Shown here: positions 1-37,070 of the stretch, in pieces | Layout: every line of letters begins with the position of its first letter | How positions within the stretch are numbered: the first letter of the stretch is position 1 | Source: an uncultured Bacilli bacterium | GTDB lineage: Bacteria > Bacillota_I > Bacilli_A > RF39 > UBA660 | Assembly: GCA_944329395.1 (NCBI GenBank) | Contig: CALVIF010000003.1 | Location: 1-37,070, forward strand | Direction of reading: 5' to 3' | DNA: 37,070 nt | Translations under genes and position numbers: made by a program | The notes under the pieces: generated by a model | The model's database searches: none | Seen by the model: the letters and a program-made list of their open reading frames with translations, nothing else | What the model was told of the DNA's origin: nothing

Positions 1-433
1 ATTTTTTTGATAATAGTTCTATTTTTTCATTTTGTTTTTTATTATCATTTATTAATAGTTCGAGTAGTGTAAGTATTATATTACTATGAATAGGACAATT
101 TTTTGAACAATTTTTTAGCATAGAGTAATAATCAATAAAAATTACTTCTGTTGTTTGATCACTAATAATATATATTTCATCTTCTGTATTTTGAAAAAAT
201 AAATTTGAGAATATATCGTTTGATTTTAATTCACGCATTATTGTTGTTGAACCATTTATATCTGTTTTTATAATATGCGCTTTTCCATATATGATAAAGC
301 CTATTTGTTTTTTTAAGGAATAATTGCTTATTATTATCTCTTTATTATTGAATGTTTTTTTATGTGTATTTACACAATTTGATAAATTTTTTTGGAAAAT
401 TAAAAGTTTATTTGTATCTATTGTATCAAGCAT
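1..433 (-). CDS. Crp/Fnr-family transcriptional regulator, N-terminal part (cut by window edge)
   Basis: Reading the minus strand from an ATG at 433-431 gives an open frame of 144 codons that runs off the left edge. An AGAGGTG ribosome site lies just upstream (about 437-443). The visible part looks like a cyclic-nucleotide-binding-type beta-roll: a short-strand segment with a Gly (GFIIYGKAHI, about residues 50-59), then an ELKSNDIFSN segment and a further strand run (EIYIISDQTTEVIFID). This resembles the effector domain of Crp/Fnr regulators. The DNA-binding helix-turn-helix would lie outside the window. A pair of cysteines (NCSKNCP, about residues 116-122) occurs where some Crp/Fnr proteins carry sensory cysteines, but too few are seen to claim an Fe-S cluster. 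It is divergent from the 837 gene and has a Crp-like inverted repeat in front of it. Confidence 0.7.
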   Translation of the reverse strand, partial: MLDTIDTNKLLIFQKNLSNCVNTHKKTFNNKEIIISNYSLKKQIGFIIYGKAHIIKTDINGSTTIMRELKSNDIFSNLFFQNTEDEIYIISDQTTEVIFIDYYSMLKNCSKNCPIHSNIILTLLELLINDNKKQNEKIELLSKK

Positions 434-474
434 TTTTTCACCTCTTGTTAAATATTTTAGCATTTTTGTTTATG

Positions 475-490
475 TGTTGTAAATGCAACA
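475..490. promoter_or_regulatory. Crp/Fnr-type operator candidate, TGTTG-N6-CAACA
   Basis: Perfect 5-bp arms with a 6-bp spacer have the same geometry as Crp sites (TGTGA-N6-TCACA). The site is about 42 bp upstream of the start codon of the minus-strand Crp/Fnr gene. Its centre (482.5) is about 41 bp upstream of the start site predicted from the plus-strand -10 element at 512-517. That is the usual class II activator position. The role is inferred. Confidence 0.45.
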
Positions 491-508
491 TCTTGTTTTT
501 TATAAGTA

Positions 509-517
509 TGGTAGAAT
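509..517 (+). promoter_or_regulatory. Possible extended -10 promoter (TGG-TAGAAT)
   Basis: TG-n-TAGAAT is one mismatch from TG-n-TATAAT and has no convincing -35, as expected for an activator-dependent promoter behind the operator at 475-490. An inverted repeat (TATAAG at 501-506, CTTATA at 522-527) brackets it. A 15-codon ORF with an AGAAGG site (545-592) follows. It may be a leader peptide or chance, and is not called as a gene. Confidence 0.3.
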
Positions 518-592
518 TGTGCTTATAAGATATTAGAAGGAATAATGGCTAAAAATGTTATGATTATGAAAAAATATTCTAATAGATTATAA

Positions 593-836
593 AATTTGCT
601 TGTGTATATAATTAATTTTTTTAATTGTTATGTGAGTTTTTTTCTGATCATATAAATATTTTAAATGACGGAATTTAATTAATTAGTATCTTAATTATAT
701 TTTAGAATTTTAAGAAGATAAAAAATATAATTTTTGTAATTAAAAGATATTATATTTTTATGATTAAATTTTCAATATTTTAATAATTAGAAATATGACG
801 GAATTTATATTTTAGTAGTTGTTAGGAGAAAATAAA
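593..836. other. AT-rich intergenic region with a 13-bp direct repeat
   Basis: No gene is seen here. The 13-mer ATGACGGAATTTA occurs at 665-677 and again at 795-807, exactly 130 bp apart, the second about 30 bp before the start codon of the 837 gene. It contains the only GC-richer core (GACGG) in the region. It could be a regulator site or a duplicated upstream segment. Confidence 0.5.
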
Positions 837-1262
837 ATGGAAGAAAGATTAAGAGATGGTTACACTTTTTATTACTCTTTAATTAATGGTAATGATAGTG
901 GTGGTTATTTAAAAAGAACAGATTTTGGTTTATGTGGTTTGGAGTTATGTGGTAATGAGCAATTTTTACTAACTAATTTTCCTAATGTATTGCAAAGGTT
1001 AAATTCTGGAAATACTTTGCAAATGTATTTTGGAGATGTTTGTCATATGTTTACTATGATGATTGGGAAAGAAAACAGAGAAGGTCCATATGGGGAAGAG
1101 GCAAGTTTTTCTGATGTGTTTTTATTTTATGGAACTAGTCCAATTACTGTTTTGGAGGAGGCAGATCAAATTTTAGCAAAAAATACTGGGCAAAATAAGC
1201 AGCTAAAAAAAGCTTATCGTCTATATGGACAAGATAGATATCAATTTTATACTAGTAAATAG
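837..1262 (+). CDS. Hypothetical protein, 141 aa
   Basis: The start is the ATG at 837, preceded by AGGAG at 824-828; an upstream in-frame TTG at 819 has no ribosome site. The product is soluble, with no signal peptide or membrane segment. It has several aromatic residues, a Cys-rich segment (LCGLELCGN, about residues 33-41), and a Gln/Lys-rich C-terminus. I do not recognise the family. It lies alone between the Crp/Fnr gene and the anaerobic ribonucleotide reductase operon. The divergent Crp-like site at 475-490 may control it. Codon use matches the neighbours. Confidence 0.6.
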   Translation: MEERLRDGYTFYYSLINGNDSGGYLKRTDFGLCGLELCGNEQFLLTNFPNVLQRLNSGNTLQMYFGDVCHMFTMMIGKENREGPYGEEASFSDVFLFYGTSPITVLEEADQILAKNTGQNKQLKKAYRLYGQDRYQFYTSK

Positions 1263-1771
1263 TAAAAAGATAGAATATTTGTGGCAAAAAAAGATTTGAA
1301 ATAAGTCAATGTTGTTTGTTTTATTGAATGTAATTATTACAATATTATTATACTCTATATATTTTAATTGTAATTATTATGTTATTTGGGTAAAAATGAT
1401 TTTATTATTGTTTAATTTTGATAATGGTTGTTAAAAATATTTGATTGTTTTTTGACTAAAAAAGTGAAAAAATGTAAAAACGACTTTTAATAAAAGTAAA
1501 AAAAATAATATTTTTTTATAATAAAATTATTGAAAAATAAAGGTTTTAGCCAAAATAATAAGAAAAAAAATAAAAAATATAAAAAACGATTTTAAAGAAA
1601 TGTCTATTTTTTGTCAATTGTCGTAAATCGAACAAAAAATTTTTTTTATGAAATCTATATATATCAACATTTAAAAAAAATATGTTGAAAATTGTAATTT
1701 TTTACTATTGATTTTTTATTTTTTGTTACTTACAATGAATTTAATAAGTGAATGTATTAGGAGGTAAAAGT
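1263..1771. other. Long AT-rich leader/intergenic region before nrdD
   Basis: About 500 bp without a gene. Visible structure: an inverted repeat TCAACAT (1664-1670) / ATGTTGA (1682-1688) about 85 bp before the nrdD start, and two near-copies of AAAACGAyTTTTAA near 1475 and 1585. I looked for NrdR-type boxes and saw no convincing pair. The inverted repeat could be an operator or a leader hairpin. It is not followed by a T-run, so it is not a terminator. Confidence 0.4.
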
Positions 1772-4093
1772 ATGGCAGAAGTTAACGAATTATTTGATAA
1801 TTTAACTGTTATAAAAAGAAATGGTAAAAAAGTTGATTTTGACGGTTCTAAAATCGCTTTAGCTATAAAAAAGGGATTTGATAGCGTTGAAGTAGACGAC
1901 GATGAAATAGAAAAGGAAAGAAAATATACTACAAAAGATATTCAAAAAGTATATCAAGCAGTATTAAAGAGAATTGAAAAGGATTCTGAAGAAAAAAATA
2001 ATCGTTTTAAAATAGAAGAAATTCAGGATTATATTGAGAGTGAACTTTCTAATAAGGGATATGATGATGTTTATAAATCTTTTTCTGAGTATCGTGAAAG
2101 AAGAAATCAGTCTAGGGAATCTTTTTTTGGAGATAATAAGACACATAAATTTTTAAAGTCTTTAGAAAATTTGGGATTGAAATCTGCTAATGAGGAAGAT
2201 GCAAAAAGAGAAAATGCAAATATTGATGGTAATAGTCCGATGGGAACAATGTTGCAATATGGTGCAACTGTTTCTAAAGAATTTGCCAAAGCTTATTTAA
2301 TGAAAAAAGAATATGCTGAGGCACATGATAATGGTACTATTCATATTCACGATATGGATTTTCTTGCTATGGGGACTACTACTTGTTGTCAAATAGATTT
2401 ATCAAAATTGTTCAAAACTGGATTTGATACAGGGCATGGTTATATTAGACCACCTCAGGATATTTCTACTTATGGGTCTTTAGCTGCTATTGCAATTCAA
2501 GCTAATCAAAATGATCAACATGGTGGACAAGCTATACCAGCACTTGATTATTATATGGCTCCTGGTGTGTTGAAAACATTTAAAAGACAATTTAAGCAAA
2601 CAATTTATGATTTTTTGGATTTGGAAGGATTTATTCCAATTATTAATATTGATAGAATTATTAGAGAGATTGATAAAGTGGAATCCATTAATGTTGATGT
2701 TAGTGAATTTAGTGATTATCAAAGAGGTTCCAGTAGAATTCATGAAATTTTTGAAAAAAGTTATGAGAAAGCTCTTCAAAAAACAGATCGCGCAACGCAA
2801 CAAACTATGGAAGCTTTTATTCATAATTTAAATACAATGCATTCTAGAGCAGGAGCTCAGGTTCCATTTTCGTCTGTTAATTTTGGAACTGATTGTTCAC
2901 CAGAAGGAAGAATGGTAATTAAAAATTTCTTATTATCAGCTGAATGTGGACTTGGAAGAGGGGAAACACCAATTTTCCCAGTATCTATTTTTAAAGTAAA
3001 GGAAGGTATTAATTATAATCCAGAAGATTCAAATTATGATTTATTTAAGTTAGCATGTAGGGTATCTGCTAAAAGACTTTTTCCTAACTTTGCATTTATA
3101 GATGCTCCATTTAATTTAAAATATTATAAGGATGGCGATTACAATACAGAAATAGCTTATATGGGTTGTCGTACTAGAGTTGTTGGTGATGTTACTTCTC
3201 CTGATAATGAAGTTGTAACTGGTCGTGGTAATTTATCATTTACAACTATTAATTTACCAAGATTGGGTATTAAATATGGTATTAGTCTAAAAGAGCGTGA
3301 GAAGGCTGATATGGAAGGTTTTTATCGTGAGCTTGGTGAAATTATGGATATGGTTCGTGATCAATTACTTGAACGTTTTGAAGTTCAATGTTCTAAGCAT
3401 TGTTATAATTTTCCTTTCTTATTAGGTCAAGGAATTTGGACTAATGGGGAAAAATTAAAACCAGCTGATCGATTACGTAAAGTTTGGAAACATGGCACTT
3501 TATCAACTGGATTTATTGGTCTTGCTGAGTGTTTGAAGGCTTTAACGGGAAAGCATCATGGTGAAAGTGAAGAAAGTCAAAAATTAGGATTAGAAATTGT
3601 TAAGTTTATGCGTGAAAAGTGTGAAGAAAATTCTAAAAAATATAATTTGAATTTTACTTGTTTGGCTACGCCAGCTGAAGGATTATCTGGTAGATTTACT
3701 AGAATTGATAGAGCTATATATGGAAAGATAAAGGGAGTTACAGATAGAGAATATTATACAAATTCATTCCATATACCTGTTTATTATAATATTAGTATTA
3801 CTGATAAGATTGAACATGAGGCACCATATCATGAACTTACTAACGGTGGACATATTTCTTATATTGAACTTGATGGTGATACTGCATCTAATGTTGATGC
3901 GTTTGAGAAGGTTATTAGAATTATGAAAGAAGCTGGTATAGGTTATGGAGCAATAAATCATCCAGTTGATCGTGATCCTGTTTGTGGTTATGTAGGTGTT
4001 ATAAATGATGTTTGTCCAAAATGTGGTCGACGTGAATTTGAAGGTGTTCCACTTGAAAAAATAACTGCTATAGATAATCAATGTTGTGAATAA
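1772..4093 (+). CDS. nrdD: Anaerobic (class III) ribonucleoside-triphosphate reductase, catalytic body lacking the glycyl-radical tail
   Basis: Makes dNTPs from NTPs without oxygen. The chosen start is the ATG at 1772 with AGGAGGT at 1759-1765; an upstream in-frame GTG at 1748 is less likely. The product has 773 residues. An ATP-cone lies at about residues 5-95 (VIKRNGKKVDFDGSKI), then the barrel with MGTTTCCQIDL, HSRAGAQVPFSSVNFGTD and a zinc-site-like end (DPVCGY...CPKCGRREFEG). In related single-chain enzymes the CPKCGR segment is followed by the glycyl-radical motif R-x-T/V-x-G-Y-L. Here the chain stops at QCCE. The radical motif is on the next gene, in another frame with its own ribosome site. 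The enzyme therefore appears to need two polypeptides. Confidence 0.93.
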   Translation: MAEVNELFDNLTVIKRNGKKVDFDGSKIALAIKKGFDSVEVDDDEIEKERKYTTKDIQKVYQAVLKRIEKDSEEKNNRFKIEEIQDYIESELSNKGYDDVYKSFSEYRERRNQSRESFFGDNKTHKFLKSLENLGLKSANEEDAKRENANIDGNSPMGTMLQYGATVSKEFAKAYLMKKEYAEAHDNGTIHIHDMDFLAMGTTTCCQIDLSKLFKTGFDTGHGYIRPPQDISTYGSLAAIAIQANQNDQHGGQAIPALDYYMAPGVLKTFKRQFKQTIYDFLDLEGFIPIINIDRIIREIDKVESINVDVSEFSDYQRGSSRIHEIFEKSYEKALQKTDRATQQTMEAFIHNLNTMHSRAGAQVPFSSVNFGTDCSPEGRMVIKNFLLSAECGLGRGETPIFPVSIFKVKEGINYNPEDSNYDLFKLACRVSAKRLFPNFAFIDAPFNLKYYKDGDYNTEIAYMGCRTRVVGDVTSPDNEVVTGRGNLSFTTINLPRLGIKYGISLKEREKADMEGFYRELGEIMDMVRDQLLERFEVQCSKHCYNFPFLLGQGIWTNGEKLKPADRLRKVWKHGTLSTGFIGLAECLKALTGKHHGESEESQKLGLEIVKFMREKCEENSKKYNLNFTCLATPAEGLSGRFTRIDRAIYGKIKGVTDREYYTNSFHIPVYYNISITDKIEHEAPYHELTNGGHISYIELDGDTASNVDAFEKVIRIMKEAGIGYGAINHPVDRDPVCGYVGVINDVCPKCGRREFEGVPLEKITAIDNQCCE

Positions 4094-4119
4094 ATAATAA
4101 AAAAGAAGGAGAGATAATT

Positions 4120-4281
4120 ATGGAAAAAATAGTTGGAGAAGGACAAAAATTTGAAAGAATTAGAAGAGTTACAGGATATTTGGCGGGTGATGTTTCTAGA
4201 TTCAATAATGGTAAACGTGCTGAGGAAAGAGATCGTGTAAAACATAGTGGTGTTAATGATATTGTAAAAGAAGGTAAGTAA
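4120..4281 (+). CDS. Stand-alone glycyl-radical domain of class III ribonucleotide reductase, 53 aa
   Basis: An ORF of 53 codons has its own AAGGAGAG site at 4106-4113 and ATG at 4120. It lies 26 bp after nrdD and ends 1 bp before nrdG. It contains FERIRRVTGYLAGD (residues 11-24), the NrdD glycyl-radical motif with the radical Gly at residue 19. A conserved-looking tail follows (FNNGKRAEERDRVKH, residues 28-42). In single-chain NrdD proteins this block is the C-terminus. Inference: this peptide docks into the NrdD body and carries the radical made by NrdG. Its frame differs from nrdD and its start signals are good, so a single sequencing error does not explain it easily. An alternative role is a spare part that repairs oxygen-damaged NrdD, by analogy with YfiD and pyruvate formate-lyase. 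Confidence 0.85.
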   Translation: MEKIVGEGQKFERIRRVTGYLAGDVSRFNNGKRAEERDRVKHSGVNDIVKEGK

Positions 4282-4282
4282 T

Positions 4283-4834
4283 ATGAAAATTAGGTTAGCT
4301 GCTTGTTTGCAGCCTGATTCTATTGTAGATGGTGAGGGAATTAGAACTGTAATTTGGACGCAAGGATGTTCTCATCATTGCCCTGGATGTCATAATGCTA
4401 GTACATGGGATTTTGATGGTGGTGCTTTGGTTGACGTTGATGATGTCATCACTGAATTAAGGGGTATAAAAAATCAGGATGGTATTACTCTTTCTGGTGG
4501 TGATCCTATTTTTCAGGCTGATGCTTGCTATGAAATTTGTAAAGCTGCTCATGAAATGGGACTTAATGTATGGTGTTATACTGGTTTTAAATATGAGCAA
4601 ATATTATTTAATCCGAAAGCTAGGCGTTTACTTGAGCAAATTGACGTTTTAGTTGATGGTAGATTTGTAGAAGAAGAAAAAAGTTTTGATATTTATTTCA
4701 GAGGTTCTAGAAATCAAAGAATTATTGATGTTCCAAAAAGTTTAGAAAAAGAGCAGGTTGTTCTTATTGATAAGTATATGGAAGATAAAAGTTATGAGAT
4801 TAATTATAAAAAACCACAATATATGTTTATTTAA
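4283..4834 (+). CDS. nrdG: Anaerobic ribonucleotide reductase activating enzyme (radical SAM)
   Basis: Generates the glycyl radical on NrdD by reductive cleavage of S-adenosylmethionine. The radical-SAM motif C-x3-C-x2-C is at about residues 29-36 (TQGCSHHCPGCHNAS). SAM-binding LSGGDPI follows near residue 72, and VDGRF near 127. At 183 residues it has the usual NrdG length. It starts 1 bp after the 53-residue glycyl-radical gene, so the two are probably translationally coupled. Its substrate is then likely the small protein held by NrdD. A terminator overlaps its stop codon. Confidence 0.95.
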   Translation: MKIRLAACLQPDSIVDGEGIRTVIWTQGCSHHCPGCHNASTWDFDGGALVDVDDVITELRGIKNQDGITLSGGDPIFQADACYEICKAAHEMGLNVWCYTGFKYEQILFNPKARRLLEQIDVLVDGRFVEEEKSFDIYFRGSRNQRIIDVPKSLEKEQVVLIDKYMEDKSYEINYKKPQYMFI

Positions 4835-4857
4835 GAGCTTTTTGGCTCTTTTTTTTT
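4833..4857 (+). terminator. Rho-independent terminator of nrdD operon
   Basis: AAGAGC (4833-4838) pairs with GCTCTT (4845-4850) and runs into a long T tract. It overlaps the nrdG stop codon. Confidence 0.8.
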
Positions 4858-4948
4858 ATTTTTGTCGATTTAAAATTTTGATATGTTTTGTCGTATTGGT
4901 AGAAATATTTTTTTATTTTCTTTATATTTTAATAGAGAGGTGATGTTC

Positions 4949-5269
4949 ATGTTGGATATAAATATTGAGGTTGTGAGGGGTATTATTTTTATTAGATTGG
5001 AAGGTGATTTAACTAGCGGGACATTTAATAATTTAAATTTAGAAATTGATAATTTACTTTACAATTTAGGAATGCAATTTTATGTAATTATTTTTGCTGA
5101 TCTTTTTACTATTGACAATAATGTTTTTGACATGATTCAGAATAAATTATATGAAATTTTTTTAAGTTGTGGTGATGTAGTTATGTGTGGAGTAAAAAAA
5201 ATTTTTAAAGATAAAAGAATAATTTATATTAATAGTGAAGATGAGGCATTTAGATATTTTAGTATTTGA
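4949..5269 (+). CDS. spoIIAA: STAS-domain protein, SpoIIAA-like (anti-anti-sigma), phosphoserine replaced
   Basis: A 106-residue STAS protein lies directly upstream of a sigma-F-like gene, where spoIIAA sits in Bacillus. The start is the ATG at 4949 with GAGAGGTG before it; ATG 4943 is too close to the site. The fold matches SpoIIAA: strand IRLEGDL (15-21), helix, strand YVIIFADL (45-52). The loop that in SpoIIAA carries the phosphorylated Ser (DSSG) is D56-N57-N58-V59 here. Both serines and the Gly are lost, so regulation by SpoIIAB phosphorylation is not possible at this site. No spoIIAB gene lies between it and the sigma gene; the gap is 10 bp. It may be a non-phosphorylatable, constitutively active form, or have a new role. 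Confidence 0.7.
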   Translation: MLDINIEVVRGIIFIRLEGDLTSGTFNNLNLEIDNLLYNLGMQFYVIIFADLFTIDNNVFDMIQNKLYEIFLSCGDVVMCGVKKIFKDKRIIYINSEDEAFRYFSI

Positions 5270-5279
5270 AAGGATGAAA

Positions 5280-5918
5280 ATGGATGATTTACTTGAATAT
5301 GAAGGATTAGTTTATGGAATTATTAATAGATATAGTTCTTATTTTGATTTGGATGATTTGTATCAAGTAGGAATGCTGGGATTGATTGATGCATATAAAC
5401 ATTATAATTGTAATTTAAATACTAAGTTTTCAACTTATGCATATTATTATATTTTAGGAGAAGTAAAGAAATATGTTAGAGAAAGTAATTTGGTTAAAGT
5501 TGGTGGTGAATTAGTTAAGGTTAATCAAGCTGTTGAACGTGCTAAAGAAAAAATGAGTCAAACGCTAGGAAGAGAGCCTACTTTAATTGAGTTATCCACA
5601 TTTTTGGAAATTGATGCGGAAAAAATTGAAGAAGCTCGTATTGCAGCTTTAGATATTAGAAGTTTAGATTATACTAGCGAAGATGAATCTAATGATTTAT
5701 ATAATTCTATTATTTCGACCGATAATGGAATGAAATGTGAAATATTGGATTTAAAAATGGCTTTAGAAGGTTTAAACTCTGATGAAAAAAATTTAATTAT
5801 TTCAAGATATTTTAATGACTTAACACAATCTGAAACAAGTAAGGAATTGGGAATTAGTCAAGTTCAGGTATCAAGAAAAGAAGGTAAAATTTTAGAAAAA
5901 TTAAAAAGTGTACTTTAA
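5280..5918 (+). CDS. sigF: RNA polymerase sporulation sigma factor, sigma-F/G type
   Basis: A 212-residue sigma-70 family protein of the SigF/SigG/SigB group. Start ATG 5280 has AAAGGA six bases upstream. Region 2 reads DLYQVGMLGLIDAYKHY...FSTYAYYYILGEVKKYVRE (about residues 21-66), region 3 KMSQTLGREPTLIELS, and region 4 QSETSKELGISQVQVSR, identical over LGISQVQVSR to my recollection of Bacillus SigF. The order STAS gene - sigma - spoVA matches Bacillus spoIIA-spoVA, which favours sigma-F over sigma-G. The anti-sigma kinase gene spoIIAB is absent from the locus. The product would direct forespore-specific transcription, including possibly the spoVA genes behind it. Confidence 0.85.
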   Translation: MDDLLEYEGLVYGIINRYSSYFDLDDLYQVGMLGLIDAYKHYNCNLNTKFSTYAYYYILGEVKKYVRESNLVKVGGELVKVNQAVERAKEKMSQTLGREPTLIELSTFLEIDAEKIEEARIAALDIRSLDYTSEDESNDLYNSIISTDNGMKCEILDLKMALEGLNSDEKNLIISRYFNDLTQSETSKELGISQVQVSRKEGKILEKLKSVL

Positions 5919-5944
5919 AACTTAAGAATTTTCTTAAGTTTTTT
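5917..5944 (+). terminator. Terminator after sigF
   Basis: AAAACTTAAG arms (5917-5926 and 5933-5942) form a near-perfect palindrome that ends in T's and overlaps the sigF stop. It separates sigF from spoVAC. Confidence 0.7.
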
Positions 5945-5974
5945 GTATGAAATTAAAATATTTAGTTGATAATA
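5944..5974 (+). promoter_or_regulatory. Forespore (sigma-G/F-like) promoter candidate for spoVA
   Basis: TGTATG (5944-5949) fits the sigma-G -35 pattern TGnATR. GATAATA (5968-5974), 18 bp later, matches the CATACTA -10 at five of seven positions. It lies between the sigF terminator and spoVAC, where Bacillus has a sigma-G promoter for spoVA. The match is moderate in so AT-rich a genome. Confidence 0.4.
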
Positions 5975-5990
5975 TTAGTGGTGAATAGAT

Positions 5991-6434
5991 ATGGAAGATA
6001 AATTATATAAAAAAATTGCTGATTCTCATAAGCCTAAGGAAACAAAGTTGAAGAACTTAATTATTGCTTTTGTAGTTGGTGGTTTAATAGGTTGCTTTGG
6101 GGAAATAATTATTGAAATAATGTGTTCTTTTTTTCATAAATCAAGGGCTCAAGCTCAGGTGTTTATGAGTGTTTTCTTTATTTTTATTGCTAGTTTATTA
6201 ACATCTTTAGGTTTTTTTGATAAATTGGTTAATAAATGCAAATGTGGATTATTAATACCAATTACTGGATTTGCACATTCAATGACTAGTGCTGCATTAG
6301 ATTATAGAAAAGAAGGGCTAATATATGGTATTGGATCTAATATTTTTAAACTTGCTGGTTCTGTTATTTTGTATGGGGTTGTTTCTACTTGGCTTTTTGG
6401 AATGATAAGATATTTTATTGGAGGTGTTTTATGA
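5991..6434 (+). CDS. spoVAC: Stage V sporulation protein AC (spore DPA channel membrane subunit)
   Basis: A 147-residue integral membrane protein that moves dipicolinic acid across the inner spore membrane. It has four hydrophobic segments (about 22-46, 58-77, 86-106, 118-145) and the family motifs GFAHSMTSAA and EGLIYGIGSNIFKLAG. Length matches Bacillus SpoVAC (about 150). The start ATG 5991 has GGTGA upstream. The stop overlaps the spoVAD start (ATGA), so translation is coupled. No spoVAA or spoVAB lies in front. Confidence 0.93.
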   Translation: MEDKLYKKIADSHKPKETKLKNLIIAFVVGGLIGCFGEIIIEIMCSFFHKSRAQAQVFMSVFFIFIASLLTSLGFFDKLVNKCKCGLLIPITGFAHSMTSAALDYRKEGLIYGIGSNIFKLAGSVILYGVVSTWLFGMIRYFIGGVL

Positions 6435-7423
6435 CATTTAAATATAAAAATGTTTATGTTGAGGATACAGTTACTTTTGCAGGTCCTTATGAAAAGAAGG
6501 GCCCTTTAAAAAAGTATTTTGATAAAACTTTTAATGATTTATATTTTGGGGCAGATTCTTTTGAAAAAGCAGAGATTAAAGCAATTAGAGATAATCTAAA
6601 TTTAATGTTTAAAAAACTTGGTAAAAAAAAAGATGATATTGATTTAATTATTGGGAGTGATTTATTAAATCAAATTTCTGCTTCTACTTATGGATGTGAA
6701 GGTTATGGAAATGGATTTATTGGAATTTATGGAGCATGTAGTAGTAGTGTTTTAGGAATGATAATTGCTAGTAATTTTATTGAGTATAATCAAATTTCTA
6801 ATGCTATATGTTTAGTTTCTTCGCATAATATGACAAGTGAGAAACAGTTTAGAAATCCTACTGAATATGGAGCACCTAAACCTAGAAGTGCAACTTTTAC
6901 TGCAACAGGAGCTGCATCTATTTGTTTGTCTTCGCAAAAAACAGATGTGCGTGTTGAATGTTCTACTTTGGGAAGAATAATTGATTATGGTGAAAATAAT
7001 CCTAATGATATGGGAAGAGTTATGGCTCCAGCTGCAATTGATACTTTGCGTAAACATTTTGAAGAAACAGGAAGAACGCCTGATTATTATGATTTGATTT
7101 TAACAGGTGATTTAGGAGAATATGGTAAGGAAATTGTTAAAGATTATATGTCCATAAAATATAATTATGATTTGAGTAAAAATTATAATGATTGTGGTGT
7201 TATGTTATATGATTTAACTAAGCAGAAAGAAGTTTTAGCTGGTGGTTCCGGGCCAGTATGTAGTGCACTTGTTAATTATGGTTATATTTATGATCAGTTA
7301 AAAAAGAAGAAGTTAAAAAGAGTTTTATTAGTAGCTACAGGTGCTTTATTTTGTCCACTTCTTGTTTATCAAAAAGAAAATATTAATTCTATTGCTCATG
7401 CAATTAGTTTGGAGGCGATTTAA
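6431..7423 (+). CDS. spoVAD: Stage V sporulation protein AD (DPA-binding, thiolase fold)
   Basis: A 330-residue soluble protein of the SpoVAD family, which has a thiolase/ketoacyl-synthase III fold without catalytic function and binds dipicolinic acid. Family signatures: CEGYGNGFIGIYGACSSSVLG (about residues 81-101), SSHNMTSEKQFRNPTEYGAPKP, and LTGDLGEYGKEI. Start ATG 6431 has GGAGGTG at 6420-6426 and overlaps spoVAC by 4 bp. It ends overlapping spoVAE by 1 bp. Confidence 0.95.
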   Translation: MTFKYKNVYVEDTVTFAGPYEKKGPLKKYFDKTFNDLYFGADSFEKAEIKAIRDNLNLMFKKLGKKKDDIDLIIGSDLLNQISASTYGCEGYGNGFIGIYGACSSSVLGMIIASNFIEYNQISNAICLVSSHNMTSEKQFRNPTEYGAPKPRSATFTATGAASICLSSQKTDVRVECSTLGRIIDYGENNPNDMGRVMAPAAIDTLRKHFEETGRTPDYYDLILTGDLGEYGKEIVKDYMSIKYNYDLSKNYNDCGVMLYDLTKQKEVLAGGSGPVCSALVNYGYIYDQLKKKKLKRVLLVATGALFCPLLVYQKENINSIAHAISLEAI

Positions 7424-7773
7424 TGTTATTTATTAATTCATTTTTATTTTGTGGGACAATTTGTTTAATTGCTCAAATTATTTTGGATAATACTAAATTA
7501 ACTCCGGGCCATATAACAAGTTTATTTGTGGTTATAGGGGCTTTTTTAGATAGTTTTAGTTTATATGATTTAATTATTAAATATGTTGGAGGTGGAGCTC
7601 TTGTACCAATAACAAGTTTTGGTCATTCTTTAGTACATGGTGCATTAGCTAAAACTAATGGTTATGGGTTAATGGGAATATTTATGGGAATGTTTGATTT
7701 AACTGCTTCTGGAATAACAGCAGCAATAATATTTTCTTTTATATTTTCTTTAATTTTTAAGCCTAAAAATTAA
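7423..7773 (+). CDS. spoVAE: Stage V sporulation protein AE (SpoVAEb-type channel subunit)
   Basis: A 116-residue membrane protein with about three hydrophobic helices and the motifs GGGALVPITSFGHSLVHGAL (about 53-72) and GLMGIFMGMFDLTASGI, which parallel those of SpoVAC as expected within the family. Its start overlaps the spoVAD stop (TAATG), with GGAGG upstream. It is the last gene of the operon and is followed by a shared terminator. Confidence 0.92.
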   Translation: MLFINSFLFCGTICLIAQIILDNTKLTPGHITSLFVVIGAFLDSFSLYDLIIKYVGGGALVPITSFGHSLVHGALAKTNGYGLMGIFMGMFDLTASGITAAIIFSFIFSLIFKPKN

Positions 7774-7785
7774 TGTTAAAATTAA

Positions 7786-7811
7786 AACCATACAAAATTA
7801 ATTGTATGGTT
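7786..7811. terminator. Bidirectional terminator between spoVAE and the RNHCP gene
   Basis: AACCATACAA (7786-7795) and TTGTATGGTT (7802-7811) form a perfect 10-bp stem. It lies between convergent genes and overlaps the stop codon of the minus-strand gene. Confidence 0.7.
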
Positions 7812-8112
7812 AGTTTAGTTTTGAAATTTCAATTATTTTTTCTATGCTATCATCTTTTGCCATAATATTTTTGTGTAATTGGTTACATTTTGTACATTTA
7901 TATAAAATTTTGTATGTATCTTTAAATTTTTCTATTCCGATTGGTTTTAGTAAACCATGGCACTGGTTTTGTCTATCTCCTGGGAAAATATCAACATGTT
8001 TTGAATATAGGCAGTATGGGCAATGATCTCTCGATGTATATTGCAATGGCATAACATTTTTGTTGCAATTTTCACAAGTAAAATTTTCATCACGTCTTGT
8101 AAATTTTTTCAT
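7810..8112 (-). CDS. RNHCP-domain zinc-ribbon protein
   Basis: A 100-residue protein with two CxxC pairs (CENCNKN at 13-19, CTKCNQ near 74) and the family core TSRDHCPYCLYSKHVD...PGDR (about 27-47). This matches the RNHCP domain family, named after its conserved residues. The cysteines suggest a zinc ribbon. Function is not established. GGTGAT precedes the ATG at 8112. Its promoter overlaps that of scpA, with which it is divergent. Confidence 0.85.
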   Translation of the reverse strand: MKKFTRRDENFTCENCNKNVMPLQYTSRDHCPYCLYSKHVDIFPGDRQNQCHGLLKPIGIEKFKDTYKILYKCTKCNQLHKNIMAKDDSIEKIIEISKLN

Positions 8113-8130
8113 TTTAAATCACCTGTAAAC

Positions 8131-8163
8131 ATTATAGCATATATTTTTTAGGTGTGATATAAT
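8131..8163. promoter_or_regulatory. Overlapping divergent promoters (RNHCP gene / scpA)
   Basis: On the plus strand TG-TG-A-TATAAT (8153-8163) carries a -10 at 8158-8163 for scpA. On the minus strand TGCTATAAT (plus-strand 8131-8139) carries a -10 at 8131-8136 for the RNHCP gene. The -35 region of each falls on or near the -10 of the other, so polymerases should compete. Confidence 0.55.
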
Positions 8164-8189
8164 GTTTGTATTGTTCAGGAGTGTATTTT

Positions 8190-8915
8190 ATGGATGTAAA
8201 ATTTAAAATTAATGATTTTGAAGGTCCACTTGATTTACTGTTACATTTAATTAAAGAAAATAAAATGGATATTATGAATATTGAAATTGAGAAAATAACA
8301 GAACAGTATATGGATTATTTGAAATATCAAGAGAGACTTAATTTGGAAATAGCTAGTGAGTATTTAATATTAGCTAGTGAATTAATCGAAATAAAATCAA
8401 AACTTTTATTGCCAAGGGTTAAGGATGATGAAGTTTTAGATGAAGATTATGATCCTCGCGAAGAGTTGGTTAATCGTTTAATTGAATATCAAACTTATAA
8501 GGAAATAACAAAATTACTACAACAGAAAGAAGAATTACGACGAGAAATATATACAAAATCTCCTGAAAATATAAAAAATTATGTTGATCAAGTTAATGAT
8601 GTTGTCAGTGATATGACGCTTGATGATTTAGTAAATGCTTTTAAAAAATACTTGGAAAGAAAAGTAGTTAATAAACCTTTAAATACTAAAATTGCTATTA
8701 AGGAAATTACTGTTTCTTCTAGAAGATATGAAATAAAGAAAATACTTAAGCTTAAGGGAAAAGTATCGTTTGAAGAGCTTTTTCCTGTTGTTAGTAGGGA
8801 ATATGTAGTAGTGACTTTTTTAGCTATATTAGAAATGGCTAAAAGTGGCGAGATGATAATTGTACAAAATGAAACTTTTGATGACATTATTTGTGAGGTG
8901 GCAAATGGAGAATAA
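8190..8915 (+). CDS. scpA: Segregation and condensation protein A
   Basis: Kleisin subunit of the SMC-ScpAB chromosome condensin. The chosen start is ATG 8190 with CAGGAGTG at 8176-8183; the product has 241 residues, close to family length. The N-terminus has the typical FEGPLDLLLHLI (about 11-22) and ASEYLILASELIEIKSKLLLP. The C-terminus carries the winged helix that binds SMC (KVSFEELF...VVTFLAILEMAK). It overlaps scpB by 11 bp, the usual coupled pair. Confidence 0.95.
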   Translation: MDVKFKINDFEGPLDLLLHLIKENKMDIMNIEIEKITEQYMDYLKYQERLNLEIASEYLILASELIEIKSKLLLPRVKDDEVLDEDYDPREELVNRLIEYQTYKEITKLLQQKEELRREIYTKSPENIKNYVDQVNDVVSDMTLDDLVNAFKKYLERKVVNKPLNTKIAIKEITVSSRRYEIKKILKLKGKVSFEELFPVVSREYVVVTFLAILEMAKSGEMIIVQNETFDDIICEVANGE

Positions 8916-9492
8916 GGCGATTTTGGAGGGGCTTTTATTTGTTGTAGGAGAAGAGGGACTTACTTTTAAACAAATTGAGAGTGTTTTGGAAATAAATGAA
9001 GAAGAGGCTAAAATCTTATTAATGGAATTAAAAAAGGATTATGAAGATGATTCTAGGGGATTAAGAATTGATTTTTTGGGAAATAGATTTAAGATGACGA
9101 CAAAATTTGAACATAGAAAATTCTATCAAAAATTACTAGAAAATCCAGAAACTAACATGTTAAGTCAAGCAGCTTTAGAGACATTGGCTATTATTGCTTA
9201 TAATGAGCCTGTTACTAGAATGCAAGTAGATGCAATGAGAGGTGTTGGAAGTACACAAATAATACGTAAGTTGGTTGCTAAAGGTTTTATTAAAGAAAGT
9301 GGTAGAAGTGATTTACCTGGTAGACCAATATTATATGAAACAACTAATGATTTTTTAGATTATTTTGGACTTTCAACATTGGATGATTTGCCAGATATGA
9401 GCGGTTTGATAGAGCAAAGTCAAAAAGAACGAGATGAGACAGATTTGTATATTTCTAAGTATAGTGAAAAAGAGGAAGTATTAAATAATTAA
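8905..9492 (+). CDS. scpB: Segregation and condensation protein B
   Basis: Winged-helix partner of ScpA in the SMC condensin. The start is ATG 8905 with GAGGTG at 8895-8900, inside the end of scpA; the product has 195 residues. Family signatures: AALETLAIIAYNEPVTR (about 88-104), QVDAMRGVGSTQIIRKLVAKG, and GRPILYETTNDFLDYFGL. Confidence 0.95.
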   Translation: MENKAILEGLLFVVGEEGLTFKQIESVLEINEEEAKILLMELKKDYEDDSRGLRIDFLGNRFKMTTKFEHRKFYQKLLENPETNMLSQAALETLAIIAYNEPVTRMQVDAMRGVGSTQIIRKLVAKGFIKESGRSDLPGRPILYETTNDFLDYFGLSTLDDLPDMSGLIEQSQKERDETDLYISKYSEKEEVLNN

Positions 9493-9500
9493 TTTATGTA

Positions 9501-9528
9501 TTGATTAAATTTTAATACATGGTATAAT
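9501..9528 (+). promoter_or_regulatory. Promoter of tRNA-Thr
   Basis: TTGATT (9501-9506), a 16-bp spacer and TG-G-TATAAT with the -10 at 9523-9528. The spacer region also forms a hairpin (ATGTATT / AATACAT). Confidence 0.55.
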
Positions 9529-9566
9529 TTATTAGTAATGTTTATATTTATTGATTATAAACATTT

Positions 9567-9642
<76 letters not shown>

Positions 9643-9688
9643 TTTTGATAGAAAACTTGAATTTTTATAAATTTGAGTGTTATAAATT

Positions 9689-9712
9689 GCTAACAGTAAT
9701 GTTAGCTTTTTT
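9689..9712 (+). terminator. Terminator after tRNA-Thr
   Basis: GCTAACA (9689-9695), loop GTAA, TGTTAGC (9700-9706), then six T's. Confidence 0.85.
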
Positions 9713-9855
9713 GTTATTATAAGAATGTAAAAGTATTAGAAATAAAATAATATATATTTGTTGTAATTGTTATATAAAAAGTCACTATAAATTTTTTAAA
9801 TTATTCATTGTGAGTAAATATTTTTTATATAAATTTTTACATATATAAAAATATA

Positions 9856-9890
9856 AAAAGACTACTTTTTTTGAATAATAGTAGTCTTTT
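9856..9890 (-). terminator. Terminator of the 2H-phosphoesterase-like gene
   Basis: AAAAGACTACT (9856-9866) and AGTAGTCTTTT (9880-9890) form an 11-bp stem. In the minus direction it lies about 70 bp after the stop at 9958 and is followed by a T-rich stretch. Confidence 0.6.
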
Positions 9891-9957
9891 CATATACTAA
9901 TTTTTTTAGAAATAAATTTGTAAATTGTGAAAATTAGTGTGCGTGTGTAGTTAGTGT

Positions 9958-10416
9958 TTATCTGGTTTTAGTTTTAGAAATTGGCTCAAAAGATAGATAT
10001 TCATTATTTTCTTCTTTTATCCAATAACCAAATTTGCCAATTATTTTAATTGGTTTTTCTAATGGCTTAAATTTTAAATTTTTAGTATTTGATGCTTTTG
10101 CTCCTTCTGATAATGAAACGGTAATATGTGGTGGTTTTAACATATTTGGATTTTGTTCATCATAGTTTATGTAATATGGAATTAATTCGTCAGGAAGTTG
10201 TATTTTAAATCCACTATTTTGACCATCATTTCCGTATCCTGTTAAAAGTACTTCAAATGTTTGCCCCACAATGTCATTAAATACTTCATCAGATGTTGGG
10301 TGATATTTAAATGTACAGTGTAGTTCATCATTAATTTTTGCTAATTTTCTTTCTTCTAATGAATGTATTAATTCTGTCATATCGACATCAAAAAATATTC
10401 CTTCATAACTTAACAT
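9958..10416 (-). CDS. 2H-phosphoesterase-superfamily-like protein, 152 aa
   Basis: A soluble protein with two H-x-T-x motifs 64 residues apart: HCTF at 33-36 and HITV at 97-100. This is the signature of the 2H phosphoesterase superfamily, whose members hydrolyse or transfer 2',3'-cyclic phosphates on RNA or small nucleotides. A Gly-rich middle (TGYGNDGQNSG) separates the motifs. It resembles the cyclic-phosphodiesterase module of fungal-type tRNA ligases more than the short LigT/ThpR proteins, but I cannot assign it further. ATG 10416 is preceded by AGGAG. It is a single gene flanked by two tRNA genes on the other strand, which may hint at tRNA repair but may be chance. Confidence 0.65.
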   Translation of the reverse strand: MLSYEGIFFDVDMTELIHSLEERKLAKINDELHCTFKYHPTSDEVFNDIVGQTFEVLLTGYGNDGQNSGFKIQLPDELIPYYINYDEQNPNMLKPPHITVSLSEGAKASNTKNLKFKPLEKPIKIIGKFGYWIKEENNEYLSFEPISKTKTR

Positions 10417-10710
10417 ATATTTTCTCCTATTTTATTATATTAAATATAATTTTTTACTATTTAAAGATTTTTAATAATTTAATTTTAGTTCTTTTTACAA
10501 ATAATTTTAATTACTTTCTTTTTTTGAACTACTTTAATTATACTATAATTTATATATTTTATATTATAATAATTTTTTTTAGTTGATAAATATTATTAAT
10601 ATTTATGTGTAAAAGTTTTTTCAAAAATGATAGTATTTTATGTGATAAGTGTACTTTTATTATAAAATTTTTTTAAATTATTGATTTTTTATCTTTTCAA
10701 ATAAAAAAAA
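10417..10710. other. AT-rich intergenic region, nothing recognised
   Basis: Almost entirely A and T, between the divergent 2H-like gene and tRNA-Leu. A long frame across 10338-10586 has no ribosome site and a low-complexity product, so it is not called. No repeat, RNA or operator stands out. Confidence 0.6.
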
Positions 10711-10721
10711 TATGATATAAT
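10711..10721 (+). promoter_or_regulatory. Extended -10 promoter of tRNA-Leu
   Basis: TATGATATAAT, with the -10 at 10716-10721, lies 13 bp before the tRNA. The same 11-mer precedes the pilin, recG and GNAT genes. Confidence 0.6.
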
Positions 10722-10733
10722 TAATTAGTACTT

Positions 10734-10820
10734 GCTCGTATGGCGGAATTGGTAGACGCGGCAGACTCAAAATCTGCTTCTAGTGATAGAGTTCCGGTTC
10801 AAGTCCGGATACGAGCACCA
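10734..10820 (+). tRNA. tRNA-Leu (anticodon CAA)
   Basis: An 87-nt class II tRNA with a long variable arm and encoded CCA. Acceptor GCTCGTA pairs with TACGAGC. The anticodon stem GCAGA/TCTGC closes loop CTCAAAA, so the anticodon is CAA. T-loop GTTCAAG. Confidence 0.97.
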
Positions 10821-10832
10821 TAGTTGAAATTT

Positions 10833-10855
10833 AAGCACTTTCTAGTGCTTTTTTT
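10833..10855 (+). terminator. Terminator after tRNA-Leu
   Basis: AAGCACT (10833-10839), loop TTCT, AGTGCTT (10844-10850), then T's. Confidence 0.88.
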
Positions 10856-10941
10856 ATTTTAAAATATTTTATGTTTTATTTTGATTTACGGAAAATTTCT
10901 TTATGTCTAAAATAAATATTGTTTTTGTATTTTAATATGTG

Positions 10942-10960
10942 ATACTATTTATTATAGTAT
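10942..10960. promoter_or_regulatory. Inverted repeat before the 10998 gene
   Basis: ATACTAT (10942-10948) and ATAGTAT (10954-10960) are perfect 7-bp arms 38 bp before the start codon. It is an operator candidate, or the right arm may act as a -10 element. Confidence 0.35.
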
Positions 10961-10997
10961 GTGGTATTATTTTGACTAATTTATTGGTGGTGAAAAT

Positions 10998-11987
10998 ATG
11001 GCTGATATTTTTTCTGGTAATTATGCAGGAAATCAAATTTTTTATAATCCTGATGTTACTCAACAAGCAATTAATGAAATTTGTAATATTTGTGATGATG
11101 TTAGTGATCTTTGTGATTCAGTTCTTCAGGAAGATAAATATTTTGATTCTGTTCCTGAAAGATATAAATCTTTAATTCCGTCAAAAAGATTTAGCGATTT
11201 ATATCGTGGAATTACAGTTCAATTAAGTGGTGCGAATAGACGGGTTTTATCACAAATAGGTGCTATAACAGGAGCTATACAAGATTATTGTTCTGGTGAT
11301 GGATTTTCTGATGAGACTATTGCTATTTTAAATAGAGAATCTAAGTATATGTCTTCACCTGGTTTTAGTGGTGATAGTGGTAATAGTGATGTTGGTATTG
11401 GTGTTAATAGTAATAGTAATTCTAATAAAAATGATGATTTGAATAATAATGAATTGGATAGTGAATCTATTCCTACGCTTCCAGATGATAGTATTAATTC
11501 AAGTAATTTAGGATTAGATAATGATGATGTATTGATTCCTACTATTAATACAAATACAACTGGAAATATGCAAATTCCTAATAGTGGTGATGAGTCTTTA
11601 ATAATGAATGATGATATTACATCTACTGGTGATTTAAATAATACTAATAATCCTTTTAATATGGCTTCTACAAGTTCTTTTTCTATACCATCTATTTTAG
11701 GTTTAAGTGGAAATAGTGTTGATGCCAAAAAAACAAATATGGTAGCTGCATCTGGTATTGCTTTGGCAGCAACATCTGCTATTGGTGGTAAGATTTTTTA
11801 TGATAGAAAGAAAAATAATAATACTGAAGATGATGATAAAGAAGATGACGATGATTATGTTTTTGATGATGATATTGAAGATGAAATGTTAGATTTAGAT
11901 GATGAATTAGATGATAATAAACAGGTTATGAATAATATGGTTGATTTTAAAAATAGTTTATTGGAGAATGATGAGGTGAGTTTTTAA
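10998..11987 (+). CDS. Unknown protein with Asn/Ser/Asp-rich linker, one membrane helix and acidic tail
   Basis: The product has 329 residues; ATG 10998 has GGTGG upstream. Residues 1-100 look helical, with several Cys (CNICDDVSDLCDSV, about 29-42). Residues 110-230 are a low-complexity Asn/Ser/Asp/Gly linker. One hydrophobic helix follows near 249-267 (MVAASGIALAATSAIGGKI), then a strongly acidic stretch (DDDKEDDDDYVFDDD, about 278-292). I do not recognise the family. It overlaps the next gene by one base (TAATG), so they are translated together. A small N-terminal helical domain plus linker and anchor recalls secreted or surface assemblies, but no WXG or LXG motif is visible. Role unknown. 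Confidence 0.65.
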   Translation: MADIFSGNYAGNQIFYNPDVTQQAINEICNICDDVSDLCDSVLQEDKYFDSVPERYKSLIPSKRFSDLYRGITVQLSGANRRVLSQIGAITGAIQDYCSGDGFSDETIAILNRESKYMSSPGFSGDSGNSDVGIGVNSNSNSNKNDDLNNNELDSESIPTLPDDSINSSNLGLDNDDVLIPTINTNTTGNMQIPNSGDESLIMNDDITSTGDLNNTNNPFNMASTSSFSIPSILGLSGNSVDAKKTNMVAASGIALAATSAIGGKIFYDRKKNNNTEDDDKEDDDDYVFDDDIEDEMLDLDDELDDNKQVMNNMVDFKNSLLENDEVSF

Positions 11988-12487
11988 TGTCACATAATAT
12001 TACATCAACTGAAATTAGTAATGGTTTATATGATAATGATATTTTGTCTAGTGAATATAAAAATAAAATTTATGAACTAGAAAATTTCGATAATTCCTTT
12101 AAAAAATCCAACTCAAATGTTAGTTATAATGTTAATCCTTCTGCTAGACTTTCTAAGTATGATTATGACTCTTTTAAAGCTGGACCTAGAAATGCTTTTC
12201 AGGAATTATCTGGTCAATTTGAGGTAAGTGTTAATCAAATAAATAATCAAATTGATGATTATATTCAGTTAGCAAAAGTTCAAAGAAAGGCTATTGAAGA
12301 TGCTATAGCAAAAGATAAAAATGCTCATCTTTTGGCATTAAATGCGGCTAATGCAGTCGAAGATGTATATGTTGAAAGTGTTGATGAAAACAATGAGCCA
12401 ATATTTGTATATTCTAAAAGTGAAACTGAAGCTGCAAGGCGAGCAGAATATGAAAGAGTTTGGGAAGCAAATTGTTGGAAACCATAG
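11987..12487 (+). CDS. Unknown 166-aa helical protein
   Basis: Starts within the stop of the preceding gene (TAATG), with GAGGTGAG just upstream. The N-terminal half is Ser/Asn-rich and probably disordered. The C-terminal half is predicted helical and rich in Gln, Ala and Glu (ELSGQFEVSVNQINNQIDD..., then ALNAANAVEDVY), ending in a Trp-rich tail (VWEANCWKP). It has no signal peptide or membrane helix. I do not recognise it. Coupling suggests it binds or is co-exported with the 10998 product. Confidence 0.6.
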   Translation: MSHNITSTEISNGLYDNDILSSEYKNKIYELENFDNSFKKSNSNVSYNVNPSARLSKYDYDSFKAGPRNAFQELSGQFEVSVNQINNQIDDYIQLAKVQRKAIEDAIAKDKNAHLLALNAANAVEDVYVESVDENNEPIFVYSKSETEAARRAEYERVWEANCWKP

Positions 12488-12534
12488 TATAAATTTAATT
12501 TATAATAAAGATAAAGATTGTTTGGGGGATTTTT

Positions 12535-12849
12535 ATGAAGTTAGAGCATCAGTTTAAATTATTAGTTGGTGGTTATTATGGAATAACTTATTTGGATGAA
12601 TATTCTTTAAAAGAATATCTTTTAAAAGATATTGAGGGTTATATTAGAGATTTTGTTTTAGAAAATCCAATTGAAAATTTTGATTATTATTTTTTTGCTG
12701 ATAAGTATGAAAAAGAATTATCAGAAAAAGAAAAATTGCAGAATTCATTGATTGTATTAAATAAAATTAAGGCATCTATGGATGTTGTTTTATTAGTAAA
12801 AAAACATATTAAAATGTTGGAAAACAATGAAAAAGAAAAAGAATTATAA
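12535..12849 (+). CDS. Unknown 104-aa protein
   Basis: ATG 12535 is preceded by an unusual G-run ribosome site (GGGGGAT, 12524-12530). The product is soluble, with aromatic residues (YYGITYLDEYS, FDYYFFADKY) and a Lys/Glu-rich helical C-terminus. It lies 47 bp after the 166-residue gene and is followed by a terminator. No family recognised. Confidence 0.55.
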   Translation: MKLEHQFKLLVGGYYGITYLDEYSLKEYLLKDIEGYIRDFVLENPIENFDYYFFADKYEKELSEKEKLQNSLIVLNKIKASMDVVLLVKKHIKMLENNEKEKEL

Positions 12850-12868
12850 TTTACAATTCTTTTTTTTT
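12836..12868 (+). terminator. Terminator after the 12535 gene
   Basis: AAAAAGAATT (12836-12845) and AATTCTTTTT (12855-12864) with a T tail. The left arm is inside the end of the gene. Confidence 0.6.
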
Positions 12869-12904
12869 CATTTATAATAAGCATTAATTTTAGGAGATGG
12901 TATT

Positions 12905-13726
12905 TTGAATTTTATTTTATATGCATTTTTGGGTGTTGTTTTGTTCTTTTTGATTAATTATTTTACTAGTAGATATAATTTTGATAAGAAAGATAATATC
13001 GTTTTTTCTTTAATTTTTTTAATTATCGTGGCTGGAATTTCTTACAGAATAGGATTGGTTAATTTTAACGAAGATATTTTTATGATTATCTTTTTTGAAT
13101 CATTTATTCAATTGTTTTATGCTAATTATTTCTTTGGTAGCAATAAGACTGATAAATATATTTCTTTTTATATTTGTAAAATATTATTGGCTTTTTTTAT
13201 TAATTTTGAATTTATAAATAAAGTTGATGATGTGTTTTTAGTTGGTGATGAATTAAAAATAATTATATGGTTATTAATAATTGGATATTTATATCAATTT
13301 TTTAATGGTAATAAAACGCTTAAATCATCAATTGAGAAAAAAAGTATTTCTAAAGAGTATATTATTTTATCATTTGCTAAGTTTAAAATTATTTATGATG
13401 ATGGTATTGTGATGAAGGATGAATCTAAAAAGTTGATTATATATTCTATAATGATTTTTAATAATTATATGAGACCTAGGTTTTTTAGAGTATTTGATAA
13501 TTTAATATTTAAGTTAAATAATAAACCTAGAAAATTAGGAATTATGCAGGTTATGTCAAAAAAATATATTAATGATTATGATAGTATTATTTTTGTTATA
13601 AAAAAGATTGAGAAGTTGTGCGATAAAGCTAAAACTGATAGTGATGTGTTTAGCCTGTATGATAAGGATAATGCTGTAATGTTATGTTTTATCTATGATC
13701 AATTGATGAAGTTTTGTAAATTATAA
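12905..13726 (+). CDS. Unknown membrane protein, 273 aa
   Basis: A TTG start at 12905 is supported by AGGAG at 12892-12896. The N-terminal half has about four to five hydrophobic segments (3-20, 31-47, 55-77, 85-99, 113-131). The C-terminal 135 residues are soluble, basic and mostly helical. The layout suggests a membrane anchor with a cytoplasmic domain. I do not recognise the family. Confidence 0.6.
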   Translation: MNFILYAFLGVVLFFLINYFTSRYNFDKKDNIVFSLIFLIIVAGISYRIGLVNFNEDIFMIIFFESFIQLFYANYFFGSNKTDKYISFYICKILLAFFINFEFINKVDDVFLVGDELKIIIWLLIIGYLYQFFNGNKTLKSSIEKKSISKEYIILSFAKFKIIYDDGIVMKDESKKLIIYSIMIFNNYMRPRFFRVFDNLIFKLNNKPRKLGIMQVMSKKYINDYDSIIFVIKKIEKLCDKAKTDSDVFSLYDKDNAVMLCFIYDQLMKFCKL

Positions 13727-13789
13727 TTGTTGTGTGTTTTCAAAAATTGTTATTTATGGTATATTTTTTACTATAAGGTGGTTATGTTT

Positions 13790-14632
13790 ATGAAAAAGAC
13801 AGTTATATGCATTTTAATTATTTTTGTTATGTCATTTATTGTTACTGGATGTCGTCATGGTGATATTACTAGAGCTATTAGGCATGCTGGGTTTACAGTT
13901 GGGTCAGTTGATTTTACTTGTAGTGAATTTTTACCTCAAAATGATGAAGATACTTATTATTCTAAAATTTGGTATTTAGATTCATCAAAGATTATTACAG
14001 AATATGGTGTTGTCTATGATTATATTTTAGGTGGAGAATATTCTAATGGTCAAAGTTGTAAACAGGCAGATTTTACAAAGAAGGTTGTAGCTATATTGGA
14101 TAGTCAAATTGTGAAAGCTGATGATGGTAGATTGTATTATTTTGGTGATAATGGTAATGCTCCTGCATATTCGCAAGTAACGACAGAGGATAATTCATAT
14201 TCTATTTATAAAATTATTTTTGAAGATCCTCAAGTTATAAAGGCTATTACTGTTGATCAAGAAGCAGGAATTTATTATCTACTTAAAAGAGATGGAAATG
14301 TTTATAAATATGTTATTTCTAAAGGATATAACAATGAACCTGCAAAATTGCAAAGTAGTGAGATTGTATATAGTAAGGGTGCATATGGTGGACCAATTTT
14401 AGATTTTAGTTATTCTACAACATCTCTTGCTACTAATTATATACGAACTAATTTTACTTTGTATCGTAATATTGCTTCTAATAGGGAAATGTGTGAAAAA
14501 TATGAAGATGTTCAATGCCAATATACAATGCGTAATGATACTGATTTATTTCAATATATGAATAATGTTATTGCATATAATGGTGGAATTATAATTACAA
14601 ATTATGGAAAAGTTTTTAACGTTGTGCAGTAG
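13790..14632 (+). CDS. Lipoprotein, probable beta-propeller-like surface protein
   Basis: The chosen start is ATG 13790, eight bases after AAGGTGG; upstream in-frame starts lack spacing. Residues 1-21 are a lipoprotein signal peptide ending in VTGC, so Cys21 should be lipidated and the 260-residue remainder displayed outside. That part has repeating blocks that look like beta-strands (DGRLYYFGDNG, EAGIYYLLKRDGNVYKY, IITNYGKVFNV), which recall a propeller. No enzyme motif is seen. It lies 63 bp after the membrane protein gene and 12 bp before the methyltransferase gene. Confidence 0.65.
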   Translation: MKKTVICILIIFVMSFIVTGCRHGDITRAIRHAGFTVGSVDFTCSEFLPQNDEDTYYSKIWYLDSSKIITEYGVVYDYILGGEYSNGQSCKQADFTKKVVAILDSQIVKADDGRLYYFGDNGNAPAYSQVTTEDNSYSIYKIIFEDPQVIKAITVDQEAGIYYLLKRDGNVYKYVISKGYNNEPAKLQSSEIVYSKGAYGGPILDFSYSTTSLATNYIRTNFTLYRNIASNREMCEKYEDVQCQYTMRNDTDLFQYMNNVIAYNGGIIITNYGKVFNVVQ

Positions 14633-14644
14633 GGAGGATTTTAA

Positions 14645-15517
14645 ATGTTGGTTGCAAGTGAATGGAATGATTATGAGATAATCGATGCTTCTTGTGGAAA
14701 AAAATTAGAAAGATGGGGTAATATATTTTTGTTAAGACCAGATCCTCAAATTGTTTGGGATAATGGAGATTTGTTTGTTAAGTATCATGATAAAATTGAT
14801 GCGGTATATCATCGTAGTAATAAGGGTGGCGGACATTGGGAAAATTTAAAAGAAATTCCAGCTTCTTGGACCATTTGTTATAAGCAATTAAGTTTTAATA
14901 TTAAGCAAATGGGATTTAAACATACTGGCTTATTTCCAGAGCAAGCTGTTAATTGGGATTTTATGATTCAGAAAATAAAGAATTCAAAGCGTAATATTAA
15001 GGTTCTTAATTTATTTGCTTATACAGGTGGTGCTAGTGTTGCTTGCCTTTTTGCGGGAGCTCATGTTACTCATGTTGATTCTTCGAGAGGAATGGTTGAT
15101 TGGTGTAAAGAAAATGTTAAATCAAGTAATTTAGATAATTCAAATATGCGATATTTGGTAGATGATGTTATAAAATTTGTTCAACGTGAGGCTAGACGTG
15201 GTAATAAATATGATGCTATTATTATGGATCCTCCAAGTTATGGTAGAGGTGCTAATGGTGAGGTTTGGGATATTGAGAAAAATTTAAATTATTTGGTAAA
15301 TATTTGTTTAGATATATTGAGTGATAAACCATTATTTTTCTTAATTAATTCATATACTACAGGTTTATCTTCGACTGTGCTTTTTAATATTTTGAAACTT
15401 ACTGTTAATAGGAAATATGATGGTAAAATTACTTGTGGTGAAGTTGGATTACCTATTACAAATGGGGAACTTATTTTACCATGTGGTATTTACGGAAGAT
15501 GGGAATGTAATGAATAA
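14645..15517 (+). CDS. Class I SAM-dependent methyltransferase, RlmI/RlmK-like, without PUA domain
   Basis: Probable rRNA cytosine/guanine methyltransferase of the COG1092 type. SAM motif I is VLNLFAYTGGAS (about residues 120-131), an acidic residue follows in THVDSSRGMVDW, and motif IV is DPPSYGRG (about 195-202). At 290 residues it is shorter than RlmI (about 400) because it lacks the N-terminal PUA domain, which suggests a different target. GGAGG precedes the ATG. It overlaps the pseudouridine synthase gene by 8 bp, so two RNA modification enzymes are coupled. Confidence 0.85.
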   Translation: MLVASEWNDYEIIDASCGKKLERWGNIFLLRPDPQIVWDNGDLFVKYHDKIDAVYHRSNKGGGHWENLKEIPASWTICYKQLSFNIKQMGFKHTGLFPEQAVNWDFMIQKIKNSKRNIKVLNLFAYTGGASVACLFAGAHVTHVDSSRGMVDWCKENVKSSNLDNSNMRYLVDDVIKFVQREARRGNKYDAIIMDPPSYGRGANGEVWDIEKNLNYLVNICLDILSDKPLFFLINSYTTGLSSTVLFNILKLTVNRKYDGKITCGEVGLPITNGELILPCGIYGRWECNE

Positions 15518-16169
15518 ACTAAATGTTTTGTATGAAGATAATCATGTAATTGTGGTTGAGAAGCCTATTAATATTCTTAGTCAAGGTGATGCTACTGGTG
15601 ATATTGATTTGCTTACTATGGTAAAACAATATATAAAAAACAAATATAATAAGCCAGGAAATGTTTATATAGGTCTTATTCATAGGTTGGATAGACCTGT
15701 TGGTGGAATAATGGTATTTGCTAGAAGTTCGAAGGCTGCTAGTAGACTTAATAAGCAGCAGCTTGAGCATAACTTTGAAAAAAAATATTTGGCTGTAATT
15801 AATGGTATTATGGATAATAACAGTGGCAAGCTTGTTGATAAATTGGAAAAGCAAAGTGATGGTAGTACAATTGTTTCAGAGAATGGAAAAAGATGTGTTT
15901 TAAATTATAAAGTTCTTGATGTAAATAAGAAAACAATGCATAGTTTAGTTGAAATTGAATTGGAAACGGGAAGACATCATCAAATACGCGTTCAGTTTGC
16001 ATCACGAGGACATTATTTATGTGGGGATCAGAGATATGGTAAAGTTGATAAGACACAGTTAGCTTTGTATGCATATAAATTAGGATTTGTTCATCCCGTT
16101 ACGAAAGAAAAAATGCAATTTTCTTTGAATCCGCCAAAGAGTGGTTATTGGACAGAATTTACAATGTAA
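15510..16169 (+). CDS. RluA-family pseudouridine synthase
   Basis: Converts specific uridines in rRNA or tRNA to pseudouridine. Start ATG 15510 lies inside the end of the methyltransferase gene; the product has 219 residues. The catalytic motif HRLDRPVGG (about 58-66) contains the essential Asp61. Later family blocks are ETGRHHQIRVQFA and GDQRYG. There is no N-terminal S4 domain, as in short RluA-type enzymes. The exact target base cannot be read from sequence. Confidence 0.92.
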   Translation: MNKLNVLYEDNHVIVVEKPINILSQGDATGDIDLLTMVKQYIKNKYNKPGNVYIGLIHRLDRPVGGIMVFARSSKAASRLNKQQLEHNFEKKYLAVINGIMDNNSGKLVDKLEKQSDGSTIVSENGKRCVLNYKVLDVNKKTMHSLVEIELETGRHHQIRVQFASRGHYLCGDQRYGKVDKTQLALYAYKLGFVHPVTKEKMQFSLNPPKSGYWTEFTM

Positions 16170-16194
16170 AAATTATGTATATTTAATAAAAAGT

Positions 16195-16223
16195 TTGCAA
16201 TCGTAATTTTTTTTTGTTATGAT
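16195..16223 (+). promoter_or_regulatory. Promoter of the 16257 gene
   Basis: TTGCAA (16195-16200), 17-bp spacer, TATGAT (16218-16223). Confidence 0.6.
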
Positions 16224-16256
16224 AAATATAGATTAGAGTAAAGGGAGTTAGATCTT

Positions 16257-17330
16257 ATGAAAAATTTTGATTTAAGTTGGTTTTTAACAATTCAAGGTAT
16301 GTTAGTTTCTGCTGGTGTGTTGTTATTATTAGTTGCTATTATTATATTATTATATTCTTCGTCTAGAGATAAGAAAGAAAAGAAAGCTGCTTTGGCTGCT
16401 GAACAGCCACAAGCAAGTGATGTTGTGGCTAATAGTAATGCTAGTGTTCAAAATCCTGTAAATACTAATACAACAATACCTAATAATGGCGGTACTATTG
16501 CTCAAGCAACAGCTCCTAATTTAACAAGTGGTGCTATTTCTGAAAGTGCGCCTATGATTGATAATAATGTGGCTATGCCTATGCCAACTTCTACTGTTCA
16601 GAATAATAATATTCCATTAAATTCACAACCAAATAATTTAGTTTCAAATGTACCTGTTGCTGATGTTAATTCAGTTAATTCGTCTATGTATAATGTTCCA
16701 CAAGATAATGTTGTTACAGCAATGCCTTCTACACCAATTATGCAAGGTGTTCCTATGGATTCAGCAAATACAATTGTTAATTCAACTGTTTCTAATGTTA
16801 ATATGGAGCCTGTTAATTATCAAAATACAGCTGTTCCACCTGTTGTCGAGCCAGCACCAGTTGAGCCTATGGCTGTTGAACCTGTGCCAGTTGAACCTTT
16901 GGTAGAGCCAGCACCGGTTGAACCTTTGGTTGAACCTGTACCAGTTGAGCCTGTAATTCAAGCTGTACCAGTTGAACCTGTTGTTCAAACAGTACCTAGT
17001 GCATATGGTGAAACTTTTGCTCAAACTCAAGTATCACCATCTATGCCAGTTGAAGTTACACCAGCAATTCAGCCTCAAGCTAGTGTTCAACCTGTTATTT
17101 ATGGAGGAGCTAGTCCTGTTGTTTCTAACTTAAATTTAGGACAAAATAATTCACATGAAATTTATGGTGGAGCAAATCCACTTGAAAATACACAGTCAAT
17201 GCCAATTATGGGTAATCAGGCTATGACTCCGTCAGTATCTAATACAGTTAATGCTCCTGGAGTTTCTGTTTCTTCAGCTGCTACTATGACTGTACCAGTG
17301 ATGGAACCTATTAATGAGTCTATTCATTAA
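16257..17330 (+). CDS. Single-pass membrane protein with long Pro/Val/Glu-rich repeat tail
   Basis: The product has 357 residues. One membrane helix lies at about residues 13-34, followed by a short basic stretch (RDKKEKKA). That order suggests the tail stays in the cytoplasm by the positive-inside rule. The rest is low-complexity Asn/Pro/Val/Ser. Residues about 195-248 repeat PVEP and VEPxPVEP units. Two IYGGA(S/N)P motifs occur near residues 281 and 301. There is no enzyme motif. It has its own promoter and terminator, so it forms a single-gene unit. The function is unknown; scaffolding at the membrane would fit. Confidence 0.6.
   Translation: MKNFDLSWFLTIQGMLVSAGVLLLLVAIIILLYSSSRDKKEKKAALAAEQPQASDVVANSNASVQNPVNTNTTIPNNGGTIAQATAPNLTSGAISESAPMIDNNVAMPMPTSTVQNNNIPLNSQPNNLVSNVPVADVNSVNSSMYNVPQDNVVTAMPSTPIMQGVPMDSANTIVNSTVSNVNMEPVNYQNTAVPPVVEPAPVEPMAVEPVPVEPLVEPAPVEPLVEPVPVEPVIQAVPVEPVVQTVPSAYGETFAQTQVSPSMPVEVTPAIQPQASVQPVIYGGASPVVSNLNLGQNNSHEIYGGANPLENTQSMPIMGNQAMTPSVSNTVNAPGVSVSSAATMTVPVMEPINESIH
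16845..16996 (+). repeat. Tandem degenerate repeat encoding VEPxPVEP
   Basis: About 9 units of a degenerate 15-18-bp pattern built on GTTGAACCT-type codons. Unit sequence varies at third positions, so it is an old coding repeat rather than a recent expansion. Confidence 0.7.
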
Positions 17331-17345
17331 TTATTAGGCTTATAT

Positions 17346-17371
17346 AAAACATAAGGTAACTTATGTTTTTT
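17346..17371 (+). terminator. Terminator after the 16257 gene
   Basis: AAAACATAAG (17346-17355), loop GTAA, CTTATGTTTT (17360-17369), perfect 10-bp stem with T tail. Confidence 0.85.
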
Positions 17372-17419
17372 CTTTTGTTTATTGAAATACTAGGTTATAA
17401 TATTCGTAGGTGGTTAATT

Positions 17420-18553
17420 ATGAAAAAAGTGGCTATATTATCTTTACATTTAGGCTTTGGTGGAATTGAAAAATCAATTGTGGCTGTATCAAATTTATTA
17501 TGTGAAAAATATGATGTGGAAATTATTTGTACTTATAAACTTTATGATAAACCTGTTTTTGATATTGATGAGCGAGTTAAGATTAGATATTTATTACCAA
17601 ATTTAAAACCGAATCGAGAAGAGATAAGAAATTGTTTAAAAAATTTTAAAATTTTCAGTTTGTTTAAAGAGAGTTTTAAAGCAATAAAGATTTTGTATTT
17701 GCGTAAAAAAACAATGGTTAATTATATTGCTAATAGTGATGCTGATATAATTATTTCTACACGAGATATATTTAATGAATGGCTTTCAGAATATGCTCCT
17801 AAGGGTATTTTAAAGATAGGATGGGAACATAATCATTATCATGATAACTACAATTATGCTAGAAGTATTGTTAGATCAGCTATGTGGCTAGATTATTTAG
17901 TTTTAGTGTCTGATTCACTTAGAAAATATTATAAGAAGCAAATGGTTCGTTCAAATTGTAAGTGTGTGTACATACCTAATATTATTGATGAAATTCCTAA
18001 AAACTGTTCAAAACTTAATGAAAAAAGAATTGTTTCTATTGGTAGACTTTCACCTGAAAAAGGTTATTTAGATTTACTTCGAATTTATAATAGTGTTGTA
18101 CATAAATATCCAGATTGGAAGCTTGATATTATTGGTGATGGAGTAGAAAAAGCTAAATTAGAAGAGTATATTAATCATCATAATTTAAATAATAGTGTTA
18201 CCTTACATGGCTTTAGAAAGAAAGAATATATTAATGATATTTTGCATAAATCTTCTATTTATGTAATGACTTCATATACAGAATCTTTTGGAATAGTTTT
18301 ACTTGAAGCTATGTCACATGGGTTACCATGTATTGCATTTGACTCTGCTGAAGGTGCTTGTGAATTGATTAATAGCGGTATGAATGGTTATCTAATTAAA
18401 CATCGTAATTTTTCAGCGATGATTAAAAAAATTGAAGATTTAATAAAAGATATTGAAGTAAGAAAAAGAATAGGTAAAGCTGGGCGTGCTGATGTGAAAA
18501 AATATACAAGTGAAGTTGTTAAGGATAAATGGTTTGATTTGTTAGAGAGGTGA
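17420..18553 (+). CDS. Glycosyltransferase family 4
   Basis: Transfers a sugar from a nucleotide-sugar donor in envelope polysaccharide synthesis. The start is ATG 17420 with AGGTGG at 17408-17413; the product has 377 residues. GT-B fold: N-terminal GFGGIEKS (about 13-20), C-terminal GRLSPEKG (about 208-215), LDIIGDG, and the donor-site E-x7-E motif in ESFGIVLLE (about 287-295). It is the first gene of a glycopolymer cluster and lies 8 bp before the Alg14-like gene. Confidence 0.9.
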   Translation: MKKVAILSLHLGFGGIEKSIVAVSNLLCEKYDVEIICTYKLYDKPVFDIDERVKIRYLLPNLKPNREEIRNCLKNFKIFSLFKESFKAIKILYLRKKTMVNYIANSDADIIISTRDIFNEWLSEYAPKGILKIGWEHNHYHDNYNYARSIVRSAMWLDYLVLVSDSLRKYYKKQMVRSNCKCVYIPNIIDEIPKNCSKLNEKRIVSIGRLSPEKGYLDLLRIYNSVVHKYPDWKLDIIGDGVEKAKLEEYINHHNLNNSVTLHGFRKKEYINDILHKSSIYVMTSYTESFGIVLLEAMSHGLPCIAFDSAEGACELINSGMNGYLIKHRNFSAMIKKIEDLIKDIEVRKRIGKAGRADVKKYTSEVVKDKWFDLLER

Positions 18554-18561
18554 AGATAATT

Positions 18562-19035
18562 ATGAAGAAAAATGTTATGTTTATTTCTTCTACTGGTGGG
18601 CATTTAAATGAAATGTTACAGTTAGAAAAATTATTTGATAAATATGATTATCATATTGTGACAGAAAAAACAAAAATTAATTTGAATTTAAAAAATAAGT
18701 ATAAGAATAAGATTGATTTTTTAGTATTTGGAACTAAGGATTTTATGCTTACTTATCCTTTTAAATTACTTTATAATTGTTTTAAGAGTTTGTATATATA
18801 CTTGAAAGTGCATCCAGATTATATTATTACAACTGGTGCTCATACAGCTGGACCTATGTGTTGTATTGGGAAAATTTTTGGCTCTAAAATTATTTATATT
18901 GAAAGTTTTGCTAATATAAGTTCAAAAACAATTACTGGTAAGTTATTGTATCCAATTGCTGATATGTTTATTGTACAGTGGGAAAGTATGTTGATGTTAT
19001 ATCCTGATGCTGTATATGGGGGGTGGATTTTTTAA
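18562..19035 (+). CDS. Alg14/PssD-like membrane anchor of a two-part glycosyltransferase
   Basis: The 157-residue product resembles the Alg14 / PssD / EpsE family, which recruits an Alg13/PssE-like catalytic partner to the membrane. Motifs: FISSTGGHLNEML (about 6-18), ITTGAHTAGPMC, IYIESFA, FIVQWESM. Start ATG 18562 has GAGAGGTGA upstream. Its stop overlaps the start of the Alg13-like gene (TAATG), as expected for obligate partners. Confidence 0.88.
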   Translation: MKKNVMFISSTGGHLNEMLQLEKLFDKYDYHIVTEKTKINLNLKNKYKNKIDFLVFGTKDFMLTYPFKLLYNCFKSLYIYLKVHPDYIITTGAHTAGPMCCIGKIFGSKIIYIESFANISSKTITGKLLYPIADMFIVQWESMLMLYPDAVYGGWIF

Positions 19036-19916
19036 TGATATTTGTTACTTTAGGAACACAAGATAAGGGTTTTGAACGTTTATTAAAACAAATTGATAAA
19101 GATATAATTAATGGTAATATAAAAGAAAAAGTAATTGTTCAAGCTGGACATACTAAATATAAATCAGATAATATGGAAATTTTTGATTTTGTACCAGCTG
19201 ATGAATTTGAAAAATTAGTTGAAAAAGCAAATATTTTAATTACACATGGTGGTGCTGGATCCATATTAGATGGAATAAAAAGAGGGAAAACTATTATAGC
19301 AGCAGCTAGATTAAAAAAATATAAGGAACATTGTAATGATCATCAAAAACAAATAATTAAGGAATTTGCAAGTAAAGGATATATTTTAGAACTTAAAGAT
19401 TTTGCTAAACTTGGTAAATTGATTGAAAAAGCTAAAAACTTTAAACCTAAGAAATTTACTAGTAATACTGTTAATATGGTTAATTTAATCGATAATTATA
19501 TTGAGGATAGTAATCATATTTCTTGGTATAACAAAACTAAAGAGGTTTTATGGTATGGCTTTTTTGGAGTGCTTACAACAGTTGTTAATATAGTTAGCTT
19601 TTATTTATTAGATAAAATAGGAATTAATACTTATATTGCTAATTTATTTGCATGGATATTATCTGTTTTGTTTGCTTTTATTACTAATAAATTTTTTGTT
19701 TTTAATTCTAAGGGTATGAATTTAAAAATTTTTCTTAAAGAAATTTTTTCATTTTTCTTCTTTAGAATATTATCTTTAGGAATTGATATGGGTGGATTAT
19801 TTGTATGTCTTAATTTATTACATATTGGAAAAATGACTTCTAAGATATTGATGAATGTAGTTGTTGTTATTGTTAATTATATATTTAGTAAAGTATTTAT
19901 TTTTAAAAAGAAATAG
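19035..19916 (+). CDS. Fusion of Alg13/PssE-like glycosyltransferase with a GtrA-like membrane domain
   Basis: The product has 293 residues. Residues 1-155 match the Alg13/PssE type (GT-B C-terminal half, GT28-like): FVTLGTQDKGFERLL (3-17), THGGAGSILDGIKRG (about 70-84). Residues 165-293 match GtrA, a four-helix protein linked to moving polyprenyl-linked sugars: WYGFFGVLTTVVNIVSF, ITNKFFVF, and the end NYIFSKVFIFKKK. Sugar transfer and a translocation-type domain are thus on one chain. Its ribosome site is a G-run (GGGGGGTGG, about 19018-19026). It is coupled to the Alg14-like gene. The fusion looks real: one continuous frame and no internal start signal near the joint. Confidence 0.85.
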   Translation: MIFVTLGTQDKGFERLLKQIDKDIINGNIKEKVIVQAGHTKYKSDNMEIFDFVPADEFEKLVEKANILITHGGAGSILDGIKRGKTIIAAARLKKYKEHCNDHQKQIIKEFASKGYILELKDFAKLGKLIEKAKNFKPKKFTSNTVNMVNLIDNYIEDSNHISWYNKTKEVLWYGFFGVLTTVVNIVSFYLLDKIGINTYIANLFAWILSVLFAFITNKFFVFNSKGMNLKIFLKEIFSFFFFRILSLGIDMGGLFVCLNLLHIGKMTSKILMNVVVVIVNYIFSKVFIFKKK

Positions 19917-20018
19917 TTTTGTAGATAATATTAAAATTTAGTGTAAAATATTTATTTCTATTTGTTTTTCATATACAAATATTAAAAAATTTGTTATAGT
20001 GTAGTTTAGGTGATACTG

Positions 20019-20579
20019 ATGAAAAAGGTTTCTATTTTGCTATTTGTAGTTGGTGGTATTTGTCTTTTTTGTGGTTTGACGCTTTCTTTTATTGTTAGTT
20101 TAAAAGAAGATAGGGTCGCTACTTTGGCTAGAATGAATGATATTAAGGATGAATATAAAAATTTTAGTAATTCTGTTGATGTTTTTAATGATATTAGAAA
20201 TTCACTATATTTAAATGTTTTTGAAAATATGTATATTGATACTATGTCATCTAAGGATAAAGAGATAAAGGAAACTTTATTAAATTACGAAAGTAGTGTT
20301 AATGATGTTGCAAAAACTGTTAATAAGTTATCTAATTTATGTGGAACAATATATTTTTCAAATAGTAATATTAATGATAAATGTGATGGTTATGCTAATG
20401 TTTATGAACAAATAGTTAATGCTTTTGTTTCTGATGTTACTCTTTACAATAATAATGTTTTGCAATATAATGAGTATCAAAAAGAAAGTGGCACTGATAG
20501 TTTACTTTCTGATTATAAAACGGAAAAAAAATATATAGATTATAATAATGATAAGAAATTTGATGGTAAGGATGAGTAG
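20019..20579 (+). CDS. Membrane-anchored helical protein, 186 aa
   Basis: The start is ATG 20019 after AGGTGAT. One N-terminal hydrophobic helix (about 4-27) acts as an anchor. The rest is predicted helical, with many Asn, Asp, Ser and Lys and two Cys (about 107 and 122). No family recognised. It lies 2 bp before the phosphodiester glycosidase gene, so they form an operon, and it probably works on the outer face of the membrane with it. Confidence 0.65.
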   Translation: MKKVSILLFVVGGICLFCGLTLSFIVSLKEDRVATLARMNDIKDEYKNFSNSVDVFNDIRNSLYLNVFENMYIDTMSSKDKEIKETLLNYESSVNDVAKTVNKLSNLCGTIYFSNSNINDKCDGYANVYEQIVNAFVSDVTLYNNNVLQYNEYQKESGTDSLLSDYKTEKKYIDYNNDKKFDGKDE

Positions 20580-20581
20580 TT

Positions 20582-21613
20582 ATGACAAAGAAAAAGTGGT
20601 CTTTAAAAAGAAAAATATTTGTTGCATTGGGTAGTTTTTTGTCTTTAGGAATAATGGCATTTATTTTTGTTTTTTATGGACCATGGGATGGTTTTAGAAA
20701 TTTTTGGATAACTAGTGCAATGACTACTATGAGTCATCAATATTTGGCTACTTGGTTTTACAGTGATGAAGTTATTTCTAAAGTTTTAGCTAATAATGTT
20801 ATTCATGAGGTTGATGAAACATCTAATCCTAATGATGTTCAGTTAAAAAAGTATACTGCTAAAACAATATATAAAAACGAGTATGATAAGGCAGTATTGA
20901 CTAAGGATCCAGGAAATGATTTATATAAAGTAATTGAAATTAAGGGAATGTCATATCAGGGATATTTAGTTGTTTTATATGATCCTTCTAAAATTTCGAT
21001 TGCTACTACTAATTATTTAGGGGTACGTGGTGAAGATATTTTGACAGTATCTAAAAGAGAGAATGCAATCATAGCAATGAATGCTGGAGGATTTTATGAT
21101 CCTGATTGGAACTCTAATGGTGCATTGCCACATGGTACAGTAATTTCAAATGGTAAGGTAGTTAGTGATTATGTTGATGCTAGAATGGGTGGAGGATTTA
21201 TTTGTTTTACTAAGGAAAATAAGTTGGTTTTAGGTAAAATGAGTAAAGAAGAAGCTCTTAATATTGGTTGTAGAGATGCAGTTGAATTTGGACCATTTTT
21301 AATTGTTAATGGTAAAAGTTCATTTATAAAAGGTAATGGTGGATGGGGAATAGCTCCTCGTACTGCTATTGGACAACGAAAAGATGGAATTGTTTTGATG
21401 CTTGTTATTAATGGTAGAATTGCATCTAGTATAGGAGCAAGTATGGTTGATTTAACAGAAATAATGGAAAATTATGGTGCATATAATGCTGCTAATTTGG
21501 ATGGTGGTTCTTCAACTGAACTAGTAATAAAGAACGAGATAATTAATACACCGGTTGCTGGTGGAAGATATGGTTTACGTGATATGTCGACTTTTTGGAT
21601 TGTTAAAGAATAA
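20582..21613 (+). CDS. Phosphodiester glycosidase family protein (NAGPA domain), membrane-anchored
   Basis: A 343-residue protein with a basic N-terminus and one membrane helix (about 12-33), so the enzyme part faces outward. The NAGPA domain, named after the mammalian uncovering enzyme that removes GlcNAc from a phosphodiester, spans about 110-343. Motifs: IIAMNAGGFYDP (about 160-171), APRTAIGQRKDG, AANLDGGSST (about 308-317), and GLRDMSTFWIV at the end. In Gram-positive bacteria such proteins act on exopolysaccharide or teichoic-type polymers. Context fits: glycosyltransferases upstream, deacetylase downstream. Confidence 0.88.
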   Translation: MTKKKWSLKRKIFVALGSFLSLGIMAFIFVFYGPWDGFRNFWITSAMTTMSHQYLATWFYSDEVISKVLANNVIHEVDETSNPNDVQLKKYTAKTIYKNEYDKAVLTKDPGNDLYKVIEIKGMSYQGYLVVLYDPSKISIATTNYLGVRGEDILTVSKRENAIIAMNAGGFYDPDWNSNGALPHGTVISNGKVVSDYVDARMGGGFICFTKENKLVLGKMSKEEALNIGCRDAVEFGPFLIVNGKSSFIKGNGGWGIAPRTAIGQRKDGIVLMLVINGRIASSIGASMVDLTEIMENYGAYNAANLDGGSSTELVIKNEIINTPVAGGRYGLRDMSTFWIVKE

Positions 21614-21672
21614 TTTTTGTTGTTATGATAAAATTTTATTGAATATTTATTTAATGCTTAGGAGTGATAGAA

Positions 21673-21987
21673 ATGAATATATTATCGTTAGTTGGACAAT
21701 GTAATGATCCAGTAATGCTTTATGTATTGGGAATTTTTAAAAGAATTTTGAGTGTTATTCAACTTGCAGGTCCTATTGTTGGTATTGTTGCAATTATACT
21801 TAATTTAATTAAGTTAATGTCATCTCCTGATGATAAAAAAAATCAAAAACTAATTATAAATTGGTTAATTGCAATAATTATGTTATTTTTGTTGCCAACA
21901 GTTATTAATATAGTTATGTCATTGTTAGATAATTCTTTTAAGATTAGTAGTTGTTGGAATAATGCATTAATATTTTTTAAATTATAA
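21673..21987 (+). CDS. Small two-helix membrane protein, pilin/TrbC-like
   Basis: A 104-residue protein; start ATG 21673 with AGGAGTGAT before it. Two hydrophobic helices (about 30-50 and 65-86) are separated by a short polar loop with a Lys-rich turn (SSPDDKKNQK). Cys residues flank them (NILSLVGQCND at 1-11, SCWNNA near 95). This layout recalls VirB2/TrbC-type small proteins, but the match is only by shape. It lies between the glycosidase and deacetylase genes and has its own terminator. Confidence 0.55.
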   Translation: MNILSLVGQCNDPVMLYVLGIFKRILSVIQLAGPIVGIVAIILNLIKLMSSPDDKKNQKLIINWLIAIIMLFLLPTVINIVMSLLDNSFKISSCWNNALIFFKL

Positions 21988-21994
21988 TTATATG

Positions 21995-22017
21995 AACTTC
22001 TTTTATGAAGTTTTTTT
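21995..22017 (+). terminator. Terminator after the 21673 gene
   Basis: AACTTC (21995-22000), loop, GAAGTT (22007-22012), T tail. Confidence 0.7.
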
Positions 22018-22063
22018 GTTTCTTTTTTTATAAAAATGTTTTAAAATTATTATAGGTGAATGT

Positions 22064-23317
22064 ATGATAAAGAATGTAAATAAAAATAAATTTGTTCTAT
22101 TTTGTATACTTTTATTAGTGTTTTTTTGTGGATGTTTTTTTTATTTACAATACTTGGAAAAAGAGGCAATTAAAGAGAAGAAAATAATAGATAGAGAATT
22201 ACTTATTTCAAAAATAAGGAATAGTTATAGTAAATATATCAAAGTAAAGAAGGATACTATTTTATATAGAAAAGATAATGATAAGTATGTTAAGGCTCTT
22301 AAAGTTAAGACTGAAAAAGATTATACTTTAGAAGATATTAATATTGATGAAAATACTAAATATTTTTATATTGAAGAGTTGGGGTATTATGTTAAATATC
22401 AAGATGTAGTTAAGATTGAAACTTTAAGTAATAAGGATTTGCGATATAAAAATTATTTGCCTTTTAATGAAAATATTGTTACAAAAGAAAATGTTAATTT
22501 ATATAAAGATAATGAAATTGTTTTTGAATTATATTTTAGTTTAGATACTCAAATTATTGAGAAAAGTGAAGATGGTATTTATGTTGAGTATAATAATGAG
22601 TTATATATGATAAAAAATGAAGATATTGTAAAGACTTATTATAAGGAAAATACTAAGTTGATAGAAGCTACTAGTGTACCGGTTACGGTATATCACTTTA
22701 TTTATTTAAATGATGATAAATCTTGTAATGAATCTATTTGTCATAGTGAAACACAAATTAGAACACATTTTAATTATTTAAGAGAAAATAATTTTTTTAC
22801 TTTAACTACTACGGAAATTGGGAAATTTATTGATGGTAAAATTAGATTACCTGAAAAAAGTATTTTAATTACAATTGATGATGGGGCAAGGGCATGGAAT
22901 TTTGTTCCTTTACTAGAGGAGTATAAAGTAAATGCAACATTGTTTTTGGTTAGTTCTTGGTATGATAAAGAAAGGTTTTCATCTTCTTATATGGAACTTG
23001 CCAGTCATACACATAATTTACATACTCCTGGTGTTTGTAGTGGAGGACAAGGTAGTCCACTTAAGTGTGGGAATAGGGATAGTTTAATTCAAGATTTAAA
23101 AGCAAGTAGAGAAACATTAAACAATACTAAGGCTTTTTGTTTTCCTTTTTATGAGTATAATGATTACGCTCTTAGTGTAGTTAAGGAAGCAGGTTTTGAA
23201 ATGGCTTTTATTGGAGGATATAAGAATGTAACTAGAGGGATTGATAAATTAAAAATACCTCGTATTCCATTAACTGATTATACGACTTTAGAACAATATA
23301 TAAGATATGTTAGTTAA
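22064..23317 (+). CDS. Polysaccharide deacetylase (CE4/NodB), membrane-anchored
   Basis: A 417-residue protein with an N-terminal membrane helix (about 10-30) and about 200 residues of unrecognised beta-rich sequence. Its CE4 catalytic domain runs from about residue 205 to the end. Motifs: metal/catalytic Asp pair in TIDDGARAW (about 270), metal His in SHTHNLH (about 314-320), and CFPFYEYN (about 364) in the substrate groove. It would remove acetyl groups from cell-wall or extracellular glycans, with the adjacent glycosidase acting on the same polymer. GTGA precedes the ATG. Confidence 0.9.
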   Translation: MIKNVNKNKFVLFCILLLVFFCGCFFYLQYLEKEAIKEKKIIDRELLISKIRNSYSKYIKVKKDTILYRKDNDKYVKALKVKTEKDYTLEDINIDENTKYFYIEELGYYVKYQDVVKIETLSNKDLRYKNYLPFNENIVTKENVNLYKDNEIVFELYFSLDTQIIEKSEDGIYVEYNNELYMIKNEDIVKTYYKENTKLIEATSVPVTVYHFIYLNDDKSCNESICHSETQIRTHFNYLRENNFFTLTTTEIGKFIDGKIRLPEKSILITIDDGARAWNFVPLLEEYKVNATLFLVSSWYDKERFSSSYMELASHTHNLHTPGVCSGGQGSPLKCGNRDSLIQDLKASRETLNNTKAFCFPFYEYNDYALSVVKEAGFEMAFIGGYKNVTRGIDKLKIPRIPLTDYTTLEQYIRYVS

Positions 23318-23374
23318 AGTTGTGATATAAATTATAATTTTATTATGTATTAGGGAATTTTAAAAAAATAATTG

Positions 23375-23410
23375 AAAAAAGGGATTTATAGTCGAAATTC
23401 TTTTTTTTTT
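23375..23410 (+). terminator. Terminator between deacetylase and nifJ
   Basis: AAAAAAGGGATTT (23375-23387) pairs, with two G-T wobbles, with AAATTC plus the T tract (23395-23410); the T tract is ten bases. Confidence 0.55.
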
Positions 23411-23423
23411 AAATTATTTGATA

Positions 23424-23429
23424 TATAAT
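23424..23429 (+). promoter_or_regulatory. -10 element of nifJ
   Basis: TATAAT in TTGATATATAATATG, 24 bp before the nifJ start. The -35 region overlaps the terminator T tract and is weak. Confidence 0.45.
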
Positions 23430-23452
23430 ATGATTAATGGAGGATGATAAAT

Positions 23453-26400
23453 ATGAAGAAGATAATGGATGGCAATGAGGCATGTAGTTACGTATCATAT
23501 AATTTTACAGAAGTAGCTGGCATTTACCCAATTACTCCAGCATCACCTATGGCAGAACTTACTGATAAATGGAGTAGTGAGGGGAAATTAAATTATTTTG
23601 GAACTCCAGTTAAAGTTGTGGAAATGGAATCAGAAGCTGGAGCGGCTGGAATGGTTCATGGCTCATTACAGGCAGGGTGTTTAACAACAACTTATACGGC
23701 AAGTCAGGGATTATTGTTGATGATTCCTAACATGTATAGAATTGCTGGACAATTGTTACCATGTGTAATTAATGTTGCTGCAAGATCATTAGCTACTCAT
23801 GCTTTATCTATATTTGGTGATCATCAAGATATATATGCGGTTAGAAGTACTGGGTTTGCAATGTTAGCTTCTTCATCTGTTCAACAGGTTATGGATTTAA
23901 CAGGTGTTGCTCATTTAGCCGCTATTAAAGGTCGTGTTCCGTTTGTTAATTTTTTTGATGGATTTAGAACAAGTCATGAATTACAAAAGGTTGATTTAAT
24001 TGATGTAGATAAATTAAAAAATTTAATAGATGAAAATGCTTTATGTGAATTTAGAGAAAGGGCTTTGAATCTTGATAATCCAATTATTAGAGGTACTTCT
24101 CAAAATGATGATATATATTTTCAAGCTACTGAGGTACGTAATAAGTATTATGATAAAGTTCCGGATATTGTTAATAATTATATGGAAGAAATTAATAAAA
24201 TTACAGGGGCTAATTATCAACCTTTTAATTATTATGGAAGTAAAAATGCAACGAAAATTATTGTGGCTATGGGGTCTGTTTGTCAAACAATACGTGAGAC
24301 AGTTGAATATTTAGTTACACAAAAAAATGAAAATGTTGGATTAATTGAAGTTCATTTATATAGACCTTTTAGTACTAAGTATTTTTTTAAAGCTTTGCCT
24401 AAAACTGTAAAGAAAATAGCTGTTTTGGATCGAACTAAGGAACCTGGTTCTAGTGGTGAACCACTTTATTTGGATGTTGTAAAAACGATTAAAGATGTTG
24501 ATGCTAAAGTTACAGTGTTTGGTGGTAGATATGGTTTATCTAGTAAAAATACAACTCCAGCTATGATTAAGGGTTTATTTGATTATATGGATACCAGAGA
24601 TATGCATAATAATTTTACTTTGGGAATTATGGATGATGTTACAAAATTATCTATACCATATGATAAGAAATTTTTGTTACCAAGTTCTAATATTGAATTT
24701 TTAGTATATGGCTTTGGTAGTGATGGAATGGTTAGTGCTACTAAAGATTTAATGAAAATTACTGGAACTTATACAAATGCTTATGTACAGGGATATTTTC
24801 AATATGATTCAAAAAAATCTGGTGGAGTGACTATTTCTAATTTGCGATTTGGTAAGGGAATAATTTCTTCTGCTTACTATGTTGAAAAGGCAAGTTTGGT
24901 TGTTTGTACTAAAGATTCTTATTTAAAGAAATTAAAAATGCTTGATAGGTTGAAAACTAAAGGAACATTTGTGTTAAATACATCTAAAACACCTGATGAA
25001 GTTTTGGCAATGATGAGTAATCATGATAAGAAAATATTGCAAGAGAGAAATATTAAAATGTTTATTATTAATGCTGATATGATTGCGGAGAAGGCTGGAA
25101 TAAAGGGTAAAATTAGTGCTATTATGGAAGTATTAATTTTTAAACTAGGGAAAATTATTGATTTTGATTTTGCGGTTGGTAAAATAAAAGAAAATCTTGC
25201 GGCAAAGTTTAGTACTAAAGGTGGAGATTTAGTTAGTAAAAATATTAGTGCTATTGATAATTGTTTACAAAAACTTATTCCAGTTAAGATACCGTCTGTT
25301 GATTATATTGAACAATTTAACAATAAAAAAAGTTTTTTTGAAATTATTGATTCTATGGAAGGTGATAGTCTTCCAGTAAGTAGTTTTGTTAAAATGGCTG
25401 ATGGTACTTATGAGTGTGGAACTTCAAAATTAGATAAAAGAGATGTTTCTGATGTTGCTCCATGTTTTATATCTCAAAATTGTATTTCATGTAATTTATG
25501 TTCTTTAGTTTGTCCTCATGCAGTTATAAGACCATTTTTATTAAACGAAAAGGAACAAATTGATGCACCTGAATCTGTTAGTCGTAATCTGCTTTCTATC
25601 AATATAAAAGATCAAGACTATAAATATACTATAGGGGTTAGTTTACCAGATTGTACTGGGTGTGGTTTATGTAGTGAGATTTGTCCTGGAAAAAAAGGTG
25701 CTAAGGCTATAGTTATGAAGGCAAAAGAGGAATTATTAAAGGATAAAAAAGAGGAAGAGTATAAATATTTATTTGAGGAAGTTAGTGAAAAGAAAAATGT
25801 AATGCCAACAAATACTGTTAAGGGAAGTCAATTTAAAAGCCCAAAATTTGAATTTCCTGGAGCTTGTGCTGGATGTGGTGAAACGCCATATTTAAAGCTT
25901 TTGACACAGTTATTTGGTGAAAAAATGATGGTAGCAAATGCTACTGGTTGTTCTTCAATTTATGGTGCATCTATGCCATCAATGCCATATTCTATACCAT
26001 GGGCTAATTCTTTATTTGAGGATAATGCTGAGTTTGGTTTTGGAATGAAAATTGCCGATTTAACGATGAAAAATAGAATAGTTTCTTTAATAAAAAATAA
26101 TATTAAATCTGTAAAAAAGAGTGAACAAGATATCTATATGGCTTATGCTAACGATATTAATGAAGAGACTGCAGAAAAATTATTAGAAATTATTGATGAG
26201 ACTAAAATTCCTGATTTATTGAAGCTTAAGAAATTTATTTCTCCTAAGTCAGTTTGGTTAATTGGTGGAGATGGATGGGCTTATGATATTGGTTTTAATG
26301 GAATTGACCATGTTTTAGCAAATAAGGAAAATGTAAATATTTTAGTACTTGATACGGAAGTTTACTCAAATACTGGTGGGCAAGCTTCAAAATCGACAAG

Positions 26401-26881
26401 AGTTGGTGCGATTGCTAAATTTGCATCTAGCGGTAAGCAAACTAGTAAGAAAGATTTAGCAAGAATTGCTCTTACATACTCGCATGTGTATGTAGGTACA
26501 ATTTCATTAGGTGCTAATCCTAGTCAGGCTATTAAAGTATTAAAAGAAGCTGAAGCATATAATGGTCCAAGTATAATTATTGCTTATGCACCATGTATAG
26601 CTCAGGGAATAATTAAAGGAATGAAAAATAGCATTTTGGAAGAGAAAAATGCTACAGATTGTGGATATTTCCCTTTATTTCATTATAATCCTGATACTGG
26701 TGAATTTAAAATGGATAGTAAGGCTGATTTTTCTAAGTATAATGAGTTTATTGTTGGTGAGGATAGATATAGATCATTAACAATGATTTCAAAAAATGCT
26801 AAAGAGTTATTAAATAAAAATAAAGATAATGCGGAAAATAGATATAATTATTATAAGTCTTTAGAAATTAGTGAAGAATAA
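23453..26881 (+). CDS. nifJ: Pyruvate:ferredoxin (flavodoxin) oxidoreductase
   Basis: Converts pyruvate and CoA to acetyl-CoA and CO2 and passes electrons to ferredoxin, a central step of anaerobic energy metabolism. The start is ATG 23453 with GGAGGATGAT upstream; the product has 1142 residues, close to the usual 1170 single-chain enzyme. Domains in order: pyruvate-binding N-terminus (YPITPASPMAE, about 24), beta domain, two 4Fe-4S motifs (CISCNLCSLVCP from 677, CTGCGLCSEICP from 734), and a TPP-binding domain (CAGCGETPY near 804, GGDGWAYDIG near 938, NTGGQASKSTR). All ligands for three clusters and TPP appear intact. It is a single-gene unit with promoter and terminator. Confidence 0.97.
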   Translation: MKKIMDGNEACSYVSYNFTEVAGIYPITPASPMAELTDKWSSEGKLNYFGTPVKVVEMESEAGAAGMVHGSLQAGCLTTTYTASQGLLLMIPNMYRIAGQLLPCVINVAARSLATHALSIFGDHQDIYAVRSTGFAMLASSSVQQVMDLTGVAHLAAIKGRVPFVNFFDGFRTSHELQKVDLIDVDKLKNLIDENALCEFRERALNLDNPIIRGTSQNDDIYFQATEVRNKYYDKVPDIVNNYMEEINKITGANYQPFNYYGSKNATKIIVAMGSVCQTIRETVEYLVTQKNENVGLIEVHLYRPFSTKYFFKALPKTVKKIAVLDRTKEPGSSGEPLYLDVVKTIKDVDAKVTVFGGRYGLSSKNTTPAMIKGLFDYMDTRDMHNNFTLGIMDDVTKLSIPYDKKFLLPSSNIEFLVYGFGSDGMVSATKDLMKITGTYTNAYVQGYFQYDSKKSGGVTISNLRFGKGIISSAYYVEKASLVVCTKDSYLKKLKMLDRLKTKGTFVLNTSKTPDEVLAMMSNHDKKILQERNIKMFIINADMIAEKAGIKGKISAIMEVLIFKLGKIIDFDFAVGKIKENLAAKFSTKGGDLVSKNISAIDNCLQKLIPVKIPSVDYIEQFNNKKSFFEIIDSMEGDSLPVSSFVKMADGTYECGTSKLDKRDVSDVAPCFISQNCISCNLCSLVCPHAVIRPFLLNEKEQIDAPESVSRNLLSINIKDQDYKYTIGVSLPDCTGCGLCSEICPGKKGAKAIVMKAKEELLKDKKEEEYKYLFEEVSEKKNVMPTNTVKGSQFKSPKFEFPGACAGCGETPYLKLLTQLFGEKMMVANATGCSSIYGASMPSMPYSIPWANSLFEDNAEFGFGMKIADLTMKNRIVSLIKNNIKSVKKSEQDIYMAYANDINEETAEKLLEIIDETKIPDLLKLKKFISPKSVWLIGGDGWAYDIGFNGIDHVLANKENVNILVLDTEVYSNTGGQASKSTRVGAIAKFASSGKQTSKKDLARIALTYSHVYVGTISLGANPSQAIKVLKEAEAYNGPSIIIAYAPCIAQGIIKGMKNSILEEKNATDCGYFPLFHYNPDTGEFKMDSKADFSKYNEFIVGEDRYRSLTMISKNAKELLNKNKDNAENRYNYYKSLEISEE

Positions 26882-26883
26882 AA

Positions 26884-26912
26884 AAAGAATTGATAAAAAA
26901 TCAATTCTTTTT
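26884..26912 (+). terminator. Terminator of nifJ
   Basis: AAAGAATTGAT (26884-26894), loop AAAAA, ATCAATTCTTT (26900-26910), T tail; 11-bp stem. Confidence 0.88.
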
Positions 26913-27150
26913 AATTTTTAAGAAAAGTGTTGTTGTAATTATAAATAATTTTGATAGTTATAAAATTAGCTTACTGTGAATAAATTTACATATTTTAAGA
27001 TAATTTAATTATAAAATAATAATTACTTGACATACTTTTTAATTTAATTAAATTTAACTTTTGATTATTAATTTTTCCTTTTTATAATAATTTTTAATTT
27101 TATAGTTTTCTAAAAATTAGTTAATAAAAAAAGACTATATATTTTTTTTT

Positions 27151-27161
27151 TATGATATAAT
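27151..27161 (+). promoter_or_regulatory. Extended -10 promoter of the pilin-like gene
   Basis: TATGATATAAT directly after a ten-base T tract, with GACTAT (27133-27138) as a weak -35. Confidence 0.6.
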
Positions 27162-27186
27162 TGATTAAGATAGGAGTGAGATAAAG

Positions 27187-28479
27187 ATGCGAAAAAATAA
27201 TAAAGGTTTTACTTTAGTAGAACTATTAGCTGTTATTGTAATTATGGGAATTTTAATGATGGTTGCAATTCCTGCTGTTACAAGAACAATTGAAAATTCA
27301 AGAAAAGATACCTTTGTTGATATTGCCAAAGCTTATACTAATGCTGTTAGAACAAGCTGGACAACTGATGCGATGCAATGTGGTAGTAGTAATAGCTATG
27401 CATCAGCAATGGATGATGGAGATTATTATATTTTAATTGATACAGCTGATCCAAATAGATTAAGTGTACTAGATCAAGGAGGAAAATCTTCTTGGGGTAA
27501 TAGGGATGTTAAAGGGTATGTTAGAGTAAATGTATCGACTGTAAATGATAAGAAAATTACAAAGTTTTATATATCTTTAGCAGATGGTACGCACGGAGTA
27601 TATGATAATTTAGCAAGTAGCAAAGAAGCTGATAAATTAGTTAGAGGAGATATCTTAATGAATTTAAGTGAGGCTTCACAGGCTGAAATTTTAGCTAAAA
27701 TTCAAACAGAACCATTTGTAAATGGTAAATATACAACATGTAGTGAAGAAGGAGGGAACTGGACAGGAAGTGAGACTGGAGGAGGTTCAGTAACACCACC
27801 ATCATCGTTTGCGACAGACTCTTGGGAAACAATTATAAATGCCGTTAGAAATAATAATACAGATGCTTATAATGTTGGTGATGAGAAAGAAGTAACTTTA
27901 ACGGGAACTGGAGATTTAGGACAAACTTTAACAATAAGAATAGCCAATAAATCAACACCAGCAGAATGCAGTGATCCGAATTTTTCACAAACCGCTTGTG
28001 GTTTTGTTTTAGAATTTAAGAATGTTATAACAACTCATGTAATGAACTTTCCTGCTACTAATGTAGGAGGCTGGCCAGCAAGCGAGTTATATACATATGT
28101 TCAAAATGACATTTATAATGCCTTACCAACTGAATTGAAAAGTAGTATTATTAATACAACGGTAGTGTCAGGACATGGTTCAACCGAGTCAAGTAACTTT
28201 ACTTCAACAGATAAGTTGTATTTGTTGTCACCAATAGAAGTTAAATTATCAACATCATATGAAACGGCTCAAGCAAACACAAGAACATTAGATTTTTACC
28301 AAGGAAAAGGTAATAATGATAAAATAAAATATTATAATGGTGTAAAAAATTACTGGTGGTTGCGCGCGGTCGCTTTTAACGATAGTTACGATTTCTACAA
28401 TGTGAGTACTGATGGCGATTTGAATTACTATATTGCTACTTATTCTGGTGGGGTAGCGCCAGCTTTTCGGATAGGATAG
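27187..28479 (+). CDS. Type IV-pilin-like protein with a DGR-type variable C-terminal ligand-binding domain
   Basis: The product has 430 residues. The N-terminus is a prepilin leader and helix (KGFTLVELLAVIVIMGIL, residues 7-24; cleavage before Phe8, Glu12 equals Glu5 of the mature pilin). Residues about 30-190 are a pilin-like head. A Gly/Ser/Pro linker follows (about 192-208). The C-terminal half (about 210-430) resembles the DUF6273/C-type-lectin-like group: ETIINAVRNNNTDAYNVGDE, CGFVLEFKN, VSGHGSTESSNFTSTDKLYLL. The last 41 residues start with WWLR and end in GVAPAFRIG, with varied residues between, as in retroelement-diversified proteins. It would be displayed on a pilus or surface to bind variable ligands. 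Prepilin peptidase and assembly genes are not in the window. Confidence 0.8.
   Translation: MRKNNKGFTLVELLAVIVIMGILMMVAIPAVTRTIENSRKDTFVDIAKAYTNAVRTSWTTDAMQCGSSNSYASAMDDGDYYILIDTADPNRLSVLDQGGKSSWGNRDVKGYVRVNVSTVNDKKITKFYISLADGTHGVYDNLASSKEADKLVRGDILMNLSEASQAEILAKIQTEPFVNGKYTTCSEEGGNWTGSETGGGSVTPPSSFATDSWETIINAVRNNNTDAYNVGDEKEVTLTGTGDLGQTLTIRIANKSTPAECSDPNFSQTACGFVLEFKNVITTHVMNFPATNVGGWPASELYTYVQNDIYNALPTELKSSIINTTVVSGHGSTESSNFTSTDKLYLLSPIEVKLSTSYETAQANTRTLDFYQGKGNNDKIKYYNGVKNYWWLRAVAFNDSYDFYNVSTDGDLNYYIATYSGGVAPAFRIG
28354..28479 (+). other. Putative DGR variable region (VR) with IMH-like 3' end
   Basis: In a genome that strongly prefers T- and A-ending codons, the 42 sense codons from 28351 contain nine C-ending ones: TAC, CGC, GTC, AAC, TAC, TTC, TAC, GGC, TAC. 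That pattern is what adenine mutagenesis of AAC codons in a template repeat leaves behind. The fixed flanks are WWLR at the start, FYNV inside and GVAPAFRIG at the end. The last 30 bases (28450-28479) are GC-richer than the surroundings, as in the initiation-of-mutagenic-homing segment. I searched the window by eye for a second copy (template repeat) and found none. Confidence 0.6.
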
Positions 28480-28546
28480 AGGGCAATTTTCTTCGTAAAG
28501 ATTACTTCGAATGAAATTGAGGACAATCTAGAACGGAAGCGAAAAT

Positions 28547-28573
28547 CACCCGCCATTAATATGAAGGCGGGTG
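28547..28573 (+). other. GC-rich hairpin downstream of the VR
   Basis: CACCCGCC (28547-28554) and GGCGGGTG (28566-28573) form a perfect 8-bp stem that is all G-C except one pair. There is no T tail, so it is not a simple terminator. DGR targets of the Bordetella phage type have a required hairpin after the VR; this one is about 68 bp away, farther than in that system. Confidence 0.5.
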
Positions 28574-28599
28574 TAAATTAATTTAAGAAATGGAGAAAA

Positions 28600-28629
28600 A
28601 TGTCAGTACCTAAGTTTAAAAAAGCCTAG
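28600..28629 (+). pseudogene. Remnant start of a DGR accessory (avd-like) gene
   Basis: An ATG at 28600 with GGAG at 28592-28595 opens MSVPKFKKA and stops. As I recall, Avd-like four-helix-bundle proteins of Bacillota retroelements begin with MSVPK followed by basic residues, and they sit directly after the variable gene. The rest of the gene, the template repeat and the reverse transcriptase are missing here. It may be the edge of a duplicated target cassette or the scar of a deletion. Only nine residues support this. Confidence 0.4.
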
Positions 28630-28672
28630 TGGCTTAGATTATGTGGATAATTTTTTATATTCTCTAATGCAT

Positions 28673-28814
28673 GTAAAAAAGAAGACATCGGCAAATGTCT
28701 TCTTAATTTTTTTATTTAAGAGGTTGCACCCCCTGAGAGGCAACCTCCAAAAAGAATAAAAAGGGGTTGGCTAGTGTGATACTAGCGACCAATTCGCCTA
28801 ATTTCGAATTGGTG
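28673..28814 (-). ncRNA. Candidate structured small RNA A (minus strand)
   Basis: About 140 nt with its own promoter and terminator. Read 5' to 3' on the minus strand: hairpin 1 (28813-28788, ACCAATTCG/CGAATTGGT) begins at the predicted start. Hairpin 2 (28786-28770, GCTAGT/ACTAGC) and a C-rich linker CAACCCC follow. Hairpin 3 is GAGGTTGC/GCAACCTC (28747-28720) with the 12-nt loop CTCTCAGGGGGT. An AT linker leads to terminator hairpin 4 (28704-28679). The loop G-run could also pair with the CCCC linker as a pseudoknot. The segment is GC-richer than its surroundings and has no ORF. I do not recognise an Rfam family. Confidence 0.55.
28679..28704. terminator. Bidirectional terminator (RNA A / pilin unit)
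   Basis: AAGAAGACAT (28679-28688), loop CGGCAA, ATGTCTTCTT (28695-28704). T-rich on both sides: TTTTTTT at 28707-28713 on the plus strand and six T's on the minus strand. It ends both the pilin transcript and RNA A. Confidence 0.8.
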
Positions 28815-28820
28815 ATTACT

Positions 28821-28849
28821 ATACTAATCGAAGTTATTTATTTTGTCAA
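28821..28849 (-). promoter_or_regulatory. Promoter of small RNA A
   Basis: On the minus strand TTGACA (28849-28844), a 17-bp spacer and TAGTAT (28826-28821). The expected start site is near 28814, right where hairpin 1 begins. Confidence 0.6.
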
Positions 28850-29031
28850 TATAATATTAAAAAAAATTATAAATTTTTGTTGTAATGTTGAAATAATTGT
28901 AAGATTTTTTTTTATGATATATTGATACATATGGTATAGAGATAATCTAATTAGGTTATATGTAGTAGTTTAAAATTATTGGTAAATTTTATAGTTATTA
29001 ATTTAATTTATTTATGAAAGAGGTTTTTTAA

Positions 29032-31227
29032 GTGAATGATAATTTGGAAAAAGATAAAAAAAATAATTTAAGAGAAGAATTTTCTATAGTTAAATTTAAT
29101 TTAATTAAAAATGAATTACAGAGTAATGGTATAGAAATTTCTTTTAATATTAAAACTATCAGTGAATTAAAGGAGTTTGTAAAAAAAAATTATTCTGATA
29201 TTATTTATAAAAATGCATTAGATAAAATTGATAAAATAAGTTCTAACTTAGATAATTTAATTACTGGTTTAGGTGAAAAAGAGGGAAATAGTTTTATTAA
29301 TAAGTTAGAAAAAATAGTGGTACCACTTTCTAAAATAGCGGCTTTAGGTTTGGCAAGTAGAAGTGCAGTTATTTTAGCGCCAACAGTTGAATCAAAACTA
29401 GTTGTTACTGGTGCAATTATGGCTAATTCACTTTATAAACTTATAAAAAGTAAAAAAGCAGGTAGTATTGTTTCTCAAGAATCAGAATGTAATTTAATAT
29501 TGCAAGAGTTAGAAGTAACAAAAGATGCTAATGGTGTGGTTGTTGATACTAGATTTTCTAAGAATATGCAAGAAGATATAATTAGTTTTTTAGTTGCACA
29601 TAAAGTTAATTTTTTTAATACTGATTATTTAAGTTTAAGACAAGCAATTTATGATCTTGATTTTTCTAGTAAAAAAGAACTTTGTAATGTTATTAATAAT
29701 AGATTAGGACGAGGAATTAATGTTGAAGAAAGGATAAAAAGTAAAAAGGGTTCATTTTTTAAAACATTTGGTAAAAGTAGTGCAGCTATAGGTGGTGGTG
29801 CTGTTAGTGGGGTTGGAATTGCGACGGCTGTTAACTCTGTAGATCCAGCAATTATTGCAGCACCGTTAAATGCAACTGCTCTTGGTTTAGTTGTTCATGA
29901 GTTTACTCAAAATCCTACTTTGGCTGGTATTTTAGGTTTAACAGGTGGAACTGGTAGTGCATTTTTAGAATATGTTCCGATTGTTGGGGGAGCGATTGAA
30001 AATGCTTTTGCGGTTGAAAATATGCTTGCTTGTGGTGCAATTGGAGCAGGGTTAGGAATTTCAGGTGTTCTTATTAGTAATATAGTTAAAACTATAAAAA
30101 ATGCTGGTAATAAGTTTTCAAATATGCGCGATCAAAAAGAAATTTTAGCTTATGATGCTGAATTATATAAAAATGATAATGAGCGAGAAATTTTAGCTAT
30201 GCAAAAATTAGTTTTGAAAAACAATTCTGTAGAAGAACAAATTGTTTTTGATTTTCTATATCAGTATATGAGTGAAGAGTTAAATATTAAATTTGAACAA
30301 AATCCAACAACTTTAGCTGATTTAAAAAAATGTATTTCTAATTGTAGTAGACAAGATAAAAGAAAAATTTCGCATTTTTCAGAAAAATTAAAAGAAATTA
30401 ATAGTGAACATAGTGACTTTTTTAATGCATTAATTAATTTAAAGAGAAATGTGACAACTGTACTTACACTTGGTTTAGCTGGATTATCTATTTATGATAT
30501 TTTAAAAGATGGAACAGTTATACCAGAGATAAGTAGGAAACTTTTTAAAGATGTACCTGATAATATTTATTTGATGATTCCAGAAAAACCAATGATAGAT
30601 TCTATTGATTATAATGGGAATATTATTGACCGTAAACAAGGTCTTGAGATGATTGAGGATTTGGATAAGGCAAAAACAACTTATAATGAGCTTGAAGCTA
30701 TGCAAAAGGAAACTACATTTATAGGTGAAAAAGCAAGTGATATTCAACAAGCAATTATTTCTAGTGGGAATGATGTAGCTAATGGTAGTTTTTTAGATGG
30801 TGTAAAAGAATTCTTTGATGATCCAGTTGGTAAATTGCATGATGTTTTGGATTCAATAGTGGAGTTTACAAAAGATGTAGTTGAAGATATTACTAATCCC
30901 AAAGAGACTTTATCCGATGCTGTTGAGTATGTTACAGAGACAAAATATGTTCCTGATACAGAAAAGATTGCTGCTAAAATTAATTCGCTTTCTAATCACG
31001 AATTAGTTGATTTAGCATATTATTATAATTTATCGCCAGAGATTGATATGAATGTTGATGCTTATCAAGCAATTGGAAATGCTTTACAAAAAAAAATTGG
31101 TGTTATTCAAACTGGTATTGATGAATATAATAAGGCGATGGAGGCAATAAAAATTACTTCTAGTGCAGCAGAAGCTACAGCAGTTGGTAGTGAAGTTGTG
31201 GGAGATGTTAAAAAGTATATTCGATAA
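29032..31227 (+). CDS. Large unknown protein with Gly/Ala-rich hydrophobic core, 731 aa
   Basis: The start is GTG 29032 with AAAGAGG upstream. The N-terminal ~80 residues are helical and charged. Hydrophobic Gly/Ala-rich segments lie at about 93-135 and 247-355 (SSAAIGGGAVSGVGIATAV, GILGLTGGTGSAF, GAIGAGLGISGVLISNI). One more hydrophobic stretch lies near 467-485. The remainder to residue 731 is helical and acidic. There is no signal peptide at the very N-terminus. Such Gly-zipper-like stretches occur in pore-forming or membrane-inserting proteins, but I recognise no family. It has no operon partner and lies between the pilin locus and recG. Confidence 0.65.
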   Translation: MNDNLEKDKKNNLREEFSIVKFNLIKNELQSNGIEISFNIKTISELKEFVKKNYSDIIYKNALDKIDKISSNLDNLITGLGEKEGNSFINKLEKIVVPLSKIAALGLASRSAVILAPTVESKLVVTGAIMANSLYKLIKSKKAGSIVSQESECNLILQELEVTKDANGVVVDTRFSKNMQEDIISFLVAHKVNFFNTDYLSLRQAIYDLDFSSKKELCNVINNRLGRGINVEERIKSKKGSFFKTFGKSSAAIGGGAVSGVGIATAVNSVDPAIIAAPLNATALGLVVHEFTQNPTLAGILGLTGGTGSAFLEYVPIVGGAIENAFAVENMLACGAIGAGLGISGVLISNIVKTIKNAGNKFSNMRDQKEILAYDAELYKNDNEREILAMQKLVLKNNSVEEQIVFDFLYQYMSEELNIKFEQNPTTLADLKKCISNCSRQDKRKISHFSEKLKEINSEHSDFFNALINLKRNVTTVLTLGLAGLSIYDILKDGTVIPEISRKLFKDVPDNIYLMIPEKPMIDSIDYNGNIIDRKQGLEMIEDLDKAKTTYNELEAMQKETTFIGEKASDIQQAIISSGNDVANGSFLDGVKEFFDDPVGKLHDVLDSIVEFTKDVVEDITNPKETLSDAVEYVTETKYVPDTEKIAAKINSLSNHELVDLAYYYNLSPEIDMNVDAYQAIGNALQKKIGVIQTGIDEYNKAMEAIKITSSAAEATAVGSEVVGDVKKYIR

Positions 31228-31333
31228 AAAACAATTTTGTTTTTAATTTATTTAATATATTTTTTGGCTATTATATTAAATTAAAAATTAAATTTTTATT
31301 TGAGTTATATTTTACTTTAAAAAAAATTTTATT

Positions 31334-31344
31334 TATGATATAAT
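31334..31344 (+). promoter_or_regulatory. Extended -10 promoter of recG
   Basis: TATGATATAAT, -10 at 31339-31344, 24 bp before the recG start. Confidence 0.6.
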
Positions 31345-31367
31345 ATGCCAAGAAGGAAGTGATATTA

Positions 31368-33362
31368 GTGACAGAACTAAAAGATGTTAAGGGAGTTGGG
31401 CCGAAATCTCTTTCTTTATTAAATAAAATTGGAATTTATACTTTGGAAGATTTAGTTACACATTATCCTTTCCGTTATGATGTATTAGAACGAAATAATT
31501 TGGCAGAGGTTGAAGATGGCGGAAAGATTATTATAGATGGTAAAGTTGAAAGTATGCCAATACTTATGCGTTTTAAAGCGGGTTTAAATAAAATGAATTT
31601 TAGACTTGTCACACAATCTGGAGTTGTTGGAGTTTCTATTTTTAATAGAGCTTTTTTGAAAACACAATTAGTAGTAGGAACGAGTGTTATTGTTATTGGT
31701 AAATTAGATAAAGCTAAAAATGTTATTACTGCTTCAGATATAAAAATGGGGTCATTAATGAGCAAGGCGAAGATTGAACCTGTTTATCATTGTACTAGTG
31801 GTTTAACTACTAAAAATTTATCAACTTATATTAATATGGCTTTATTAATGCATGGTAAGGAAATACTTGATTATATACCTAGTGTTTATTTAGAAAAATA
31901 TAATTTTGTTAATAAAAAGACAGCTTTAAATATTATTCATAATCCATCAACTGTAGAAAAGTTAAAAGAGGTTACTGTTAGACTTAAATATGAAGAGTTG
32001 TTTGCTTTTATGTTTAAAATAAATTATTTAAAATTGCAAAATAAAAAGAAAAATAATGGGTTGGTTAGGCAAATTGATAGAGAAAAATTAGATCATTTTA
32101 TTAATTCATTGCCTTATAAGTTAACAAATGATCAATTAACTGCTGTAAAGGAAATAATTGAAGATATGAGTTCTAATAATAGAATGAATAGGTTATTGCA
32201 GGGTGATGTTGGTAGTGGAAAAACGATTGTTTCTTTTATTGCAATGTTAGCTAATCATTTTAGTGGCTATCAAAGTGCTTTGATGGCTCCAACAGAAATT
32301 TTGGCTGTTCAGCATTATAATAATTTGAAGAAATTTTTAGCAAATATTGATATAAATGTGCAACTATTAACTGGTTCTACTACAAAAAAAGATAAGCAGC
32401 ATATATATAAAGGTTTAAAAGATGGTAGTATTTCAATGATAGTTGGAACACATGCTTTAATTCAAGAAGAAGTTGAATATTGTAATTTAGGTTTAGTAAT
32501 TACAGATGAACAACATCGTTTTGGGGTTCATCAAAGAGCTAATTTACAAAATAAAGGAGTTAGACCAGATGTATTATATATGAGTGCAACTCCTATACCT
32601 AGAACTTATGCACTTACTATTTTTGGTGATATGGATGTTTCTACAATTAAGGAAAGACCGGCTGGAAGACAGAAGATAGATACTTTTGTTAAAAAGAATA
32701 GTGAGATTAAAGATGTTTTGGAAATGATGTATGAAGAATTGAAAAAGAAACATCAAGTGTATGTAATTGCACCATTAATTGAAGATAGTGAACATAGTGA
32801 ACTTGCAACTGTTTGTAATTTAAAAGATCAAATGAAGTTGGCTTTTGGAGAATATTATAAGATTGATATTGTTCATGGAAAAATGGCAAGTGGTGCTAAA
32901 GATGTTATTATGGAACAATTTAAAAATAATGAGATTCAAATTCTTATTTCAACGACGGTTGTTGAAGTAGGTGTTGATGTTCCTAATGCAACAACGATAG
33001 TTATTTTTGATGCTGATAGATTTGGATTGTCTACTTTACATCAATTAAGAGGTAGAGTTGGACGAGGGGATTCTAAATCTATGTGTATATTAATTAGTGA
33101 TAGTGATGCTGAGAGATTAAAAATAATGGAAAAAGAAGATGACGGTTTTGTTATTAGTGAAGAAGATTTCAAATTACGTGGACATGGTGATTTATTTGGA
33201 ACAAAGCAAAGTGGGGATATGAGCTTTAAAATAGCAAATATTAGACAAGATTATAAAATTTTGTTGCAAGCAAAGAAAGATTCAAAAGAATATTTACTTG
33301 ATAAGGAATCTGATAATGATGAGTTGAAAAAAATATTAATAAGTACTATAGAAGAAGGATAA
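31368..33362 (+). CDS. recG: ATP-dependent DNA helicase RecG
   Basis: Remodels stalled replication forks and recombination intermediates. The chosen start is GTG 31368 (VTELKDVKGVGPKS), ten bases after AAGGA; the product has 664 residues, near the usual 680. An N-terminal wedge/OB domain (about 50-150) is followed by two helicase lobes: Walker A GDVGSGKT (about 279-286), DEQHRFG (about 380), SATPIPRT, TTVVEVGVDVPNAT and QLRGRVGRG. All expected motifs are present. Confidence 0.96.
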   Translation: MTELKDVKGVGPKSLSLLNKIGIYTLEDLVTHYPFRYDVLERNNLAEVEDGGKIIIDGKVESMPILMRFKAGLNKMNFRLVTQSGVVGVSIFNRAFLKTQLVVGTSVIVIGKLDKAKNVITASDIKMGSLMSKAKIEPVYHCTSGLTTKNLSTYINMALLMHGKEILDYIPSVYLEKYNFVNKKTALNIIHNPSTVEKLKEVTVRLKYEELFAFMFKINYLKLQNKKKNNGLVRQIDREKLDHFINSLPYKLTNDQLTAVKEIIEDMSSNNRMNRLLQGDVGSGKTIVSFIAMLANHFSGYQSALMAPTEILAVQHYNNLKKFLANIDINVQLLTGSTTKKDKQHIYKGLKDGSISMIVGTHALIQEEVEYCNLGLVITDEQHRFGVHQRANLQNKGVRPDVLYMSATPIPRTYALTIFGDMDVSTIKERPAGRQKIDTFVKKNSEIKDVLEMMYEELKKKHQVYVIAPLIEDSEHSELATVCNLKDQMKLAFGEYYKIDIVHGKMASGAKDVIMEQFKNNEIQILISTTVVEVGVDVPNATTIVIFDADRFGLSTLHQLRGRVGRGDSKSMCILISDSDAERLKIMEKEDDGFVISEEDFKLRGHGDLFGTKQSGDMSFKIANIRQDYKILLQAKKDSKEYLLDKESDNDELKKILISTIEEG

Positions 33363-33390
33363 AATAGAATTTAATATAATTCTATTTTTT
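33362..33390 (+). terminator. Terminator of recG
   Basis: AAATAGAATT (33362-33371), loop TAATAT, AATTCTATTT (33378-33387), T tail. The T tail runs straight into the next promoter at 33391. Confidence 0.8.
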
Positions 33391-33401
33391 TATGATATAA
33401 T
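33391..33401 (+). promoter_or_regulatory. Extended -10 promoter of the GNAT gene
   Basis: TATGATATAAT directly adjacent to the recG terminator T tract; 20 bp before the start codon. Confidence 0.6.
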
Positions 33402-33420
33402 TTAGTTAGTGGTGATTTTT

Positions 33421-34485
33421 ATGGGAGAAGTACATAATCATAAAAAGAATATGGATAATCTTCTTGTATCGGTTGAAAAGTTTTTTGGTCTTAATTATAA
33501 CTTGGTGTCTCTTAGTAAATTAGATAGATATTTTAATAATGATAATTATAAAAATTTAATTATTTTATCATATGATTGTTTAGATGTAAAAGTATTTTCT
33601 AAATATGTTTTAAGTGATAGTTTTTTAGGAAAACATATTTTTTTTAATATTACAGTACCTAAAGTAGATGAAGATAAATTAATGCATTTGGATTTAATTA
33701 AGAAAATTAATGATGTGGAAAATTGTTATGCTTATGGTGTTTTTCCTTTTGGCGTTGGTGCTTATACTACCATAGAAGAAGCTAATAAGAGAGTTATTAA
33801 TCTTAGTTTAGGAAAAGAAAAAAAACTTATTTATGTTTCTTATAAAGGTTTTTATAAAAATAATTGTGATGGTATAGAAAAAATTAATCAAGATTGTATG
33901 GAACTATGTAATAAATTAGATAATAGTGTGATTTTAATTTTAGGAGAGAGTATAAATTATGATTTAAAAGTTCCATTATGTGTTGTAAAGAGAATATCAA
34001 ATAGTGAAAATATTAGATTGGCAACTATAAAAGATATTAATGTTGTTAATGAATTGGTTCAAAGTTCATGGAATAATAGAATTAATTGTAGAAGGGATTT
34101 ATTTAAACAAAGAAGGAAATTTACAGAATTTGAATTTTATAATTTTTGTAGTAGAGCAAGAGGAGATGTTTGTTTTGTTTGTGAGATATCTGAAGAGGTT
34201 GTTGGAATTCTTTTAGCTAAAATTAATATTATAAAGGATGAAGAATGTTTTGCGGATAGGAGTTATATTATTATAGAAAATATTTATGTAAAAGAAGATT
34301 TTAGACGAAGAAAAATTGGGACTAAGTTATATAATAGTATATGTGAGTATGCAAAGAAGAATAAAATTATGAAGATTCAATTTAATGTTTATAAGTTTGA
34401 GGAAGATTTAATTTGTTTTATACAAAGTTTAAATGGTAGGGAACAAAATACGGTATATGAATTAGATATATTTGATGTAAAATAA
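33421..34485 (+). CDS. GNAT-family acetyltransferase with an unknown N-terminal domain
   Basis: The product has 354 residues; start ATG 33421 follows AGTGGTGAT. The C-terminal ~155 residues are a GNAT domain: IRLATIKDINVVNELVQSSW (about 197-216), IENIYVKEDFRRRKIGTKLYN (about 282-302, the acetyl-CoA loop R-R-x-x-I-G-x-x-L). The N-terminal ~190 residues are mixed alpha/beta, with no motif I know. It could position a specific substrate. It is a single-gene unit. The substrate cannot be inferred. Confidence 0.8.
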   Translation: MGEVHNHKKNMDNLLVSVEKFFGLNYNLVSLSKLDRYFNNDNYKNLIILSYDCLDVKVFSKYVLSDSFLGKHIFFNITVPKVDEDKLMHLDLIKKINDVENCYAYGVFPFGVGAYTTIEEANKRVINLSLGKEKKLIYVSYKGFYKNNCDGIEKINQDCMELCNKLDNSVILILGESINYDLKVPLCVVKRISNSENIRLATIKDINVVNELVQSSWNNRINCRRDLFKQRRKFTEFEFYNFCSRARGDVCFVCEISEEVVGILLAKINIIKDEECFADRSYIIIENIYVKEDFRRRKIGTKLYNSICEYAKKNKIMKIQFNVYKFEEDLICFIQSLNGREQNTVYELDIFDVK

Positions 34486-34504
34486 AAAAAAATTACGTTA
34501 TTAA

Positions 34505-34533
34505 TTGACAATTTAGAAAATATTTTATATGAT
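34505..34533 (+). promoter_or_regulatory. Promoter of small RNA B
   Basis: TTGACA (34505-34510), 17-bp spacer, TATGAT (34528-34533). This is the closest match to the vegetative consensus in the window. The expected start is near 34540. Confidence 0.7.
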
Positions 34534-34539
34534 TAAGAT

Positions 34540-34660
34540 GCGTGATGTATATCACGCCGATATCTCTCACTTTTTTGTGAGAGTATATTCAACCGAACCC
34601 CCTGAAGAGACGCTACGGCGTCTCATTTTGTTTGTTTATAAGGCTTTGCAGCCTTTTTAT
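34540..34660 (+). ncRNA. Candidate structured small RNA B
   Basis: About 120 nt with its own strong promoter and terminator. Hairpin 1 (34540-34557, GCGTGAT/ATCACGC) begins at the predicted start. Hairpin 2 is CTCTCAC/GTGAGAG (34564-34583). A single-stranded C-rich linker CAACCGAACCCCCTGAA (34590-34606) leads to hairpin 3, GAGACGC/GCGTCTC with tetraloop TACG (34607-34624). An AT linker and terminator hairpin AAGGCT/AGCCTT (34640-34655) complete it. A frame through 34529-34759 has no ribosome site and crosses the terminator, so it is not coding. The order of parts is the same as in RNA A. The family is not recognised. Confidence 0.6.
34640..34660 (+). terminator. Terminator of small RNA B
   Basis: AAGGCT (34640-34645), loop TTGC, AGCCTT (34650-34655), T tail. 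It separates RNA B from the nuclease operon. Confidence 0.8.
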
Positions 34661-34734
34661 TTTGCTTTATGTGGCAATTATGTGGCATTTTCTTTTTTTG
34701 TTAAGTGTAGAAGTAATAAAAATATTAAAAAATA

Positions 34735-34743
34735 TGCTATAAT
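34735..34743 (+). promoter_or_regulatory. Extended -10 promoter of the nuclease operon
   Basis: TGCTATAAT with the -10 at 34738-34743; no clear -35. The leader to the first gene is about 30 nt. Confidence 0.55.
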
Positions 34744-34778
34744 AATTTATATGAGATAACTTATTTGGAGGTGTAAAA

Positions 34779-34979
34779 ATGAGTTTAATATCATTGTCTT
34801 TCTTTAAAAGAAAATCTATAATAAATAAATTAAAAGAAAAAGGTGCAATATCTGAAGATACAGCAGTATCAATAAATGAAATTGGCATATTAAAAGATTC
34901 GTTAGATTTATTTCAAAAACTAATTAATGATAAAGTTTTGGTAAAAACAAAAGATGATAAATATTATGTAAATAAATAA
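34779..34979 (+). CDS. Small winged-helix-like protein, 66 aa
   Basis: ATG 34779 has GGAGGTG just upstream. The sequence reads as a compact helical unit followed by a beta-wing: IINKLKEKGAISEDTAVS (about 14-31), then LFQKLINDKVLVKTKDDKYYVNK (about 44-66). This fits a small winged-helix fold, as in many small regulators. No cysteines, no signal. It is 16 bp before the nuclease gene in the same unit. A regulator or inhibitor of the operon is a reasonable guess only. Confidence 0.65.
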   Translation: MSLISLSFFKRKSIINKLKEKGAISEDTAVSINEIGILKDSLDLFQKLINDKVLVKTKDDKYYVNK

Positions 34980-34995
34980 TTAGGTGGTGTTGTTT

Positions 34996-36429
34996 ATGGT
35001 AAATGAAAAAAATAGTGATAAAATAAAAGTAAAATATAATCTTAATGATTTTAGAAAAGACTTTAATCAATTATTTCCAAAATTTTATTTAAGAATACGA
35101 GATAACGAGGAAGAAAGTTGTGAAGAAAAATGTGATATCGCTTATTATGATGGTAATAAAGCTTTTACAGTATCACAATCTCAAGATTCTGATGAATATA
35201 TATTGATAGGGTTTCCAATAAATACTTATAAATGTAATACTTCTGCAGTTACAAAAGATTCAGATAAAACTTTGCTAGATAATTTGATTTCTATTTGTGA
35301 AAAAATGGAACAATTCTTCGATTTTATTATGCCTGAAATAAAATATGAATTTGCTACTTCTGTATTAAAAAATAATAATTTTGATAAGGACAGATTTGTA
35401 AATTTTGAAAAAGATATTAATTTAATTAATTCAAACATTCTTTTTAAAAGAGACGATGATAATTGTAAGTATACTTTTGATAAATTTAATGGAGTTTCGG
35501 ATATAATAAAGGTTCAGTATAGTTTTATAAAAAATATTAGGTTGACTAATGGTAAAGCAATGCAAAATTCAATCAAGAAAGTGGAGTTTAATGAATTTAA
35601 AGTAATTGCTAAAAAATCCAATATTTCTATAGAAAATATAACTGATTTAAAAGATAAAAACTCTTTTATAAATACTGTAAAAGATGCGATAAATTCATAT
35701 AAAGGAAAAGACCAATTAGAAAAAAAATACCAACATCAATTTCTATTGTATGGTAATATGACTAATTTGTTTTCTGATTATAAGTGTAATATTTTACCAT
35801 TTGAACAAGAATATTATATAATTGAAAAATCAAAAAGTAAATATAATGGAAGAATAGATTGTATTTTTTATGGATATAAAAAAACTCTATTAACGGATAT
35901 ATTTTTAATAGAAATTAAAGTAGACGATGGTGTACTTGGATTAGGTAATGGTATCCATAAACATTTAATTGATATATATTACTTAAAAGATAACTATTTT
36001 AATTGTGAAGCTGATAATTATGGAAAAAAATTTTTTGAAAATCTAACAAATAGAATTAATATAAGACGAGAAGCACTAGGAGATACTAAGTTAATTATAA
36101 GTCAACAATTGAAAATTCATTTTTATACAGTTATTGGGGTAAGTGATATTACTAAAAAAGAATCTGTTAATTTATATTTAGATAATTTAAATAATAAAAA
36201 AAGTGATGAATATAAAGGTGTAATTAATCAAATAGAAGAATATTATTTAAATGATATTCTTCCATTAAAAGAATATTTTGAAGAATTAAATGGAAAACAA
36301 TATTTTAATTTATTAGATAAGGATTTTGATATAAAATTATATGTGTCTGAAAATTTTTGGAATTGTAAGAATGAAAAATTTAATCAAACATATATAAACA
36401 AAACTGGAGAATATTTTTATAATGAATAA
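34996..36429 (+). CDS. PD-(D/E)XK nuclease-like protein, 477 aa
   Basis: The start is ATG 34996, eight bases after AGGTGG. The N-terminal ~230 residues have no known motif. From about residue 240 a PD-(D/E)XK-type core appears: helix Glu in LEKKYQHQFLLYG (Glu242), RIDCIF with Asp288, then LIEIKVDD with Glu306 and Lys308. The E...D...ExK order with about 17 residues between D and ExK fits. This fold occurs in restriction enzymes and many phage-defence effectors. The C-terminus (about 330-477) is helical. It overlaps the next gene by 8 bp. The DNA or RNA substrate is unknown. Confidence 0.7.
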   Translation: MVNEKNSDKIKVKYNLNDFRKDFNQLFPKFYLRIRDNEEESCEEKCDIAYYDGNKAFTVSQSQDSDEYILIGFPINTYKCNTSAVTKDSDKTLLDNLISICEKMEQFFDFIMPEIKYEFATSVLKNNNFDKDRFVNFEKDINLINSNILFKRDDDNCKYTFDKFNGVSDIIKVQYSFIKNIRLTNGKAMQNSIKKVEFNEFKVIAKKSNISIENITDLKDKNSFINTVKDAINSYKGKDQLEKKYQHQFLLYGNMTNLFSDYKCNILPFEQEYYIIEKSKSKYNGRIDCIFYGYKKTLLTDIFLIEIKVDDGVLGLGNGIHKHLIDIYYLKDNYFNCEADNYGKKFFENLTNRINIRREALGDTKLIISQQLKIHFYTVIGVSDITKKESVNLYLDNLNNKKSDEYKGVINQIEEYYLNDILPLKEYFEELNGKQYFNLLDKDFDIKLYVSENFWNCKNEKFNQTYINKTGEYFYNE

Positions 36430-36994
36430 AGCTAAAAAGAATGTAGTTATAGTAGGTTTTGAAAATGAAGAAAAAAGATGTATTAGCTATCCATACATAG
36501 AAAATAGTGTTGTTCATTATTGTGATACTATTTCAGAAGCAATTAAGTATCAAGGTTATATGATAATTATTAATAATTCTAAAAACATTGATTTAGTTGC
36601 TTTTGATAAGAAATATAGAAAATCATTAAATAAATATGAAAGAATATTAATTTATAATGAAAAACATAATTGGACTTATGATAAATGGTCTAGATTTGAA
36701 AAAGTAGATAGAGGTATTTTTGATGATTATTCATATCAGCTTGGTGAAGAATGGGATAAATATAAGGTTGATAAAGAAAATGAAACACGCAAAAGATATA
36801 ATATTACTAAACAAAAGCAATTAGATAGTTTATATAATTATTTAAAAGAATATAAAACAATAAAAACATCTAAGATAGCTAGTGATTTAAACTTAAGTGA
36901 AAGAACTATTCAAAGATATATGGAAGATATAAATAATATCTATCACAATGTTGGTTATGATTATTCAAATAATGAATGGTATTTTATTTGGTAG
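36422..36994 (+). CDS. HTH protein with an alpha/beta N-terminal domain, 190 aa
   Basis: Starts inside the end of the nuclease gene (8-bp overlap), so it is translationally coupled. The N-terminus is alpha/beta (KNVVIVGFE, YQGYMIIINNSKNIDLVAFD, RILIYNE), a Rossmann-like or receiver-like layout without the usual phospho-Asp pocket. The C-terminal ~60 residues (about 130-190) are a helix-turn-helix of the DeoR/HTH-11 type: LYNYLKEYKTIKTSKIASDL, then NLSERTIQRYMEDIN. It may sense a ligand or damage and control the operon, or act as a partner of the nuclease. Confidence 0.65.
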   Translation: MNKAKKNVVIVGFENEEKRCISYPYIENSVVHYCDTISEAIKYQGYMIIINNSKNIDLVAFDKKYRKSLNKYERILIYNEKHNWTYDKWSRFEKVDRGIFDDYSYQLGEEWDKYKVDKENETRKRYNITKQKQLDSLYNYLKEYKTIKTSKIASDLNLSERTIQRYMEDINNIYHNVGYDYSNNEWYFIW

Positions 36995-37017
36995 TTGAAA
37001 ATGAATAAAGAACATAT

Positions 37018-37046
37018 AAATACAGGGAATTAACTCTGTATTTTTT
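37018..37046 (+). terminator. Terminator of the nuclease operon
   Basis: AAATACAG (37018-37025), 10-nt loop, CTGTATTT (37036-37043), T tail. Confidence 0.8.
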
Positions 37047-37070
37047 GTCGTTTAAAATATTTTGTTTTTT

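Follow-up and report, generated by a model that had tools for sequence, protein, structure and literature searches.

How can a class III ribonucleotide reductase work when its catalytic protein, NrdD, carries no glycine for the radical? The question is raised by a stretch of 37,070 nucleotides from an uncultured Bacilli bacterium (hereafter the window), in which nrdD stops short of the glycyl-radical loop and the loop is encoded by a small gene of its own. NrdD is the sole de novo route to DNA precursors found in the window's genome, and oxygen destroys its glycyl radical. Overall, we believe that the locus encodes a class III reductase in two pieces, of which the one with the radical is provided in trans and is probably replaced after oxygen damage, a reading to which we assign a probability of about 0.75.

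The split locus and its reality

The nrdD gene (1772..4093, plus strand) starts with the ATG at 1772 and encodes an N-terminal ATP-cone, the catalytic barrel and a zinc site without a glycyl-radical block (NCBIfam PRK07111, E 3e-302; Pfam ATP-cone, and NRDD positions 1-533 of 562). Aligned to the Prevotella copri structure 8p23, its Cys466 (MGCR, codon 3167..3169) is the counterpart of Cys416, the radical cysteine of that enzyme (PMC11226230), and the zinc-site cysteines C738, C748 and C751 lie in CGY...CPKCGR (3983..4024). An earlier note, made from the letters of the window alone, had NrdD ending after CPKCGR and RRVTGYL lying on a separate 53-codon gene, in another frame and with its own ribosome site, with nrdG 1 bp further on; all of this is borne out. 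NrdD stops 20-odd residues past CPKCGR, at the TAA of 4091-4093, so that the protein ends in ...CPKCGRREFEGVPLEKITAIDNQCCE. A gap of 26 nt follows, which holds only the ribosome site, the Shine-Dalgarno sequence AAGGAG (4106..4111) placed 8 nt before the ATG; no mobile element or remnant of one (intron, intein or homing endonuclease) is present in these 26 nt. The small gene (4120..4281, plus strand) has its own ATG and a frame different from that of nrdD, and its 53-residue product, MEKIVGEGQKFERIRRVTGYLAGDVSRFNNGKRAEERDRVKHSGVNDIVKEGK, matches NRDD positions 531-562 (E 6e-8) and is conserved throughout the family; the codon of its predicted radical glycine, Gly19 of RRVTGYL, is at 4174..4176. 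The nrdG gene for the radical-SAM activase (4283..4834, plus strand; TIGR02491, E 4e-46, above cut-off) begins 1 bp past the stop codon of the small gene.

Judged as a class III enzyme, NrdD has the NRDD barrel, the ATP-cone, the radical cysteine and an NrdG encoded nearby, but it fails to carry the radical loop at its own C-terminus, the remainder being found on the next gene. Since the NRDD model (length 562) is divided over both reading frames, the two proteins together make up one NrdD. The tail of the stub, RREFEGVPLEKITAIDNQCCE (4025..4093, plus strand), has a pair of cysteines at its end that most stubs share: a terminal CC, CxC or CxxC is present in 105 of 147 stub-type NrdDs (DNQCCE in the window), in Bacilli and also in Succinivibrionaceae (CICRG). 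It is possible that these pairs are zinc ligands or a redox pair.

The mechanism we propose is as follows. The stub would bind nucleotides and provide the active-site cysteine, having no glycine for the radical, and the 53-residue protein would give that glycine in trans, its loop entering the barrel where the C-terminus of an ordinary NrdD does. NrdG would generate the radical on the small protein, and a piece cut by oxygen might then be discarded and cheaply replaced by a fresh separate domain. Supply of the radical glycine in trans is an inference, and a strongly supported one that we hold with high confidence. Sequence alone establishes that the gene is split, that the split is conserved, that NrdD lacks the domain and that extra copies exist, with the neighbours they have; that the loop docks, that NrdG activates the small protein and that the piece is replaced are inferences only, without biochemistry, proteomics or reads, and most relatives are metagenome-assembled. 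As for docking, an AlphaFold model was made for a relative (L038) whose small gene is naturally in frame, reading through the stop. The model has a pLDDT of 77.7 overall and under 50 across the radical loop; residues 152-805 superpose on residues 26-580 of phage T4 NrdD (rmsd 2.3 over 519 residues), and the radical Gly804, the counterpart of Gly19, falls on T4 Gly580. The loop is of low confidence and the read-through by itself keeps it close to the barrel, so that the superposition agrees with docking in the usual place but cannot test it.

Could the split simply be an error of assembly or sequencing, or an nrdD in decay? The source genome is indeed a metagenome-type assembly (1.2 Mb, 91% complete) in 115 contigs. 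Yet the same layout is common to hundreds of independent assemblies across phyla, and the low pN/pS of the small gene (0.15-0.44 against 21 relatives), from which we deduce that the gene is under purifying selection, counts against error and decay alike. Decay is also contradicted by the lack of any other reductase found in the window's genome, where no class I or II enzyme (PF02867) was matched at 91% completeness. The earlier note had named a second full-length nrdD and an assembly error as the observations that would sink the split: the former did not turn up in this 91%-complete genome, which has one NrdD and one such radical domain, and the latter is contradicted by the many independent assemblies. 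We regard error or decay as having a negligible chance of being correct.

The adjacency of nrdD and the small gene would also permit a ribosomal frameshift, a hop or stop read-through that joins both frames in translation and yields a normal fused NrdD. Against this, every one of 142 split loci has a separate ATG for the small gene, nearly all with a motif resembling a ribosome site; the small gene is in frame with NrdD at 48 of them, the third expected by chance; and the gap between the two varies from -8 to 308 nt. With a random frame and a start of its own everywhere, there is no conserved read-through, frameshift or hop, and we consider recoding very improbable. Assembly error, pseudogene and recoding were accordingly rejected on family-wide conservation, pN/pS and random frame.

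The flanks of the locus deserve separate mention. In two relatives (G002 and G069; loci L307 and L308), a second, fused class III operon lies beside a Crp-type gene and consists of an nrdD ending in RMNGYLSYSRVHG..., nrdG, an ORF of unknown function and a dUTPase gene. The window retains only a Crp/Fnr-like regulator (1..433, minus strand), recognized by its likeness to the Crp-type gene of these relatives, and the unknown ORF (837..1262, plus strand); it would seem that the window has lost the second operon. On the other side, positions 4883-7773 of the window encode a STAS-domain protein (a weak match), an overlapping SigF-like sigma factor and then spoVAC, spoVAD and spoVAE. The genome that carries these genes measures 1.2 Mb, and the STAS-domain and SigF-like genes have no spoIIAB between them.

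Distribution and history of the split

The two-piece class III reductase is real and widespread, a variant of the known enzyme that is found in many gut bacteria. A genome of the same genus has the identical split layout (86% identity), and within the family the small protein was matched in 193 of 386 genomes; among the matches listed, the open frame measures about 53-83 residues in all but 10, which are fused. In a draw of 145 genomes compared by eye, 77 of the 78 that carry the window's NrdD lineage also have the radical domain, and the lone exception (G096) has an incomplete NrdD match. Relatives with the split include Candidatus Faecimonas and Candidatus Onthousia; outside the Bacilli it occurs in Oscillospiraceae, Butyricicoccaceae (Butyricicoccus), Succinivibrionaceae, Desulfovibrionaceae and the genus Mailhella. 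Most other Bacilli families have a fused NrdD of 750-800 residues.

The earlier note had asked whether split and fused forms define clades. The two forms are sorted on the NrdD tree without falling into two clades, and the split needs several separate origins. A tree that included one NrdD wrongly classed as split (L256) has 10 changes of the split/fused label, and the cleaned set from which it was left out has 8. A single clade of all cellular split NrdDs, defined after the tree had been seen, is rejected by the AU test (p-AU about 1e-81); thus the split arose, or moved, several times. Within the window's own family a single clade is not rejected (p-AU 0.153).

The pieces themselves carry traces of how the break came about. 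The residues that connect the zinc site to RIRR are present, each time in a version of their own, in both the stub (EFEGVPLEKI) and the small protein (GEGQKFERI). A single clean cut does not account for this; the break looks like a duplication or capture followed by loss, although this is inference. One route would be capture, wherein a stand-alone radical domain, from a phage or a chromosomal spare, was gained first and NrdD's own was lost afterwards. The overlap of the two pieces fits such a route, as do what look like its successive steps, namely genomes with a full-length NrdD and a spare (G480, G521) and then one with a truncated NrdD and an unlinked spare. In the latter, a single-contig genome (G408), an NrdD of this type is truncated right at the motif (ERIPRINLESE) and a stand-alone radical domain lies 1.4 Mb away; the genome also has a second NrdD, of the E. 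coli type. A phage (L159) that has a stub NrdD and a radical protein with an additional N-terminal domain (N-domain), nested among phages with fused NrdD, points the same way. At the same time, tandem duplication would leave the same overlap, and the 40 residues of the domain are too few to build a tree that can be relied on. Capture remains a tentative idea, one that is compatible with a two-piece enzyme supplied in trans.

Two observations on these relatives are recorded here in their own right. Just beyond the nrdG of the truncated NrdD in G408 (L310) lies a reverse-transcriptase gene (PF00078). In a group of small single-contig genomes of family f4 (G455, G493, G522, G557 and others), the NrdD radical motifs contain one in-frame TGA, which is probably read as Trp.

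Lone radical domains in phages and oxygen-defence clusters

Stand-alone NrdD-type radical domains without an NrdD of their own are a new observation here. They occur in prophages (L085 in G643, L189 in G381, L190 in G252, L309 in G011 and L084 in G642), next to the terminase small subunit where the neighbour was checked (L085, L189 and L309), or within a cluster of tail genes (L084). Three of the hosts (G643, G381 and G252) each have one NrdD, which is split, and prophage and host radical cores are identical at 31 of 32 positions in G643 and 30 of 32 in G381. Among 62 parsed IMG/VR contigs, 45 encode the radical domain as a short ORF and 17 as part of a fused NrdD; for the short-ORF phage contigs in one parsed set, an NrdD lies within the flanks only in L122, L158 and L159, a count that covers only about 6 kb on each side and does not exclude a more distant NrdD. 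In two large IMG/VR phage contigs (L176 and L178, near 5329-6001), the reading frame of NrdD breaks off within RITG, and the remainder of the radical motif comes about 700 bp later, probably the mark of an intron at the radical site.

Lone domains are not confined to phages, and they can be numerous. A single domain-less NrdD is accompanied by four radical domains in Mailhella (G642 and G652), by three in G645 and by two in G649. A chromosomal form of about 90 residues, in which a beta-alpha-beta-beta N-domain precedes the radical block, is found in Bacilli that have a full-length NrdD (such as G480, G521, G424 and G454); this N-domain has no Pfam match of its own. Many spares, from phages and chromosomes alike, have an unannotated domain of the same fold, about 50 residues long, ahead of the radical block (for example L150, 5839-6096, and L186, 3113-3382), and the phage protein of L150, comprising N-domain and radical domain, is predicted to fold only moderately well (pLDDT 70.7).

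The neighbours of the lone copies suggest a tie to oxygen. In all five genomes of one Bacilli genus (g206), a superoxide reductase gene lies directly upstream of the lone domain, here the form of about 90 residues, and four of the five also have a full-length-type NrdD; L186 has a divergent Crp-type regulator at this locus, and the layout of L187 and L188 points to one there too. The cluster in Mailhella (G642 and G652) reads desulfoferrodoxin, double rubredoxin, radical domain, rubredoxin and flavodiiron protein; cytochrome bd subunit I follows downstream, and the order was verified with Pfam in G642. This linkage to superoxide reductase is known from only two lineages, one genus each, and the window's own copy, co-encoded with nrdD and nrdG, sits in an operon that says nothing special about repair.

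What, then, is the separate domain for? In class III reductases the glycyl radical is the point at which oxygen cuts the chain (PMC3019208, PMC2795772). Since the cut in glycyl-radical proteins falls at the glycine, a separate piece could be cheaply replaced and the loss limited to a 53-residue peptide. The lone copies in prophages and oxygen-defence clusters fit a supply of fresh domains, and together they suggest that the small radical protein is a replaceable part. The earlier note had proposed just such a part, and its proposal gains indirect support from the lone prophage copies, the several copies per NrdD and the superoxide-reductase neighbours, though it is not shown biochemically. We cannot rule out plain gene fission, which would make the small protein an obligatory subunit, bound once and for good, without any part in replacement or repair. 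The window's copy shares its operon with nrdD and nrdG, and the single origin that remains admissible within the family is what vertical inheritance of a fission would predict. Nonetheless, a mere fission product would not be expected to occur several times for one NrdD, alone in prophages or beside superoxide reductase, and we consider plain fission unlikely. Replacement after oxygen damage, inferred and without biochemistry behind it, is the reading to which we lean, if only slightly. A broader proposal, on which we are evenly divided, is that these proteins form a family of NrdD-type autonomous glycyl-radical cofactors, encoded in nrdD operons, in superoxide-reductase, rubredoxin and flavodiiron operons and in phages, which put a fresh domain in place in an NrdD that oxygen has cut or that lacks one, and thereby allow anaerobes and the phages infecting them to resume DNA precursor synthesis.

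If replacement holds true, a detachable radical domain would explain the recovery of strict anaerobes and would give phages a reason to carry a 50-residue gene. The replaceable-part idea can be put to a direct test thanks to the wider family of lone NrdD radical domains, and two polypeptides that can be mixed offer a natural system for the study of radical transfer between barrel and loop.

Relation to known reductases and spare parts

The closest enzymes are the NrdDs of P. copri (8P23) and phage T4 (1H78), which share with the window the barrel, ATP-cone, radical cysteine, zinc motif, RRxTGYL loop and NrdG partner. Their radical loop forms the C-terminal end of the one NrdD chain (PMC11226230), whereas in the window it is a separate protein, the break falling inside the glycyl-radical domain, between the zinc site and the loop. 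Reductases made from two genes are known as well: class II NrdJa/NrdJb, Aeh1 nrdA-a/nrdA-b and the phage nrdD genes split by introns or inteins. Those splits lie elsewhere in the protein or stem from introns, inteins or homing endonucleases, and none described in these sources separates the radical-carrying piece (PMC3653736, PMC9669993). We found no report of a split or autonomous NrdD radical domain among the open-licence papers searched or in RNRdb.

Another close parallel is with the spare parts of pyruvate formate-lyase, GrcA/YfiD and T4 Y06I, which are likewise small autonomous glycyl-radical domains, some of them phage-encoded, with a link to oxygen, and which are proposed to replace the cut C-terminus of that enzyme. 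The small protein of the window is of the NrdD type and not of the Gly_radical/pyruvate formate-lyase type of GrcA/YfiD: it has no match to Gly_radical (PF01228), and only NRDD/NrdD models match it. Spare parts have been validated only for pyruvate formate-lyase, their extension to other glycyl-radical enzymes being speculation (PMC8683613); replacement in NrdD, if true, would carry the spare-part principle from pyruvate formate-lyase to an enzyme of DNA synthesis, as that paper left open. Another difference is that GrcA/YfiD stands beside an intact full-length enzyme, whereas the main enzyme of the window has no such domain of its own. The Bacilli relatives that combine a fused NrdD with a spare, however, do show the GrcA/YfiD-like arrangement.
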